DNA of 64,000 nucleotides from Nitrososphaeraceae archaeon (GTDB lineage: Archaea > Thermoproteota > Nitrososphaeria > Nitrososphaerales > Nitrososphaeraceae). Shown piece by piece: positions 1 through 64,000 of the stretch. The position numbers and the translations under genes are program-made. The stretch is from positions 1 to 64,000 of the forward strand of contig JAFAQB010000020.1 of assembly GCA_019246625.1 (NCBI GenBank), written 5' to 3'. The notes under the pieces were generated by a model, which ran no database searches, had not been told where the DNA came from, and saw only the letters and a program-made list of their open reading frames with translations. The stretch's first letter is position 1; each line of letters opens with the position of its first letter.

Positions 1-653
1 GCATACTTGTTCATTGTAATATAGTTCATGTTTATCAATGGATGACGTTGTTCATATTTTTACATAATTTGTCCAAATCACAATCTAAACTAAGCATTTT
101 GAAATTCTTGATAAGAGGAGGAAAGGTGCCTTAACTTAACAGGGCCCTTCTCCATATACTTAAAATGCATTTCCTTAATGAATACAATAGATCTATTGCG
201 TAATTACTAAACTGAATCTCTTTAAGATGGTCAATCCTAATCTGTCAGTTTTTAGAGTAACATCCCATTATTCTGAAATTTACCAGCCCCGTGACTATGT
301 CAGGAGCATTATGATCATATCTTCCAAGTCTGTTCATGAATTTAGTACCCATTATCCCAAACTTTTAATTCTGCTTATCCTATATTCTACTATTATCCCT
401 AGTTTGGAATGATTTCTATTGTGTTTCTTTTCTTCATCTGAGAGTTCACTTTTCCTTTTCTTTCCAAATGACAGTACATACTTTTAATAAAAAATCATTC
501 CTAAATCACAAGTAGCCAAGGTCAAGGATATTCTCAACTTGCAGCGGCACGCACAAGACTGGTATGCAACTGACTGTGGTCAGTCTATTACGGTAGCTAG
601 TGTGTAACCCAGAACCTTTATTACGATATTAAGTTGAATTCAATAAGATAAAA
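1..653. other. Left-edge spacer without a recognised gene
   Basis: AT-rich stretch with frequent stops on both strands. The longest open frame (61 codons, 227-412) has no family resemblance, no good ribosome-binding site and a composition like random translation. No gene runs in from the left edge. The next gene starts at 654 with a very short AT-rich leader and no clear Shine-Dalgarno. Confidence 0.5.
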
Positions 654-941
654 ATGAAGATTAGTGAGCTAAAAGCAGGAATGCGCGGAGTTAGCATAAT
701 AGGAAACATCGAAAGCATTACAGAAGCAAGAACCGTAAACCTCAGATCAGGAGGTACGGCCCAAGTTGCAGATGCAGTAATTTCAGATGAAACAGGCAGC
801 ATTAAACTTTCGTTATGGGACGACCAAATTAACGCTGTAAAGCAGGGTGACAAAATATCTGTTGAGAATGGATACACTCAGGCGTTCCGTGGGGAAAATA
901 GTTTAAATATCGGAAAATACGGCAAACTTACGAAAGCATAA
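654..941 (+). CDS. ssb: Single OB-fold nucleic-acid-binding protein (RPA/SSB type)
   Basis: A 95-residue protein consisting of one OB fold of the kind found in archaeal single-stranded-DNA-binding proteins (RPA/SOSS-B type). The N-terminal strand begins MKISELKAGM, followed by a GNIESI strand, a charged turn, the strand AQVADAVISDETGSI, the conserved LWDDQI segment around residues 53-58, and a closing GDKISVENGY strand; this order is typical of short archaeal SSBs. There is no zinc finger and no acidic C-terminal tail, so it probably acts as a small subunit or multimer. It stands alone; the next feature downstream is a decayed gene on the other strand. Function is inferred from fold similarity: binding of ssDNA (or RNA) in replication and repair. 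Start at 654 is the only Met that preserves the first strand. Confidence 0.8.
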   Translation: MKISELKAGMRGVSIIGNIESITEARTVNLRSGGTAQVADAVISDETGSIKLSLWDDQINAVKQGDKISVENGYTQAFRGENSLNIGKYGKLTKA

Positions 942-1196
942 TCTCATTTTTTAATTTTGCAAATCTCATATTAAATCGAGATCATTCATGGGCATGTCAT
1001 TCATGAGCATAGCGACTTTCGTAGATATTATACTCAACTAAACCGCATGCAACACATGCACATCATTCAACTATAATGTATTAATGGTATATTATGTTTT
1101 TATTGGAGACACATGGCATATTGGTCTTACATCAACGTGGAGAAACCAAATATTTTAATATAAACAGTTAGCTGATGTATCCAGTGTCAGCCGGTT

Positions 1197-1845
1197 TATG
1201 CCGGTTTATGTGTTATATCCGACTGCTGATCCTCCAACATCTTTCCAGATCTTCCAGACATTTGCTGTTTTACAGATCGGATCAATGTCTCTGTATCTTT
1301 GCACTTTTCTCAAGACGAAATATCCATATTAATGTGGAATATTGAAACCAAAGCTTCTAAAATGGACTTTGATGCTTTGGCATCGACGTCATATCTCGAT
1401 GTTTCTCCTGATAAACAGATACCAATGATAAGGCCATTCATTCCTGTTATACTGCCACTGTCCATAGTTCGAGATATTAGATTGTTCATGAAATGACTTC
1501 ACACAATATTCGAATTAGTAGGTGTGCCAAAAATACGCGACTTGTCTACAAAAAACTTTAGTAATATATGCTGTTACTACTAAAAGCTAAATGATATTCA
1601 GATTTACCATTTGCTGGCGGGGATTCTCCTGTAAGTATTAGAAGATTAGTACCGGAAGTCGAGTTGTTGAATAAACAATACTATTTTTTCATGAGTTCTG
1701 CTATCTCAATCGTTTCTAATCATGACCTTCGGAGGAGATCAAATCTAGTAAATATCGGCAAGCTGTTTTGCATGAAGTTCTTGAATACTGCAACTTTCTA
1801 ACATAGCCGCTGCCAGGGAAACCGCAAATCAAATAGAGATTGTAA
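1197..1845 (-). pseudogene. Decayed PAC2-family (proteasome assembly chaperone-like) gene
   Basis: Reading the minus strand, consecutive pieces of a PAC2/DUF75-family protein appear in order but in different frames. Near 1825 there is ICGFPGSGYV (the family's GFPG.GFVG start); near 1640 LLILTGESPPANGKSEYHLA; near 1530 RVFGTPTNSNIV; near 1450 MDSGSITGMNGLIIG, then GETSRYDVDAKASKSILEAL. The conserved tail continues after an in-frame TGA to the TAA at 1197-1199. About seven residues after GMNGLIIG are missing. Frameshifts, at least two stops and this deletion make it non-functional. Intact PAC2 proteins are about 240-270 residues and are thought to assist proteasome assembly; presumably another copy exists elsewhere. 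Family assignment is from memory of motifs, not a search. The plus-strand frame at 1299-1496 is a shadow of this relic. Confidence 0.65.
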
Positions 1846-2065
1846 TTATGGTAAACTGCTTAAGCTATAGACCACATTTATTTCTGGTCGAGATGACAAC
1901 ATGGAATCTAAATTAAGCAATAGACTTTCGTGTTACGAGTTAGTTTTGTAAAATGTATGTTGTATTAATGTTAATCACAAGATTAAATTCTACTATTTAA
2001 TATTTAAACCTGATAACATGCATATCGTGATTGCCTCCCTCTCCCGAGAGTGTTTCATATATTAA

Positions 2066-2323
2066 ATGCAAAAGAATACTCTAGATGATTTAATTGGTAT
2101 GGATAACATAGAAGCAGAAACAAGCATTAGTTCTCTTCAAATAGAACAACAGAAACATTATCAAGAACAAGAAAAAATATTAACAGACATGGAACGTGAA
2201 ATTGAATGCCCACGATGTTATGATACAATGACTCTACGATCAGACTTCGATAGCTTATATTATTCCTGCGATGAATGTGGCTTTATACTATACACAATAA
2301 AGAAAAGTTATCAACTATTATAG
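2066..2323 (+). CDS. Small protein with coiled-coil-like N-terminus and C-terminal zinc ribbon
   Basis: 85 residues. Residues 20-45 are rich in Gln, Glu and Lys and should form a helix or short coiled coil. The C-terminal half carries CPRC at 48-51 and CDEC at 68-71, a four-cysteine zinc ribbon with a 16-residue spacing. The family is not recognised; such ribbon proteins are often transcription-associated or act as adapters, but nothing here proves that. The reading frame is intact, begins at an ATG after a long AT-rich leader and stands alone between the decayed PAC2 gene and the phosphoesterase. Confidence 0.6.
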   Translation: MQKNTLDDLIGMDNIEAETSISSLQIEQQKHYQEQEKILTDMEREIECPRCYDTMTLRSDFDSLYYSCDECGFILYTIKKSYQLL

Positions 2324-2592
2324 AAAACTTTGATCCAGCTGGATTTACGTTACTTTTCATTGCTAAGAAACAATACCACATCTAGAATCCTGTGGTTTAC
2401 AGCCACAATCCTTTATTATTTAGAACAACCCCGTCATTTTACATAGGAAAAGGGGTACAAAAAACAAGATCATTCTAAAGAATAAAAATTGACATCAATA
2501 AAATTATCGTCTTGAATACAAAATATGTGAAAATATTTTACCATTTGCTTACATCGTCTTAATATATTATGTTGTTATGCATAAACTAGACA

Positions 2593-3360
2593 ATGCAATT
2601 TGTTCAGATATCAGACTTGCATATAGGAGGCCTCTTTAAGGAGGATGCCTTTAATACTATTGTTGAAGAGGTCAATAGCCTAAAACCCGATGCAATAATT
2701 GTTTCAGGCGATCTGACCGATGATGGTCTGATATTTCAATTTCAAAATGCTCATAAAGAGATCAAGAGACTCAATTGTTCCAATGTAATCATCTTCCCTG
2801 GAAACCATGATTATCGTCATACAGGTTATCTGCTTTTTAAGAAGTTTTTCTCTTCAAAGCAAATTTACGAATTTGATGATATAGTATTGCTTACTGTAGG
2901 AACTGCTAGGCCTGATAGAGATGAAGGCGAGGTAGGACATAGACAGAATTTATGGATGGAAGAATCTCTAAGCAAATACGAAAATAAGACAAAGATCGTC
3001 GCAATGCATCATCATTTAATTGCTATCCCTGATACAGGATATGCTAACGTTGTTGGTATTCTTGATGCAGGAGACACTTTAAGAGCGTGTCTAGAATCTA
3101 AGGTGGACCTGGTTCTCTGTGGCCACAAACATAGACCATGGCTTTGGAATTTGGGATCTTTGAAAATCGCATATGCTGGTACGGCGTGTTCATGGCGGTA
3201 TAGAGGAATCTTCGAAAACACATACAACATTATAGACACCAAAGATGGTGAAATTAATGTTGATATAAAGATAGTAGGAGGTAAAAGGATGCCTCTCTCA
3301 AATATCGTTAAGGGATATGAATCGAAGGAAGGTCACCAATACACAAGGGTAATTGATTAA
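2593..3360 (+). CDS. Calcineurin-like metallophosphoesterase
   Basis: A 255-residue single-domain enzyme with the full dimetal phosphoesterase signature: DLH at residues 8-10, GD at 39-40, GNHD at 70-73, the histidine cluster MHHH at 138-141 and GHKH at 177-180. These residues bind two metal ions and the phosphate. The closest general class is the Icc / 3',5'-cyclic-nucleotide-phosphodiesterase-like group of class III enzymes, so a cyclic nucleotide, phosphodiester or other phosphate ester is a likely substrate. No signal peptide or membrane segment is visible, so it should be cytoplasmic. It is monocistronic; the response regulator at 3574 lies convergent to it. Substrate cannot be read from sequence. 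Confidence 0.88.
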   Translation: MQFVQISDLHIGGLFKEDAFNTIVEEVNSLKPDAIIVSGDLTDDGLIFQFQNAHKEIKRLNCSNVIIFPGNHDYRHTGYLLFKKFFSSKQIYEFDDIVLLTVGTARPDRDEGEVGHRQNLWMEESLSKYENKTKIVAMHHHLIAIPDTGYANVVGILDAGDTLRACLESKVDLVLCGHKHRPWLWNLGSLKIAYAGTACSWRYRGIFENTYNIIDTKDGEINVDIKIVGGKRMPLSNIVKGYESKEGHQYTRVID

Positions 3361-3573
3361 GGTTCTTAGCCTACCATTGCATATATTAATTACATACATA
3401 CTTGTAGTAGGATATTTTATTGGATAATGCTACAATGTGTTCATACTATATAGATATTCAGTACTTTATCACAAATTCTGTCTCAATATAGACCGCATTA
3501 TTAGACGCTGACAATATTCGGTCCGCAAGTATCTGCCGACTATATTATTATCATTATTATTATCATTAGCTTA

Positions 3574-3936
3574 TTATATTATTGCATTCACTCTTTTCAG
3601 CAGCTCTTCATTATCAATTGGTTTTTGAATAAACCGATTTTCGTCTAAATCACAAAGTATGGTTGTAGGTGTTCGAGGATATATTTCGCCTGCAGTTAGA
3701 AAACACACCTTAGCTTTGGGATTTATTTTTCTTAGTTCTCGATATAGATTAATGCCATTCATCCGAGACATTTTGATATCAAGGATTAAAAGGTCGTAGA
3801 GATTGTTATCTCTAAAATGTTCTAAAGCCAAAATCGGATCGTCAAAAGAATCGACTTCAAAGCCATAACCTTCTAAAACCTTTTTTAAAGCGAAATCTAC
3901 GTCTGGTTCATCATCGACAACTAATATTCTTTGCAT
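3574..3936 (-). CDS. Stand-alone response regulator receiver protein
   Basis: About 120 residues, just one receiver (REC) domain with no output domain. From ATG 3936 it begins MQRILVVDDEPD, giving the acidic pair DD at residues 8-9; the phosphorylatable Asp sits in LLILDIKMS (about residue 53), followed by the conserved FLTAG Thr and the IQKP Lys. A TTG at 3954 would add six residues, but the ATG gives the normal REC length. It closely resembles the regulator at 58681 (shared DEPDV, DDP.LALE, LLILDIKM and FIQKPI). No intact histidine kinase lies nearby; the only kinase-like sequence in the window is the relic at 18.7-19.3 kb. It may signal by protein contact, as CheY does. A trinucleotide-like ATT/ATC tract at 3545-3590 follows or overlaps its stop codon. 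Confidence 0.85.
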   Translation of the reverse strand: MQRILVVDDEPDVDFALKKVLEGYGFEVDSFDDPILALEHFRDNNLYDLLILDIKMSRMNGINLYRELRKINPKAKVCFLTAGEIYPRTPTTILCDLDENRFIQKPIDNEELLKRVNAII

Positions 3937-4536
3937 TTCCCATGCTCTTTTCAAAAATGTTCAAATCGTCAGTTATGGTTGTTGTACATAGATCCAAAGT
4001 TAGCATTCTTTCGTTGTAATTATAACCTCTTCCACTCAAACCCTTAATAATACCGTAAAGTACCTAATAAATGACCTTAAGTCGGCTATACAAATATTTC
4101 ATTATTTGACAATCAACTACTATCTTTTAGGAAGGGTAATTGAGGGTCTTTTGTTGTATGATAATTCTACAATCATCTATTGTTGGAGACATGTGATAGT
4201 GGTTTGTAGAGTTTGCTAGACTCCTTCGTTTTTGAATAGGATAGACATACCGTGATATGTCTAAAATGAATACGGATCAAAAATCAACACAGACTACCCA
4301 ATGGGCAAATCTTATGGCTGTAACTTCCAAAACCCAGAGACAGGTGGCGGCTTCGACACAATAGAGGCATTATTGTTAACCATTACTGACGCTTTTTTAA
4401 GAATGCATAGATATGATGTATAATAGTTTAGACATACAATGGTGAAATTGATGTTGTCTCAATTAGTAGTAATATCTAAAGCCTTGTGATTGCGCAGATA
4501 TGTGTTAAAAGGAAAAATGGGGAGAGAGGAGGAGAA
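3937..4536. other. Spacer with one weak small ORF
   Basis: No recognised gene. An open frame of 40 codons on the plus strand (ATG 4301 to TAA 4423) reads as a plausible small protein (SYGCNFQNPETGGGFDTIEA) and its frame stays open back to 4265 without another start, so it could be the tail of a decayed gene. A different frame (4257-4364) is also open. Neither has a family match I know. Confidence 0.25.
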
Positions 4537-4725
4537 ATGATCGAAGACTTCAAGAGTTTTCCGAAGAAAGGAGAATACTTCGAATGGGTGTGTGACAAAT
4601 GTAAATGGGGAGCAAGAGGATATGATAAAATGGGCATTATTGACATGAAGAAGCAGCATGACAAACTTGGCTGCAAGGAGTTTATTTCTATGATAGAATC
4701 AAGAGCCAAGAAAATAGACAACTAA
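4537..4725 (+). CDS. Small zinc-finger-like protein
   Basis: 62 residues starting at the ATG at 4537, chosen because a strong GGAGG lies about six bases upstream; the same frame is open to 4486 but has no such site. It carries CDKC at residues 19-22, then H41 and C46 (spacing H-x4-C), together a likely C-C-H-C zinc site, in an overall charged, Lys-rich protein. I do not recognise the family; it resembles the many tiny zinc proteins of soil ammonia-oxidising archaea. After the stop, a different frame stays open to 4925 without a start codon, so a frameshifted longer ancestor is possible. Confidence 0.6.
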   Translation: MIEDFKSFPKKGEYFEWVCDKCKWGARGYDKMGIIDMKKQHDKLGCKEFISMIESRAKKIDN

Positions 4726-5005
4726 ACAGTCAAAAAAACCCAGCTAATGTCGATAAGAAATATAGTGATGAAAGAGGAATAAAAAGAATTCTTGTACATA
4801 TTTCAGCGGATGAGATACTTCCTGACTTGGTCTACAGATCATCGAGTGAAACTATAAACAAAACAGGATTGTTAAAATTAGAACATCAGTCGCAGGAGGA
4901 TTTCAGAGGCGATATTAGAGATTAGTAGTAGAGATTAGATAATAGCATACTAACAAAAAGATCATGGATCAATACGATCGCCGGTAGTAACTTTATCATC
5001 ATCAC

Positions 5006-5260
5006 TTATTCGATGTTAATAGGTGCATCATAATAATCAGTTCTCAAGGACGCTATGTTACCCTCTGCATCATCCAGACATTACTCTTCCCAAACACTCT
5101 ATGTTGTTCATCTAGGAGGTTTGGGTCTCAAAGCTACGAAGAATTGTGAACCCGCACTATCTTGATCCTGCGATCTTGCCATAGACAATAGTCCAGGAGT
5201 GCTTATTTTATTAAATTCTGCTTTATATTCCATCGTTACGTACGACACAGAGAATGATAA
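5006..5260 (-). pseudogene. Decayed cyclophilin (peptidyl-prolyl isomerase) C-terminal part
   Basis: One minus-strand frame reads from YKAEFNKIS (about 5220) through TPGLLSMARSQDQDSAGSQ and FFVALRPKP, then continues through three stop codons to NIASLRTDYYDAPINIE and TAA at 5006-5008. This is the cyclophilin order: the TPG.LSMA strand, the SQFFV segment that lines the active site, the P.LD..H.VFG region (here broken by stops) and the C-terminal strand. The N-terminal half is not recognisable upstream. Stop codons replace residues of the conserved HxVFG stretch, so no functional enzyme can be made. An intact cyclophilin presumably exists elsewhere in the genome. Confidence 0.7.
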
Positions 5261-6056
5261 GAAAGATAATTGAAAAAGGCTTAGTGATGTGAAATTAGAA
5301 CCTGGTTTTTCGTAGGTTCTATTGCATGCAAAGCATTTACAAGGAGTAGAACGGCTTCTTTGGTCAAAAAGTCAGACTAGTTCTATGACAAAGGAAGAAA
5401 TTGGAATAGCAGATATTTTAACTATCGTAATAAAGGCTCTTCACTTAACGATACAGAAATAAATCTACGGCTTGAAACTGCTATCTCTTTTTATGAATAT
5501 AACAAACAGAGCATGTTCAGAATATATTGGCTAAGGTTTTCATTTTGACGTCTTTCCTTAAAGAACTCAAAGTTCTAACATACCATGGTCTTGTTTTTAT
5601 AAATATAACCCTATCAATCTGGAATAATAAATTAAGTGATACTACAAAAGCAAAAAGAAACTCGAGACGTTAACAAAAAAGGTTCAGAAATGATATGGTT
5701 ATGGGTTGCTTTCGGACTTGAGGGTAAGTCCTTGGAATTAGCATATCTAGCGAGAAATGGGGTTCCAAAGGTTTTAAACATGGAAGATATAATACAATAG
5801 TCACCATCAAAGGTTATATGAAGATATGGTATGTTTTAAAAATCGACTTAAGTATATCACCAAGCGGGGGAGAACTTATTCAAAGACATAGAGGATTATC
5901 AATATCAAATTTGAGTGAACAAGAAAGATGAATTCATCGAAATGATATCAAATGATACAAGTAAGACACGATCAGGTGCGAGGAGGAAAAGGTCGTTACA
6001 TAATGAAGGTGTGACAACTTGTGATGACGACATCATAACAGCAGATAAGATAGCAC
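5261..6056. other. Spacer with short relic-like coding pieces
   Basis: No intact gene. Short frames on the plus strand have coding-like composition but are broken: a piece ending about 5460 (KEEIGIADILTIVIK) continues after a frame change as a Thr/Glu/Leu-rich piece ending FRIYWLRFSF near 5545, and another piece (MIWLWVAFGLEGKSLELAY) lies at 5690-5800. Immediately before the DUF790 gene, the frame 5942-6079 is open and overlaps its start by 23 bases, the kind of overlap expected if a co-transcribed gene once ended here. None of the pieces matches a family I can name. Confidence 0.3.
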
Positions 6057-7946
6057 ATGCTTCCGGCTCAACTACTTAGAATCAGAATAAAAAATAACGG
6101 AAAAAACATAGCTCCAGTATTTTGTGAGTATAGCGATAGTAATAATATTTCTGAACTTCATTTAGCTACAAATATCATTGAAGAGTTTGAACAAGCATTA
6201 GAGAAGAAAGAAAAGAAAGGTGTACTTGCCGAAAGAATCTCCATTCTGGAATCTGAATATGGCCACTACAAACTTGTTAGAGGCTTGTATGCTCTTATTG
6301 AAAGAAGATGCATATTTACTAATATGAAAAATACAACAAGAATAAATAATACTGGTAACAAAGCCTCCATCACTTCTACCATCCAGCCGTTCAACATCAG
6401 AAGAGAATTATTTGAAGAATCATCACAAAGAGGGTTTGCTCTAACAGATATTGAGAAAACAAAAATAATGGAGACAGTAGCCTCAAGATTGGGGCTATCT
6501 ATACAGGATATGGCTCAAGAGATGTGGAGTGACATGGAGGACAACATGATATTGAGTCATATTTATAAGATAACTCCAGAGCAACTAATAGCGTGGTATA
6601 ACTTATCTCTAATGCAGACGCTATTATTCAACTGTACAAAGTTAGAGTTTTCTGTATCTGGAGGATCAAATTGGAAGCGAGTATTGAGAGATGTAAAGAG
6701 GCTTGGATTAATGTACAATTTACAGCAACAACAGCAGCAAAAAGAACATGGACAGACGAACGATATAAACAGCATCACAAATCTAGCACATTGTGAGGTC
6801 CCACAAGGAAACAATGCTATCATAGCTTGTTCAATAGATGGACCCTTAAGTGTTTTCAAGCTAACCGATAGATATGGAACGGCTATTGCAAAGTTACTTC
6901 CGTCAATAGTTTCTGCTGAAACGTGGTCTATTAGAGCTTGGATTGTAAGAAATACCATGTCTGCTGGAAAAAAAATATATGAATTTGAAATGTCAAATAA
7001 GGAATCACCTTTGCTACTAGATCCCTATCATAATCAAGTAAAAAATAATAACCTCCAGAGACAGGATTTTTCTAATTACGATACAAGTTCGACTAGTGGT
7101 TATTTTGACAGTAGTGTAGAAGAAAAATTTGCAAGTAAATTTGAACAATCAGCTAATGGTTGGAAGTTAATAAGAGAACCTGATCCATTAATTGTGTCTG
7201 ATGGGAAGGCACTCATCCCTGACTTTATGATTGAAAAATATGATAAAAAAATATATCTTGAGATAGTAGGGTTTTGGACTAAGGAATACCTTGAAAACAA
7301 GATACACAAGATAAAGGATGTCACAACTCAGTATAATAACAAAATCGATTTCTTTATTGCAATAAACAATGACCATTACACAGCTGCAAGCAGTATTGAC
7401 TATAGGGTAAAAGCAAGTAATTCAAACGTATTATCCACGTTTATAGATAGAACTCATTTAATATTATATAAAAATGATGACGTGCCAATTAGAGGCATAC
7501 TGGAATACTTAAAGTCCATTGAACTTGAAATAGTGGAGAAGCATGCAAGTCACAATTATAACAAATTGTTGACGGAGTTAGATCATATTATTACCAAGGG
7601 TGCCAGAAATGGTGTAATATCAATTGATGAAATAGCCAGGAAATACAATATCCCAGTTGAATCAACATTAAGAATCATCAGGTCAGAGCAAGAAAAAGTG
7701 AAGGGCAAGGGTTATAGTAATAGTAATTATATCATAACAGGCAAATATCTAATTTTAAAATCAAAGGCACAGGAATTAAATTTGCTCTTGACAGGCACAA
7801 GTAAACTTAATGATGCTTGTTTACTTCTTGAAAAAAACGATATTCCTGAATCTTGTCATATGGATCTTCTTGACAAATTGGGTTTTGACATAATATGGAA
7901 AGGTATAGATTCTAGTAATGCCACTCTTCAAAGAAAGAAATTATAA
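6057..7946 (+). CDS. bax1: DUF790 family nuclease, Bax1-like partner of XPB
   Basis: 629 residues. The N-terminus begins MLPAQLLRIRI, matching the LPs.LLRaRi start of the DUF790 family, followed by a long helical region. The C-terminal half carries a restriction-enzyme-like nuclease core around residues 385-410: E in the SVEEKFASKF helix, then PDF (about 388-390) and LEIVGFWT (about 401-408), i.e. the D...E-x-[V/I] arrangement. In archaea this family (Bax1) is a structure-specific nuclease that binds the XPB helicase in nucleotide excision repair. A Gln-rich tract (about 222-230) interrupts the middle. In many archaea the gene sits beside xpb; here the only XPB-like gene is about 49 kb away and the upstream 800 bases are relic-like. 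The family call is firm; repair role is by homology. Confidence 0.8.
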   Translation: MLPAQLLRIRIKNNGKNIAPVFCEYSDSNNISELHLATNIIEEFEQALEKKEKKGVLAERISILESEYGHYKLVRGLYALIERRCIFTNMKNTTRINNTGNKASITSTIQPFNIRRELFEESSQRGFALTDIEKTKIMETVASRLGLSIQDMAQEMWSDMEDNMILSHIYKITPEQLIAWYNLSLMQTLLFNCTKLEFSVSGGSNWKRVLRDVKRLGLMYNLQQQQQQKEHGQTNDINSITNLAHCEVPQGNNAIIACSIDGPLSVFKLTDRYGTAIAKLLPSIVSAETWSIRAWIVRNTMSAGKKIYEFEMSNKESPLLLDPYHNQVKNNNLQRQDFSNYDTSSTSGYFDSSVEEKFASKFEQSANGWKLIREPDPLIVSDGKALIPDFMIEKYDKKIYLEIVGFWTKEYLENKIHKIKDVTTQYNNKIDFFIAINNDHYTAASSIDYRVKASNSNVLSTFIDRTHLILYKNDDVPIRGILEYLKSIELEIVEKHASHNYNKLLTELDHIITKGARNGVISIDEIARKYNIPVESTLRIIRSEQEKVKGKGYSNSNYIITGKYLILKSKAQELNLLLTGTSKLNDACLLLEKNDIPESCHMDLLDKLGFDIIWKGIDSSNATLQRKKL

Positions 7947-8180
7947 GTATTACATTTTAATACAATATACAAGTAATTTGTCCGTTAAACATTTCTGCTT
8001 CCTGTGGGCCTCATATCATCTTAACTACCATTTTCCCTCAACTAGATAACTTTAGGTGATCTAGTAAATCAGCCTAGCAAATATTATTTCTAGACAAGAG
8101 TATTACCGACTCGTTTAGAATAGACTAGTTTGTAGAAGCTGTTTTTATATTTCCTATAATCATATAGATCAAAGCTATCT

Positions 8181-9512
8181 TTGCAAACTCACTATAATAT
8201 TGCGATTATTGGAGGTGGCATCCTTGGGACCTCTATAGCTTATTTCTTGTCTTCTATATGCAGTTTGAAGGTTTTGCTTATCGAGCAGGAAAAGAAGGTA
8301 GCTTTTCATACGAGCAGCAGAAACACAGGTAGGGTGCACGCCCCTTTTCTTTATGATCCAGTGAAAAAGAAACTTTTTGCAAAAGCTGCTTCTCTAGGCT
8401 ATGAGATGTGGTATAAATACTCAAACAATAAACATCTACTTTTCAAGCAGGATGGCGTATTGGAAGTTGCCACTGACGAGAGAGGCATAGACAGACTGCA
8501 AAAATATATAGAATGGGGAGAATCAAATGGTCTAAAAAAACAAATTGATCTTAAATTCTTAAAAGAAAGTGAAATAAAGAATTTTGAACCTAGCGTTCGT
8601 TGTACTGCAGCATTATATTGCTCTAAAGACGCTTCGGTCGACTATGGATCTTTAACAAGGAGCCTGTTGCAGGACTGTAAATCATTTGGATGTAGTATTT
8701 TACTAGGCTACAAAGTTCGCAAGATATCACGATCTACAAACGATGGCACTTTGACAATAGCCGCTGTGAATGACAGAGAAGAAAAAAGAATTACAACAGA
8801 ATTTATCGTTAATGCAGCTGGCGGAAACGCAATGGATATAGCTCATTCTATGCATTTAGCAAAGGAGTTTACTGATCTTCATTTTAGAGGAGAATACTGG
8901 CAGGCGCCGGTAGAATACCGCCATCTTACAAAATTGAGTATATACTCAGTGCCAAAATATCCTGAATATCCTTTTCTGGATCCCCATTGGATAATACGTA
9001 TAGATGGAAGATGCGAAGTAGGTCCAAATGCCGTCCCCGTATTTGGACCTTATGCGTATGATTGGAGTAAAAACCTAAGATACATCTTGCCAAAGATTTT
9101 TGAATCATCTAAGACAACAGGCCTCTGTAAAATTCTTTTTGACAGACAATTCTTACATCTTGTACTGGATGAATTCAAAAGCTCATTATCCAAAACTTCC
9201 ATGATAAACAGAGCTCGAGAATTTCTACCCCAGTTGAAAGCGTCCGCATTCACGGAACGAGGAACTGCAGGCATAAGATCGTTGCTACTAGACAAGGACG
9301 GTAAATTCATTCCCGATACACTAATAATTAAACAAGATAATTCTATACATATACTAAATTATAATTCTCCAGGCGCCACTGGGGCCTTACCAATGGCTGC
9401 ATCGGTTGTAAATGAATTATTTGAGGATGGAACAATATCTTTTGCAGAAAGCAAATCTCTCTGGGACATCAGGTCAGTAGCAGAAAAGATGGATATTAAA
9501 ATAAATTATTGA
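8181..9512 (+). CDS. lhgO: FAD-dependent oxidoreductase, L-2-hydroxyglutarate oxidase-like (DAO family)
   Basis: 443 residues beginning at TTG 8181 (no ATG fits; the first strand starts six residues later). The dinucleotide-binding motif IIGGGILGTSIAYFL is at residues 9-23, followed by the Glu-ending second strand LLIEQE and the SSRNTGRVHAPF segment characteristic of L-2-hydroxyglutarate oxidase/dehydrogenases. The C-terminal YNSPGATGALPMAASV closes the FAD site. The DAO fold also includes glycerol-3-phosphate dehydrogenase and amino-acid oxidases, but the SRNTG-V-HA motif and length favour the LhgO group. The usual reaction oxidises L-2-hydroxyglutarate to 2-oxoglutarate, passing electrons to O2 or quinone. 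Monocistronic, cytoplasmic or membrane-peripheral. Confidence 0.8.
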   Translation: MQTHYNIAIIGGGILGTSIAYFLSSICSLKVLLIEQEKKVAFHTSSRNTGRVHAPFLYDPVKKKLFAKAASLGYEMWYKYSNNKHLLFKQDGVLEVATDERGIDRLQKYIEWGESNGLKKQIDLKFLKESEIKNFEPSVRCTAALYCSKDASVDYGSLTRSLLQDCKSFGCSILLGYKVRKISRSTNDGTLTIAAVNDREEKRITTEFIVNAAGGNAMDIAHSMHLAKEFTDLHFRGEYWQAPVEYRHLTKLSIYSVPKYPEYPFLDPHWIIRIDGRCEVGPNAVPVFGPYAYDWSKNLRYILPKIFESSKTTGLCKILFDRQFLHLVLDEFKSSLSKTSMINRAREFLPQLKASAFTERGTAGIRSLLLDKDGKFIPDTLIIKQDNSIHILNYNSPGATGALPMAASVVNELFEDGTISFAESKSLWDIRSVAEKMDIKINY

Positions 9513-9844
9513 TTATGGACATATAGGATTTACCGTTATTTGTAAAGTTTGTGTTTAGGCTTATTAGAGACACTGCGAGCCGGCCATATTCTGAATTCCA
9601 TCCCTTTTCGCGCTCTCCGCTCGACCTGAAGCCCATTTATACTTCTAGACAATCACAATCCATTCATAACATCGAATACTCATATTGGAAAAAGATAATT
9701 CATCGTCAACTAAATACTTTATTGGTATATATGAAGCGAAGTTTAAAAAATATTATGTTGAGTTTGATCTTTTTCTATAAAAATCTCAAAGCCAGTATCC
9801 CATAAGAATGCTATAAGAAAAAGAAAAGGTTGGAGTACAAATTA
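9513..9844. other. Spacer without a supported gene
   Basis: An 84-codon open frame (9551-9805, GTG start) crosses the spacer, but it shows no family resemblance, is rich in Ser, His and Tyr in a way typical of chance translation, and has no ribosome-binding site. I leave it out as a gene. Confidence 0.4.
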
Positions 9845-9979
9845 TTATTTACTGCGTCTCGCAGCTGAGGCGATTACGTAGGCTAGACCCACTATAAGCC
9901 CAAATGCCAAAGGTATCCACACGCCAAAGCTCTGTTCACTTACATTTATCTGCTCTATTAAACTGCCAAGGAATTCCAT
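9845..9979 (-). CDS. 44-residue single-pass membrane protein
   Basis: Minus-strand ATG at 9977-9979 gives a 44-residue protein: a short amphipathic N-terminus (MEFLGSLIEQINVSEQSFG), one transmembrane helix (WIPLAFGLIVGLAYVIA) and a positively charged tail ending AARRSK, which predicts a cytoplasmic C-terminus. A GGAAAGG-like purine stretch lies just upstream of the start. The hydrophobic segment and basic tail are well formed, so I consider it a real gene. Its function is unknown; small subunits of respiratory complexes look like this, but there is no supporting neighbour. The L44e gene starts divergently about 220 bases away. Confidence 0.55.
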   Translation of the reverse strand: MEFLGSLIEQINVSEQSFGVWIPLAFGLIVGLAYVIASAARRSK

Positions 9980-10200
9980 TTCTCTATACCTTTCCAGCAG
10001 GTAGAATATAAGGTTTATATCTTGCTTTTAACCAATGACCCCCTTAATGTAGTACAATTTTTGTTATTTTCTTTTTGTTAATTCTTGCCGTGCGATTTTG
10101 TATGTGGTACAAAAAATAGATATTTTAATCTTCATTCTATGGTTATCACAACACAATTTGGCCAGTGTCCTTAAATTACCCTCATTTGGATCTTGTTATT

Positions 10201-10479
10201 ATGAAGATGCAGAAGGAGCTTCGCAAGTTCTGTTCTAGATGCAAGGTCCACACAGTCCAAGCAGTAGCAATATATAAGAAGGGCAAAGACAGAAAAGTTG
10301 CAGAAGGTGCTCGTCGACATGCAGAAGACAAGAAAGGATATGGAGGTCAAAAGTTCCCAGAACTCAAGAGAACTGCCAAGACCACAAAAAAAATTACATT
10401 ACGCTACACATGTAAAAGTTGTCAGAGAAAGACAATGAAAGAAGGTATGCGAATTCGCAAGCTTGAGATCCAATCCTAG
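10201..10479 (+). CDS. rpl44e: 50S ribosomal protein L44e
   Basis: 93 residues from ATG 10201 (MKMQKELRKFCSRCKVHT), which matches the standard start of archaeal and eukaryotic L44e; the frame is open 12 codons further upstream but that part is not conserved. Zinc ligands are CSRC near the N-terminus and CKSC near the C-terminus. The central GYGGQKFPELKRTAKTTKK stretch is diagnostic of the family. L44e sits at the E-site of the large subunit. It is followed 18 bases later by S27e, the usual archaeal gene pair, so the two are almost certainly co-transcribed. Confidence 0.96.
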   Translation: MKMQKELRKFCSRCKVHTVQAVAIYKKGKDRKVAEGARRHAEDKKGYGGQKFPELKRTAKTTKKITLRYTCKSCQRKTMKEGMRIRKLEIQS

Positions 10480-10497
10480 AGATGGTGTTTGTCTATT

Positions 10498-10695
10498 ATG
10501 CGCAAGAATACTATAGTGATTCCAAAACCACGTAGCAACTTTGTATCTGTCCAATGCATACAATGTGGAGAAAACAGAGTTATCTTTAGTCATACTACGA
10601 CTGACATTTATTGCAAATCTTGTGGCCAATTGATTGCAAAAAAGAGTGGATCCAGAGCAAATATTCTTGGAAAAATTTTAAATTCCCTTGACTAG
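10498..10695 (+). CDS. rps27e: 30S ribosomal protein S27e
   Basis: 65 residues from ATG 10498 (MRKNTIVIPKPRSNF). The zinc ribbon CIQC...CKSCG is complete, and the spacer segment ENRVIFSHTTTDIYC matches the family. A TTG at 10489 would add three residues, but the purine-rich GGTG at about 10484 is too close to it and well spaced for the ATG. Encoded directly behind L44e, as in most archaea; S27e is a small-subunit protein near the platform. The gene ends two bases from the stop of the convergent cobY. Confidence 0.93.
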   Translation: MRKNTIVIPKPRSNFVSVQCIQCGENRVIFSHTTTDIYCKSCGQLIAKKSGSRANILGKILNSLD

Positions 10696-10697
10696 GC

Positions 10698-11312
10698 TCA
10701 ACCTAGCAATCTTTCTGCGATCTCAAGTTCTTCTTTTGTATTTACGTTGACTGCTATTTCTTTTTCATTCATTATTATATAATATTCCTTTAAAGTAGCG
10801 AAACCCATGACTTTTGAAGAGTCGATTATGCTTATGCCAGTATGGCAATATTCTTTTGAATTGATATTCAGCACCAGACTTGGTTTTATTCCCAAATTTA
10901 CAACAAATTTATAATCTGATACAATAGAAACACAAGGTGATACAGCACAGTATCTGCTGAGGACTTTCTGAACGACTCTTGTGCTTAACAGTGGAAGATC
11001 GGCAGGTACCACAAAAATCGTTGCAGGTTTCAGCGTGTTGAGGACTAGGGACAAATCTTTCGAATAACTTCTACCTTCGGTTTGTATCAGATCAGTCATA
11101 AGCAACGATAAGTAACAATTAACAAATGCGTGAGTTTTCGGCGTATTGGAGCTTGTCACTCCAATTATTTTATCAAATTCATGGGACTTGGCAAGTGAAT
11201 AAAGGACAATCTCTAGCATTGTCTTTCCTTTTAACTTTAATAACGGTTTTTCCACATCAATGGAATTTTTTATCCTGCTTCCTTTACCACCACACATTAT
11301 AGCAGCGATCAT
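10698..11312 (-). CDS. cobY: Adenosylcobinamide-phosphate guanylyltransferase CobY
   Basis: 204 residues, a nucleotidyltransferase of the GT-A/MobA-like fold. The N-terminal IAAIMCGGKGSRI is the NTP-binding loop and EKPLLKLKGKTMLE the conserved follow-on Lys-Pro segment. VVPADLPLL near residue 100 is the metal-binding strand. CobY is the archaeal replacement for bacterial CobU: it transfers GMP from GTP to adenosylcobinamide phosphate, making the substrate of CobS. It is the last gene of the minus-strand cobalamin operon, separated from cobS by about 56 bases, and converges on S27e. MobA-type enzymes share the fold, but the operon context and the archaeal KTMLEIV motif favour CobY. Confidence 0.88.
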   Translation of the reverse strand: MIAAIMCGGKGSRIKNSIDVEKPLLKLKGKTMLEIVLYSLAKSHEFDKIIGVTSSNTPKTHAFVNCYLSLLMTDLIQTEGRSYSKDLSLVLNTLKPATIFVVPADLPLLSTRVVQKVLSRYCAVSPCVSIVSDYKFVVNLGIKPSLVLNINSKEYCHTGISIIDSSKVMGFATLKEYYIIMNEKEIAVNVNTKEELEIAERLLG

Positions 11313-11368
11313 TGCTTATCGTAAAACACTGTATTGTTTAAAATGTATAATGATAGTGTTGCATGACT

Positions 11369-12106
11369 TCACATAGTTACTGAAGATAAAACTATCAGAG
11401 ATGAAAGTCGAGTTAGTTCATTGGATGCTCCAATTACATCACCAGAGAGGCCGCCCAGGGTTTTATTTGAAACATACTGTATTATTGTTGCAATTGCTAC
11501 CGATACTCCAAGCGATATAGGACCAGCGTAATAACCGCCACCAAAAAGGTAGACAATAGGAAGCGTAACTGCCGTGGCAGATAACATTTTTCGCTTGTCC
11601 TTCATAGCGCTGGTAAATGGAGAACTAAAACCCTCCCATGCGGAAAGTCCTCGATAGGATTGCAGAACCATCACATATTTTGCTATTACTTCAGCTGCAA
11701 CAATGCTAGTGAATAATCTGATTCCATGATGAAAACTAGATACAGAAATAATCATACCCATAATATAAAGAATAATAGAAGATACTCCAGCAGAACCAAC
11801 TGCAGGATCATGCATTGCCTTGTATTTGATATCCTTAGAGCCTTTTGCCATTAATCCATCAGCAAAATCAGCTAATGCATCAGTATGCTGTACACCAGTA
11901 ATTATCACGAATGCGCCAGTAATAAAAAAACCAACCAGTAGTGGTTGCAGATAAAAAGAAATTCCATATGCCAGCCCTCCGATCAAAGATCCAATCATTG
12001 CACCAGCTAGGGGGAAAAAATGCATCTTGTTTGCAATACTGTCAATATCTACAATGGATGATTTCGAAACAGGTATTATAGTTAGAAAAGAAATAATCGC
12101 CTGCAT
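11369..12106 (-). CDS. cobS: Adenosylcobinamide-GDP ribazoletransferase (cobalamin synthase) CobS
   Basis: About 245 residues, a polytopic membrane enzyme. From ATG 12106 it begins MQAIISFLTIIPV, the typical CobS start (SFLT.IPV), four bases after the stop of cbiB; a start at 12145 would add 13 residues and overlap cbiB. The diagnostic motif TGVQHTDALADFADGLMAKGS (split as HTDALADFADGLMA) carries the conserved Asp residues that bind Mg2+, and KYKAMHDPAVGSAGV follows as in the family. It joins adenosylcobinamide-GDP to alpha-ribazole or its phosphate, the final ring-assembly step of B12, in the membrane. Neighbours cbiB and cobY supply the previous two steps. Confidence 0.93.
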   Translation of the reverse strand: MQAIISFLTIIPVSKSSIVDIDSIANKMHFFPLAGAMIGSLIGGLAYGISFYLQPLLVGFFITGAFVIITGVQHTDALADFADGLMAKGSKDIKYKAMHDPAVGSAGVSSIILYIMGMIISVSSFHHGIRLFTSIVAAEVIAKYVMVLQSYRGLSAWEGFSSPFTSAMKDKRKMLSATAVTLPIVYLFGGGYYAGPISLGVSVAIATIIQYVSNKTLGGLSGDVIGASNELTRLSSLIVLSSVTM

Positions 12107-12110
12107 TGAC

Positions 12111-13097
12111 TTAAAGACCAAAAAGTATTCTCCACCATCCGGCAAAATATAAAATTATTATTAAAGGAGCGGACAATGTTATGCAAAATAGAAACGTTGT
12201 CAATTTCATTATGGAAATTGCAGTTTTACATTTTTCAATAGATGAAGGCTCATATTCCTCTCCGATGGAATAGTAACCAATTTTTTCAAGCCTTATTCTC
12301 AGAGCCCCCGCCATCGTGGCCATCGGATATCCTGCATTCATACTGGCAGTTTTGTTGTGATCGCGTTTCAAAATTTCTAATGATTTCTTAGAATCAGCGC
12401 CAATAAACTTTGCAACTATTACCATCAAAAACGCAGTGATCCTTGCAGGCATGTAGTTAGCAAAACTATCAAGAATAGCTGACATCCATCCAATATCTTT
12501 ATAATAATCGTCTTTATATCCTATCATAGAGTCAAGTGTATTAATTATTCTATAAGCAAAAGATCCAGCAGGACCAAAAAATGAATAATAAAATAATGGC
12601 GAGGTAATTCCATCAACTACACTTTCTCCAATGCATTCAATAGTTCCTGAGAGTACATGCTGCTTGTCTAAATTATTAGTATCTCTTCTTACAATCGCCG
12701 ATAGATTACGTTGCGCTTTTAACAAATCGTTTCTTTCTAATGAACTGATAATCGCATTTGCGTGTTTTTCCATTCCTCTTATAGCAATAGTAATTTTCAG
12801 GATTAATGCTGAAAATATGAAGAGGCCAATTGATCCAAGTATATGAACAGCTGAAATTGCGCCAAAATGGGTTATGATTCCAAATGTAATGATTAACGAA
12901 TTCGAAAAAATAATGCCCTTCACTCTTTCTTTCTTTGTATAATTATTACTATCTTTTAACTTTGGCACAAAGAAGCCTATGAGCCTGCCTAACCATGCAA
13001 CAGGATGGTATTTATTAGATGGATCCCCAAGTAAGAGATCTAATATAATTGCACCAACAAGTGCTACTAACAAGCCCTGTGACACAACCATAACCAT
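12111..13097 (-). CDS. cbiB: Adenosylcobinamide-phosphate synthase CbiB/CobD
   Basis: 328 residues, a membrane protein with several hydrophobic helices. The N-terminal ILDLLLGDPSNKYHPVAWLG is the family signature, and RRDTNNLD, ECIGESVVDGITSPLFY and NTLDSMIGYKD are all conserved blocks. It attaches aminopropanol (phosphate) to adenosylcobyric acid. The start is ATG 13097, whose A overlaps the stop TGA of the upstream gene (TGATG), so translation is probably coupled; a GTG one codon earlier is possible. Acts directly after cobyric acid synthase and uses the aminopropanol phosphate made by the PLP enzyme at the head of the operon. Confidence 0.93.
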   Translation of the reverse strand: MVMVVSQGLLVALVGAIILDLLLGDPSNKYHPVAWLGRLIGFFVPKLKDSNNYTKKERVKGIIFSNSLIITFGIITHFGAISAVHILGSIGLFIFSALILKITIAIRGMEKHANAIISSLERNDLLKAQRNLSAIVRRDTNNLDKQHVLSGTIECIGESVVDGITSPLFYYSFFGPAGSFAYRIINTLDSMIGYKDDYYKDIGWMSAILDSFANYMPARITAFLMVIVAKFIGADSKKSLEILKRDHNKTASMNAGYPMATMAGALRIRLEKIGYYSIGEEYEPSSIEKCKTAISIMKLTTFLFCITLSAPLIIILYFAGWWRILFGL

Positions 13098-13954
13098 CAC
13101 ATGAGTCCAATAACCTTAGTCATTATTCTTTGTATATTGATACTTTTATTTACTGCCTTTGCAAGTAGATTTATGTGACCATCCCATGATTCTCTTGGCT
13201 GTTCTTGTTTATTTGTACTCCTGCTGTCTAAGGAATCTTCCTCTGGTAAATGAAAATCAAGTTTTGGTATAACCCCTAAAACTTGCTTTCTGGTTATTTT
13301 TTGAACGGATTTAATCGCGGGATCTAAAAGTGATATATCACCACGAAATTTATTTATTAGAAATCCTTTAACCAAATGACTATGAATTGGCTTTAACAAC
13401 TTCATAGTACCTACAATACTTGCAAAACATCCACCTCTTTCAATATCTGAGCAAATAATAACTGGCGCACAAACTTTCTCTGCAAGTAACATATTTGCTG
13501 CATCATATTTTGAAATATTGATTTCGGCAGGAGAACCTGCTCCCTCGATTACAACAATATCATTTTCTTTTCTGAGACTATCAAGTGCATTTAAAATTAA
13601 TGACAAGCCCTTTTGTAAGATGAACCTTTCATAGTATTCTTTTGCATGCATTTCACTATAATATTTACCGCCCAATATCACCCTACTTCGATAATCTCCA
13701 AGTGGTTTTAATAAAATAGGATTCATTCTTGTATCCGGATTTTTCCTTGAAGCAATTGCCTGAATAGCTTGTGCTAGGGAGATCATGCCTACGGTTTTGT
13801 TAGTGATATAAATATTAGAAGACATATTTTGAGCTTTAAATGGAACAACTTGATATCCTTTGTCATTAAAAATTCTGCAAAATGCAGTAACTAAAGTGCT
13901 CTTGCCTGCTCCCGATGACGTTCCTTGAATCATCAACAGTTTAGCCTTTGTCAT
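13097..13954 (-). CDS. cbiP: Cobyric acid synthase lacking its glutamine amidotransferase domain
   Basis: 285 residues where CobQ/CbiP is usually about 480-500. The N-terminal dethiobiotin-synthetase-like ATPase is complete: P-loop GTSSGAGKST at residues 11-20, PFKAQNMSSN at 39-48, the MNPILLKP and VVIEGAGSPAEIN blocks, and CSDIERGGCFASIVGT. It reaches the LPEEDSLDS boundary near residue 235, where the class-I glutaminase domain normally begins. That domain (with its Cys-His-Glu triad) is absent; instead about 20 residues lead straight to WDGHINLLAKAVNKSINIQR, which resembles the usual extreme C-terminus (D.La....ldm..i). The downstream gene overlaps the stop, so nothing is hidden behind a frameshift. 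It should still activate the side-chain carboxylates but would need free ammonia or a separate glutaminase. In frame with ATGA coupling to the upstream gene. Confidence 0.88.
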   Translation of the reverse strand: MTKAKLLMIQGTSSGAGKSTLVTAFCRIFNDKGYQVVPFKAQNMSSNIYITNKTVGMISLAQAIQAIASRKNPDTRMNPILLKPLGDYRSRVILGGKYYSEMHAKEYYERFILQKGLSLILNALDSLRKENDIVVIEGAGSPAEINISKYDAANMLLAEKVCAPVIICSDIERGGCFASIVGTMKLLKPIHSHLVKGFLINKFRGDISLLDPAIKSVQKITRKQVLGVIPKLDFHLPEEDSLDSRSTNKQEQPRESWDGHINLLAKAVNKSINIQRIMTKVIGLM

Positions 13955-15048
13955 CTATTATCAACCAACTCCATCGCATCGAGTAAAATCACATTTTCCT
14001 TATGTTTCTTTACAGCTACTCGGATATATTCATGCCCCATACCAGTAAATGTACTACAATCTCTAACAAGCACGCCACTTTTTGTCAACATAGAATCTCT
14101 TACTTTAATTGAATTCTTCCTTTTCAAATGGATCAAAAAGAAGTTTACGTCAGATTTACATGGTGTAAAATTCTGCATTTTTTTCTCTATCCTATGCTGC
14201 ATATACTTGCGCTCCTTTTTAATTACAGCCCTTGCATTCGCTAAATGACTCGTATCTTTTAAGGCAGCAATTGCAGCCATTTGTGCCACCCCGTTTACAT
14301 TCCAAGTTATACGATTAGCAGACAACCTGCTGGCAAGTCTAGGATTGCATACACTATATCCAACTCTTAGACCAGCAAGACCAAAAGACTTTGTCAAGGA
14401 TCTCAAAATTACAAGGTTATCAAATTCATTTATTTTATTAATCATAGAATATTTTTGGTTATCATGACCGTCAACTAGTTCTATAAAACATTCATCGATC
14501 ATAACCTTTGTCGAGCTATCTATACTCTCAACTATTTTTTTAATTGCAGTAGTAGAAAGTAATCCAGTTGGATTATTCGGATTGCATAGAAATATGGCAT
14601 CTTGTTTTTTTGCCTGCTCGATGATAAGTTCGGTATTTAATATCATATCTTTTAGTGGAATAAATAAAATATTAGCACCCATTCTCCTTGATGCAATCTC
14701 ATACTCACAAAAAGTCGGGGCAGGAATGAGCGCTTTGTTACGTATAAATGCTCTAGCAAAATCGTGAATTATTTCAGTTGCTCCATTTCCTACACAAACG
14801 CATTCTAATTTCAAACCAATATCCAAATAGTTCAATATGCCTTTTTTAAGATCAATGCATTTTGGATCAGGATATAAAGATGAAAGTTTACTGATACTTT
14901 TCTGAATTGCTTTAAGGGCATTCCCAGAGATTCCTAAAGGATTAACATTTGAACTGAAATCAGCTGTAACTAATCTAGGATTGACAGAGTATATGCCACC
15001 ATGCGAACATGCAGTTGTCATGGCCTCTCTTGATTTTGAGTCAATCAT
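13951..15048 (-). CDS. cobC: PLP-dependent L-threonine-O-3-phosphate decarboxylase-like (CobC/CobD)
   Basis: 365 residues, fold type I aminotransferase of the HisC-like group. SSNVNPLG near residue 33 and the YPDP segment are typical of cobalamin-pathway CobC/CobD. CNPNNPTGLL is the substrate/PLP loop, the Schiff-base Lys is in RSLTKSFGLAGLRVGY, and RVAV near the C-terminus supplies the carboxylate-binding Arg. Such enzymes decarboxylate threonine phosphate to aminopropanol phosphate for the B12 nucleotide loop. It heads the operon and overlaps the next gene by four bases (ATGA). Histidinol-phosphate aminotransferase is the main alternative, but the four cobalamin genes behind it decide the call. 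Confidence 0.87.
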   Translation of the reverse strand: MIDSKSREAMTTACSHGGIYSVNPRLVTADFSSNVNPLGISGNALKAIQKSISKLSSLYPDPKCIDLKKGILNYLDIGLKLECVCVGNGATEIIHDFARAFIRNKALIPAPTFCEYEIASRRMGANILFIPLKDMILNTELIIEQAKKQDAIFLCNPNNPTGLLSTTAIKKIVESIDSSTKVMIDECFIELVDGHDNQKYSMINKINEFDNLVILRSLTKSFGLAGLRVGYSVCNPRLASRLSANRITWNVNGVAQMAAIAALKDTSHLANARAVIKKERKYMQHRIEKKMQNFTPCKSDVNFFLIHLKRKNSIKVRDSMLTKSGVLVRDCSTFTGMGHEYIRVAVKKHKENVILLDAMELVDNR

Positions 15049-15169
15049 ATTATTTCATTTTATACTAGCAACATATTTAGAATCTTTTCTTCCATTTTCC
15101 AAATAGAATCGACAAGTTTTGATTGACTCTGAAAACGATTATTAGCTACATAGCGGTTAATGACATTCT

Positions 15170-16246
15170 ATGCTAAAAGTAGCGCTCATTGGAGGGACAG
15201 GAGCTGTAGGGCAGGAATTTGTCATGGCTTTAAATAAACACCCATGGTTTGAATTAACACAGATTGCATCATCTGAGAGGTCTGCAGGAAAAAAATACAA
15301 AGAAGCGCTACGCGATCCAAGCACTGGGATCCTAAGGTGGCACAATAAGGAACAAATTCCAGAATACATCCAAGATATGATCATAAGTAAGGTCGAAAAC
15401 ATAGAGCCAAAAAAATTCGACCTAATCTTTACCGCACTAGAATCATCTGATGCCCAAGTAATTGAGCCGAGCTTTGCGCAAACAGTACCTGTAATTAGTA
15501 CAGCAGCCGCTTTCAGATATGAAAATGATGTTCCAATATTAATTCCTGGTGTAAACGACGAGCATGCACGATTATTGGACATTCAGAGAAAGAATAGAGG
15601 ATGGAAAGGTTTCATTGCTCCCCTACCAAACTGTACTACAACAGGTCTAGCAATTACTCTAAAACCCATAATGGATAAATTTGGAATTAAAAATGTTTTC
15701 ATGACATCCATGCAAGCACTGTCAGGTGCTGGAAGATCACCTGGTGTCATAGCCCTTGATATTATGGACAACATAATCCCTTACATTCCGAAAGAAGAAG
15801 AAAAGGTCCAGATAGAGACTAAAAAGATCTTAGGTGATTTAAATGCACACTCAATTATACCAAGCCCAGTCAAAGTCAGTTGTACATGTACCAGAGTCCC
15901 AGTTTCTGATGGCCATACTGAAACGGTGTTCGTTGAAACAGCAAGACCCTCTGAACCAGAGAAAGTAAAGGAAGAAATGTTAAAGTTCTCAAAATCTATA
16001 ACTATCAAAAAGTTACCAACTGCTCCGCAAGACTATATCGTTGTTCATGATGATCCGACAAGGCCGCAACCGCGTGTAGACAGAGAGATTAACGACGGCA
16101 TGACAACAGTCGTCGGCAGGTTGAGAAAGGACACTGTTTTTGACAATGGAGTCAAATATGTACTGTTATCACATAACGAAAAAATGGGTTCTGCAAAAGG
16201 CGCGGTATTACTTGCAGAATTATTAAAAGAGAAAAGCATCATTTAA
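15170..16246 (+). CDS. asd: Aspartate-semialdehyde dehydrogenase (archaeal/fungal type)
   Basis: 358 residues. NADP-binding loop GGTGAVGQEF at residues 8-17; active-site Cys155 in LPNCTTTGL; SMQALSGAGRSPG and the HTETVFVE segment match the archaeal/fungal ASADH branch. It reduces aspartyl phosphate to the semialdehyde, feeding lysine, threonine and methionine synthesis. The same branch gave rise to malonyl-CoA/succinyl-CoA reductases in Sulfolobales, so activity on a CoA substrate cannot be excluded from sequence alone. It lies divergent to the cobalamin operon, with 121 bases between starts, and the Lrp-type gene follows 85 bases later on the same strand. Confidence 0.9.
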   Translation: MLKVALIGGTGAVGQEFVMALNKHPWFELTQIASSERSAGKKYKEALRDPSTGILRWHNKEQIPEYIQDMIISKVENIEPKKFDLIFTALESSDAQVIEPSFAQTVPVISTAAAFRYENDVPILIPGVNDEHARLLDIQRKNRGWKGFIAPLPNCTTTGLAITLKPIMDKFGIKNVFMTSMQALSGAGRSPGVIALDIMDNIIPYIPKEEEKVQIETKKILGDLNAHSIIPSPVKVSCTCTRVPVSDGHTETVFVETARPSEPEKVKEEMLKFSKSITIKKLPTAPQDYIVVHDDPTRPQPRVDREINDGMTTVVGRLRKDTVFDNGVKYVLLSHNEKMGSAKGAVLLAELLKEKSII

Positions 16247-16331
16247 TCTCCTATTATTCTTAAAAAATACAATTTAATTTGAAATTAATACGTTTATTAA
16301 CCTGTTTACTACAGATATAATAGAAATATAA

Positions 16332-16796
16332 ATGGGAAGAACAGATGATTTAGATTTAAAAATATTAAGTGAACTTGCAAAAGATGCAAGTATTTCGGTA
16401 CCGAAACTTTCCAAAAAGATGAACATAAATGCTTCTGTTGTTTACAGTAGAATTAAAAGACTTTCAAAGAGAGGCCTCATCAGAAAATTTACTATTGTAA
16501 TTAATGACGAGGCGTTAGGTTTTAATGTAAAAGCTCTTACGGGGATCAATATGGACTCTAAATTGAGAGATAATGTTCTAAATGAACTCTTCAAGATACC
16601 GGAAGTCCGTGAAGTTTCAGAAGTAACAGGCAGATTTGATGTCCTAGTAACAATGAACGCTCGCTCTCTAGATGAAATGCATCAGTTGATCTCTGAAAAA
16701 ATAGGTCACGTCGAAGGAGTTCAAAAGACAGAAACATTTATCGAAATGAGGAAGACTGCACGTGAAATAATCTATCCAACTTCTATTTCAAAATAA
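16332..16796 (+). CDS. Lrp/AsnC family transcription regulator
   Basis: 154 residues. An N-terminal winged helix-turn-helix (about residues 5-55: DLKILSELAKDASISVPKLS, then NASVVYSRIKRL as recognition helix) is followed by the RAM effector-binding domain (about 65-145), including TGRFDVLVTMNARS. Full length for the family. These proteins often sense amino acids; adjacency to asd suggests a role in amino-acid synthesis, which is inference. A T/A-rich box lies about 30-40 bases upstream of the start. Confidence 0.92.
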   Translation: MGRTDDLDLKILSELAKDASISVPKLSKKMNINASVVYSRIKRLSKRGLIRKFTIVINDEALGFNVKALTGINMDSKLRDNVLNELFKIPEVREVSEVTGRFDVLVTMNARSLDEMHQLISEKIGHVEGVQKTETFIEMRKTAREIIYPTSISK

Positions 16797-16828
16797 AGTT
16801 TTCATTTTGTTGATTTTGCCTTTGAAGG

Positions 16829-16836
16829 TATAAATA
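16829..16836 (+). promoter_or_regulatory. TATA box for ctaB
   Basis: TATAAATA preceded by purines (GAAGG), a BRE/TATA-like element. A start of transcription about 25 bases downstream would fall near 16860, about 25-35 bases before the ctaB start. Confidence 0.5.
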
Positions 16837-16895
16837 TCCATTTATTGTCTTATAACGATTAAAGAAGAGTTGATATTCGTACTGTGCTCCCACAG

Positions 16896-17771
16896 ATGAC
16901 AACAAGCAGTAGGGTCAAAAATTATTATGAACTTACAAAGCCAAAAATTTGGTATTTATTAGTTTTTACAGCTTTTGGTTCTGCACTAACTGCATCGTTG
17001 TTGTTTCACATCCCCCTTCAACCGTTAACATGGGTATTACTTATTGGTGGAGTGGCCGCAGGCTCTGCTGCTGCTGACACATTGACTAGTTATAACGATC
17101 GCGACATAGATGCAATTATGAACAGGACAAGCGGGAGGCCTATTCCATCAGGTCGAATTTCCCCAAAGCACGCACTTGAGTTTGGTTTGATATTGGCAGG
17201 AATTTCGCTAATATTCTCCTGGTTTATCAATGTATGGGCGTTTGCTCTGATGATTTTTGGTCTACTTGACAATATAATAATATATAGCAGATGGTTGAAG
17301 AGGAAGAGCCAAGCAAATATTATTTTGGGAGGGTTTTCAGGTGGCGCTCCTGCAATGATAGGATATGTCGCAGTAACAACACAGAATATCGAAATTGGTC
17401 TTGTTATGGCTGGTCTAGTTTTCCTATGGATTCCAACCCATATCTGGAGTCTCGCTCTGCATGCTAAAAAAGACTACAGAAGAGCAGGTATCCCAATGTT
17501 ACCAGCAATCATTACGGAAAAAAAATCGGTTCGCATAATTGCAGGAACAACTTTGATAATGGTATTGTTCAGTATTCTTCCATTCTTTTTCAAACAATTT
17601 GGATTAATCTATTTGATTACTGCAAGTATCTTTGGAGCAGCAATGATAGCTTTGTCTGTATGGTTATTAATCAAGCCTAGCGAAAAAGCCTCCTGGACTG
17701 TTTTTAAATTCTCTAGTCCCTATTTGACTGCATTATTTATTGCATTTATGATTGATGCAATATATCATTAA
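16896..17771 (+). CDS. ctaB: Protoheme IX farnesyltransferase (heme O synthase)
   Basis: About 291 residues from ATG 16896 (GTG 16884 would add four). Polytopic UbiA-type prenyltransferase: the N-terminal YYELTKPKIW is the family start, YNDRDIDAIMNRTSGRPIP holds the first Asp-rich Mg2+/diphosphate site with NxxxD, and HAKKDYRRAGIPMLP is the second conserved loop. About eight or nine hydrophobic helices follow the pattern of CtaB/CyoE. It adds farnesyl (in archaea possibly a longer prenyl) to heme B to make heme O, required for terminal oxidases. The stop overlaps that of the convergent nep1 by four bases, so the two transcripts must run into each other. Confidence 0.95.
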   Translation: MTTSSRVKNYYELTKPKIWYLLVFTAFGSALTASLLFHIPLQPLTWVLLIGGVAAGSAAADTLTSYNDRDIDAIMNRTSGRPIPSGRISPKHALEFGLILAGISLIFSWFINVWAFALMIFGLLDNIIIYSRWLKRKSQANIILGGFSGGAPAMIGYVAVTTQNIEIGLVMAGLVFLWIPTHIWSLALHAKKDYRRAGIPMLPAIITEKKSVRIIAGTTLIMVLFSILPFFFKQFGLIYLITASIFGAAMIALSVWLLIKPSEKASWTVFKFSSPYLTALFIAFMIDAIYH

Positions 17772-18487
17772 TCAAAGATAACTTTTTCACACTCATATAG
17801 TATTCTTGCAATGACAACGTGTGCCTCCAATCTGAATTTCCCAATAGAATATAACCTGTTAAATAGCATGGTAGTAGTGTCAGAGAAATGACCTTTAGGA
17901 AATCCGCCTATCGTAAATGCGCAATGACAATTGCCACTATTAACATTATTTGAAACTACTTCTTCGAATGTACTCTGAACTCCTACGCGAGAAAGACCTA
18001 TCACTTTATCAGGCTTTACAATATTTTTTATCAAATCTTCAAATGAAACATTATCGTGTAATTCTAGAAGAATATTGTTTTTATCATTATCGTTTTGTTC
18101 TCCTTTTATAACCTTATTTTTGAATAAACTTATGATAAGACCTTCGAAACGAGAATAAGACTTTGGTATTCGTAAATCTTTACCTATAAGGATTAGCTTG
18201 TCATTTATTGTATGTACATACACACGCAGCATTCCTTTAAAAAACAGAGGAGTCGATAATGCTTCCATCAATGCAAAGTGAATTATATCTGGTCGACCTC
18301 GTTTCCAACTTGATTTGAGTCTACCTTGAATCATTGCGTGATGATGATAACTCCTATCTAGTAAAATTTCTCCTGGCATCTTACCAATTTTTTGGGAAAG
18401 ATTTCTGACTGAAGGATGATCAATTATTTCCTTTGGAACAGTTTCTAACGCGGCCTCAGCAAGCACCAACGATACTATTCTGAACAA
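17768..18487 (-). CDS. nep1: rRNA pseudouridine N1-methyltransferase Nep1 (Emg1)
   Basis: 239 residues from TTG 18487. The N-terminal LVLAEAALETVP and LDRSYHHHAM, the KRGRPDIIHFALM block and VHTINDKLI are hallmark motifs of Nep1; the C-terminal GGFPKGHF is the SPOUT trefoil-knot SAM site. In archaea it methylates a pseudouridine of 16S rRNA helix 35 (position 914 in Methanocaldococcus numbering) and assists small-subunit assembly. The gene ends head-on against ctaB. No ATG is available near the conserved N-terminus, so the TTG start is forced. Confidence 0.93.
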   Translation of the reverse strand: MFRIVSLVLAEAALETVPKEIIDHPSVRNLSQKIGKMPGEILLDRSYHHHAMIQGRLKSSWKRGRPDIIHFALMEALSTPLFFKGMLRVYVHTINDKLILIGKDLRIPKSYSRFEGLIISLFKNKVIKGEQNDNDKNNILLELHDNVSFEDLIKNIVKPDKVIGLSRVGVQSTFEEVVSNNVNSGNCHCAFTIGGFPKGHFSDTTTMLFNRLYSIGKFRLEAHVVIARILYECEKVIFD

Positions 18488-18669
18488 TATATAGAAGATC
18501 GATCAATAATCTACTTTATAAAGAACAACAACTATGTCGTAATTATTCAGTCTCATTTGTAAATGATTAATTTAACTTGGTATTGTCTTTCACGACAATA
18601 ATTATATAAAAACAGAGTGTACGTATTAAAATCACTGTTTTGTGTATAATCAGTAACGTTATTGCTGAC

Positions 18670-19296
18670 TCAATTACTCTCATAACCATGACTGACTGCT
18701 TTTTGCTCGATCGACATAGGCAGGGTAAATGCAAATACCGCTCCTTTTCCATCGGCATTATTCTTAGCTCATATTCTACTACCATGAGCTTCTACGATCT
18801 TTTTGATATGAACAATCCTAATCCAGTACTAGAGAAGTTTGAAGAAAACTTTGAAAACAACCTTGGTAAACTTCACTATCTATTCCTGATGCACTACTCT
18901 TATTTTAACAATAGCCTCCTGTCACGCCTTTTCTGTTCTTTTTTTACTAATGCTCAGATGATGCCTTTTCCAGGGATTGTCAAATACAAATTATCTCTAC
19001 AACTCTCTTTTATTGTTATAGATAATCTATGGCAACGGGCTTGCTTCTTGAATCAAAGTTGTAGCCATGTTTCTGTTTCACTTGCTATAAATTACATCTA
19101 ACGCCATTTAGATGAGGAATGGCTGCAGTCTCTACAAAAATTGACGCCATAGTTTATAATCCAGGTAATAAATCTTATTTATATCCTTATTTAAGATCAA
19201 GTAAATGCTTCCGATACTGCTAGAGAATCTTTTACTGAACTGCAATATTGCATTGCATACATCTTCGGTTCCGTAAAACGATTCTGTCTTTTCAGC
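18670..19296 (-). pseudogene. Decayed sensor histidine kinase
   Basis: Minus-strand pieces of a thaumarchaeal-type histidine kinase appear in order across several frames. Near 19290: AEKTESFYGTEDVCNAILQF, like the N-terminal sensor start of these kinases. Near 18880: SGIDSEV (the G1 box DSG.GID.E). Near 18820: STGLGLFISK, then after a one-base frame loss KKIVEAHGSRI, a TGA in place of the usual Trp, and AKNNADGKGAVFAFTLP (G2 and end of the ATPase domain), closing at TGA 18670. The dimerisation helix and the N box are missing or unreadable. It cannot be functional. The 153-codon plus-strand frame here is a shadow. Confidence 0.72.
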
Positions 19297-19404
19297 ATTA
19301 TCAAAAAGTCAAGACTTGTGTATATGAATTGTAATTTTGACATATAAAGCGTTTCTCAGTTCAATATTGCCAAATTCCATACGCTGAAGTGAAAATTGAA
19401 CTTT

Positions 19405-19794
19405 TTAGATCAGATGCTTCTTTGCATATGACAATTTTTGCAACTCTTTAAGACATGAATCAAGCTCTAGTTCTGCCTCCTCTTTGCTTCCTTTGTTAAC
19501 TATAATCTCTCCCGGACCAAATATTGTATAATTGATTGTAATTGGTATTTTCATATGTAGAATCTCAGCAATAAACTCAAAAAGATTAGGATATGTCAAA
19601 TCGTTAGTGTAAAGATAGCTAGTCGTTGCATTACTAATAACCCCTTTCTGTAATGGAATTTTCAAATCTGGAGAAGAAATAGAGTCAATAATTTTTATTG
19701 CGACATCTTTTGACTCTAAAGCGGACCTTTTATTTTGTTTTAATTTCATGTATTTCTTTGCGTTGTATTCCAAATCATCAAAGCTTATTACCAT
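19405..19794 (-). CDS. Hypothetical protein, 129 residues
   Basis: I do not recognise the family. The reading frame is intact, starts at ATG 19794 (MVISFDDLEYNAKKYMK) and has a coding-like composition with alternating charged and hydrophobic residues. The N-terminal third is helical and basic; the middle (IPITINYTIFGPGEIIV) suggests beta strands; the C-terminal third (KEEAELELDSCLKELQKLS) should form an amphipathic helix. There is no signal peptide, membrane helix or metal-binding motif. It stands alone between the kinase relic and the transposase relic, so context gives no function. Confidence 0.55.
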   Translation of the reverse strand: MVISFDDLEYNAKKYMKLKQNKRSALESKDVAIKIIDSISSPDLKIPLQKGVISNATTSYLYTNDLTYPNLFEFIAEILHMKIPITINYTIFGPGEIIVNKGSKEEAELELDSCLKELQKLSYAKKHLI

Positions 19795-19949
19795 TATCTG
19801 AAGCTAACAGCAAGTTATGGACAATATTACTGTATGTAAGGGATAAAATGACTAATTTAACTTGCTAGCACAATAATAGTCTTGATCTACTACTGAGCTT
19901 CCCGAAAATTGTAGATAGACACATAGCTTGAGAAGCTCTTTCTATAAAT

Positions 19950-20277
19950 GTGCCTTATAGACTAGTCAAGCATCTTCCAGCAATTAGAAAAATTCCAGAT
20001 GAATTATGGGATTAAATTAAGCTACTACTTCCACCAGAGAAAGCAAATAAGACCATAGGACTTCCTTCTGCTATTCCCCTTAGAAAAGTTCTGGATGGTA
20101 TTTTGTATACATTCTAAGGACTGGCGGTCAACTTCCTGGAAGATGTTGCCAAAGGAGTATGGTTCTGAATCTACATGCCATAGAAGATTCCAAGAGTGGA
20201 CCGTGTCTAAAGTATTTCAAAAGTTATGGATTAGAACAAAAAGGACCAAAACTTCCCCTTACTTTTTAATTGACTAA
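19950..20277 (+). mobile_element. Remnant of an IS5-type transposase (DUF4096 N-terminal part)
   Basis: Plus-strand frame from about 19950 reads IRKIPDELWD, a stop, then IKLLLPPEKANKTIG and IPLRKVLDGILYTF; after a frame change WKMLPKEYGSESTCHRRFQEW and VFQKLWI continue to 20277. This is the N-terminal domain of IS5-family transposases (W..I..LLPP, R.vlDGIlY.lRtG..W..LP..yg....ch.rf..W). The catalytic DDE domain that should follow is absent, and at least one stop plus one frameshift are present. No terminal inverted repeats could be seen. A dead fragment of an insertion sequence. Confidence 0.75.
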
Positions 20278-20452
20278 CATTACAAAGAAGCGCTCAACTA
20301 ATGTTATATTTTACTATATAATATACTAATGAGATACAATGGGATGTATTGTTGAGGAGTGGCAAACCCATTACTGCAGAGTTCGCTGATTGTGTTCCCA
20401 CCAATATAGCGATGGAGAGTAAAATGTTGATTGAAGAAAACTTACGTCATAC

Positions 20453-21751
20453 TCATGTATCTGTCTTTGGATCTTCCGCCCCTGTAATCCCATTGTCAAT
20501 CATCTGATTTGACATCGATAGTTCTTGATAATTATCCCCATTGTCAGATCTTAGCTTGTCGGCAACGTACTTTATTTTGGGACTGACTATTCCTATTGTA
20601 TAACAAACTGGAGGGACGTCATTATTATCTGATAGGTGAATGTTAAAGTATGAAAAGGTACTATATCCACATCTTCCCAAGAAATCCTCTATCTCCTCGT
20701 CAGTTAGCGTAGTTTGCTTATCTCTTATTGCTCTTGCTATCCAGCTTTGGTTATCTGTAACCGCCAAGTCTGTGACCAAATCCAAATGATCGCTAGCAAG
20801 TTCTTCCTTTTTTACTTCTACAGCATAGATACAATTTTGGTTCCTAGTCCACTCATTAACTACACTTTTCATTTTTCCTGGTATCTGAGAAATAAGTTCT
20901 GAGACTTCCTTTTTCTTATCTAATATATGTTGTATATCATGTAACCTTTGTGAATTACACTTATGTCGGATTTGCGCTATTTTACCTTGTCTATCAAGAT
21001 AAAGCGCAAGTGGATGAAATATCAAGCAATCTTTGCAAAAGTATCCCTGATATCCTATTATAATCTCAAGGTCGTCAACATCAAAGTCCATGTAGTTCTC
21101 ATCCTCGCCAATACTATTGTGGGTGCTTTCGCGTTGGCCAACAGCCATAGATCCAGCACTGCTGAAATTGATAGGGGAGGACAAATGCAATCGAGATTGT
21201 GGGTATTGATGAGAAATTGCATAAGGAGAATAATAATGATAAGAATAGTATTGACTTGACGGTGCGAGTTCATCGAGCGCTCTTTTGAATTCGAGCACTT
21301 TTTTTACAGGTTCTATAAAATCATCCATAAAGTCCCATAGCGATTTATTATTATTGTTAGGCAATCCATCTTTGAGTGTGCTGCCGCCACCAACCCTGGA
21401 CTCCTTGAATTTAACTGGAAGAAATGAGGGTGATTTCTGACTATCATGGTAGTAATTGCCATAGCCAAATTCCAGATTTGTGTTCGTTCGGTGTTGTTCT
21501 TTTCTAGTCTTTCCAAATTCATTGGTTGGTTCTCCTAATCCATCATGTACTCTCAAAATATGTCTGCTAACATTCCAATGCCTTGGAGATACCATCCTAC
21601 AATGTGGACAATTCCATCCGCCCACTTTTACAATCGACCTCTTGTTTCTGCAGCAGCATGATGCTGCTGCAAATGCCGACATATCTTTTGCTCCGGAGTA
21701 ACTCCGGAGTCGCTCTGAGTTACTCTCAAATTCTGCTCCAGGTGAATTCAT
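20453..21751 (-). CDS. Large protein with N-terminal C2H2-type zinc finger
   Basis: 432 residues. After a Ser/Cys-rich start, CPHC (about residues 54-57) is followed by a His pair in WNVSRHILRVH, a C2H2 finger. A long, low-complexity Ser/Tyr/Asn/His-rich linker follows (about 80-210), then a second metal-like site (FCKDCLIFHPL ... IRHKC, about 235-265), a helical Lys/Glu segment, and a mixed C-terminal domain. The overall family is not recognised. Proteins joining a C2H2 finger to long disordered segments occur in soil ammonia-oxidising archaea, where they may bind DNA. Codon and base use match the neighbours, and it sits beside a transposase relic in an accessory stretch. Confidence 0.7.
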   Translation of the reverse strand: MNSPGAEFESNSERLRSYSGAKDMSAFAAASCCCRNKRSIVKVGGWNCPHCRMVSPRHWNVSRHILRVHDGLGEPTNEFGKTRKEQHRTNTNLEFGYGNYYHDSQKSPSFLPVKFKESRVGGGSTLKDGLPNNNNKSLWDFMDDFIEPVKKVLEFKRALDELAPSSQYYSYHYYSPYAISHQYPQSRLHLSSPINFSSAGSMAVGQRESTHNSIGEDENYMDFDVDDLEIIIGYQGYFCKDCLIFHPLALYLDRQGKIAQIRHKCNSQRLHDIQHILDKKKEVSELISQIPGKMKSVVNEWTRNQNCIYAVEVKKEELASDHLDLVTDLAVTDNQSWIARAIRDKQTTLTDEEIEDFLGRCGYSTFSYFNIHLSDNNDVPPVCYTIGIVSPKIKYVADKLRSDNGDNYQELSMSNQMIDNGITGAEDPKTDT

Positions 21752-22253
21752 TCAGTATATTCTTCACTAAGAATATATTTATACTTTATCATAGTTTAAG
21801 AAACTAAATAAGACATTCTCTTGAGTTCAATATGTTATTGGATATTATCATAATCATTTGGTTATTTTGAATCATATTTGATCCAATGAACCTTATGATA
21901 TAGAGAATGATTATAGGTAAGAAAAATTATTCCCTCCTCTAATACTGTTTCATTGTCATCCTTAAAGCAGCCTTCATGTGATATGTATTTGAAGATGTAA
22001 TTGTAACAGATGATAATACAATACCTGTGTTCACCTAATCCTGGTGTAGGACTAATCTAAATCGATGCTAGAACAAAAAGATATAAGCTTAAGCGACAAC
22101 ATTATGTATGGAAAAACTTGGTTATCAAATGATAACTGCAATCCTTCCTACTGACACCAGACCGATAATGCTCATATAATCTTAGAGACATTTAGATTGT
22201 ATAAAGGTCGACCACACTATCATTTAGAAAAATAAAATAATGCAAGTTGAAAA
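21752..22253. other. Spacer without a supported gene
   Basis: About 500 AT-rich bases upstream of the rnp4 group and of the divergent C2H2 gene. A short minus-strand stretch near 21960-22010 reads KYISHEGCFKDDNETVLEEG, coding-like but isolated and unidentified. The TATA element for rnp4 lies at its right end. Confidence 0.4.
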
Positions 22254-22261
22254 TATAAATA
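22254..22261 (+). promoter_or_regulatory. TATA box for the rnp4-S19e-PDCD5 group
   Basis: TATAAATA preceded by GTTGAAAA, centred about 37 bases before the rnp4 ATG. It predicts transcription starting near 22284 and a leader of only about ten bases. Confidence 0.5.
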
Positions 22262-22294
22262 TCTTTATCCTAGAGATCAGATTCTTGACATACC

Positions 22295-22645
22295 ATGAGA
22301 AAACAGGCTTCAAGGGAAATTGCCAGAGAAAGGATTGAAATTTTGATAGCAAATGCTTTGCACGAGATTAAAGAAGATGATCATCTTGCTAATTGTCATT
22401 CAAGACTTGCAAAAAAAATTGCTATGCGTACTAGGTTAAGACTTCCTTATGAAATCCGGCAGCTATATTGTAAAAGATGTAAACAATTTATTTCCCCAGG
22501 TAAGAGCGCAAGAATAAGGATTGGAAGATCTAGCATAAAAGCCATAAGAATTACTTGTTTAAAATGTGGTCATGTGTACCGTAAAGTCCTGAACATAAAA
22601 AAAAACCGTTTGTCTTCTTTGCAAGTTGCTTCTTCAAGAGAATAA
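22295..22645 (+). CDS. rnp4: Ribonuclease P protein component 4 (Rpp21/Rpr2)
   Basis: 116 residues. The N-terminal half is two helices rich in Arg and Lys (EIARERIEILI ... AKKIAMRTRLRLP), and the C-terminal half a zinc ribbon with CKRC (about residue 60) and CLKCGH (about 90), the Rpp21/SNM1/Rpr2 architecture. In archaea it pairs with Rpp29 to bind the specificity domain of RNase P RNA and helps 5' maturation of tRNAs. It heads a group with S19e and PDCD5 (spacers of 39 and 25 bases), a common archaeal arrangement. Confidence 0.93.
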   Translation: MRKQASREIARERIEILIANALHEIKEDDHLANCHSRLAKKIAMRTRLRLPYEIRQLYCKRCKQFISPGKSARIRIGRSSIKAIRITCLKCGHVYRKVLNIKKNRLSSLQVASSRE

Positions 22646-22684
22646 GGATTTATAAGGGATTTATAGCGTGATTATGTTATAACT

Positions 22685-23137
22685 ATGGCTAAAGCTTATG
22701 ATGTTCCTGCCGATGAGCTCATTATAAAGTTGGCTGAACAGCTAAAGAAAGATAAGAGAATTGAAACCCCAGGCTGGGCAGCATTTGTTAAGACTGGTGC
22801 ACATGTCGAAAAAATCCCCCAGAATAAAGACTGGTGGTATACAAGATGTGCATCTCTTTTAAGAAAAGTTTACATTCACGGCCCCATAGGTGTATCAGAT
22901 CTAAAGAGTGAATATGGTGGGCGGAAACAAATTGGCTATAAACTATCCCACCACAAAGACGCAGGTGGAGCAATTATTCGAAAGGCATTACAGCAGCTTG
23001 AGATAGCAGGCTATATAATTAAAAAAAACAAAGGCAGATTAATATCAGAAGATGGGATGAAAAGGGTCGATAGAGTAGCTACGGAATTGTATAAAGAGAT
23101 CATTAAGACCTCGCAAGGACTGCAACGATACGCATAG
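22685..23137 (+). CDS. rps19e: 30S ribosomal protein S19e
   Basis: 150 residues, the normal length. MAKAYDVPADELI at the N-terminus, PGWAAFVKTGAHVEKIP and the DWWYTRCASLLRKVYIHGP motif are diagnostic of S19e; GGRKQIGYKLSHHKDAGGAI and the C-terminal winged-helix-like part complete it. S19e binds the small-subunit head and is needed for its maturation. Lies between rnp4 and pdcd5. Confidence 0.97.
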   Translation: MAKAYDVPADELIIKLAEQLKKDKRIETPGWAAFVKTGAHVEKIPQNKDWWYTRCASLLRKVYIHGPIGVSDLKSEYGGRKQIGYKLSHHKDAGGAIIRKALQQLEIAGYIIKKNKGRLISEDGMKRVDRVATELYKEIIKTSQGLQRYA

Positions 23138-23162
23138 TCTGTCACTGAAAGGTCAATAGTGC

Positions 23163-23459
23163 ATGTCATCGCCTCAACCACAACATCAACCAAATGATGA
23201 CGAATCTAAGAGAAAAGAAGAAGAAACTGCAGCTGCTATGAGACAACGTGCTTTAATGATTCTTTTAGAGCCTCCTGCGCGCCAAAGATTGACAAATATT
23301 AGAATGGTAAAACCAGAACTGGCGGCCGCAGTTGAAAGCTATTTGATAAATGCGGCTTCAGCAGGGAGATTAAATAGAGCTCTGACAGATGAAGAATTAA
23401 AACAAGTATTACTTAGCTTACAACAACCAAAGAAAGAATTCAGAATAAATAGACGTTAA
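23163..23459 (+). CDS. pdcd5: PDCD5-family DNA-binding protein
   Basis: 98 residues with a disordered, Gln/Glu-rich N-terminus and a compact three-helix core: RQRALMILLEPPARQRLTNI and VKPELAAAVESYLI are the family's conserved blocks, with a basic C-terminal tail (KEFRINRR). Archaeal members bind DNA or ribosomes weakly; precise role unknown. In many archaea L39e and L31e follow directly; here the next 400 bases carry neither, so the usual cluster is broken at this point. Confidence 0.92.
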   Translation: MSSPQPQHQPNDDESKRKEEETAAAMRQRALMILLEPPARQRLTNIRMVKPELAAAVESYLINAASAGRLNRALTDEELKQVLLSLQQPKKEFRINRR

Positions 23460-23874
23460 CTAAATGAGCGAGATCATAAAAACATGTTCAATAGATATTT
23501 ACTATTTTCAAATTCCAACTTTAATGTATAATGCCTATCTCATCTTTCTGAATTAAATTTCTAATTCAAATTTAACAGATTGTTCAAAAGCACTACCTTC
23601 ACCATAACTGAAATTAGTTTTAAATTTAAGATACAACTATATTTAATGGCATTTACCTCGACTTCTTTTGTATTATCTTCGGTTACCGGTGATATTACTA
23701 TTGCACTAAATCTTGTTACTCATAGAAGGCACCCATCCTATTTTGCATACTGATTTTACTACTTAAAGATACTATTATTATGAGATTATATTTTATCAAC
23801 TTAAACAAAACCGGTAGGTACTGCTAAACCTATTAGCATACATATATTGATACCGTCTGCCAACTAACGCCTGC
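23460..23874. other. Spacer without a gene
   Basis: AT-rich; only chance frames of 30-35 codons. I looked for L39e or L31e, which often follow PDCD5, and found neither. Confidence 0.5.
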
Positions 23875-23970
23875 TTACGTCTGCCCTACAACAAATGGTG
23901 CTACTACGACAGCAATTATCGTTGCTGCGATTAATGCAAAAAGAAAAAGTCGCTCCCGCGTTATTTTCAT
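23875..23970 (-). CDS. 31-residue membrane peptide
   Basis: Minus-strand ATG at 23968-23970 encodes 31 residues: a basic start (MKITRERL), one hydrophobic helix (FLFALIAATIIAVVVAPFVV) and a short end. Positive-inside charge predicts an N-in topology. A purine stretch (AGGAT) lies just before the start and an AT-rich TATA-like block about 30 bases upstream. It is either a genuine micro-protein or the surviving signal anchor of a larger decayed gene; nothing recognisable follows its stop. Confidence 0.4.
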   Translation of the reverse strand: MKITRERLFLFALIAATIIAVVVAPFVVGQT

Positions 23971-24140
23971 AGTTATCCTATAGAGATAATTATTGATATA
24001 TAATCTATTTGCTGTCGGAGTAAGAAAACACCAGATTCAGTATTAGGACTTGAGGTAAAGGGATTGGGACAGCATGGCATTATGTTCTGTTCTCATTCTA
24101 TGCACAAAGATGGCTAGTGTTACGAAAGGAAGGAAAGAAT

Positions 24141-24347
24141 CTATTTCTTCAGAGGTTCTTTTTCCGACTTCCAAATGCTTCTCGGGGTAGTTCCTTCTTC
24201 CATGACTGTGTATCTAAATCTCATACTCTTCTTGCCGTTAAAGTCAGCTTCGACTTGTTTGATTTTCTCTGAAAAGAACTGGATTATTTTCTTCTCACAA
24301 GGTTGTAGGTATTTTGATTGACCATATTTGCAATTTACAAAAGCCAT
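24141..24347 (-). CDS. Small hypothetical protein, 68 residues
   Basis: ATG 24347 gives a Lys-rich protein (MAFVNCKYGQSKYLQPCEKK). Residues 18-36 form a likely amphipathic helix, followed by strand-like FRYTVMEEGTTPRSIW. The composition is like a real gene, but I do not recognise the family and find no motif. It lies directly downstream of the carboxypeptidase on the same strand, 41 bases after its stop, and might be co-transcribed. Confidence 0.45.
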   Translation of the reverse strand: MAFVNCKYGQSKYLQPCEKKIIQFFSEKIKQVEADFNGKKSMRFRYTVMEEGTTPRSIWKSEKEPLKK

Positions 24348-24388
24348 CCTTCTGAAGATGATTTTTTGCTGTCTCTTTGCTCCCCGTC

Positions 24389-26032
24389 CTAATATGGCGT
24401 TCGAGTGAAGCGCCGACGGTATGGGGACCGGCTAACATGGTCCTTGGTGCGGTGATGATGTATCTTGTCGTAGAATTCGCCAAGGTCCGCCTTCATTAGT
24501 GACCTCGACGAGCGATGTTTCTTATCCTTTGAATCATTGTCCAGATAAATCATATGTCCAGACTGATAGGTGTGAAAGAAAAGGTCCTGTTGTAGTGTTT
24601 TGCTGCGGCTCTCCCTGCCTTCTTTGGTCTTTTGGTCGCCTAGCGGCATATTTTTTATATCCAACTTAGTTTGTAAGAACGGTGTGGCAGCGTCATAATA
24701 TCCGTTTGCACAAAAGACTTTGAGGTATGGGTTCAACTCCATAGAGGCGGCGAGATCGCCAGCCGTGTATAGAGTTGCTCGCGTTGTTGTTTGCTTTCCG
24801 GTTGGATCGACATGGTTCCAATTCCATTTATCGAACGCTTTATCGTTCATGTCCATGAACGAAGAAGTCGAAGAATACTTTAGCTCTTCATTCAGATACA
24901 CGTTCCACATCGTGGTATAAACGCCACCTATAGCAGTTAGGCTAGGATCATTCGTCCCAGAACTCGGATCCACCGATCCAGCGATTCCTGTGTCATTTGC
25001 AGTGACACGGCCATCGTACAAACCCACTGCTTCGCCCTCATGCTGCAAAAGGTTGGTCAGATAACTCATGATTCCAATAGGATTCAGAATGGTGGGATCG
25101 AGTTTCCAATCTTCAAGTACATCGGATGAGATCCCGAGGTACTGGCTCAGCTTTTGAACTGTGTCTTGATCGACCTGATCTGGATAGGTTGCCTTTGCAG
25201 CAGCATACTCCACACGCGCGAACCTCTCGACCTCCTTCATAAAACTGTCCAGATCGTCTGGCACTTTCACCTTGCCGTGGTACAAAGCGTCCGCGGCAAA
25301 AGTTGGAAGTAGACCAACAGAATTGCCTTCTTGAGAGCAATCGAGAATTGAAGACTGCAGAATTATTCCGTTCAGATCCACGCCATCTTCATGAAGTAAC
25401 CAAGTCAACACGCAGGTTCGCGGTGTCCCATATGATTCTCCGAAGAGGAATTTTGGTGAGTTCCAGCGACCGTACTTGGTCAGATAACGCTTTATAAATT
25501 GCCTAATCGATCTTGCGTCCTGATCTACGCCCCAGAAATCCTTGTTTTTCGCAGGAGCGATTGCCGTTGAATACCCTGTCCCCACAGGGTTAATGAAAAC
25601 TAGGTCCGTGCGGTCGAGCAGACTGTCGGCATTGTTTTCCAGCTCGTAAGGCGCTGGAGGGGTAAAATGAGGCATTTTCGTCTTGATGCGTCGTGGCCCA
25701 AATGAGCCTAGCAACAGATATACCGAGGATGATCCCGGGCCCCCATTATAAAAGAAAGTCACAGGACGGCTCGACGCCGCGGCATCGTTAGCGGTAAACG
25801 ATACATAAAAGATCTTGGCTGAAGGTCGCGAGCTATCTTGATCACGCGTCACGAGATGACCAGCGCAGGCCGTATATGAAATGGTTGTGCCATTGATCGT
25901 GATACTATGATGCGTAACTGCATAATTCTCGGTCTCATCATATATTGAATCGTCTGGGCCCGATCCGTATTCTGTATTATCTACAAAGGATTGGTCAGAC
26001 AACGGCGGTTGGACCGGAACTGATTCATCCAT
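24389..26032 (-). CDS. Serine carboxypeptidase-like protein (peptidase family S10)
   Basis: 547 residues of alpha/beta-hydrolase fold. FFYNGGPGSSSVY (around residue 93) is the S10 oxyanion-hole motif; the nucleophile Ser is in GESYGTPR (about 199); the Asp is in YYDAATPF (about 445) and the His in SGHMIYLD (about 492). The triad is therefore complete. S10 enzymes remove C-terminal residues from peptides, usually at acid pH and outside the cytoplasm, yet no signal peptide is visible from ATG 26032. The gene is clearly richer in G and C than everything around it, and S10 proteins of this type are common in acidobacteria and other soil bacteria, so recent gene transfer is likely. The last 30 residues are basic and unlike the family, perhaps a frame-altered end. 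Confidence 0.85.
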   Translation of the reverse strand: MDESVPVQPPLSDQSFVDNTEYGSGPDDSIYDETENYAVTHHSITINGTTISYTACAGHLVTRDQDSSRPSAKIFYVSFTANDAAASSRPVTFFYNGGPGSSSVYLLLGSFGPRRIKTKMPHFTPPAPYELENNADSLLDRTDLVFINPVGTGYSTAIAPAKNKDFWGVDQDARSIRQFIKRYLTKYGRWNSPKFLFGESYGTPRTCVLTWLLHEDGVDLNGIILQSSILDCSQEGNSVGLLPTFAADALYHGKVKVPDDLDSFMKEVERFARVEYAAAKATYPDQVDQDTVQKLSQYLGISSDVLEDWKLDPTILNPIGIMSYLTNLLQHEGEAVGLYDGRVTANDTGIAGSVDPSSGTNDPSLTAIGGVYTTMWNVYLNEELKYSSTSSFMDMNDKAFDKWNWNHVDPTGKQTTTRATLYTAGDLAASMELNPYLKVFCANGYYDAATPFLQTKLDIKNMPLGDQKTKEGRESRSKTLQQDLFFHTYQSGHMIYLDNDSKDKKHRSSRSLMKADLGEFYDKIHHHRTKDHVSRSPYRRRFTRTPY

Positions 26033-26338
26033 GTTCTACTCTATCTCCCTGAAGGTATCGCGCGGCCCGTACATTTTCACACAAATTCAGTTCAATCGAC
26101 TTTTTTTTGTTCACATTGGCACATCTCCCAAGGTTAATAATAAATTTTCATAATTCTCCCTTATGAGGAATAATTTCTTACGATAGATAATCTTATAAAT
26201 GAGAAGTTTTGGATTTCAGAGGAAAAATCAGCTCGATTCCATCCGTAACTTCATCTGAATTAGCATAGATTCGTATCCCCTATGGGGTTGGATGATCGAG
26301 GACGAAAAAAGAACCGGGTTGGAACCAAAATGTTATGT

Positions 26339-26506
26339 TTATAGATCTTCCGTCACTAAGGTAATTGATTGTATTTTGTTTAGTGCTTCAATCTTTGCAG
26401 CGATTAAAATTGCTGCTATTTGGTTTGTACGATAGATTTGGACTGCAATAACGTGCTTACATGCTAATCCTATCATTTCAAAATCTACACAAGTGCAGAC
26501 GGTCAT
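26339..26506 (-). pseudogene. SWIM-type zinc finger remnant, probably of a transposase-like protein
   Basis: The minus-strand frame 26506-26339 reads CTCVDFEMIGLACKHVIAVQ, a complete SWIM finger (C-x-C ... C-x-H), and continues about 30 residues. SWIM fingers of this form occur near the end of MULE-like transposases and in some DNA-binding proteins. Upstream, other frames give coding-like fragments but no intact N-terminal domain could be found, so I treat it as a truncated, decayed gene. Start ATG 26506 would give only 55 residues. Confidence 0.5.
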
Positions 26507-26858
26507 TGAGGATTACTTCGTATTTTACTATACCAATGTCTATTGTCAAACAATGGAATCTAAAAGAAGGGCACAAGTTAGATTGATCATGGGAAGTTCG
26601 TAACAACGAGATGGTTGTAGCGGTTAGAAGGATCGAACAGCAGCAAAACCAGCGAGCAGGCAGACTTCAATTACAACGTAGAGACAAAAAAGAAGCAAAT
26701 TCTATCCAAAAGATATGTCGTCTATCCAAGTAAACATTCCTAACAGCTATAATTACATGGATTAAAACATTTTGTCCTCATAGACATTACTAGTTTCAAT
26801 GTCGTCAAAGCATGACCTTGACAAAGCAAGTAAAATATAGAAAGTCATCATAATGCTA
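26507..26858. other. Spacer without a supported gene
   Basis: A 41-codon plus-strand frame (26610-26732) is Arg/Gln-rich and ends in a stop, without family resemblance. Parts of the minus strand may belong to the decayed SWIM protein. Confidence 0.35.
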
Positions 26859-27236
26859 CTAATTTTTTTCTGATATAATTTCACCTGTCGAGCTATCCAC
26901 GAAGTAAATGTGATTGTCTTTTATAACTTCCCAAGCAAAATAATTCCCAGTTGTAATGGTAGGTTCACCCTTACCAAGATATTTTCCGATTGAATTGGAA
27001 TTATCGTCAGATTCAAATATAGCGCCATTACCTTTAATGTAGACATATCTTGTAGAGAAATCTGACAAATTGTATCTTGCAAGATTTTCCTTTTGTGCAA
27101 CCGCCGTAATTGCTTCTTTGGAGGAGATTGGAGCAGAAAATAAAGCAGGAACTTTTAAAGAATTTTGCAATCCTAAATATACCAAGAATGTGACTATACC
27201 ACCAATGCCAACAAGGATAATTATTTTCTTGTCCAT
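26859..27236 (-). CDS. Membrane-anchored PepSY-like protein
   Basis: 125 residues. An N-terminal signal anchor (MDKKIIILVGIGGIVTFLVYLGL) is followed by an extracytoplasmic domain whose end, AWEVIKDNHIYFVDSSTGEI, matches the PepSY pattern (W.V......y.iDa.tGei), with ISSKEAITAVAQKENL as the preceding helix. PepSY domains are thought to inhibit peptidases or act as small extracellular binding modules. It is monocistronic and divergent from nothing nearby; the S10 peptidase lies about 800 bases downstream on the same strand, a loose association only. Confidence 0.7.
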   Translation of the reverse strand: MDKKIIILVGIGGIVTFLVYLGLQNSLKVPALFSAPISSKEAITAVAQKENLARYNLSDFSTRYVYIKGNGAIFESDDNSNSIGKYLGKGEPTITTGNYFAWEVIKDNHIYFVDSSTGEIISEKN

Positions 27237-27454
27237 TTTATATTAATGACAATATTGTATCTGTAGTTCAATTTTTTCTTTTTTATTGTGGGAAGATAGT
27301 TAGTATCAACCACTGTTTTCGTTAAATTAATGAATCGTACTACTTAGAGCAAAACCAAACTCATAATATGGTGGCTACAAATGATGGAAATAAAACTCCG
27401 AATGAGCAAAGATCTAATAAATACTGCTGCATTTAAATAATAATAATAGAACTT

Positions 27455-27592
27455 TCAAAAATCATCCATACCAAAACTTGAAAAGCATTCATTACATCTG
27501 AACTTCTCTTTGCCAGGATTTCCTGAGACGACTTCAAGTGCGCTTTTCGTATTACATTTCGGGCATCTACCATATATCGTTTTTTTAGGCAA
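27455..27592 (-). CDS. 45-residue zinc-ribbon protein
   Basis: Minus strand, TTG at 27590-27592. The protein is almost wholly a four-cysteine ribbon: CPKC at residues 10-13 and CNEC at 33-36, with GRCPKCNTK and GNPGKEKFRCNEC around them. The layout GRCPKC-x-T...G..GKE...C..C is shared with the protein at 35712-35885, so the two are probably paralogs. No ATG is available; the frame is open upstream to about 27650 without a better start. Function unknown; nucleic-acid binding is a common role for such ribbons. Confidence 0.6.
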   Translation of the reverse strand: MPKKTIYGRCPKCNTKSALEVVSGNPGKEKFRCNECFSSFGMDDF

Positions 27593-28143
27593 GTGTTTGT
27601 TCTTAGCTAAAAACCTATTTAGAACTATGCAGATACATTTATCTTCATCTTCTTATATCTACGCCAATCTTAATTGAACAGCTCAACCATAATGATTTTT
27701 TGATACTTTATGGCTGATGGTTTCTATTTTGTGTTACTTTTACGATTGATGAAGAACGTATTTATCGAGATAATATAAAAGATTTTGATAATAAATTACG
27801 AGAATCGCTTTCCATTAGTAGGATAGTCAATGAGAAAGTCAAGAGCATTTATAATAGCTGTAATAGTCACTACTGTTCTACACTATTGTTTAGAAGGCAA
27901 ATTAAGGATAACAGGCAAAGCCCGTATCTATGGCATTTTATAAATCCTTAACACGAAATGCTATTTACTTAGGATAAGCTTGGCGAAATAGATATACATA
28001 ATCAACTGATAAGTTCCATAGATACATGCATTATTCAATGTGCAACACTAAAAGAACAGAGGCAGCCAGTGTCCTATGTTTAATGACACCGAGACAAAAT
28101 TGATCTAGTTAACTATATTAAGTATTACCATTGCTTTCAAGTT
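27593..28143. other. Spacer with one weak micro-ORF
   Basis: About 550 AT-rich bases. A plus-strand frame 27830-27943 (37 residues, MRKSRAFIIAVIVTTVLHY) looks like a signal peptide with nothing after it, perhaps the head of a decayed secreted protein. No other feature seen before the reductase gene. Confidence 0.3.
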
Positions 28144-29193
28144 ATGAAGGCAGCCGTATTTCGTGAATACAATAAAGATCCTGAAAAAGTCGTAAAGATT
28201 GAAGACATTGATACGCCAAAATTAAAACCTACTGAGGTTATGTTGAAAGCAGAAGCGGCAGCGTATAATTATAATGACCTGTGGGCCATTTGGGGAGAAC
28301 CGATCAAAGTCCCGTCACCACACATCTCTGGAAGCGATGTGGCTGGTACCGTGGTGGAAGTCGGAGAGGATGTCACAAAATTCAAAGTTGGAGAAAGAGT
28401 TGTGTCACATTCTAACATAAGCTGCAGAGTATGCGAAGCCTGTACTTCTGGTAGAGAATATGATTGTATTGATAGGTTAGTTTGGGGGTTTCAAACTGGT
28501 CCAATGTGGGGTGGCTTTTGTCAGTATACACATTTGCCAGAGGTAAACGTAGCCAAAATACCTGAAAATGTATCTTTCGACGATGCAGCGGCAATCTCCA
28601 TGGTTGGGATGACTGCATGGCACATGTTGGTAGGAAGAGCCAAGATAAAGCCTGGCCAAATGGTCTTAATCATGGGTGGCACTAGTGGAGTAGGCATGGC
28701 AGGAATTCAGATCGCAAAATTGTACAATTGTACCGTAATCGCCACAGCAGGTAACAAAGAAAAGATGGACAAATGCTCAGAGATAGGCGCAGATTATGTG
28801 GTTAACCATAGAGAAGCAGACTGGCATAAGAAGGTTAGAGAGATTACCCATAAACAGGGTGTGGATGTTATCTTCGAACACATTGGAAAGGCAGTGTTTC
28901 CCCAAGAAGTTGGCCTTTTAAAGATGGCAGGAACGCTTGTTTCAACTGGTGCAACAACTGGTTACGATTCAACTATCGATCTAAGGTACCTTTTCTTTAA
29001 GGGAACAAATTTGCTGGGCTCTACTCAGGGAACAAAAGCTGAACTAGAAGAAGTAATTTATTGGACAGGGAAAGGTAAGATTAAACCTGTTGTTCACACC
29101 ATTCTTCCGTTTAGCGACATGGTAAAAGGTCATGTAATGATGGCAAAAGCTGAGCAGATTGGAAAGATTGTTACTACACCACAGAGACTTTAA
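28144..29193 (+). CDS. Medium-chain dehydrogenase/reductase with structural zinc only
   Basis: 349 residues. GroES-like N-terminal domain and Rossmann domain with GGTSGVGMAGIQIAKL near residue 178. The lobe-zinc cysteines C94, C97, C100 and C108 are all present, but the catalytic-zinc Cys/His pair of alcohol dehydrogenases is not (YNYNDLW and SGSDVAG stand where Cys and GHE would be). This pattern is that of quinone-oxidoreductase and crotonyl-/acryloyl-CoA reductase-like MDRs. Reduction of an enoyl-CoA or enone with NADPH is likely. A CitE-like lyase gene follows 27 bases downstream, hinting at acyl-CoA metabolism; a place in the 3-hydroxypropionate/4-hydroxybutyrate cycle is possible but unproven. 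Confidence 0.82.
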   Translation: MKAAVFREYNKDPEKVVKIEDIDTPKLKPTEVMLKAEAAAYNYNDLWAIWGEPIKVPSPHISGSDVAGTVVEVGEDVTKFKVGERVVSHSNISCRVCEACTSGREYDCIDRLVWGFQTGPMWGGFCQYTHLPEVNVAKIPENVSFDDAAAISMVGMTAWHMLVGRAKIKPGQMVLIMGGTSGVGMAGIQIAKLYNCTVIATAGNKEKMDKCSEIGADYVVNHREADWHKKVREITHKQGVDVIFEHIGKAVFPQEVGLLKMAGTLVSTGATTGYDSTIDLRYLFFKGTNLLGSTQGTKAELEEVIYWTGKGKIKPVVHTILPFSDMVKGHVMMAKAEQIGKIVTTPQRL

Positions 29194-29220
29194 TCTTTCT
29201 CCTCATTTTCATTTGTCCAA

Positions 29221-30093
29221 ATGATGCTTAGAAGCCTAATTTTTGTTCCTAGTAACAGCAAGCGCTTTATTGAGAAGGCCAAGGCGTTAAATGCAGACAT
29301 AATATGCTTTGACCTAGAAGATTCTGTTCCTTTAAATGAAAAAGACATCGCAAGACAAATGATCAGAGACGCATTAACAAAAAGGAAAGAGTACAAATCA
29401 AATATTTATATCAGAATAAATTCCTTGGAATCAGGTCTAGCTTTCTCAGACCTCAATGCAATAATCCAGGAAGGAATTGACGGAATTGTCATACCGAAGG
29501 TAAATGACGAAGAGGAGGTTAATAAAGTTGAACAACTAATTTCTACTCTTGAAAATCAAAGAGGAATATGCGAAGATAGCATCAAATTAATGCCATCTAT
29601 AGAAACTGCAAAAGGGGTAGTCAATGCTTATCCAATAGCAAAGTCGGTTCAGAGAATAAATGCACTGGTGTTTGGAGTTTTTGATTTTCTCTACGATATG
29701 CACCTTGATTACATCGAGGATGACGGAATTGAATATGGATATGCACGCTCAAAAATTCCTGTCGATGCAAGAGCTGCAGGATTAGCTGCACTTGATGGTA
29801 TATGGCAGAAAGTAGATGACATAGATGGATTTAAAAAAGATGCCAATATAGCTAAGAGATTAGGATATTCAGGCAAGACGATAATTCATCCTAATCAGAT
29901 CGAACCAATTCACAAGATTTTCGTACCCAGCAAAAATGAAATTGAATGGGCCAAGAAAGTGTTGGAAGCACTAAGAGATCCAATCGAAATGGGACTCGGA
30001 AAAGGTGCAGTCAAGTTAGAAGGAAAAATGATTGATGCTGTGCATTATAAACAGGCTAAGGCAATTTTAAATACTTTATATGAACCAAAATAA
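29221..30093 (+). CDS. citE: CitE-like / HpcH-HpaI family lyase
   Basis: 290 residues, TIM-barrel. LRSLIFVPSNSKRFIEKA is the CitE N-terminal signature; CFDLEDSVP holds the first metal ligand; RINSLESG the CoA-binding Arg; LMPSIETAKGV the second metal Glu; IHPNQIEPIH the C-terminal conserved block. Family members cleave malyl-, citramalyl- or citryl-CoA type substrates to acetyl-CoA or pyruvate plus a second product. With no citrate lyase alpha or gamma subunit nearby it is a stand-alone acyl-CoA lyase. Probably co-transcribed with the reductase upstream. ATG 29221 and 29224 are both usable. Confidence 0.88.
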   Translation: MMLRSLIFVPSNSKRFIEKAKALNADIICFDLEDSVPLNEKDIARQMIRDALTKRKEYKSNIYIRINSLESGLAFSDLNAIIQEGIDGIVIPKVNDEEEVNKVEQLISTLENQRGICEDSIKLMPSIETAKGVVNAYPIAKSVQRINALVFGVFDFLYDMHLDYIEDDGIEYGYARSKIPVDARAAGLAALDGIWQKVDDIDGFKKDANIAKRLGYSGKTIIHPNQIEPIHKIFVPSKNEIEWAKKVLEALRDPIEMGLGKGAVKLEGKMIDAVHYKQAKAILNTLYEPK

Positions 30094-30221
30094 AGCAATT
30101 TTACTTATGTAGAACACAGCCAAGATATCATCAGCAAAATCAAGACCACCGCTTTATCATTCCGCCAAACAATTCAGGTTATCGATACAATTCATCCAAC
30201 CAACCTGTTATGCTAAAAAAT

Positions 30222-30485
30222 CTATCTGAGAATTTCTCCAGTTTCTTCCAAAATTCTTTCTGTGCCTGAGGGGTGCTTTAGTATACCATATTCTTCAAAC
30301 AATTCATCTAATGTATTTTTTCTGATAAAATATTCATCCTCATCAAATTCATCTTCATCTCCATAATATTCACGTATAAGAACTTTGAAAACACCATCCT
30401 TGACCTCCCTTACGAGTATATCTGCATCCTCGCCTTCGTATACGTAATACTTTACATAATCAGATATTGGTATCTCTGTTTCCAT
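30222..30485 (-). CDS. Acidic hypothetical protein, 87 residues
   Basis: A strongly acidic protein (YYGDEDEFDEDEYF in the middle) with strand-rich N-terminal half (YYVYEGEDADILVREV ... VFKVLIREYY) and a helical end. No cysteines, no signal peptide. I do not recognise it, but the frame is clean and starts at an ATG with good spacing; it diverges from the riboflavin operon with about 120 bases between starts. Possibly a small conserved archaeal protein. Confidence 0.6.
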   Translation of the reverse strand: METEIPISDYVKYYVYEGEDADILVREVKDGVFKVLIREYYGDEDEFDEDEYFIRKNTLDELFEEYGILKHPSGTERILEETGEILR

Positions 30486-30607
30486 TTTATTTCTCTATCC
30501 TCAAATGAGAGGCGAATTTGCCATGTTTTAACTGGATAGGACTTTTATATTTTCTTTTGTGAAAGTATGCTTTTTATCAGGTCTAAATGTATGGTAAACA
30601 ATAAGAG

Positions 30608-31267
30608 TTGTTTACTGGTATCATAGAAGGTGTTGGCACAGTAAAGTCAATATCCAAAGTTAAAAGCAAAAACAAAGTACCAGGAGCAGACATCCAGTTG
30701 AGCATATACCTAGGGGGGCTCAAGAAGGGTTTGAAGATCGGCAATAGTGTAAGCATCGATGGCGTCTGTCTTACAATCACCAGGTTGCATAAAGGATCAG
30801 CTGATTTTCAGTTAGTGGATGAAACTGTCAAGCGTAGTTGCCTAGGTTTGATAAAGCCTGGTGATAAAGTAAATATCGAGAGAAGTTTACGATTAGGTGA
30901 TAGATTGGAAGGACATATAGTCCTCGGTCATGTAGATACAACTGGCATTATCGAACAAATCATCAATTCCCCGGGAGAGACAAAGATGTGGATAAAAATT
31001 AATGACCAAGAGATATTTCATTCAATTGTCCCTAAGGGCCCGTTAGCAGTAGACGGAATAAGTCTAACGGTCGTAGATGCAAAGGATCAAAAGATCTCTG
31101 TCGCTTTGATACCCCATACCTTATCTAACACTACATTAGGGTTAAAATCAAGAGGTGACAGAGTTAATATAGAGATAGACGTAATCGGTAGGTATGTGAC
31201 CTACCAGAAACATAGTTTGAACTCAAATTTTAGTAAACTATATAACGAATTTATGCAGGGTAAATAA
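30608..31267 (+). CDS. ribE: Riboflavin synthase, alpha (bacterial-type) subunit
   Basis: 219 residues from TTG 30608 (MFTGIIEGVGTV, the invariant start). Two lumazine-binding barrel repeats, each with the signature SVSIDGVCLT / GHIVLGHVDTTG and VDGISLTV / LIPHTLSNTTLG. It dismutates two 6,7-dimethyl-8-ribityllumazines into riboflavin. Many archaea instead use the lumazine-synthase-related RibC; here the bacterial/eukaryal type heads the operon. Four bases separate it from ribB. Confidence 0.95.
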   Translation: MFTGIIEGVGTVKSISKVKSKNKVPGADIQLSIYLGGLKKGLKIGNSVSIDGVCLTITRLHKGSADFQLVDETVKRSCLGLIKPGDKVNIERSLRLGDRLEGHIVLGHVDTTGIIEQIINSPGETKMWIKINDQEIFHSIVPKGPLAVDGISLTVVDAKDQKISVALIPHTLSNTTLGLKSRGDRVNIEIDVIGRYVTYQKHSLNSNFSKLYNEFMQGK

Positions 31268-31271
31268 TTGT

Positions 31272-31955
31272 TTGTCTGCTATCGAAGAAGCTATATCTGC
31301 ATTGCGGAGTGGTAAATTTGTCCTCATCCATGATGAAAAGAGTCGTGAAGATGAGATTGACATGGTAATTGCTGCTGAACGAGTTAGGCCATGGCATGTT
31401 GCGACGATGAGGAATGATGCTGGAGGACTACTCTGTGTGGCTGTTGCAAATGAAATAACCGTAAAACTTGGACTTGTGTATATGCAGGAAATAATGCAAA
31501 GTCTATCAAATGTGAATCCTATTTTCACAAAATTAAGTATAGGCAAATCGCCATATGGAGACAACCCATCTTTTTCGATTTCTGTCAATCATCGTGATAC
31601 ATACACTGGAATTACTGATGTCGACAGAGCATTGACAATTTCAAAAATGGCAGAAGTATTTAAAAAAATTGATTCTGGAGGAGCAGAAGAGTTCGAGAGG
31701 AATTTCAGAGCACCCGGCCATGTCCCAATTCTAATTGCCTCCAAGGGTCTTCTTCAAGAAAGAAAGGGACACACTGAGCTTTGTGTATATCTAACTCAGT
31801 TGGCAGAATTGACTCCTGTCGTGGCAATCTGTGAAATGTTAGATTCTACCACCTATCGGGCATTATCAGCAAGTAAGGCAAAAATATATTCCGATAAAGC
31901 CGCCATTCCATTACTGGAAGCAAGTCAACTAGAAAGACATGCTAGGGCGGCTTGA
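31272..31955 (+). CDS. ribB: 3,4-dihydroxy-2-butanone 4-phosphate synthase
   Basis: 227 residues from TTG 31272. The acidic loop DEKSREDEIDMVIAAE holds the metal-binding Glu/Asp residues; MRNDAGGLLCVA, SVNHRDTYTGITDVDRA and the C-terminal HTELCVYL segment are all conserved. It turns ribulose 5-phosphate into the four-carbon unit of the xylene ring. No GTP cyclohydrolase II domain is fused, consistent with the separate archaeal GTP cyclohydrolase III two genes on. Overlaps ribH by four bases. Confidence 0.95.
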   Translation: MSAIEEAISALRSGKFVLIHDEKSREDEIDMVIAAERVRPWHVATMRNDAGGLLCVAVANEITVKLGLVYMQEIMQSLSNVNPIFTKLSIGKSPYGDNPSFSISVNHRDTYTGITDVDRALTISKMAEVFKKIDSGGAEEFERNFRAPGHVPILIASKGLLQERKGHTELCVYLTQLAELTPVVAICEMLDSTTYRALSASKAKIYSDKAAIPLLEASQLERHARAA

Positions 31956-32425
31956 TATCAATAGTGAACAAAATCAAAATAGCTATAGTAGTCTCTGAAT
32001 TTAACAGAAGCGTTACATTTCAAATGCTCCATAATGCAAAGTGTCAAGCTCAAAGATTCAATGCAGACATCAGGTATGTATGTTATGTACCAGGCTCATT
32101 TGATATGCCATTAATACTCGACGAGTTGTTGAAAAAAAGGGACGTAGAGGCTGCAGTAACCTTGGGCGCAGTGATCAAAGGCGAGACAGGGCACGATCAA
32201 ATTGTGGCTGAAAATGTAGCAAGACTAACCGCAAATCTTTCATTAAAATATGGAAAGCCAATTGCACTTGGAATAACAGGTCCGAACATGACTATTGAAC
32301 AAGCAAGAGACAGGATAAGGCTCGTACCAGTGCATGCAGTAAACGCAGCAGTTAATATGGCAATTAGAATCAAAAAGCTGAAAAAAGTGAGGGGTTCAAA
32401 AGGGAAGTCGATAATAATAGATTGA
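31952..32425 (+). CDS. ribH: 6,7-dimethyl-8-ribityllumazine synthase
   Basis: 157 residues from TTG 31952, which overlaps the ribB stop (TTGA). VVSEFNRSVTF is the substrate loop, YVPGSFDMPLIL and LGAVIKGETGHDQIVAENV contain the conserved active-site His in GHDQ, and GITGPNMTIEQA follows. It condenses the DHBP-derived C4 unit with the ribityl-pyrimidine. Icosahedral or pentameric assembly is usual for the family. Overlaps the next gene by four bases (TTGA again). Confidence 0.95.
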   Translation: MISIVNKIKIAIVVSEFNRSVTFQMLHNAKCQAQRFNADIRYVCYVPGSFDMPLILDELLKKRDVEAAVTLGAVIKGETGHDQIVAENVARLTANLSLKYGKPIALGITGPNMTIEQARDRIRLVPVHAVNAAVNMAIRIKKLKKVRGSKGKSIIID

Positions 32426-33207
32426 CAATACAGATAACAATTATTAGAATTGAAGGATATGGTCCATGGACACTTACGCTTGGAAGTGATAGAGAAGGAG
32501 CTCTACAAATGCTCCAAGCAAGAATCTATTATGATGTACAACGACTATTTTCCGAAAGAGAATCCTTAGTATTTCCAAATAGATTTGATGAATATTTCGC
32601 GATAAGTAATGGTCTTTCTATTCAAGACCACATTTTAATCCAGAAGGAGCTCAAAAAGCTTTATAAGAATCTTAATCTGTCAATGGCAATTGGAAATGGA
32701 ATAACGCCATTTGAAGCTAATATAAACGCATACGATGCAAGAAGGAGAGATAAGGTTCTTGACAAAAGAACTAGGATTTTTGGGGAAGCCTCATGTTTAG
32801 CATTCTCTTGTCTAAATCCAAGTTTAATTTATGATTTTGCTCAAATAATGCATATTGACATTGATGGCTCCACAGATGTTAGTTGCAAATTATCACCTTA
32901 CGAAATTACATCACTAGTATCAAAAATCCATGCTAACCTATCGCAGGAATTTCTTAAAAAAGAGTCGATGACCTTTTTCATAGGTGGAGACAATTTCATG
33001 GTAATATCAAATGAGACAACAAAACAAGATGCACAAAAAATTATTGAGACAGTAACCAAAGGTATTGATATCAAATTAAATTGTGGTATAGGTATTGGAA
33101 GAACAGGAAGAAAAGCTGCTGAAGCGGCTACCAGAGCACTTGACACAATTAGAATGCTAAGAAATGAAGGAAAAATTCAGCCCTTCTATGAGATACAATG
33201 TCTATAG
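32422..33207 (+). CDS. arfA: GTP cyclohydrolase III (ArfA)
   Basis: 261 residues from TTG 32422. This is the archaeal enzyme with two degenerate GGDEF-like (adenylyl-cyclase palm) halves: IEGYGPWTLTLGSDREG, SIQDHILIQKEL, AIGNGITPFEANINAYDARR and FFIGGDNFMVISNE are its characteristic blocks. It opens GTP and releases pyrophosphate to give the formylamino-pyrimidine (FAPy) nucleotide, the first step of archaeal riboflavin and F420 synthesis, but leaves the formyl group in place, so another enzyme must remove it. Overlaps the amidohydrolase gene by ten bases. Confidence 0.93.
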   Translation: MTIQITIIRIEGYGPWTLTLGSDREGALQMLQARIYYDVQRLFSERESLVFPNRFDEYFAISNGLSIQDHILIQKELKKLYKNLNLSMAIGNGITPFEANINAYDARRRDKVLDKRTRIFGEASCLAFSCLNPSLIYDFAQIMHIDIDGSTDVSCKLSPYEITSLVSKIHANLSQEFLKKESMTFFIGGDNFMVISNETTKQDAQKIIETVTKGIDIKLNCGIGIGRTGRKAAEAATRALDTIRMLRNEGKIQPFYEIQCL

Positions 33208-34484
33208 TAATAAGAGATGCAAGTCTTCTGCTTGGAAAAGATTTAACTTTTGTCGATAGTGGATTTCTTGAAATTGGAGAAAATGGACTAATAAAGAAGA
33301 CTGGGCCAGGAAGATATCATAACGCAAATGATGAAAAAAATAAGAATAAGTACGATGCAGAAGGATTTCTTATTATTCCTGGATTCATAAATGCACACAC
33401 TCACATTGGAGATTCGATTGGTAAAGATATTGCAGTTGATTCTGAACTTGATATAAGAGTCCATCCTGTTCATGGAGCGAAAAGACTAATCTTGCAAAAG
33501 AGCAATCCAGAGCATCTGAAGATATTCATGAAAAGCTCTGCAATATCTATGATGAAAAAAGGTATAACTGCATTTGCAGATTTCAGAGAGGGTGGCTATA
33601 ACGGTGTTAAGCTGTTAAAGGATGCTTTGTCTGATCTGCCCATTAAATGCCTGGCACTTGGTCGTGCAGAGTATTACTTTGATCATTCTAGAAAAAAAAC
33701 AGGAAAGATTGGAAATATACAGGATCTAAAAAAAGAAGCCTGTAAAAATCTCCCAGCAGAGGCATCAGAAATGGCTGCTGATGTTTTGAGAATTTCCGAT
33801 GGATTGGGAATTAGCGGTGCGAATGAAAATACTGATGAAGCACTTAGACAATATTACAAACTATTGCAAGAGAGCAGTAAACATAACAATAAGAAATTGT
33901 TACTAGCAATTCATGCCGCAGAGTCAAAGAGTACCACTAAGTGTTCAATATCAATGACAAATAAAACAGAGGTAAAAAGGATAATGCAATATCTAAGACC
34001 TGATTTCGTAGTTCATATGGTTAATGCAACCGACAATGATATTTCTTTGGTAGCAAAAAAAAGAACTGCCATAATAGTCTGCCCTAGGTCAAACGGGATA
34101 CTTGGTGTGGGCATTCCAAAGATTGCAAGGATGTTGAAAAGCGGTTGCAATATTGGCATAGGTACTGACAATGTGATGTTGAATTCTCCAGACATTTTCA
34201 GGGAAATGGATTACCTTTGGAAAGCATCTAGGGCAACAGAACATAAATTCATTAGTGCTAAAGAGATACTAAAGATGGCAACAGTAAACGGCGCTGAAAT
34301 TCTTGGTTTGAATTCAGGTCATATTGGAGAAGGTCGCTCGGCCGATTTGATATTCATCGATAAGCAACATATTGATTTATCTCCTATCCACAACCCCTAT
34401 GCAGCTATAGTTCACAGGGCAAGCAAAGATTCAATCAGAGCCGTAATGATAAATGGAAAATTTATAGATGAGTCGCAACTCTGA
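33198..34484 (+). CDS. Amidohydrolase-superfamily enzyme of the riboflavin operon (deaminase-like)
   Basis: 428 residues. GFINAHTHIGDS supplies the HxH metal pair (about residue 69); IHAAES (about 240) supplies the third His and the catalytic Glu of the HxxE motif; HMVN (about 274) the fourth His; GIGTDNVMLNSP (about 322) the metal Asp. HxH, HAAE, H, TDN is the pattern of mononuclear deaminases (cytosine, guanine, S-adenosylhomocysteine deaminase-like) rather than of dinuclear hydrolases with carboxylated Lys. It overlaps arfA and arfC. The pathway needs both a formyl hydrolase (ArfB step) and a pyrimidine deaminase between or next to these steps; neither usual family is encoded here. A deaminase or deformylase role in riboflavin synthesis is my inference. 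Confidence 0.88.
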   Translation: MSIVIRDASLLLGKDLTFVDSGFLEIGENGLIKKTGPGRYHNANDEKNKNKYDAEGFLIIPGFINAHTHIGDSIGKDIAVDSELDIRVHPVHGAKRLILQKSNPEHLKIFMKSSAISMMKKGITAFADFREGGYNGVKLLKDALSDLPIKCLALGRAEYYFDHSRKKTGKIGNIQDLKKEACKNLPAEASEMAADVLRISDGLGISGANENTDEALRQYYKLLQESSKHNNKKLLLAIHAAESKSTTKCSISMTNKTEVKRIMQYLRPDFVVHMVNATDNDISLVAKKRTAIIVCPRSNGILGVGIPKIARMLKSGCNIGIGTDNVMLNSPDIFREMDYLWKASRATEHKFISAKEILKMATVNGAEILGLNSGHIGEGRSADLIFIDKQHIDLSPIHNPYAAIVHRASKDSIRAVMINGKFIDESQL

Positions 34485-35145
34485 TTTTCAAGTAACAATA
34501 AATGCGGCAATGACAATTGATGGCAAGATCGCAACTGCAAAAGGCGATTCAAAAATTTCATCAGATCGTGATCTGAGAAGAGTTCATAGATTACGGTCAA
34601 CTGTCGACGCCATTATTGTTGGAATCTCAACTGTCATTGCGGATAATCCTATGCTATCTGCTAGGACATCTAAAAATGAACTTGAAAATCCTGTAAGAGT
34701 CATAATTGACAGCACAGCTAGAATACCACTTAATTCAAAACTGTTGAAAAGTGCCTGTAAAATTAAGACTATAGTAGCAGTGACAAAAAGAGCACCCAAG
34801 TACAAGATTAGTAAAATTGAGAATGCAGGTGCAATAGTAATTATTGCAGGGACATCAAGTGTTGATTTGAGAGAGGTATTTTTATTTCTGAAAAGAATAG
34901 GAATTAAGAAAATTCTTGTTGAGGGTGGAGGAGAGCTGAATTGGTCTTTTTTTAGCTTAAGAATGGTAAATCAGCTAATTGTGACACTAGCACCCATTAT
35001 TGTAGGTGGTAGAAAGGCTACTACACTAATAGAAGGAGACGGATATGCCAAAATATCAAAAGCCATAAAAATGAAGTTGACAAAGATAATAAAGCATAAC
35101 AGCGGAGAGGTTGTTCTATTTTATAAAGTGGAATACTACAAATGA
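34468..35145 (+). CDS. arfC: 2,5-diamino-6-ribosylamino-4-pyrimidinone 5'-phosphate reductase (ArfC / RibD C-domain)
   Basis: 225 residues of the DHFR-like RibD C-terminal family. VTINAAMTIDGKIAT is the start, SDRDLRRVHRLRSTVDAIIVG the NADP/substrate motif, DNPMLSAR and VEGGGELNWSF the remaining conserved blocks. It reduces the ribosyl side chain to ribityl. Unlike bacterial RibD there is no fused zinc-type deaminase domain, so the deamination must be done elsewhere. It overlaps the amidohydrolase gene by 17 bases and closes the operon. Confidence 0.93.
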   Translation: MSRNSDFQVTINAAMTIDGKIATAKGDSKISSDRDLRRVHRLRSTVDAIIVGISTVIADNPMLSARTSKNELENPVRVIIDSTARIPLNSKLLKSACKIKTIVAVTKRAPKYKISKIENAGAIVIIAGTSSVDLREVFLFLKRIGIKKILVEGGGELNWSFFSLRMVNQLIVTLAPIIVGGRKATTLIEGDGYAKISKAIKMKLTKIIKHNSGEVVLFYKVEYYK

Positions 35146-35513
35146 AAAACATTTCACAGTTACAGCCAGGTAGTCGTTTTATTTTGATAGGAATTATCTG
35201 AAAGCATCAGAATTGATGCAGCAGGCCGCTAAAGACCTTATTACATCATCACTTTTCGATACATATACTGGTTAACGGAGAACGGTCAAAAAAGAAGGAA
35301 TATTATAATAATGTCATATATAATACTTCTAATCCAAACATCTCCAATTTGAATCTATATAAAACGTTATTTAACATATTCCCTACTGCAATAGCTATAC
35401 GGACTTTCTATCATATTTGTTTTTTACAATGCAAGCATTTAGCATACAGATGCTAAGATCAATGCCTATATGATAATAACAAAGCTAAAGAATGCCTACA
35501 ACGAACGTACATT
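35146..35513. other. Spacer without a gene
   Basis: AT-rich sequence after the riboflavin operon. No open frame with coding character, and no clear terminator hairpin. Confidence 0.4.
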
Positions 35514-35618
35514 ATGATTTCATGTAGAATATGCGGTAAGAACCTAGATGATGAAAATGCTTTTAACCATATTGCACAACATGATAAAAAAGGGGAAATT
35601 CCTCATTCAGAGCGTTAA
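35514..35618 (+). CDS. 34-residue C2H2-type zinc finger protein
   Basis: ATG 35514 encodes a single finger: C4-x2-C7, then H19-x3-H23 in FNHIAQHD, with a charged tail ending HSER. The spacing C-x2-C-x11-H-x3-H is close to a classical finger, and conserved hydrophobic positions (F, I) are in place. Too short to do more than fold around one zinc; similar one-finger micro-proteins are frequent in soil ammonia-oxidising archaea. No partner is evident. Confidence 0.5.
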   Translation: MISCRICGKNLDDENAFNHIAQHDKKGEIPHSER

Positions 35619-35711
35619 TAATTGCACATAAGATGATGATCGAGTTGTCCATAGCATACAGTATTTGATGTTACAGAATCAAAAGATGATGACTATGACA
35701 ATTATATTACA

Positions 35712-35885
35712 TTATAACTCATCTATAGGAAATTTTGTTGTACAGCCGATGCATTCATAGATCTCTTTTCCAACAGGTCCTGTAACATTAAATCTCACTA
35801 TAGTTGTACATTTTGGACAACGTCCTTGTACACTACGAGTCTTTCTTTGAGGCTTACCAATTGTTCTTTTTCTTCTACCGCCCAT
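35712..35885 (-). CDS. Basic zinc-ribbon protein, Elf1-like
   Basis: 57 residues from ATG 35885 (MGGRRKRTIGKPQRKTR); six further codons upstream are open but unlikely. A very basic N-terminus precedes a four-cysteine ribbon, C23-x2-C26 and C45-x2-C48. The MG.RRKR start followed by a ribbon is reminiscent of transcription elongation factor Elf1, though the spacing is not decisive. It shares GRCPKC-x-T and G..GKE...C..C with the 45-residue protein at 27455. Nucleic-acid binding is likely from charge. Confidence 0.65.
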   Translation of the reverse strand: MGGRRKRTIGKPQRKTRSVQGRCPKCTTIVRFNVTGPVGKEIYECIGCTTKFPIDEL

Positions 35886-36642
35886 ACCTAACACATATAT
35901 CATAAGCTAGCTTTTAGAGTTTTAGAATTCGGATAAAATAGATATATCATTAAAGTATCTACCAAAGATTCATAGACCGTTACATCGAATATTTGAGTAT
36001 CATAATTTGGATTGACGGCAATCTCTCTAGCTGAAACGATATAACAAAGATATAGACATTAATGTAGCAGACACTAATTCCAGAAAAAGGTCAATCTAGC
36101 CAAAACTACACCCCATTCTTGATTTATTCCAGACTCACAAATTTTGAAGTACTAACTAACATCTGATGGCATATGACCCGCTGCAAGAAACCTTTAGTAT
36201 GATATCAACCAAGACATTTGGATTTGGATTCCCACACTATAAATATGCTTATGAGTATCCTAATTTGCTTTTGGTTTTCGGTAACTATATAAAGTCATGA
36301 ATCTGAATCTACAATACTATATACAAAAATTTAACATCGTTGGCACCTTACTACACATTCCTATTGTCTTATTAGAAAAAGTGATCTAGTTTATGACATT
36401 TTATTCTGGATTTTATATATAAATGGCATACGAACATGCTAGCACTTACATCCATATTAAATTGATCATAATTTAAGATCAATATATACTTCTACAATAA
36501 TTTTAAATAATCAGAGTCTATCGATAGAGGCCACAATTATCATTCTTAAACCAACGTTTTTTCTATGGATTAAAACATTGAAGATGATGTAGAAATGCAG
36601 TATATGAGACGATGTGCAGATCTTTAATTGATGAGCACCTAA
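35886..36642. other. Long spacer without a gene
   Basis: About 750 AT-rich bases in which I see no coding-like frame on either strand, no tRNA and no repeat. The 72-codon plus-strand frame 36612-36830 is a shadow of the next gene. Confidence 0.4.
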
Positions 36643-36966
36643 TCAAGATCCGACTCTTTTCATCTTTGAACCACATTTTGGACACGCAATTTCTTTATGT
36701 TTTGTCCCGCAGCTCATACAATAATATTTCAATGAATTATCTCCGAACATTGAAGATGATGACATTGGACCGAACATACTACTACCCATCCCCATTCTTC
36801 TCATCATTCTCTTTCTCATATAGAAGTTGAGCAAAATGAAAACCGCAAATATAGCCGCTAATGATATAGGAAATGGTAATAACAAAGATATAGCAATGCT
36901 AATGCCAAAAGAAATTCCCATCCATACTATTTGGGTCATAAGGAATTGTTTATTGTTGCTACTCAC
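36643..36966 (-). CDS. Membrane protein with C-terminal zinc ribbon
   Basis: 107 residues. Two hydrophobic helices (about 10-30 and 32-50: VWMGISFGISIAISLLLPF, ISLAAIFAVFILLNFYM) are followed by a Met/Arg/Ser/Gly-rich linker and a cytosolic zinc ribbon, CMSCG (about 83-87) and CPKCG (about 95-99), ending in a basic tail. The layout suits a membrane-tethered zinc module. The family is not one I can name; comparable small proteins occur widely in archaea. Monocistronic. Confidence 0.72.
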   Translation of the reverse strand: MSSNNKQFLMTQIVWMGISFGISIAISLLLPFPISLAAIFAVFILLNFYMRKRMMRRMGMGSSMFGPMSSSSMFGDNSLKYYCMSCGTKHKEIACPKCGSKMKRVGS

Positions 36967-37157
36967 ATTTTCTCAAATAAGTATACACATTACACAGTTA
37001 TTAAAATAGCTATTAAAATTCCTAGTTAATATAATAACCATCAATAACAAGTTCGAGTCTTAATACATGGATCTAAACATCATATTATGACACAAAAAGG
37101 AAGAAATTTATTTTATTACCAGAATACATTTATGACGTTAATATGTAATAATTTATT

Positions 37158-37562
37158 ATGACTATCTTAGAATCATCACAGCAAGAGATTCAAAAACATA
37201 AAGCAACTTGCCGGAATATCCTTGCTTTATCACCCAAAGTACGCTATGTGGGTGTAATAAACAGGTTTGGACGAACTTTGGCAGGACAATTACGCAAAGA
37301 TGTGACACCATTATTCAAACCTGATGAAGCTAGAAATGAGTTCTTTATCGAAGCGACAAGAAATCAATTAAGAAAACATTTTGAATCATCTATTGGCAAA
37401 ACAGACTATACGTTTACGGAAAATGAAAAAGTCAATATATTGACATTATCAAACCAAACCAACTTTTACTATATCACGTTTGATAAAGATACTGATCTGC
37501 AAGGATTTATAAAAATGATTGAAGCAGCTAAAAAGATAGTAAGACAAGAGCAAGCGAATTGA
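37158..37562 (+). CDS. Conserved archaeal protein, DUF6659-like
   Basis: 134 residues. VRYVGVINRFGRTLAGQLR in the first third and FIEATRNQLRKHFESSIG in the middle recall a family (DUF6659-like) common in ammonia-oxidising archaea; the end (NFYYITFDKDTDLQGFIK) is strand then helix. The pattern of strands and helices is compatible with a roadblock/profilin-like fold, which often acts as a regulator or dimerisation module. No catalytic or metal motif. Family name is from memory and should be treated as tentative. Convergent with L15e, 21 bases between stops. Confidence 0.7.
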   Translation: MTILESSQQEIQKHKATCRNILALSPKVRYVGVINRFGRTLAGQLRKDVTPLFKPDEARNEFFIEATRNQLRKHFESSIGKTDYTFTENEKVNILTLSNQTNFYYITFDKDTDLQGFIKMIEAAKKIVRQEQAN

Positions 37563-37583
37563 CCTTATCTGTCAATGATCGGA

Positions 37584-38042
37584 TTATTTTGCAAAAGCTT
37601 TGAGTTTTCCACGCATTTCCCTATCTTTGGAAATAGATGGATGATTTGGATCTGCAAGGATCACTTCATACCAAAGATACATACCATCCTTATGCAAGTA
37701 ATAAGAACCCAACACTTCCATGTTAGGAAACTTTTCGTTCACTCTATTTTCTGCTACTTTACGCATACTAATTCCTTGTTTAATATGAACTACGCCTAAA
37801 TGTTTGGGTCTTCTACCTGAAACTGGTCTCTGTTTTCTCATTCCACCTCGACCCACCCTTGCGCGTACCATGATAATACCTTGCTTTGCCTTGTATCCCA
37901 ATCTCCTAGCACGATCAAGTCTGCTTGGTTTTTGAATTCTATGAATTGTTGGTTCTGTTCTCCATAAAATGGATTTGGACTTTAATTGCTCAGAATTGGA
38001 CTTCCACATTTTGGTCCAAGTCGCATTCATATAGCTATGCAT
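37584..38042 (-). CDS. rpl15e: 50S ribosomal protein L15e
   Basis: 152 residues starting at ATG 38042 (MHSYMNATW, matching the MYKY...W start of the family). SRLDRARRLGYKAKQGIIMV, VGRGGMRKQRP and GRRPKHLGVVHI are conserved L15e blocks, and the C-terminal YYEVILADPNHP-type segment (here WYEVILADPNHP) is present. L15e is an early-assembling large-subunit protein found only in archaea and eukaryotes. Confidence 0.96.
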   Translation of the reverse strand: MHSYMNATWTKMWKSNSEQLKSKSILWRTEPTIHRIQKPSRLDRARRLGYKAKQGIIMVRARVGRGGMRKQRPVSGRRPKHLGVVHIKQGISMRKVAENRVNEKFPNMEVLGSYYLHKDGMYLWYEVILADPNHPSISKDREMRGKLKAFAK

Positions 38043-38829
38043 ATCACTCTTTCGATGATGACCTTAATATCTGTATACAATCACATTTATCGAATATGAT
38101 ACAAGCATGAATATAATCCATAACCATCTTAGCCTATAGACAAGATAGAAGAAGATGGAAATGGATTGATATTATAATCGACTTTCCAGGTTTTGCGAAT
38201 GAGATATATCGTTTTAGAGTTGTAAAAGTTAACTATCAATTCGTAGAGAAAGTGAAAGACATTAAGTCCAAGATCCTAGTTATTACAAAGAACCTCTTCA
38301 AATAAATAGAAAATAGTGTTCCTATATCAATTAAACACCGTGAAAATAAGTGGAATAGCGAAATACAAAAAAGGTGTAGTTAGAATAGCATTCCATCGTA
38401 ATACATCTAACTTTATCACGGCCTAAAAACCAACAGACAACAGAATATAAATTTGATATTTAGTAGTGTTCACATTAAAATATAGATGATAACGGATGCA
38501 GTTACCGCTGATAATCCCTAACAAAATATACACTAGATAAAGATCGTAGTTGGCTACTTGATCATAAGCGATGTCAAATTTTGGAATGTTAATGAAGGAT
38601 CATTTCTCGTACAATTAGCAATATTTTTCATAGAATATGATATATCAGAATTGTCAATGCATACGTAATTTGTAATTATTGTATTTATTTATTTGGAAAC
38701 AACATACGGCTTACCTCAATAAGATGCTATTTACACATACTGGTCTTTTGCTTAAACCACCCATCTGCAACACAATATCTGAATAAGTGAAACACCAGTT
38801 CCCATCATGGAATTTGAGATCTAGATGAC
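38043..38829. other. Long spacer with one relic-like frame
   Basis: About 790 AT-rich bases. The plus-strand frame around 38120-38305 has coding-like composition (WKWIDIIIDFPGFANEIYR ... FRVVKVNYQFVEKVKD) but no start codon and no recognised family, so it may be the end of a decayed gene. Otherwise nothing seen. Confidence 0.35.
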
Positions 38830-39753
38830 TCAACGCATTATCTGAATAATTTTTTCAGCAATTACTATTGATGCGAGCTCCTGCGCCTCTTTGGTTTGTG
38901 ATCCAATATGAGGTGTACAAATTACATTTGGCAATTCTAGCAGCATTTTATTAGTTGGTGGTTCTATTTCAAATACATCTAATGCCGCGCCAGCAATTTT
39001 CCCATTTGTCAATGCTTCATATAATGCTTGTTCATCGATAACTTGTCCGCGCGATGTATTTATAATATAAGATGTGGATTTCATTTTAGAAAAGCGTTGC
39101 GAATTAAACATGTGTTTTGTTTCTTGTGTTAACGGTACATGACAAGTAACAAAATCTGCGCTTTCGACCAGTGTATCGAGGTCCGTTGCAATCAAACCTA
39201 CTTCTTTGATAAAATCTTTATTTATAGGGTACAAGTCGTAACCAATTATATTCATCCTAAATGCTCTTGAGATTCGTGCTACATTTCGACCTATATTCCC
39301 AACTCCGATAATTCCCAGATATTTTCCTTTAAGCTCTGTACCAATTAATGCCTTCTTTATCCAATTTCCTTTTTTGGTTTCCATGTCTGCATAAGGAATG
39401 CTACGTGCAAGAGATATAATATACCCAACAGTAAGCTCTGACACGGCATTCATTGCTGCTTCCGCTGCATTGATTACGCGAATGTTCCTTGCCTCGGCCG
39501 CCTTGACGTCTATATTGTCAAGACCAACACCTACTCGAGCGATGATTTTCGTATTAGTCGCAGCGTTTATGACTTCCTTAGTGATTTTTGTCCTACTTCT
39601 AACAATAACAACATCGTAATTTTTAATAGAGGAAATTAGTTCTTTTGTATTTATTTCTGGGAAGTAGTCGACTGTCATCCCTACTTTTTTTAAACTGTCA
39701 ATGCCCACTTGATCAATAGAATCGCAAACGAGAGCTTTACCACAAACTTGCAC
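38830..39753 (-). CDS. serA: D-3-phosphoglycerate dehydrogenase-like 2-hydroxyacid dehydrogenase
   Basis: 307 residues from GTG 39753. GVGNIGRNVARISRAF is the NAD+ loop; the catalytic Arg is in NTSRGQVIDE, the Glu in FEIEPP and the His in TPHIGSQT. The N-terminal DVVIVRSRTKIT is the substrate-loop segment. Length corresponds to the short SerA form without the regulatory ACT domain. It converts 3-phosphoglycerate to phosphohydroxypyruvate for serine synthesis, or acts on a related 2-hydroxyacid. Monocistronic; a TATA box lies about 27 bases before the start codon, so the transcript is probably leaderless. Confidence 0.88.
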   Translation of the reverse strand: MQVCGKALVCDSIDQVGIDSLKKVGMTVDYFPEINTKELISSIKNYDVVIVRSRTKITKEVINAATNTKIIARVGVGLDNIDVKAAEARNIRVINAAEAAMNAVSELTVGYIISLARSIPYADMETKKGNWIKKALIGTELKGKYLGIIGVGNIGRNVARISRAFRMNIIGYDLYPINKDFIKEVGLIATDLDTLVESADFVTCHVPLTQETKHMFNSQRFSKMKSTSYIINTSRGQVIDEQALYEALTNGKIAGAALDVFEIEPPTNKMLLELPNVICTPHIGSQTKEAQELASIVIAEKIIQIMR

Positions 39754-39774
39754 AAGCCCTGAAAATCCATATAC

Positions 39775-39784
39775 TTATATATTA
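39775..39784 (-). promoter_or_regulatory. TATA box for serA
   Basis: On the minus strand TAATATATAA, centred about 27 bases upstream of the GTG at 39753. The spacing places the transcription start at or next to the start codon, predicting a leaderless mRNA. Confidence 0.5.
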
Positions 39785-40452
39785 ATTTCTAATTCTATTA
39801 ACATGAGTAGCAAGGAAACGCAGCTATTGCTAGTGAATGATAGTGAACAGTTTGTGAATGATAAGACGTATAATACATTTTGTATTCAAATCATGCAATG
39901 TTTATTACTCTTTATGATTGTATTACCCTATTTGAATGTCTACTGATAGCAACTATATAATAAGGATAAGACATAGTTGCGAACCAAATACGGACTTCCT
40001 ATATACTATATTACACTTAAAAGATGGAAAATATATCTATTGGCTCAGGCATCATTGAAAAACTCTTGTACCTTTCGAGTTGGATTTTGTTAAAAAGAAG
40101 ACAATTAGTACAGGAAAATAATATTCGGAAAAGTGGTAAAAATTTCATGCTAAGTTGTATGTAAATGAAACTCAGATACCCTCAATCAAGAGATGATCCT
40201 TTGCTGCATGCGATCGAGTTTCAGATTCATAAATATCTAAAATTAAAAGATTAGTTACCGTGTAATGATAATAACATAGGTGGTCGTAGTCCTTAGAATT
40301 TAGTGAGGTCAAGGTTTCTTGTGAACGCTATTGTGTGCTCCTACTGCCATAGCAATATAACTCCATACTAGGTAGAACTAATTCGAGCATAAATTTGTTC
40401 TAGCTGACTAAATAAACTAATATAAGAAAGAATTCCAACAAGATGCTACGTC
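39785..40452. other. Long spacer without a supported gene
   Basis: About 670 AT-rich bases between divergent genes. Short open frames only, none with family resemblance. Confidence 0.4.
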
Positions 40453-40917
40453 ATGGAACCAGCATCGGATACCACTGCTTCCCTAAATGAGAATCTTCGC
40501 AAAAGGTATAATAAATTGGTAGTAATAGACCTTAAGAAACGTGCTATTCTACGAAATTTGGTGAAACAAAATACATTATGTGAACATAAGCAAATTTACA
40601 CCCAGGCTAATGCTATTTGTAGGAGAATATCGACTTCTTATGAAGAAGGAAGAATTTCTGCTCAACAGGCACTTGAACTGATGATTGATGCACACAATCA
40701 AATGAGTCACCGTGCTTTACCAAAAGATGTAGTTGCAGCTGAAATGAATAAGCGTTTAAACAAATTGGAAAGAGGAGAAAAAAATACTAGTTTTGAAGTA
40801 ACTATGGCAAATGTTAGTTATGCGCACCATTTGGGAGATAAAAATGACAAAGATATAAACAACGATGACGACCCATCAAATAAATATTCTGAAAGTTATT
40901 GGGCTGAAGTCATCTAA
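40453..40917 (+). CDS. Helical hypothetical protein, 154 residues
   Basis: Almost entirely helix-forming: residues 15-60 (NLRKRYNKLVVIDLKKRAI) and 75-115 (SAQQALELMIDAHNQMSHR) are amphipathic, followed by an acidic, disordered tail (about 130-150, DKNDKDINNDDDPS). No cysteines of note, no membrane segment. I do not recognise the family. Clean frame from ATG 40453 with codon use like neighbouring genes. Confidence 0.6.
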   Translation: MEPASDTTASLNENLRKRYNKLVVIDLKKRAILRNLVKQNTLCEHKQIYTQANAICRRISTSYEEGRISAQQALELMIDAHNQMSHRALPKDVVAAEMNKRLNKLERGEKNTSFEVTMANVSYAHHLGDKNDKDINNDDDPSNKYSESYWAEVI

Positions 40918-41241
40918 CGATAAAACTTGTCTTAACAATACATGCCTATCTACAAGCATAGCATGGCAGCAATATACATGTGTAAGTACAACTAAAGTGA
41001 ATTTTTGGTATAAATATAACGTAAGGTGTGTTTATGCAATTGCCTTCACTGTTGTTTATATGCGCTAGAAGAATTGTCAAAGATCCATTACAATCCCTCA
41101 ACAACATACCATTCCAATATTATTAAGTAAATACAAAAGACATCAAATCATTAGAATCCTTTGCATAGAATTCACCATAAAATGTACCAAAAATATAATA
41201 TATAGTAAAAATTTATTAATGTTAAACACGTTATAATTACT
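40918..41241. other. Spacer with probable promoter
   Basis: No coding frame of note. A strongly AT-rich TATA-like block (AATATAATATATAG) at about 41191-41204 lies about 40 bases before the start of the small zinc protein at 41242. Confidence 0.4.
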
Positions 41242-41403
41242 ATGTCGGCCATAATCTTCAGATATGAAGATGACGAAAAAAAACCAGCACCATTGTCCAT
41301 ATGTCCCAAATGTGGACGCCAAGTAAGATTAGATGGTCATTGCGAATGTGAGTCCATATTTTTTGGACGTAGTAAAGAGATGCAGTCCTCGGAAATCCCA
41401 TAA
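41242..41403 (+). CDS. 53-residue cysteine-containing protein upstream of the radical SAM gene
   Basis: ATG 41242 encodes MSAIIFRYEDDEKKPAP followed by CPKCG (about residue 23) and HCEC (about 35), a compact Cys-rich centre that could bind zinc, then a Ser-rich tail. The four cysteines are 9-12 residues apart. It is 193 bases upstream of the radical SAM gene on the same strand. Most likely a zinc-binding micro-protein; being a substrate or partner of the radical SAM enzyme is a speculative alternative. Confidence 0.5.
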   Translation: MSAIIFRYEDDEKKPAPLSICPKCGRQVRLDGHCECESIFFGRSKEMQSSEIP

Positions 41404-41596
41404 CCCTAATTTTTTGAATGAAAGAATACGGGTACTCTTAATTTCAATTGCTACTCTGCACAATCATGGAACTTCAATCGCATTAAATTCTTGTAGGTAG
41501 AGTTACCGGATCCCTAAAATACCCCAAGAAGACGTGGAATAACTTTAGAAAAGTAGACTTATTTAGTGGGACAGTTTACGGTAATATTACATATAT

Positions 41597-42565
41597 ATGG
41601 TGGACTTGATTTATGGGCGGGGTATAACAGATCTTATTCGTGAAACTCCATTTTTTTTCAGTATATTAAAAAAATATGCCAGCATCAAACTTTTACATGC
41701 GAAACCAGCGTTATATGGTTCAGTAGATATTATCAACGTCTGTAACTTGCACTGCAGTCATTGTTATTGGTGGTTGAACCGAAAGGAAAATGACAAAGAT
41801 CTAACAACAGAAGGATGGAGACAGATAATTAAAAAGACTTTTAAAAAGCAACACATCTACGTTGTGACTTTGGTAGGTGGAGAACCCACAATGCGTCCAG
41901 ATATAATTGAAGTTTTCTGTGAAGAAATGCCAAGAAGGGTATGTGTTGTAACAAATGGGACATATCCTTTGAAGAGATTTGAAAATCTATATTTTTATTG
42001 GATATCGTTAGATGGAACAGAAATAGTACACGATAGTATTAGAGGAAAGGGTTCATATGCAAAGACTAAACAAAATATTTTGGATTATACAGAAGGTCCA
42101 GATCGTCAGGGCAAACCCGCTTGGAAAGATGTATGGATCACAATGACAATTAATTCTTTAAATTATAATACATTTGAAGATTTAACAGAAGAATGGAGGG
42201 GAAAGGTAAACAAGATAGGATTTCAGTTTCATACACCGTTTATGAAAGAAGATCCACTGTGGATCCCATTTGGAGAGAAACGCAGCAAAATAGTTGATAA
42301 TATTATCAAATTAAGAAGAAAATATCCAAACTTTGTGATTAATGGTGAAAAGCAATTGTCATTGATGAAAGGTAATTGGGGAGGAGTTGGCACCACACCC
42401 ATTCAATGTCCCTCATGGGCGATTCTTTCATTAGATCATATGGGAAGAATAAAGCAGCCATGCTGTATAGGAAGTTCTGACAGCAAAGGGTTAAAACCAA
42501 TTTGTGAACAATGTGGTCTTGGCTGTTATTCAGTACTTGTAGCAAATGGGATTACCGGCTCCTGA
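41597..42565 (+). CDS. Radical SAM enzyme with C-terminal Cys-rich (SPASM/twitch-like) region
   Basis: 322 residues. The [4Fe-4S]-binding motif is C49-x3-C53-x2-C56 in CNLHCSHCYWW; VGGEPTMRPD is the SAM-binding GGE motif and ISLDGTEIVHDSIRG the later barrel strand, as in MoaA/PqqE/NirJ-type enzymes. The C-terminus adds seven or more cysteines (CPSW, PCC, CEQCGLGC), consistent with one or two auxiliary Fe-S clusters. It probably modifies a peptide, protein or small cofactor by radical chemistry. Small Cys-containing proteins lie on both sides (41242 and 42629) on the same strand. Substrate cannot be named. Confidence 0.85.
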   Translation: MVDLIYGRGITDLIRETPFFFSILKKYASIKLLHAKPALYGSVDIINVCNLHCSHCYWWLNRKENDKDLTTEGWRQIIKKTFKKQHIYVVTLVGGEPTMRPDIIEVFCEEMPRRVCVVTNGTYPLKRFENLYFYWISLDGTEIVHDSIRGKGSYAKTKQNILDYTEGPDRQGKPAWKDVWITMTINSLNYNTFEDLTEEWRGKVNKIGFQFHTPFMKEDPLWIPFGEKRSKIVDNIIKLRRKYPNFVINGEKQLSLMKGNWGGVGTTPIQCPSWAILSLDHMGRIKQPCCIGSSDSKGLKPICEQCGLGCYSVLVANGITGS

Positions 42566-42628
42566 GTCGAATAATCCAATATAACAATATTTTTTGCTTA
42601 AAGCATGCTTCCAGAGTAATGAGTAGCA

Positions 42629-42793
42629 ATGAACAGTGAAACAGATCTATTTGTCCGATGCCTTAGATGTAAGCATCAAAAGATTGATCATGACAGAAAT
42701 ACTAGTAGAGATAAAATGAAATGTTTGATTGGTAGTTGTAGCTGTAAGACGTTCGTTCCAGACAGAAAGTACTACAGGACAAGCAAAAAGTAA
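42629..42793 (+). CDS. 54-residue Cys-rich small protein downstream of the radical SAM gene
   Basis: ATG 42629. FVRCLRCKHQ (CxxC at about 11-14) is followed by KCLIGSCSCKTF (three cysteines at about 32-39) and a basic, Tyr/Arg/Lys end. The Cys arrangement suggests one zinc or an Fe-S site. Follows the radical SAM gene by 64 bases in the same direction. Family unknown. Confidence 0.55.
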   Translation: MNSETDLFVRCLRCKHQKIDHDRNTSRDKMKCLIGSCSCKTFVPDRKYYRTSKK

Positions 42794-42962
42794 CGCTTTC
42801 CCGTTGTTAAAGTAACGTACGTAACAGTTTCCATCCTTTGAAATCTTAGTTGTTTTATATTGTAGCGAATGGAGTTAGGGCAGGTCATCATTCTCTAATG
42901 AATATGTTATTGAAAATATCAAGCAGTATAAAGAAGATTTGAGGATCCAAAATCCATATTAT

Positions 42963-42970
42963 GCATATAA
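42963..42970 (+). promoter_or_regulatory. TATA-like element for the copper-protein gene
   Basis: GCATATAA. With the usual 25-base spacing, transcription would begin near 42992, after the ATG at 42974, and so argues for translation from 43046 or 43085. Confidence 0.4.
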
Positions 42971-43045
42971 GCAATGTTTTACATACTTATGAAATTAGAC
43001 TGCAATGACGTCAGAACTAGTAAACACATTATAAAAAAAGATACT

Positions 43046-43756
43046 ATGCACATTCTATCCATGTCGGTAAGGCACTCTCGAAAAATGGCAGATATAGCTT
43101 GTATATTAGTAATTGTTGCGATAATAACCCAAATATCCTTCATCCATGCAGTAGAAGCAGCAACAATTGGTAGGAATTCTACGGTACTTGCAAAGAACGT
43201 TATTAGTGGGAATAAAATAGAAAATGCGTTCAAAGTACAAGCTGGAAGAGGAGATAGTACTGTTGTAGAACATCAATTCTTTCCAAAAAAAGTGGAGATC
43301 AAGGTAGGTCAAAGCGTAACCTGGTACAATCCAACATTAGTTCCAGAACCCCACACTGTTACATTCATACTAGACAATAAATCAACTACTGGAGTAATTG
43401 TGCCATTTTCTGTTCCAAATTCAACAAAATTTATTCCTTTAGTCCAGGATAATAGCCAACCAATGCTGGCATCAACTAAGAACGGAATGAGTATTGTTAC
43501 AGGGCTTAACGGAAGAGTATTTAACCCTGTCGCAATCGATACCAAAGATAACGTAAAATTTATGAAAGCAAACGCGCATTATAACATGACAGGCAGCGAA
43601 AAGTACGTTAATTCAGGCTGGCTGCTTCCAAAAGGTCAAGAGCAATCATTTCCAGGTTCTGCAAATATATTTACGGTAACTTTTGAAAAAGCAGGGACAT
43701 ACAACTACGTATGTATTATTCATCCATGGATGAGGGGAACAATCACAGTAAAGTAA
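43046..43756 (+). CDS. Exported type-1 copper protein (plastocyanin/halocyanin-like)
   Basis: About 236 residues from ATG 43046. A basic n-region (RHSRK) and a hydrophobic stretch (ACILVIVAIITQISFIHAV) form a Sec-type signal, with cleavage likely after AVEAA. The copper ligands are visible: His in PEPHTVTF, and Cys, His and Met in the C-terminal YVCIIHPWMRGTI. The domain is interrupted by a roughly 100-residue insert between the first His and the C-terminal cluster, longer than in plastocyanin. Such blue-copper proteins replace cytochromes as electron carriers outside the membrane in ammonia-oxidising archaea. Starts at 42974 or 43085 are possible; the TATA position favours 43046. Confidence 0.87.
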   Translation: MHILSMSVRHSRKMADIACILVIVAIITQISFIHAVEAATIGRNSTVLAKNVISGNKIENAFKVQAGRGDSTVVEHQFFPKKVEIKVGQSVTWYNPTLVPEPHTVTFILDNKSTTGVIVPFSVPNSTKFIPLVQDNSQPMLASTKNGMSIVTGLNGRVFNPVAIDTKDNVKFMKANAHYNMTGSEKYVNSGWLLPKGQEQSFPGSANIFTVTFEKAGTYNYVCIIHPWMRGTITVK

Positions 43757-43950
43757 CCGATGACACCTCTTCTTTAACATTCACTGTTTTGTTTAGGTTA
43801 ACATGAATATTAAAGCAGTTATTATATTAGTAATGGCAATAAGCCGATCTGTACAATAAGAGTATAATACACGATCCTAGTAACATGACAAATGACCAGT
43901 TATTTTTTGCAGTGCAATACATTGGCACTGGTCAGCTTGAAACATGGGTC

Positions 43951-44544
43951 CTAACTATCCCGTTTATATTCATAGGTAGACATTCCCTTATAATTCTGGT
44001 TATACCATTGTGCAAATCTCTTCAGAGCTTTTGCTCGATGAGAGAACTCAGTTTTTCTATTCAGTATTTGTAACTGACCAAAAGTTAAATCAGATCCATT
44101 AGGAATAAAGATTGGATCGTAACCCCATCCACCTTCTGTAACACCAAAGGCGATTCTTCCTTCTGATTCGCCAGTAAAGCCATAATGATTCATGTCATCA
44201 GAGAATGCTAAAAATGATTTGAACACTGCAAACCTTTGTTTCGAATTGTTCATTAACTTCAAAATTCCATCATTTCCAATAGTCTTGTATACGTAAGATG
44301 AATATTGACCGGGAAACCCATTCAACTGACAAATAAATAAGCCATCGTCTTCGACTATCACAGGCCTGGATATTTCTGCAAATGCGTATTTAGATTTTTC
44401 AATTGCAATTTCTTCAATAGAATCTGATTGGATTTCAGTTAATACTAATTTAGAAAAAACTACAGATATACGATATTTTTGAAGGATTGATTCGATTTCC
44501 AAATACTTGTTATGGTTAGTGCTTACAAAATAAAGTGGAACCAT
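43951..44544 (-). CDS. rdgB: XTP/dITP pyrophosphatase (Ham1/RdgB)
   Basis: 197 residues. FVSTNHNKYLEI is the N-terminal (S/T)xNxxK motif, VIVEDDGLFI the metal-binding acidic pair, GFPGQYSSYV the substrate loop and GWGYDPIFIP the conserved C-terminal block. It hydrolyses ITP, dITP and XTP to keep deaminated purines out of nucleic acids. Close to the KEOPS genes on the same strand, as in many archaea. Confidence 0.95.
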   Translation of the reverse strand: MVPLYFVSTNHNKYLEIESILQKYRISVVFSKLVLTEIQSDSIEEIAIEKSKYAFAEISRPVIVEDDGLFICQLNGFPGQYSSYVYKTIGNDGILKLMNNSKQRFAVFKSFLAFSDDMNHYGFTGESEGRIAFGVTEGGWGYDPIFIPNGSDLTFGQLQILNRKTEFSHRAKALKRFAQWYNQNYKGMSTYEYKRDS

Positions 44545-44834
44545 ATTAGCGTATGAAATACATCCAAATAAAACTATAATATAATTTCATATAGCCAAAG
44601 TATCTTCAAGCTTCTAAATGTTATCACATCGATTCTCATATTAAATTATCAGTAAATACGAATCGATGTTAGAAAAAATTCTCGAGAGACTCGGATTTTC
44701 TTACAATGATTTTTCTATTCACGTTTTCTATGAGGGGGAGATCTTGTGGTCAGAACAGTTTTTTCTTATCGAATGTTTAACTTCTTGCCAAATTCAACCA
44801 ATTTTATTAATTAGACCCTTAACATCAAATTCTT

Positions 44835-45461
44835 TTAAACTACTCTTGCATACCTTCCACGTTGCTCGATTTCTGAGACGCTTTCCAAAATCCTATGCAT
44901 TTTCTTTTTGCCCATTACTGTCAAATAACCTTCTATAAAGCTTTCATATACATCCTCATAGAGAAGCGCGTGTGCACTACTAAAAACTTGTCTTGTTAAT
45001 CTAATATCCACTGCTTTATCTTCTATGCGTGTAGAATAATAGGATAAACCAAAATCAATTAAAACTACTTTTTTACCTGCAATAAAATTAGAAGTCGTAA
45101 GATCGCCATGAACGATATTATTAGTATGAAGCAATGCAGTATAGACGCCCATTTTATAGGATAATTGAGGTGTTAATACATCCTTTACGCTCTTTCCTTT
45201 TACAAACTCCATTATGATTTCAGCCTGAAAAGGATCTATGAAGTAAATAAAAGGTGAAATAATACCGGCCTCTTTTGCAGCGGAAGACATAGCGGCTTCA
45301 TGAATGGTTCTGTATTTGCGAATTTCATTATCTAAAGATCTGTGACGGTACGGTTTAGGGATCCTAACCTTTGAAATCGCTTTTTTGTTATACCACTGTA
45401 TTAGGTAAATATCAGCTTCGGCGCCTCTTTTTATTAATAGCCTTTTATCTCGCAATAGCAA
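44835..45461 (-). CDS. bud32: KEOPS kinase/ATPase Bud32
   Basis: About 208 residues from TTG 45461; an ATG at 45491 adds ten hydrophobic residues that are not typical. IKRGAEADIYLI is the nucleotide-binding start of the Bud32 fold; IMEFVKGKSV, NNIVHGDLTTSNFI (catalytic HGDLTTSN) and VLIDFGLSYYS (DFG) are complete, and the end (HRILESVSEIEQRGRYARVV) is the usual C-tail. With Kae1, Cgi121 and Pcc1 it makes the N6-threonylcarbamoyl modification of tRNA A37. Kae1 is the next gene but one, with a divergent PH-like gene wedged between. Confidence 0.93.
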   Translation of the reverse strand: MLLRDKRLLIKRGAEADIYLIQWYNKKAISKVRIPKPYRHRSLDNEIRKYRTIHEAAMSSAAKEAGIISPFIYFIDPFQAEIIMEFVKGKSVKDVLTPQLSYKMGVYTALLHTNNIVHGDLTTSNFIAGKKVVLIDFGLSYYSTRIEDKAVDIRLTRQVFSSAHALLYEDVYESFIEGYLTVMGKKKMHRILESVSEIEQRGRYARVV

Positions 45462-45491
45462 TATATCTTTGAAGCAAAGGATAAATACCAT

Positions 45492-45821
45492 ATGAGTTCT
45501 GCTGAACCTAGGCAGGGAGAAAGGATGATTTTACAAGAGGATTGTGCTGAAGACAAATTAAAAAATGGTATACTAACGTTGACAAACCAGAGAATCATTT
45601 TTGAAGAGACAGAAGGAACGATGGCAACTTTGTCAAAAAAGATGGGGAATGTAGTTTTAGATATTGCTCTTGATAAAATAGATTCGGTGAAAACCGAGGG
45701 ATTCCTTGTAAAAAAAGTTGTAATTTCTATAGGCGACAAGCTTTACAAATTTGGTGTTTTTAGTACTGGCAAATGGGCAAAAGCAATAGAAAATCAGATA
45801 AATGCAGACAAAATCGGCTAG
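45492..45821 (+). CDS. PH-like (bPH/GRAM-type) domain protein between Bud32 and Kae1
   Basis: 109 residues from ATG 45492. The pattern GILTLTNQRIIFEE, then ALDKIDSVKTEGFLVKKVV and the final amphipathic helix KWAKAIENQINAD is that of a single PH-like/GRAM domain, as in bacterial bPH proteins. Such domains bind lipids, peptides or other proteins; role here unknown. Its ATG shares a palindromic CATATG with the ATG of the longer Bud32 frame on the other strand, and its stop lies seven bases from the Kae1 stop. Confidence 0.75.
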   Translation: MSSAEPRQGERMILQEDCAEDKLKNGILTLTNQRIIFEETEGTMATLSKKMGNVVLDIALDKIDSVKTEGFLVKKVVISIGDKLYKFGVFSTGKWAKAIENQINADKIG

Positions 45822-45828
45822 GGATTTA

Positions 45829-46836
45829 TTATCGCCAACTAACATCGACTGTATCAACTCTCCATGACTGGCGTATGAACGACTTTTCGATGCTTACTTG
45901 TTTTTTTGTTGTAACATATTCGAGTATTCCTGTCCAAGCTATCTGTGCTCCATTATCTCCTGCAAATCTAATTGGACATACAAACAAATTTACATCCAAT
46001 CTCTTACATGCGCTTTCGAGCATTTCAGCAAGTCTCTTATTTGCTGCAACGCCTCCTACAATCATTGTTTGTTTTTTACCTGTGAACGAAATCGCTCGCT
46101 CTATAGTTTCTGCAATCATTGCGAATGCTGTCTCTTGTAATGAATAACATATGTCTGGCAGTGCATTACTTGTGTCTAAAGCAAGCCTTGTTGCAGTAGT
46201 AAGCAAGCCCGAAAGTGATACATCGTTTCCCTTAACTACATATGGAAAATGTAAATAACTTTTAGATGATTGATTTGCAAGTTGTTCTATTTTACTACCA
46301 CATGGTGAGGCAAAACCCAGGGCTCTTCCAAACTGATCAAGCAACTGTCCGATCGTAATATCAAGTGTTTCACCAAATACTCGCCACCTATTTCCTGAAA
46401 ATGCCATTATCATAGTATGACCGCCTGAGACTAATAGAACCAATGGATCAGAAGCGCCTGTCAGCATTGCTCCTAATTCGATATGTCCTAGAGCATGATT
46501 AACTGGTACAAGTGGTTTTTTGTAAAATGCGGCAAGGGTTCTTGCAACTACAGCGCCTATACGAAGACAAGGTCCCAGTCCAGGGCCAGCAGAATAAGCG
46601 ATAACATCTATATCTTTGATCGAGATTTCTGCTTTTTGTAGTGACCGCTTCAAAGTAGCTGATGATGTTTCGGCATGATGCCTTGAAGCTTCACGAGGAT
46701 GAATTCCCGTGCCCTCCGGTGGAACATATGACTCACGTATATCTGATAGTAATTGGCCTGTGTTCCCAATAGAAGAAAATTCCAAGACGGAGCATCCAAA
46801 TGTGTGAGCTGTGCTCTCTATTCCAAGACACAACAT
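45829..46836 (-). CDS. kae1: tRNA N6-adenosine threonylcarbamoyltransferase Kae1
   Basis: 335 residues of the ASKHA fold. LGIESTAHTFG is the N-terminal motif, HPREASRHHAE and NHALGHIELG carry the metal-binding His pairs, LLVSGGHTMI and DITIGQLLDQFGRALGF are signature blocks, and the C-terminal RFAGDNGAQIAW completes the set. It transfers the threonylcarbamoyl group to A37 of ANN-decoding tRNAs as the catalytic subunit of KEOPS. Same strand and neighbourhood as Bud32, but not fused to it. Confidence 0.97.
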   Translation of the reverse strand: MLCLGIESTAHTFGCSVLEFSSIGNTGQLLSDIRESYVPPEGTGIHPREASRHHAETSSATLKRSLQKAEISIKDIDVIAYSAGPGLGPCLRIGAVVARTLAAFYKKPLVPVNHALGHIELGAMLTGASDPLVLLVSGGHTMIMAFSGNRWRVFGETLDITIGQLLDQFGRALGFASPCGSKIEQLANQSSKSYLHFPYVVKGNDVSLSGLLTTATRLALDTSNALPDICYSLQETAFAMIAETIERAISFTGKKQTMIVGGVAANKRLAEMLESACKRLDVNLFVCPIRFAGDNGAQIAWTGILEYVTTKKQVSIEKSFIRQSWRVDTVDVSWR

Positions 46837-46844
46837 ATATTACA

Positions 46845-48047
46845 TTAGCTCTTGCTGGTTGCAGAAACTATTTTGATAACATCGTTATTCTTAAGCTTAT
46901 ATTCTGCTCCCAATCTTTGTTTTCTTTTGGCATCGATAGCGTATAAAAAACCCTTTCCTAGATCAGCATGAATTATGTTTGCTAAATCTTTTGCAGTAGA
47001 CCCATCGGGCAGCAAGCGTGCATCTGGCAATACATTACCTTTTTTATCCATTAATTTAAGCTCATCTTCAACAGGATAAACAACGATCATTTTCAACAAT
47101 CTGAAACATGCTAGATCAACAACTTCTTGTATTCCAGTTGATCCATATTTTGCAAGTAATGAATGTATAGTCTCAAGAGCTTTCTTTTGCTGTTCATTTA
47201 GCAAAATTCCTGGCTTAATATCAAATGAGTTATCTCCTGGCAAATAATATAACATCCCTTTTCTTGCTGCTCTTCTGAGCACGATCTCTGCTTCTGCTAC
47301 ACATGGAATAACATCGCGACCAAGGTTTCTAATCTTCATAATTGTAGTCTCCGCAGAGGGTAAATCAGCTTTATTTGCTGCAATTACAATTGGTTTAGCT
47401 TTTGATCTAACTTTTTTACAAAAATTGAATATATCTTCTTCATTCCAAAGTGTTGCTTTCTTATTACGAAATCCCATTTCATCCAGAGCTTTGATAATAT
47501 AAACATCTGCAATTGCCAGACCAGATAACCGTTTAGCAAGCACCTGTTCCAGTTTTTGCCCCTGAGCCTCGGTATCCCTTGCAAGCCTAGTCCAATCTCT
47601 ACTGACAATAGCCGCAAGCCAATAATCAAATTCATCTTCTATGAATTTAATGTCAGATAATGGATCTCCCATACCTACAGGGACTAGTTTACCCTCGCTG
47701 TCTGTAGAACCAGATGCATCCACTACATGAATAAGAGCATCTGCCTGTCTTGCATCGTCCAGAAACTTGTTTCCTAGACCCCTTCCTGCATGAGCTCCCC
47801 GTACAAGCCCCGCTATATCAATCAATTTAACAGGAATAAACCGATTGCCGTCGATACACATTGAATGAATAGGGTTATCCTGAACTCCAAAATCTCTGCA
47901 TACACATTTCACTCGTGTATAGGCTACTCCGAAATTTGCGTGAATGGTTGTAAATGGATAGTTTGCAGTCTGTACTGCAAGTTCAGTAGATGCATTAAAG
48001 AAGGTGGACTTGCCTACATTGGCTTTGCCTATCAGACCAATAAGCAT
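46845..48047 (-). CDS. ychF: Obg/YchF-type GTPase with TGS domain
   Basis: 400 residues. G1 is GKANVGKST (residues 7-15), G3 DIAGLVRGAHAGRGLGN, G4 ANKADLPS. The Cys pair in RVKCVCRDFG and the switch region resemble the archaeal/eukaryal Ygr210-like branch. A TGS domain (about 320-395: MIVVYPVEDELKLMD ... YELKNNDVIKIV-like end) closes the protein. These GTPases (or ATPases) act at the ribosome or in stress response; substrate preference cannot be read. Nine bases upstream of Kae1 on the same strand and probably co-transcribed. Confidence 0.9.
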   Translation of the reverse strand: MLIGLIGKANVGKSTFFNASTELAVQTANYPFTTIHANFGVAYTRVKCVCRDFGVQDNPIHSMCIDGNRFIPVKLIDIAGLVRGAHAGRGLGNKFLDDARQADALIHVVDASGSTDSEGKLVPVGMGDPLSDIKFIEDEFDYWLAAIVSRDWTRLARDTEAQGQKLEQVLAKRLSGLAIADVYIIKALDEMGFRNKKATLWNEEDIFNFCKKVRSKAKPIVIAANKADLPSAETTIMKIRNLGRDVIPCVAEAEIVLRRAARKGMLYYLPGDNSFDIKPGILLNEQQKKALETIHSLLAKYGSTGIQEVVDLACFRLLKMIVVYPVEDELKLMDKKGNVLPDARLLPDGSTAKDLANIIHADLGKGFLYAIDAKRKQRLGAEYKLKNNDVIKIVSATSKS

Positions 48048-48464
48048 AATACATAGGTAGGTTTAAAACCCGCATTAATTTCTTTCAAGCCTCAATGTTC
48101 TTCTTACATGATCCTCATAAACATAGCCATCCTTTATAACATACAAGTAATAAAACAATACACACGTATTCTTTCAATATAAAACACCATAGACTAGAAC
48201 ATAATTTACATACCGCATTTGAGAAAAGCAGTTACTATAAAAAGCAAGCAAGCAATCAGTCAATGTATGAGAGTATTGAATGCTTTGACGATTATTTGCT
48301 TGTAGAAAAACAAGCATAAACCAGAACATGTGATCAGTCAGCTGAATGTGTTTGCTCCATATATGCATAGTGAGAGTATCATTTAGAAGGTGGTTAAATA
48401 AGAAGGAGCTTAATTAACCGATAAGATTTTTATTTCTTCAGGAAACATAGAATCCGAAGCAGAA
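48048..48464. other. Spacer between divergent genes
   Basis: About 400 AT-rich bases, presumably holding the promoters for the GTPase-Kae1-Bud32 group and the PurF-like gene. A T-rich TATA-like tract (AAGATTTTTATTT) is at 48423-48435. No gene seen. Confidence 0.4.
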
Positions 48465-49844
48465 GTGGCTGGAATTGTTGCTATTTATGATCTAGCGCCA
48501 CAAATAGACAAGAGCATTATTTACTATCTTTCACAGTCTATGCGCATGCTCCAACATAGAGGGAAAGCCTATTGGAAAATGATAGTCGGAAAAGGAATTG
48601 CACAAAGAGAAGGATCACTTCCACCTGATGCCGATATTTTAAAGGTGGCCAAGGAAGAAAAATTACATGGCAATAATGGAATAGGGTATCTTTCCAAGAG
48701 ATCGCCACAGTTTCATAGTATGAATACAATAGATGTCGTCCTCGATGGTTTTTTTGTAGATACAGAGAAATTACATTTACATCCTTATATAGGAACGGCT
48801 AAAGACTCAGACTCTCTCTTTAAAATTTATCATATATTTACAAAATTACTACTCGAGAACCAAGATCCAGAACTGGGAGCTGAATTCTTAGACAGGCATT
48901 TACGCGGAAATCTGATTATGAAAGTAAATGATGACATTTATGCTTATAGAAATAGCACTGGTTTCAAACCACTTGTGGCCGCGACCAACAAGAATAAGAC
49001 ATTATATATTATAGCCTCAGAGAATTCATTACGTACTTCGTTTATTGACATGGAATTTAATGATGTTAGACCAGGTCAATTGATAAAGTTAAGCAAAGAT
49101 AATGGATTGGAAATTTTGACAAAATTACCGAGTACAAAGCTCATGATGGATCCATTTGAATTTATTCGGGAATCACACGTAGCCGCAGTAGTTAATGGTA
49201 AAAGTATCTATACAATAAGAAAAAACATTGGTAAAGAGCAGGCAAAGTTTCTGGCAAGAGAACTGGATATAAATTCAGCATATGCAGAACCAGACTACAC
49301 TCGTCCGATGACACTAGGTTTCAGCATAGAGTACCAAAAATATTCAAAAACATTCGAGATATCAGAGGGTATAATAAAAGACAGATATGATGATTCAGAC
49401 CATATGATAGATTTCTCTGAGCAGGTTAGCAAAAATAAATTACTTACAACGGGTAGATCTCTAAAATTTGTTATACAGAACTTAGTTCAAAATAGAAAGA
49501 TAGCGACAATTCAGGGAACAATTCAGACAGGCAGTACAGTTAGAGAGACAATTTACTATTTACGTAATGCTGGTGCAAGACATGTTGATGTTGTTGTAAG
49601 TTATGTTCCCACAGCGGATGGAAGGCAAATTGGACTTTACACACAAAATAGAGATCTGATCGCAAATAAGTACGTTGGCGAAGTGTCCTCCATAGAAGAA
49701 CTTAATGAAAAGATTACGAGGGAAATTGGAGCCGACTCTTTGTACTACAATTCTCCTGAAATCCTTGCCAGAGGTATAGGCATATCTGAAAATAATCTTT
49801 GGTTTCCTGAGTGGGTAAGATTTCTGGATTATAGAAAAAGATGA
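48465..49844 (+). CDS. PurF-like protein lacking both catalytic signatures (predicted pseudoenzyme)
   Basis: 459 residues from GTG 48465, reading MAGIVAIYDL. It has the length and block order of amidophosphoribosyltransferase (LQHRGK, YRNSTGFKPL, ASENSLRTSF, VRPGQLI, FEFIRES, GKSIYTIRK), but the nucleophile Cys that must directly follow the initiator Met is Ala; the ARPDS motif is RESHV; and the PRPP loop, normally VDDSIVRGTT, is IQGTIQTGST, losing the two acidic residues. The glutaminase cannot work and PRPP transfer is unlikely. The full-length, unbroken frame argues for a retained, different function such as regulation or scaffolding. It overlaps the next gene by four bases. Confidence 0.85.
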   Translation: MAGIVAIYDLAPQIDKSIIYYLSQSMRMLQHRGKAYWKMIVGKGIAQREGSLPPDADILKVAKEEKLHGNNGIGYLSKRSPQFHSMNTIDVVLDGFFVDTEKLHLHPYIGTAKDSDSLFKIYHIFTKLLLENQDPELGAEFLDRHLRGNLIMKVNDDIYAYRNSTGFKPLVAATNKNKTLYIIASENSLRTSFIDMEFNDVRPGQLIKLSKDNGLEILTKLPSTKLMMDPFEFIRESHVAAVVNGKSIYTIRKNIGKEQAKFLARELDINSAYAEPDYTRPMTLGFSIEYQKYSKTFEISEGIIKDRYDDSDHMIDFSEQVSKNKLLTTGRSLKFVIQNLVQNRKIATIQGTIQTGSTVRETIYYLRNAGARHVDVVVSYVPTADGRQIGLYTQNRDLIANKYVGEVSSIEELNEKITREIGADSLYYNSPEILARGIGISENNLWFPEWVRFLDYRKR

Positions 49845-50167
49845 TTAAGGTAAGCGACATTGACTGTGATCGGATCAAGCGTAATCCGGATAAATCAGTA
49901 GTCCTGTTAACAAACGTCAAGATTGATAACCAAGGTTATATCATAGAGCACATAGAGATCCGTCAGTATATTGAAAAAAGCGATCCCACATTAGGGTCTT
50001 ATTCCTTGCTTACAATATTTATAAAAACAAACAAAGGCATAGTAGAGATGAAATATGACGAAGGCTTTAGGGGAAACAACGCAATTGATTCAGCCGTCAC
50101 CATGTTAAAACAATATGTTGGCTTTGCATCCTTAATTAATCGCGCATTAATAGAATTACAAAGGTAG
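49841..50167 (+). CDS. Hypothetical protein coupled to the PurF-like gene
   Basis: 108 residues beginning at ATG 49841, overlapping the PurF-like stop by four bases (ATGA), so translation is likely coupled. The N-terminal half has alternating strands (SVVLLTNVKIDNQGYIIEHI, YSLLTIFIKTNKGIVEM), the C-terminal part a helix (NAIDSAVTMLKQYVGFASLI). No known motif; I do not recognise it. The tight coupling suggests it works with, or binds, the PurF-like protein. Confidence 0.7.
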   Translation: MIKVSDIDCDRIKRNPDKSVVLLTNVKIDNQGYIIEHIEIRQYIEKSDPTLGSYSLLTIFIKTNKGIVEMKYDEGFRGNNAIDSAVTMLKQYVGFASLINRALIELQR

Positions 50168-50551
50168 GTCCTTAGAAGTAGCCTTACCTGTGGCACAGGT
50201 GGCTTATGAACTCAATCGGATTTAATCAAATAAAGCAGATATACGATTTGTAATTATCTGACCATCACTAATTAAATATGAGTTTTTTACGTATAGTAGC
50301 TCCTTCTAGTAAAAGAGAATACAGAAGCCATAGTCATCGATGTACATGTCATAATACATCGCTGAAAAGTTTTCATTTAAATTTTTTATTTTTGCCTCTA
50401 TATGAGTCGTCTGAACAGTCTTGGCATCAGCATAATCTTCAAATGACATATTGTAGATACCGATACTACTTGTGCTATGCTCATACTATAGAGAACGGTC
50501 AAATACCACACCCAACTAATATTAAATACCATCATTACCAATACATAATCA
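50168..50551. other. Spacer without a supported gene
   Basis: A 95-codon frame (50278-50565) is Ser/His/Tyr-rich, lacks any family likeness and overlaps the next gene's start; judged a chance frame. Confidence 0.4.
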
Positions 50552-52672
50552 GTGCAAAATCATAATTATTATGTGGATAGTAAATCTAAACCTAACAGAT
50601 TAATAAATGAAAGTAGCCCATACCTTTTGCAGCATGCCCACAATCCTGTTGATTGGTATCCCTGGGGAAACGAATCTCTCCTAAAGGCGAAAAATGATGA
50701 CAAACCAATTTTCCTTAGCATAGGATATAGCGCATGCCACTGGTGTCACGTCATGGCTCATGAGTCTTTTGAGGATGAGGAAATTGCCAAGGTAATGAAT
50801 GAGAAGTTCATCAATATAAAAGTAGATAGAGAAGAAAGACCCGACATAGATGACATCTATCAAAGGGTTTGTCAACTTGCGACTGGGAATGGAGGCTGGC
50901 CATTATCCGTATTTTTGACGCCTGATCAGAAACCATTCTATGTGGGAACATATTTTCCAAAACAAAGCAGATATGGTATGCCCGGGTTTGAAACTATTTT
51001 AAATCAGCTATCTGAGGCATACAAGACTAGAAAGCAGGAAATTTATTCTGCAACTGGCGAATTTATGCAGGCCCTATCAAATACATCAAAAGACGTTCAA
51101 TATAGAGGAGAAAATGTTAAGATTGATAGATCAATCTTAGACGAGGCAGCTATAGGACTACTTCAGATGGGCGATCCTGTATATGGTGGTTTTGGACAAG
51201 CACCAAAATTTCCGAATACGTCTAACCTTCTTTTCATGTTGCGATACTATAAAATTTCAAGTATTAGTCGTTTCAAAGAGTTTGTAGTATCTACAGCAGA
51301 CAAAATGGCCGATGGCGGCATTCATGACCATATCGGCGGAGGATTTGCAAGATACTCAACAGACCAAAAATGGCTTGTTCCCCATTTTGAAAAGATGCTT
51401 TATGATAATGCATTATTGGTATTGCTCTATGCAGAGTTATATCAGATTACTAGCAGTAAAAGATACCTACACGTCGTACAGAGCATTCTTGATTATGTCA
51501 TTCGAGAGATGACTTCTCCAGATGGTGGTTTTTACTCTGCTCAGGATGCTGATTCTGAAGGCGAGGAGGGTAAGTTCTATACATGGTCAAGAGGGGAAAT
51601 TGCAAATGCTCTTGGAAATGAAAATCTTGCAAACATTTTCTGCGAACATTATGGAGTAACACAAGGTGGTAATTTTGAAGGTAAAAATATCCTCAACATC
51701 GTAACGTCATTAGAACGCCTCTCAGAAAAATACAATATGCAACCTACTATAATACAACAGATAATAAAAGATGCATCTAGAAAACTGTTTGAGATAAGGG
51801 AGAAGCGGGTAAAGCCAGGAAGAGATGATAAAATTCTGACCGCATGGAATGGGTTGATGATCTCTGGTTTTGCAAAAGGATATCGTATAACCAACAACAA
51901 AAAATATCTTGACCGTGCAGTTAATACTATAAATTTTATTGAAACTAAAATTGCAAATAGCGATGGTAGATTACAACGGACCTTTAAGAATGGAATTTCC
52001 AAACTGAATGGATACTTGGAGGATTACGCATTTTACGTCAATGCATTGCTGGATGTGTTTGAGGTTTATTCCAAGCCCGAGTATCTGGAAAAGGCAATAA
52101 CTTATACCAATTTTATGCTACGGCACTTTTGGGATGATAATGATGGCGCATTATTCCTTACTTCCGATGATCATGAACAACTCATCGTCAGAACCAAGAA
52201 CTTTTATGATCTTGCAACTCCGAGTGGTAATTCGATAGCTGCATCGAACCTGCTTAGATTATACTATATTGTACAAAATAATGAGTATTTAGAGAAGGCA
52301 GAAAGGATCATTAAAGTGTGTGCCAGACTTGCAGCAGATAATCCTTTTGGATTTGGCCAGCTACTTATATCAATGTATCTTTATATACAGCCCCCGGTCG
52401 AGATAGTGATCATTGGGGGAACGAATAATAAAGAGGATTCTCAATCGATATCAAACTGGTTAAATATGCAGTTTATTCCAAATGGAATTATTTGCGTCAT
52501 CAAGGACAAGCTACAACTGGAAAAGCTACAAAAATATCCATTATTTAAGGGAAGAAATTTAGATGAAGAAAATAAATCCGAATGTGTATTTATCTGCAAA
52601 AACCTTACTTGTTCGCCACCAATTTTCTCAATTTCAGAATTGGAAAAGCACATTAGAACTTCCCATAACTGA
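50552..52672 (+). CDS. yyaL: Thioredoxin-domain protein of the YyaL/DUF255 (SPATA20) family
   Basis: 706 residues from GTG 50552. [19 protein letters not shown] is the family's start, followed by a thioredoxin-like domain with C62-H-W-C65 (SACHWCHVM), then [10 protein letters not shown] and [12 protein letters not shown]. The remaining 500 residues form an (alpha/alpha) barrel like those of glycoside-processing enzymes ([34 protein letters not shown]). The family is nearly universal but poorly characterised; a link between redox chemistry and a sugar- or nucleoside-like substrate is often suggested. Complete and full length; monocistronic; probably cytoplasmic. Confidence 0.93.
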
Positions 52673-53438
52673 AGTATTACTCCATCAAGTAATGACATTG
52701 GAGACATTACATTTTACAACGTTATACTGATGTGGATTTAGAATAAATGCATTTAAAATGTGCACCGCTTTGATGAATCGTCAACATATGAAATCAACGC
52801 AAACAAACTTGCATGTTGGTTAGTTCCTGTAAGATATAGCCAAGGAACTATTATCAAATTGGTTTTATAATTAACAGATTAACCTGTATCAGAGTGTTAC
52901 TGCAGAATATAGTGACCACCTATGACAATTAGGTAAACTAACATGTCCCTTCTCAACCTAATTTACTATACAATTAATTGAAATAGAGTATAACGTATAC
53001 TTATTTGATAATGCATATGGAAGTGAATTAAGAGTATACAGTAACGCGATTACAGTTCATTACGATACAGCATGCACATTTTTGCTGTAAACATAGCTTT
53101 GCTTCTTTATGGGTACAGATCGAAGATATGCATGCTTCCTTCTTTTCTTCCTCATAATAACATCCACATTCTTTTGTTGCTTTGATTTCACATCAATATA
53201 TAACCATAATACGACCATTGGTAAACCAGTTGCGAAAAGATAATGATTGTTCTTAATGTCCATGAAACAAATAATGAAATACCAAAACATAACATATGCA
53301 TGCAGGAGACAAAAACCAGCGTGTTCTGTATCCATCTTTTCATATGAAGAACATATAGTACTATAAGCTAGTACGGGGTAACGCTTGGATATGGCTAATA
53401 TTCTTTAGATAATGTTGCAGATTGTATAGACGAGGACT
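52673..53438. other. Long spacer, one weak candidate gene
   Basis: About 770 AT-rich bases. A minus-strand frame 53335-53060 (91 residues) begins hydrophobic (HAYVMFWYFIICFM, GLPMVVLWLYID) and ends very basic (RKKRRKHAYLR), which could be a small membrane protein, but composition and start are poor, so I do not call it. Confidence 0.35.
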
Positions 53439-53735
53439 TCATACATCATGATTATCACTTTTTATGGATTCGCGAATCTTCTTATGAAGTTCCTCATCAG
53501 AAAGAGAATTTATATTTTCGATTTCAAGCTTAGACGCTATGTCTTCCAGCTTTCTCCTCTTTTCGCTAGCCTCAATATGACCCAAACCGCCGATCCCCTG
53601 TCTGACATCCATCCTAGCTTTTTCAAATTCTGACTGTGCTCTACCTAATGACCTAGCAAGTTCGGGCAATTTCTTAGCTCCAAATAACAATGCAATAGCC
53701 ACCATAACAACAATGAGAAGATTTTCGTATCCCAT
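53439..53735 (-). CDS. tatA: Sec-independent protein translocase TatA
   Basis: 98 residues from ATG 53735 (MGYENLLIVVMVAIALLFG); the frame is open another 19 codons but those are not conserved. One N-terminal transmembrane helix, the FGAKKLPELARSLGRAQSEF hinge and amphipathic helix, then an acidic and basic tail, exactly the TatA/E layout. It forms the pore-like element of the twin-arginine pathway for folded proteins. No tatC nearby. Confidence 0.93.
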   Translation of the reverse strand: MGYENLLIVVMVAIALLFGAKKLPELARSLGRAQSEFEKARMDVRQGIGGLGHIEASEKRRKLEDIASKLEIENINSLSDEELHKKIRESIKSDNHDV

Positions 53736-53919
53736 ACAACTTTTACCTGTTAATATATTATAACAACGCCCATATGTATAATTTCTGGTCACTATTAGTG
53801 TAGAAATGATTGAAAATAATCAGAAATAGGAAATACACTATTATAGAAATCCTATTGACTAAGGACATTACCATGAGTTAATGGGTCTTATACTCTCCTA
53901 AATCCATCGTATATACACA

Positions 53920-54771
53920 TCAGTACTTCATAGAAGCAATTGATTCCAATAGTATCCTTGCTGCTAAATTGGCAGTCATATCATTAACATCAAAGTCAGG
54001 ACAAAGTTCTACGATATCCATTCCTATAACTCCACTTTCTACCGCCTGTTTGACAAGGTAAATAAGATCTATGCTCGATAGACCGCCAGCAGAAGGAACT
54101 GATACTGCTGGAGCGAAAGAAGGATCAAGACAATCAAGATCGATGGAAACGTATTTCTTGTCATTTACTTTGGACTTGAATCTTTTAGTCACGTTTAAAA
54201 CCCCTAATTCGATAATATCCATAGGTGTAATAATCTCTAATCCAACCCTCATTGCATTTTCCAACTCTTCTGCCTCGGCAGATCGCGTTCCTATTAGGAG
54301 GCTTTTTTTAAAATCTACTGATGCAGCAGAATCTGTTAGTACAGATCCATAATAATTCCTTGTTGATGAAACAAAGTCAGGATGAGCATCAAAATAAAGC
54401 AAACCAATCTTACCAAATGTATTTCCAATTGCTTCCAAAGCTAAACTAGTAATAGAGTGATCGCCACCAATAATAATAGGTATTTTATTAACTGAAACCA
54501 GATCAACTATCATTTGACATAATTCCTCTCTTCTGACATTTCCAAGATCTAATACTTTTTTATTTTCTAGGACACCTCGCATAGGCGAGACAGGAATAAT
54601 TTTATCTTCTCTTCTAAAGAATCCAGAATCATTTGATGCAAAACGAATAATATCTGGAGCTTTACTTGTACCTTTGCGTTTAGCAAGTGACTTTGATTCA
54701 TCTGGTACGCCTATTAAGACAATAGTTGCATCTGAAATTGTATCGACAGTTGATAGATAGAAATGAATCAT
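53920..54771 (-). CDS. speB: Arginase/agmatinase family ureohydrolase
   Basis: 283 residues. All manganese ligands are in place: GGDHSI, DAHPDF, and DLDCLDPSFAPAVS. The end MDIVELCPDFDVNDMT carries the family's conserved Glu. Agmatinase (agmatine to putrescine and urea) is the usual archaeal assignment and would feed polyamine synthesis; arginase or a guanidino-acid hydrolase is possible since substrate-loop residues are not decisive. Urea release is of interest in an ammonia oxidiser. AT-rich TATA-like sequence lies upstream (about 54800). Confidence 0.9.
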   Translation of the reverse strand: MIHFYLSTVDTISDATIVLIGVPDESKSLAKRKGTSKAPDIIRFASNDSGFFRREDKIIPVSPMRGVLENKKVLDLGNVRREELCQMIVDLVSVNKIPIIIGGDHSITSLALEAIGNTFGKIGLLYFDAHPDFVSSTRNYYGSVLTDSAASVDFKKSLLIGTRSAEAEELENAMRVGLEIITPMDIIELGVLNVTKRFKSKVNDKKYVSIDLDCLDPSFAPAVSVPSAGGLSSIDLIYLVKQAVESGVIGMDIVELCPDFDVNDMTANLAARILLESIASMKY

Positions 54772-54846
54772 AGATAAGATTGATAAGTTTACTACTTTAC
54801 CTTGTAATATATACTAATAATATCGAGCGATGTTTAAAAAGATAGT

Positions 54847-55041
54847 TTAGGGTCTGAACACTTTGCGCTTCCATTTTTCAATCTCAGTTTGTTCTGATCC
54901 TTTATCATATAGAGCATTATGTCTTTGTTGTATTTGTTCGACATATTCTTTATAGTTTTTATAGCCTGCAATACCAATCGCTACTACTGTAGCTAATGCA
55001 AATCCAATAACCCAAAACCAAATTACAATATCGTGAAACAT
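54847..55041 (-). CDS. Small single-pass membrane protein
   Basis: 64 residues from ATG 55041. An N-terminal helix (IVIWFWVIGFALATVVAIGI) spans the membrane, followed by a charged cytosolic helix (YKNYKEYVEQIQQRHNALYD) and a basic end. Unknown family; resembles small accessory subunits of membrane complexes. On the same strand as the XPB-like gene upstream and speB downstream. Confidence 0.6.
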   Translation of the reverse strand: MFHDIVIWFWVIGFALATVVAIGIAGYKNYKEYVEQIQQRHNALYDKGSEQTEIEKWKRKVFRP

Positions 55042-55268
55042 GGATCATTACTGCTTTATTATATGGGTTAAGGGATGCTGAGTTAATAAAGTATCATAAT
55101 CATTCATGAATATTTTGTCTTTTTCTTTCTCTGGTATTTTCATCTTTAATGACCCAAAACAAGGTTTTAAACATCAGGAAACCAAAGATAAGATCCTCAG
55201 ACCCAACACACAACACAGTTGTTTGCCTGATCAAGAAGCACTTGCAATTAGAATTATATACTACGATA

Positions 55269-56747
55269 CTAGCATCTAAAAACATATTTGTCTAAGCTAT
55301 CATCCTTACAAGGATCGCTCATTTGTCTGATATTCCGATTCTTATAGGCTTGTAATCCTTGCTTATTCATGTTTGTTGCTTGTCTTACCATCTTCAAAGT
55401 GATAGCATCGTGAGTATCTGACAGATATATAGCATATATTAGCGCAGTGTCTTTTCCTTTAGTTTTTCTTAATGTCCTGCCTATTCTCTGTGTTATTTGG
55501 TTCATATTAGATGTTGTTGCCAATATTATTGCTATTCTAACTTCTGGCACATCGTATCCTATTTCTAACGTATGTACAGAAAGTAATGGAAAGAATTCTT
55601 TTCCCCATTCTGACAGTATTTTATGTCTCTCTTTTGATTTTAGTTTACTATCTATTACCATAGAGACTATTCCTTGGTTTTGTAACAGCTTCTTTAACTT
55701 CTCGATAGATTCTATGGTCTCACTAAAAACCATGATTCTTTCATCAGGATGCCTATCTTTTATCAGATTTACAGCAGATATTAATTTATTTTCAGCACAA
55801 TTTACTAAATCCTTTCTCCTTTTAACATTTGCAAACCATGATCTCGCTAACCCCGCAGTATGTCCTCCTTTTTTTAATATAGAGATTATCGATTTCGGAT
55901 CAGAGGTACCAAGATATTCAGATATGTTTCTGATTTTAGAAGAGCACTCGCTATAAATTTTTTTCTCATGATAAGTAAGATGAACTTTTGTTGGAATAAC
56001 AACAGGTTTTGCTAATCTCTTATCTCTTACAGCATCTTTTATCATATACCTCTTGATGGGTGGAAGCAATGACAGAATAGTATTATATTTAGGATCTTCT
56101 TCATCTATAGTTGCAGTCAGTCCCAATAATAGTTTTTTATGATCTACTGATACTACAACCTCAAATATTTTTCTCAGAGTTGTAGCAGTATCACTTACTA
56201 AATGTATCTCGTCGAATATTAGCATCTTAGAATTGTATACAAGATCTACATTGTTAATTATGCTCTGATATGTGCTTATGGTTATTTCGCGAGCCTCCTT
56301 GCGCTCTCCGAAAAAGACTCCTACCTTCTCTTTTGGGATATTATATCTTTCTAATCTGTTTATATTTTGTTCTATTAGGATAATACGTGGTACCAGAAAA
56401 AGTATATTGAAAGAATTACTAGTGTTAGCGCTATTGTTTTGAAAGTCAGTATAATTGTTACGATTATTCGTAGCATTAAGACCAGCTTTTGAATGCAATA
56501 TTATTAACTCTTCAGCTGCCCTTTTTGCGCATTCAAACGCTATTTCTGTTTTACCGGTGCCAGTACTGTATATTAATAAACCTTTATAGCCGTTTGATAC
56601 CCAAGCATCAACAGCTTCGAGCTGATCCTTTGTAAGACTAAATGGAAATTTTAGCGATAAAATAGCTGCTGGTATTGATGGTGTTGATGTCGAGCTTGTA
56701 GATGATGCTAACTCTGATGTTATTTCGGTTGGTTTTGAATCCAGCAT
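55269..56747 (-). CDS. xpb: XPB-like superfamily 2 DNA helicase
   Basis: 492 residues. After a Ser/Thr-rich N-terminus, the Q-like segment LTKDQLEAVDAW precedes motif I STGTGKTEIAFE (61-72), motif II FDEIH (about 178), motif III GLTAT and motif VI QRIGRTLRKTKG (about 419). The short form without a large N-terminal DNA-damage domain, and the QR.GR.LR ending, suit archaeal XPB/Rad25-type helicases. Such enzymes unwind or translocate on dsDNA in repair or transcription and bind the Bax1 nuclease. The Bax1-like gene of this window is 49 kb away, so pairing, if real, is not through an operon. Other SF2 translocases are the alternative. Confidence 0.8.
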   Translation of the reverse strand: MLDSKPTEITSELASSTSSTSTPSIPAAILSLKFPFSLTKDQLEAVDAWVSNGYKGLLIYSTGTGKTEIAFECAKRAAEELIILHSKAGLNATNNRNNYTDFQNNSANTSNSFNILFLVPRIILIEQNINRLERYNIPKEKVGVFFGERKEAREITISTYQSIINNVDLVYNSKMLIFDEIHLVSDTATTLRKIFEVVVSVDHKKLLLGLTATIDEEDPKYNTILSLLPPIKRYMIKDAVRDKRLAKPVVIPTKVHLTYHEKKIYSECSSKIRNISEYLGTSDPKSIISILKKGGHTAGLARSWFANVKRRKDLVNCAENKLISAVNLIKDRHPDERIMVFSETIESIEKLKKLLQNQGIVSMVIDSKLKSKERHKILSEWGKEFFPLLSVHTLEIGYDVPEVRIAIILATTSNMNQITQRIGRTLRKTKGKDTALIYAIYLSDTHDAITLKMVRQATNMNKQGLQAYKNRNIRQMSDPCKDDSLDKYVFRC

Positions 56748-56963
56748 ATCGTAATATACTATAATACCAAATATAGGCCCAATTGAAAAATGTTACCTAT
56801 ATCATAATCTACGACATCGTCAAAAAGTTTCTAAATGACTAGAATTTAAATTCTTTAATTACAATTTCATAATATATTTGTAAGATATCTAAGGTACTTG
56901 CACAAACAATATTTCCTGACTACTAGAGAAGGTCTTAAAATCCCTTGTTTTCATTATTGTAGG

Positions 56964-57092
56964 TTATAGCAATTTCTCGCCTCTAATTTTTCGTAAGCAA
57001 TTAGGATGAAAATGTGAACCTTTCTGATCTGTTACAACAGTGGTGTGAATAGCATTGTTACAATAGGCACAATATCTATGACAATACATCAT
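56964..57092 (-). CDS. 42-residue zinc protein with LIM-like half-finger
   Basis: Minus strand, ATG 57092 (or 57089). MMYCHRYCAYCNNAIHTTVV is followed by GSHFHPNCLRKIRGE: CxxC at residues 8-11, H29 and C32 in FHPNC, plus C4 and H5 in front. The CxxC...HxHPxC spacing is like the first half of a LIM or GATA-type domain. Very small but well conserved in pattern; family unknown. It lies 216 bases upstream of the XPB-like gene, same strand. Confidence 0.55.
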   Translation of the reverse strand: MMYCHRYCAYCNNAIHTTVVTDQKGSHFHPNCLRKIRGEKLL

Positions 57093-57925
57093 TTGTGAGC
57101 TACACCTGCACCAATAGAATATGCATTATATTAGTTTCCTTCATGAGAGAGGCATATTGCTTTACCTAATTTAGGAGTGATTTATTTGTCAACATAGGTG
57201 CAAACTAGCATGCATACATTAACGGTGGGAAATGAATCCCAGCGTAAGGAGCTAGGGTGATTACGATAAAGGCTCGACCAGAAAACAACAGAGCATTATA
57301 TAGAAATATTCAGATTAATTTTGAAAGTATTAAAAAACCAATCAACATTGCTGTAAATCAAGTCATCATTCCTCCTTTTTACTTGTGTCATACAGCATCT
57401 ATTTACGTTTACAATCACAGTATCAAGAATAGACTATTTGTCTTTTAGATTTTGCTCTTGTAACATATTTCTGGAGTTTAGCCAGAATAAAATGCAGCAG
57501 TATCGCTACGATTTATAGCACGTAGTTCAGTACAGACTATTACATATCTCTTGTCACAGTTTTATATTTTGGTTGTCGTACAGAATCGGATTCCTGTTAG
57601 CTTCAGGCTATTGATCATAAGTCCCATGTTCTACGTTATACAGTTCTAACACGAGGCAAGCAGTAGGTAAAGTCTTGTAATCTTATTATTATTTCATCAT
57701 CATAGACCGTATCCTCGCTTTTCTCCAATGCTAACAATGATGTCAGTTTTTCTTCTTATATTATTTTAATTGTCATCATAATACACGAAATCAAGGAGCT
57801 TAACTCAGAATCGTAACCGTGTAATAAGAATATAATGAGACTTGGAAGAAAATGATAAAATGCAGGAATGATAATTACTAGGAACAAAAGAAATATTTTT
57901 GAGTTTTTGTTATAGCTGTTCTTTA
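57093..57925. other. Long spacer without a supported gene
   Basis: About 830 bases. A 63-codon frame (57257-57448) shows no family likeness. No tRNA or repeat seen. Confidence 0.4.
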
Positions 57926-58579
57926 TCAAATCATATTGGTAGAAGCGCGAGCTACAAGTTTTGCTATTCTAATAGGTTCTGGAATTGCACCTTGTAGAGT
58001 AAAAGAATTAAGTATTCTGATAGCAGCTTTTGGAGATAAGCCCCAATATCGTATAAAAAGAGATTTACCAGTTTTAAGTGTAACCTGATCTCTTCTACCC
58101 AATTTAGCATACTGATCAAGCTTTAATTGAAAGCTATCAGCAAAATGATATCGTATATTAGATTCAATACCCTTAGAATCTTCAAATGTTATTCCAATTA
58201 CAGGAAGTCCAGTTTCGTTTTGAATTAATTGACCATCAATAATATTGTACATGCTAATAATTAAACCACCCAACATTATGCAGTTTATATCATCCCTTTT
58301 CAATGACTTGAACATATAGAGAATATTCTCCGTTGAATCATTGCCGCTTAATGTCGCAGTACCAAAAATAGCTCCATCAATTATCAAATCGCGTCTCATT
58401 ACCACACCAGCAAGTGTAGATTTTATATTGAACTTCCTAAAACTTTCTGCTACCCCAAAAACTCGGAGTCCCTTTTTCTCTAGATTAAGGTTACAATTCT
58501 CATAATGGTCCCTGTTTTGGGATTTGCTGTCATTAAAAAAAATCCTAACTGACATTATAATGGGGTTAACTGAGTCCAT
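57926..58579 (-). CDS. DUF99 (UPF0215) family protein
   Basis: 217 residues. KKGLRVFGVAESFRKF, LAGVVMRRDLIIDGAIFG, ATLSGNDSTENIL and MLGGLIISMYNIIDG are the characteristic blocks of DUF99, a family widespread in archaea. Its fold is RNase-H/endonuclease-V-like, and some members are suspected nucleases, but catalytic residues are not established from sequence. Complete; faces the response regulator gene divergently with 101 bases between starts. Confidence 0.88.
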   Translation of the reverse strand: MDSVNPIIMSVRIFFNDSKSQNRDHYENCNLNLEKKGLRVFGVAESFRKFNIKSTLAGVVMRRDLIIDGAIFGTATLSGNDSTENILYMFKSLKRDDINCIMLGGLIISMYNIIDGQLIQNETGLPVIGITFEDSKGIESNIRYHFADSFQLKLDQYAKLGRRDQVTLKTGKSLFIRYWGLSPKAAIRILNSFTLQGAIPEPIRIAKLVARASTNMI

Positions 58580-58680
58580 AAAATAAATATCTTGGTTTGA
58601 TCGGTAAAAGGATATAAGTTTTAGAAGACTTTTACATGTTATCTTATATTTAGAAATCTTGTGATACTTTAGAGGGATCC

Positions 58681-59091
58681 TTGACTACATCATCATCAAA
58701 CACAACAAACGACATAACAGAAACCAGAATCTTAGTAGTAGATGATGAGCCTGATGTTAATTTAACACTCAAGGTATCATTAGAAGATAAGGGATTCAAA
58801 GTTGACGCATTTGACGATCCTCTTTTGGCATTGGAGAACTTTAAAGCTGGAGTGTATGGCCTTTTAATTCTAGATATTAAAATGCCAGAGATGAATGGAT
58901 TTGAATTATACAGAGAAATAAAAAAGTTAGATAATAAAGTTAAGGTATGCTTTCTGACAGCTTTAAATGAATTGCATGATTATGAAGCTTATAGGAAAGA
59001 AGTCTTTCCTAAAATAGGCGAAAGATATTTTATTCAAAAGCCAATTGAAAATGAAGAGATGATAAATAGAGTGAATCAAATGATGAGATGA
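58681..59091 (+). CDS. Stand-alone response regulator receiver protein
   Basis: 136 residues from TTG 58681. A Thr/Ser/Asn-rich lead of about 16 residues, then one REC domain: ILVVDDEPDV (acidic pair), LLILDIKMPEMNG with the phospho-Asp (about residue 64), FLTALNE, and FIQKPIENEE. No output domain. Paralog of the regulator at 3574-3936, with a longer loop between beta-4 and beta-5. No partner kinase nearby. Confidence 0.87.
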   Translation: MTTSSSNTTNDITETRILVVDDEPDVNLTLKVSLEDKGFKVDAFDDPLLALENFKAGVYGLLILDIKMPEMNGFELYREIKKLDNKVKVCFLTALNELHDYEAYRKEVFPKIGERYFIQKPIENEEMINRVNQMMR

Positions 59092-59559
59092 TGACTGGTT
59101 GAAAACAGAAATATGATGCTAAAAATTACAGCTTCCACATATCCTATATAATAGGTGCTTTGGCTTTGTTCATTTACCGACATGGCTTTAGCTTGAGCAT
59201 GATTAATTATTCTTATGTAGAATATAACTCAAAATATCTGTGCTATGCTTTACAATTATTTTTTATATTGTTCAGGCCTTTTTCTTAATAAAGACATCAG
59301 AACACTTATCTTTATTAATCACAAGAAACCATGTATTGGCTTGGAATCGGATTCAACAGACCAAGCAAGATATTGAAAAAGAGAATGACAATATCCGAAT
59401 TAATATGTGCATTACTATGAAAGCTAAATAGAAGGACGGAACTCTTTTGGAGAATAACATAGCAATAAATATTAGATGTAGATATCCAATCTGACCATAG
59501 TCTATCGCAGGAACCTAATAATACATTTTTATTTTCGAGATCAGAGTGAAATAACTTGC
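59092..59559. other. Spacer with one doubtful ORF
   Basis: A GTG-started 63-codon frame (59240-59431) begins hydrophobic and ends with an Asn/Lys/Glu helix (TKQDIEKENDNIRIN), conceivably a small membrane protein, but has no support from start signals or family. Otherwise empty. Confidence 0.3.
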
Positions 59560-60633
59560 TTGTTTGATAAGAAAAACAGAAAGGACTCCGCCAATGTAAC
59601 AATATTTGGATTTAATTCGAGTTTAGCTATAATAGTAGTCCTCATCGCTCCCACTCTAATCACCATTATATTATATCCTAATACTTTTAGCCTTTCATGG
59701 AATCAAGGACGTGGAGGATTTCTCTTTGCAATGGCTTTTATTGCAGCAGAGTTATTTGGTATACAGTCCAGAATTGCGAGAAAGAGATTCTACATAGTAA
59801 TTGGGTTATCGATGATCACTATTGGATATTTTATAGCGTTACCGTTAGGTCTTAAAGATTCAATTATAGCTGTTGCGCCTTATTATAAGGTTCAGCTAGT
59901 TGATAGTTGGGAGTGGTTATGGGACTTTGTTATCATGGCTCTTTATGTGGGCTTATCGCTTGGCATATTGTTTGGAAAGAAATGGTATAAAATTGCTCCT
60001 GCAGGAGTTATTTATCTTATTGGTAGTGCAATAATCCTCTCACTTGATGCGTTCTTTCCTTTTGATAGTCTTGGTCCTCTTCAGTTTATTGTACCAGGAT
60101 ATTTGCAAATAGATCAGGATTTGATAAATTTCATTAATAGTCATGTTATGAATTTGGGTCCCGGCTCAGCAGCAACTGCTCGAGGCAATTTACTTGTATT
60201 AAATGGATTGCATGGTCCATTTGCATTACAGGTGTTTTGGCCCTCAGCAGGCGTCCATAGTATGATTATTTATACGCTCGTAATGCTTGCTTTCCTTCTC
60301 AAAATGAATATTCCTCTTCAAAGGAAACTTATTTATTTTTTAATAGGAACTGTTGGAACTGCTACAGTCAATTTAATTCGCATAATTTCATTATCCTTGT
60401 TTGCATTAATGATAACAACCAATGTAAATCAATGGGAAGAATTTCATTCTGTTGCTGGAGAAATCATGTTTCTTCCTTGGTTGGGGATCTATCTTGCCAG
60501 TGTCATATATATTGAAAGTAAAAGATCACATCAGTTCCTGTCAACATCGCAATCGACAACTAAGTCTGCCACTACGTCTGCAAATGATCCTTTACACAAT
60601 GGTAATAATACTGATAATGCAGCGGGATCGTAG
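59560..60633 (+). CDS. Exosortase/archaeosortase homolog with Ser in place of the catalytic Cys
   Basis: 357 residues from TTG 59560, with about eight transmembrane helices. The three conserved regions of the exosortase/archaeosortase superfamily are present: WPSAGVHSMIIY, with Ser229 where Cys normally stands; NLIRIISLS with Arg274; and EEFHSVAGE with His296. The classic enzymes are transpeptidases that cut a C-terminal PGF- or PEP-type tripartite signal and attach the protein to lipid or another anchor. The Ser replacement implies either altered chemistry or a non-catalytic role. The Asn/Thr-rich tail is low complexity. A GT-C glycosyltransferase gene follows, fitting cell-surface glycoprotein handling. 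Confidence 0.85.
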   Translation: MFDKKNRKDSANVTIFGFNSSLAIIVVLIAPTLITIILYPNTFSLSWNQGRGGFLFAMAFIAAELFGIQSRIARKRFYIVIGLSMITIGYFIALPLGLKDSIIAVAPYYKVQLVDSWEWLWDFVIMALYVGLSLGILFGKKWYKIAPAGVIYLIGSAIILSLDAFFPFDSLGPLQFIVPGYLQIDQDLINFINSHVMNLGPGSAATARGNLLVLNGLHGPFALQVFWPSAGVHSMIIYTLVMLAFLLKMNIPLQRKLIYFLIGTVGTATVNLIRIISLSLFALMITTNVNQWEEFHSVAGEIMFLPWLGIYLASVIYIESKRSHQFLSTSQSTTKSATTSANDPLHNGNNTDNAAGS

Positions 60634-60782
60634 TCAATTTTTTCCAAGCATAAAAGTGGTGAAATTACTGATGCACTATATTGTATTATCAAATAACATT
60701 TGCTTTCCCTGTTGGAAACAACACAGAATAGCTTTTAGTATATGCAGTACCTCATTAATTGTTATATTAGTAGTCGACAGAA

Positions 60783-62303
60783 TTGTGTAAACACTTGATT
60801 CAGTTATGCAATCTTTCTCCTGTCTTGTTTCTAATTATACCTCTGATATTATCTGCATTTACTCATTTTTGGAACCCCTTAGGGTTTCCTAGGTTATACT
60901 TTGACGAGGGCATATACATGCGAAGAGCTATGCATGTGCTAACTGGTCAAGGTCCTCAAGAAGAAGTAACGTTTTACGACCACCCATACTTTGGACAACT
61001 CTTTTTAGCAGGTGTTTTGGGAAGCATAAGCTACCCACATTCTCTTCTCCCTCCAAATACAGGTAGCAACATGCAGAATTTTATAGAAATGCTCTATTTT
61101 GTTCCGAGAATAATGATGGGAATTCTTGCTGTTATCGACACGTTTCTTATTTACAAAATATCAGAATATTATTATAGCAGAAAAATTGCATTCATTTCTT
61201 CGACTCTTTTTGCAGTAATGCCATCAACATGGTTTATTAGATGGATATTGTTAGATTCTATTCAAATTACTTTAATTTTGTCCTCAATATTGTTTGCAGT
61301 GTATACAAGACATTCTAAAGATAAAAATAAGAAAAGTAGACCAAAACTTCCACTAATCTTACTTTCTGGTATATTTTTAGGGTTAGCAATATTTACAAAA
61401 ATTCCTGCGTTTACCATGATTCCCCTGGTAGGCTTTCTTGTTTACATAAAGAACCACAACATGGATTCCAAAAAATTGCTTGGATTATGGCTTATCCCCG
61501 TGATCCTCATACCCTCAGTTTGGCCCGCTTACAGCATGTCAATTGGTCGATTTAATTTCTGGGTAGCAGGTATCTTGTGGCAAGTGCACCGAGAAAGCCA
61601 GCCATTTCTAGCTTCTATAGATAGTTTCTTCAAAAATGATCCAATTTTACTGACGCTTGGCATAGCTGGCTTAGCTTTTGCAATAATAAAAAAAGATTTT
61701 CTGCTTTTATTGTGGTCAATTCCATTTATAATTTTCCTCTTCCTCATTGGATATGTATCATCATATCACCTGATTCCATTATTGCCAGTACTTTGTATTG
61801 CAGGTGCCGCATTAATAGAAGATATAGTAAACAAACTTAGTAAAAGAAATGTTCTGAGGACATTACTGATATCTGCCATAGCTTCATCAATAGGAATCTT
61901 TGGGCTAATTAATACCGCCTTACTAATAACAACAAATACCAATTCCTCTTATTTTAAATCAGCAGCTTTTGTTGTTCAATACTTACAGAATATTAATCAT
62001 GAATCTTTTCATTCTAACTTTAACAAAATAACTGTAATTGCAGATCCTTTTTTCTTATGGATACCCCAATACATATTTCAATTGGATTTCAATTACAGAA
62101 TGTATTATGATAACACACCAATTAAGACTCAAAGAGCTCTTTTGATAATCGATCACGGTCTTATGAATTCCATGTCAAGGAACGATGATGCAGCCAAACA
62201 GCTAAAAGAGATCTATCATTCCCCTAAAACAAACATATTAAGAATATTTGGGGAAAATGGGAATATAGATAACCAAATATCAATATACCAGTATGTAAAA
62301 TAA
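60783..62303 (+). CDS. GT-C family membrane glycosyltransferase (PMT/ArnT-like, GT39/83)
   Basis: 506 residues from TTG 60783. An N-terminal membrane helix is followed by a first extracytoplasmic loop with YFDEGIYMRRAM, whose acidic pair is the metal/substrate motif of lipid-phosphate-sugar-dependent transferases, then FYDHPYFGQLFLAG with the His/Pro pattern of the same family. Ten or more hydrophobic helices complete it. Such enzymes move a sugar from a polyprenyl-phosphate donor to a protein or lipid outside the cell. Follows the exosortase homolog by 149 bases, same strand. Confidence 0.85.
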   Translation: MCKHLIQLCNLSPVLFLIIPLILSAFTHFWNPLGFPRLYFDEGIYMRRAMHVLTGQGPQEEVTFYDHPYFGQLFLAGVLGSISYPHSLLPPNTGSNMQNFIEMLYFVPRIMMGILAVIDTFLIYKISEYYYSRKIAFISSTLFAVMPSTWFIRWILLDSIQITLILSSILFAVYTRHSKDKNKKSRPKLPLILLSGIFLGLAIFTKIPAFTMIPLVGFLVYIKNHNMDSKKLLGLWLIPVILIPSVWPAYSMSIGRFNFWVAGILWQVHRESQPFLASIDSFFKNDPILLTLGIAGLAFAIIKKDFLLLLWSIPFIIFLFLIGYVSSYHLIPLLPVLCIAGAALIEDIVNKLSKRNVLRTLLISAIASSIGIFGLINTALLITTNTNSSYFKSAAFVVQYLQNINHESFHSNFNKITVIADPFFLWIPQYIFQLDFNYRMYYDNTPIKTQRALLIIDHGLMNSMSRNDDAAKQLKEIYHSPKTNILRIFGENGNIDNQISIYQYVK

Positions 62304-62365
62304 TATTGGAAATGTTGAATTACAGGCGCATTTATTCATTCAACTAAGAAATTAAAACTGAGCGA

Positions 62366-62400
62366 TAGGATGTGATGTTAGTTGCATTCATCACATCCTA
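62366..62400. terminator. Perfect 12-bp inverted repeat between convergent genes
   Basis: TAGGATGTGATG at 62366-62377 pairs exactly with its complement at 62389-62400, leaving an 11-base loop. It lies between the stop of the glycosyltransferase (62303) and the stop of the convergent secreted protein (62410), so could end or stabilise one or both transcripts; no T-run follows, so it need not be an intrinsic terminator. Confidence 0.45.
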
Positions 62401-62409
62401 GCTGCCGAT

Positions 62410-62802
62410 CTAAGGCTGGAGTTTATTGGAGAATATTTTGCCATAACAAACTGCTACACTGCTTAGACTCAGCTTCCCATTGCTATCAACAGTTTTTTGC
62501 TTTACACACTGATTGAATTGATCCAGATTGAATTGATCTTGTGCACCAAGACTCGGCTTTGTTGTATTGGAGATTGGATTAGGGTTGGTGTTAAAGCTGG
62601 AGCTTGGGTTGGTATAATTGCTATTGGAGACTGGATTAGGGCTGATCATATTATTGTTTGAATCAGGGTTAGTGTCAAGGATCTTTAGATCGTTATCTTT
62701 GGAAGCTATTGCTAAATCAACGTTTAACGATAGAAAGGTTACTGCTGCGGCAATAGCAATTACTGCAAATAGTATTGATGGCACTCTTGTATTCATTGCC
62801 AT
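62410..62802 (-). CDS. Small secreted low-complexity protein
   Basis: 130 residues from ATG 62802. A signal peptide (TRVPSILFAVIAIAAAVTFL, ending near LAIAS) is followed by an Asn/Pro/Ser/Thr-rich linker with imperfect repeats of the NPNPISNT type (about 45-85), then a compact end containing two cysteines (QFNQCVKQKT and SSVAVCYG) that may form a disulfide. The linker is the kind of segment often N- or O-glycosylated. Adjacent to the surface glycosylation gene. Function unknown. Confidence 0.7.
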   Translation of the reverse strand: MAMNTRVPSILFAVIAIAAAVTFLSLNVDLAIASKDNDLKILDTNPDSNNNMISPNPVSNSNYTNPSSSFNTNPNPISNTTKPSLGAQDQFNLDQFNQCVKQKTVDSNGKLSLSSVAVCYGKIFSNKLQP

Positions 62803-63258
62803 CAAGTAAACATATGATTTTATAAGAAATATGATTATTATTTTACTTTATTACATATAGAAAACACTTATCGTTATAAGATGCTATCGATTAGTAACGC
62901 TCAATTATTTTCTACTATATAGTAACACATGGCAGCAGTACATATTCGAATAAGTCTTTTTCTATGACAATAGATCGATTGAAATAATAGGAATAGAATA
63001 TGTTCAAGATAGTTCGTTTGATTGTATCTACATTATTACAACGTGTTTTCTAAAGATGAATCGGATAATAATTTCTCTGTCATTCCAATCTTCTATTTGT
63101 CATTTTCCCTAACTGTAATCAATATTTTTGCTTGTCGGTAAACCACAATTAAGACGCAGGTTATTAACTATCTGTACAGCACAGCTCGATAATTACATTA
63201 TATTGTATAGATCATGTACTGCTACCATATTTATAATAGACTGTAACTTCTATCTTCG
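62803..63258. other. Spacer without a gene
   Basis: About 450 AT-rich bases holding the promoters of the flanking genes; no coding-like frame. A 60-codon frame at 63128-63310 overlaps the CDSGH gene in another frame and is a shadow. Confidence 0.4.
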
Positions 63259-63453
63259 ATGGCTAGATTTGTTAGGAAAGAAGATAAGGGTCCAATGGAA
63301 GTCAAAGTAGGAAATGAAAGTAGATGGATTTGTATGTGCGGGTTAAGTGGAAATCAACCTTTCTGTGATGGCTCACATAAAAAAACAGCAGATGAAGAAG
63401 CAGGCAAAGTCTACAGATACAATCCTGATGGAACTAGGAGTGAGATCCAGTAA
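63259..63453 (+). CDS. CDGSH-type iron-sulfur protein
   Basis: 64 residues from ATG 63259. The [2Fe-2S] motif is complete: C25-x-C27, then C36-D-G-S-H40 (CMCGLSGNQPFCDGSH), the three Cys plus one His ligation unique to CDGSH proteins (mitoNEET/Miner relatives). A single domain with no membrane helix. These small clusters are redox-active and labile; in archaea the partner is unknown. Complete, monocistronic. Confidence 0.92.
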   Translation: MARFVRKEDKGPMEVKVGNESRWICMCGLSGNQPFCDGSHKKTADEEAGKVYRYNPDGTRSEIQ

Positions 63454-63690
63454 AGACAAAAATATTGCTTGTTTACTATTATTTTTGTATAGTGAAAGCT
63501 ACCGCATTTGTATGGACATAGTATGCGTAATTGGCCTGTTTTTACGAATATCGCATTACAGATTATGTCAATGTTCAATTCTCGCCAATTTCTGATTTAT
63601 TTGCAAACTTAACTATAACATGCGGTTGGCGAGGAAGGTGACGATGACGCATTATATTGAGCACTGTATTTTTGAGGATTTAAGCAAATA

Positions 63691-64000
63691 CTACTTTAGA
63701 GGAATTCGATATAGATCCTTCTGTCCCACATTCTCCCATGCTCCCATACCTCTATTTTCACCACGTTCTCCATTTTTTCCGCCTTTACTTGGCAATTCTA
63801 TGATCTCATTGACAAGGATTTCTTTTGGAGTCATTGGAGGCCAAATCATTGCAACATACTCACCGGGATTTCCTGCCTTGTCAAGATGTGCATTCTGCAT
63901 CTTCTCTTTTTTGAACCCTTTTAAGACAAGTTTTTCTTTTACTTGCTCAAAGAAATCTTTCTTCCCATGCAATATAATGTAAATAGTTTTAGTAGTATCC
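63691..64000 (-). CDS. Hypothetical protein, partial at the right edge
   Basis: The minus-strand frame stays open to the window edge, so the gene starts beyond 64000. A TTG at 63972 is unlikely to be the real start, because upstream residues (TKTIYIILHGKKDFFEQ) already form a regular strand and helix. The visible 100 or so residues contain LVLKGFKKEKMQ, AHLDKAGNPGEYVAMIWPP, VNEIIELP and a Gly/Arg-rich tail. No recognised family. Confidence 0.6.
   Translation of the reverse strand, partial: DTTKTIYIILHGKKDFFEQVKEKLVLKGFKKEKMQNAHLDKAGNPGEYVAMIWPPMTPKEILVNEIIELPSKGGKNGERGENRGMGAWENVGQKDLYRIPLK

Follow-up and report, generated by a model that had tools for sequence, protein, structure and literature searches.

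The new sequence analysis indicates that an amidohydrolase gene within an archaeal riboflavin operon, here called X (33198..34484, forward strand), very probably encodes the deaminase of the trunk that leads to riboflavin and F420 in archaea. The gene lies in a 64,000-nucleotide stretch of Nitrososphaeraceae DNA, hereafter the window. Profile searches, residues, predicted fold and a phylogenetic tree mark its product as a COG0402 amidohydrolase of the NF005552/PRK07213 family and as the orthologue of MJ0699, and its proposed role is that of 2,5-diamino-6-ribitylamino-4(3H)-pyrimidinone 5'-phosphate deaminase. We infer both the activity and the exact substrate from the gene itself, its operon, orthology, co-occurrence, the residue set and the predicted fold.

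X is an ORF of 428 aa with an ATG start, overlapping the preceding ArfA gene (end 33207) by 10 bases and the following ArfC gene (start 34468) by 17 bases; the ORF call thereby confirms the coordinates and overlaps given in a first-pass annotation of this DNA. Pfam and NCBIfam searches likewise returned the order that the annotation had read, ribE-ribB-ribH-arfA-X-arfC, all on the forward strand. The operon opens, from a TTG start, with RibE, a riboflavin synthase of the bacterial Lum_binding type (30608..31267; PF00677, 143 bits; NF006767/TIGR00187 above cut-off), followed by RibB (31272..31955; PF00926; TIGR00506 above cut-off) and the lumazine synthase RibH (31952..32425; PF00885; TIGR00114 above cut-off). 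ArfA, the GTP cyclohydrolase III that yields the formylated pyrimidine nucleotide (32422..33207; PF05165 (GCH_III), 194 bits), is a homologue of the solved MJ0145 (2QV6). Downstream of X lies ArfC (34468..35145; TIGR01508, 212 bits, above cut-off), a stand-alone pyrimidine reductase that lacks a deaminase domain, with RibD matched at positions 141-333 only. X itself is an Amidohydro_1 protein whose Pfam matches are to amidohydrolase-type models only, and it scores 338 bits against NF005552/PRK07213 ('chlorohydrolase'), for which the curated cut-off is 294 bits. Neither a RibD deaminase domain nor a creatininase gene was found inside the window's riboflavin operon. X itself has no match to the RibD N-terminal deaminase in the profile search and none to PF02633, NF033501 is absent among the NCBIfam matches listed for it, and genome scans with the PF02633 and NF033501 models did not match X.

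The best-supported model is one in which GTP would be opened by ArfA and the ArfA product deformylated by a creatininase-type ArfB encoded outside the operon in the window genome, after which ArfC would carry out the reduction before X acts, an order presumed for this organism. X would then hydrolyse the 2-amino group off the isocytosine-type ring of its proposed substrate, leaving 5-amino-6-ribitylaminouracil 5'-phosphate and ammonia. By analogy with other COG0402 deaminases, H67, H69, H239 and D324 would hold one divalent metal, whose identity is presumed, and activate a water molecule, with E242, H273 and D324 shuttling protons. In this role X would replace the bacterial and fungal RibD/Rib2 deaminase, to whose fold its own is unrelated.

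The active site fits this proposal. Judged from its residues, X carries the complete mononuclear-deaminase set of the COG0402 type, and the likeness that the first-pass annotation had seen between its metal set (HxH, HAAE, H, TDN) and those of mononuclear deaminases is upheld, since the catalytic residues H67, H69, H239, E242, H273 and D324 are 100% conserved in X (n=55) as in its paralogues (n=22). These comprise the HxH metal motif with H67 and H69 (33396..33404; invariant in 55/55 X and 22/22 paralogues), the HAAE motif with metal ligand H239 and proton-shuttle glutamate E242 (33912..33923; neither residue varies in X or in the paralogues, the MJ1541 DadD among them), the catalytic H273 (34014..34016; invariant) and the catalytic D324 (100% in both sets), which is followed by a family-specific asparagine, N325, where the paralogues have glycine (34167..34172; N in 55/55 X and 0/22 paralogues). 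A second group of residues, D72, K95, E131 and N325, is invariant in X (n=55) and absent from the paralogues (n=22). Among these, the lysine K95 (33480..33482; 55/55 versus 0/22) is a candidate substrate or phosphate contact, and two family-specific arginines, R297 (34086..34088) and R407 (34416..34418), each occur in 95% of X sequences and 0/22 paralogues; a phosphate-gripping role for K95, R297 and R407 is conjectural.

The AlphaFold model of X (mean pLDDT 92) gives Foldseek matches at probability 1.00 to COG0402-type structures, which places the protein in the amidohydrolase barrel. The best matches are atrazine chlorohydrolase and the isocytosine-specific deaminase Vcz, with adenosine and guanine deaminases next. 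As the top match is a chlorohydrolase, the reaction of X cannot be read from its fold alone. Some amidohydrolases cleave phosphoesters, and X might thus be the trunk phosphatase or another accessory hydrolase. PMC8305020 counts the phosphatase (EC 3.1.3.104), too, among the pathway gaps. This assignment is nevertheless extremely unlikely, given that X has the complete mononuclear deaminase set with HxxE and H and that the solved structures closest to it in fold are for the most part triazine hydrolases and deaminases acting on bases or nucleosides.

The genomic setting of X is widely conserved. Of the 60 loci examined, two come from other families and the rest from 55 different genomes of the window's order, 3 of them represented twice. 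ArfA-X-ArfC is kept in 58 of them, including all 55 genomes of the window's order, while L036 and L056, the pair from elsewhere in the phylum, have X-ArfC without ArfA; an arrangement so regular is not chance, and the neighbourhood conservation for which the first-pass annotation had proposed to check related genomes is thus borne out. X or a relative is present in 50 of 61 relatives. In one close relative (L014, G003, 2727-3822), about 1.1 kb separate X from ArfC, and the tight overlap is broken. X also adjoins ArfA, ArfC or RibB/RibH, in varied arrangements, in Thermoproteota families outside the window's order (f34, f46, f42, f62, f45, f29, f48, f30, f31, f19, f25 and f36). The weak NF005552 matches in f25 and f36, paralogue-like at first, fall into the X clade by the A2 profile and the tree, and two of them (L266 and L269) place X beside RibH.

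X also tracks ArfA across genomes. Among 50 Thermoproteota genomes, a selection in which exceptions and controls were deliberately represented and whose members are not phylogenetically independent, ArfA occurs in 23/25 with X and 0/25 without it (Fisher p ~6e-12); G160 and G076 are two genomes with X in which no ArfA was detected. Such co-occurrence would equally be expected of an enzyme devoted to any other step of the trunk. Fourteen genomes (G106, G144, G210, G284, G108, G182, G270, G133, G145, G181, G199, G166, G211 and G261) have an ArfC-like reductase and lack X, ArfA and the RibD deaminase. Since all 14 are without GTP cyclohydrolase III, they probably do not use the ArfA/X route.

RibD itself was considered as the alternative deaminase and rejected, as only one of 299 genomes (G331) has a full RibD. 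A query with the RibD deaminase domain again gave G331 as the sole clear match among 34 genomes retested, and in the window genome no RibD deaminase was found anywhere, only the RibD reductase part, in agreement with the earlier reading that the operon has no RibD deaminase domain. G331 (L239/L256) carries a bacterial-type fusion of GTP cyclohydrolase II (RibA) with a complete RibD and has neither X nor ArfA; gene transfer is a possible source of this fusion.

The first-pass annotation had proposed that X performs either the deamination step of the pathway, which it favoured because of the Glu motif, or the deformylation step. Amidohydrolases are able to hydrolyse formamides, X closely follows ArfA, and the window's operon is without a creatininase gene, so that X could be imagined to cleave the formyl group of the ArfA product in place of ArfB. 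The distribution of creatininase-family genes, however, speaks against this. The supposed lack of a creatininase-type ArfB holds for the operon and fails for the genome, in which two full-length creatininase-family genes lie outside the operon (G000:C120:2972-3667 and G000:C159:6276-6920; L001 and L002). Both proteins, candidates for this genome's own ArfB, score below the curated ArfB cut-off. Every sampled genome of the window's order has one or more creatininase-family proteins, and small-genome relatives (family f9) mostly have one such gene.

Moreover, X and a creatininase share one riboflavin operon in three loci: RibB-RibH-ArfA-X-ArfC-creatininase-RibE in L098, RibB-RibH-ArfA-X and then ArfC-creatininase in L099, and X-ArfC-creatininase in L261. 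Like the two of the window genome, these operon creatininases fall below the curated ArfB cut-off, and both groups owe their assignment solely to context and family. L099 additionally contains two adjacent lumazine-synthase-like genes (1831-2763), the first and weaker of which may be an archaeal-type riboflavin synthase; the window has the bacterial-type RibE. M. jannaschii, in turn, encodes a true ArfB (NF033501, 342 bits) and ArfC (347 bits) alongside MJ0699. With both genes present in operons and in M. jannaschii, X as ArfB was rejected as a candidate.

Further evidence comes from clusters linked to F420. In two genomes, X-ArfC lies directly before CofG and CofH, both of which score far above cut-off (L086 of G160, 3252-10983, and L087 of G076, 4480-9328). 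GTP cyclohydrolase III (ArfA) was not detected in either genome. In G160, the gene of an MptA-type GTP cyclohydrolase is found near the cluster in divergent orientation. The substrate of CofH is 5-amino-6-ribitylaminouracil, the deaminated and dephosphorylated product of the trunk. Because CofH needs the deaminated product and ArfA is undetected, a deaminase would be useful in these genomes, whereas it is hard to see what a deformylase would do there. Taken together with the HxxE...H...D set, which is that of ring deaminases, the coexistence of X with creatininases and its persistence where ArfA is undetected make deformylation by X very unlikely and leave deamination strongly supported.

If X is the deaminase, its place in the sequence of reactions can be considered separately. 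Bacterial RibD deaminates before it reduces, and the gene order arfA-X-arfC would match a pathway in which X takes the ribosyl intermediate ahead of its reduction by ArfC. The literature nevertheless describes archaea as reducing first and deaminating afterwards (PMC13028884; Graupner 2002, cited there and in PMC8305020; PMC3403918). Deamination ahead of reduction is accordingly unlikely, and as a variant of the deaminase function its weight is already contained in the confidence given to that function.

The orthology between X and MJ0699 connects the window to the genome of M. jannaschii. The M. jannaschii genome used here holds exact copies of MJ0145 and of the solved fibrillarin 1FBN, whose gene we take to be MJ0697. 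Its X orthologue, 380 aa long, is encoded at 624694-625836 by the second ORF after that of the fibrillarin. As counting from ArfC (MJ0671) leads to the same gene to within one position, this ORF is MJ0699. It scores 589 bits against NF005552 (cut-off 294 bits), and a single copy of its family lies above the cut-off in 27/27 genomes of the M. jannaschii phylum, which also have at least one DadD-type paralogue separate from X. In a tree of 77 proteins, built by a quick method with no bootstrap, the window's X, all riboflavin-linked X and the relatives of MJ0699 form one clade of 55 rows (SH-aLRT 100), apart from the MJ1541 DadD and every other paralogue. With one clade, shared invariant residues and scores above the family cut-off on both sides, X and MJ0699 are orthologues.

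The same tree bears on whether X might be a DadD-like nucleoside deaminase or salvage enzyme that is co-transcribed with riboflavin genes by chance. COG0402 does include 5'-deoxyadenosine and S-adenosylhomocysteine deaminases, and the family model is named chlorohydrolase, but a separate DadD (MJ1541) sits in another clade, X is tied to the pathway in many families, and riboflavin genes were found near none of 12 loci of COG0402 paralogues (nine with only about 1.5 kb of flank). A salvage role is barely credible on this evidence, and a DadD-type paralogue was rejected as an identity for X by the tree and the paralogues' missing linkage.

These results also sharpen an existing prediction. Pfeiffer and Dyall-Smith 2021 count three remaining gaps in riboflavin synthesis, with candidates for two (PMC8305020). 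In the gene list given there, HVO_1235 figures as an arfB candidate, and HVO_2483 ('also predicted for MJ0699', with Rodionova et al. 2017 as the source) stands between arfC, which it follows immediately, and the phosphatase gap; this leaves HVO_2483/MJ0699 as the deaminase candidate by elimination. The first-pass annotation regarded the archaeal deaminase as unassigned; in so far as this implies that no candidate existed, it is out of date, as that list credits the MJ0699/HVO_2483 prediction to Rodionova et al. 2017. The idea is thus not new for the family, and X provides strong independent support for it. A literature search, with most subscription journals outside its reach, found no experimental test of the X/MJ0699 family. 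The prediction is supported anew by the conserved operon, the near-perfect co-occurrence with ArfA, the ArfB-type gene in the same operons and the F420-linked operons, while the competing view of X as a deformylase has become unlikely. The 'chlorohydrolase' label of NF005552/PRK07213 is misleading and would be corrected if X is the deaminase. More broadly, it is likely that much of the archaea makes riboflavin and F420 with an isocytosine-type deaminase of the amidohydrolase superfamily (K95, E131, R297, N325, R407) that is unrelated to RibD/Rib2, serves the trunk of both cofactors and is kept with ArfC next to CofG/CofH even in genomes without a detected GTP cyclohydrolase III. If so, different domains of life would carry out one reaction with two folds that are unrelated.

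Comparison with known systems places X accordingly. The N-terminal deaminase of RibD and Rib2 catalyse the same reaction as that proposed for X, yet they have the cytidine-deaminase fold, whereas X is an amidohydrolase barrel with no similarity to the RibD deaminase. ArfB (MJ0116) and BrbF, of the creatininase family, serve a neighbouring step of the same trunk but belong to a Pfam family unrelated to that of X, and X and creatininases coexist. In M. jannaschii, MJ0699 has neither arfA nor arfC as a neighbour, in contrast to X, which sits within a riboflavin operon. The 5'-deoxyadenosine deaminase DadD (MJ1541) shares COG0402 membership and an identical catalytic set, but forms a separate clade (SH-aLRT 100) and lacks K95, E131, R297, N325 and R407 of X. 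Finally, Vcz (7WW2, 8IS4) and guanine deaminases have the fold of X by Foldseek (TM ~0.77-0.79) at about 15-22% identity, and, although their substrates are free bases, they take the 2-amino group off a 2-amino-4-oxo pyrimidine-type ring, the pattern that the riboflavin intermediate shares with isocytosine and guanine.
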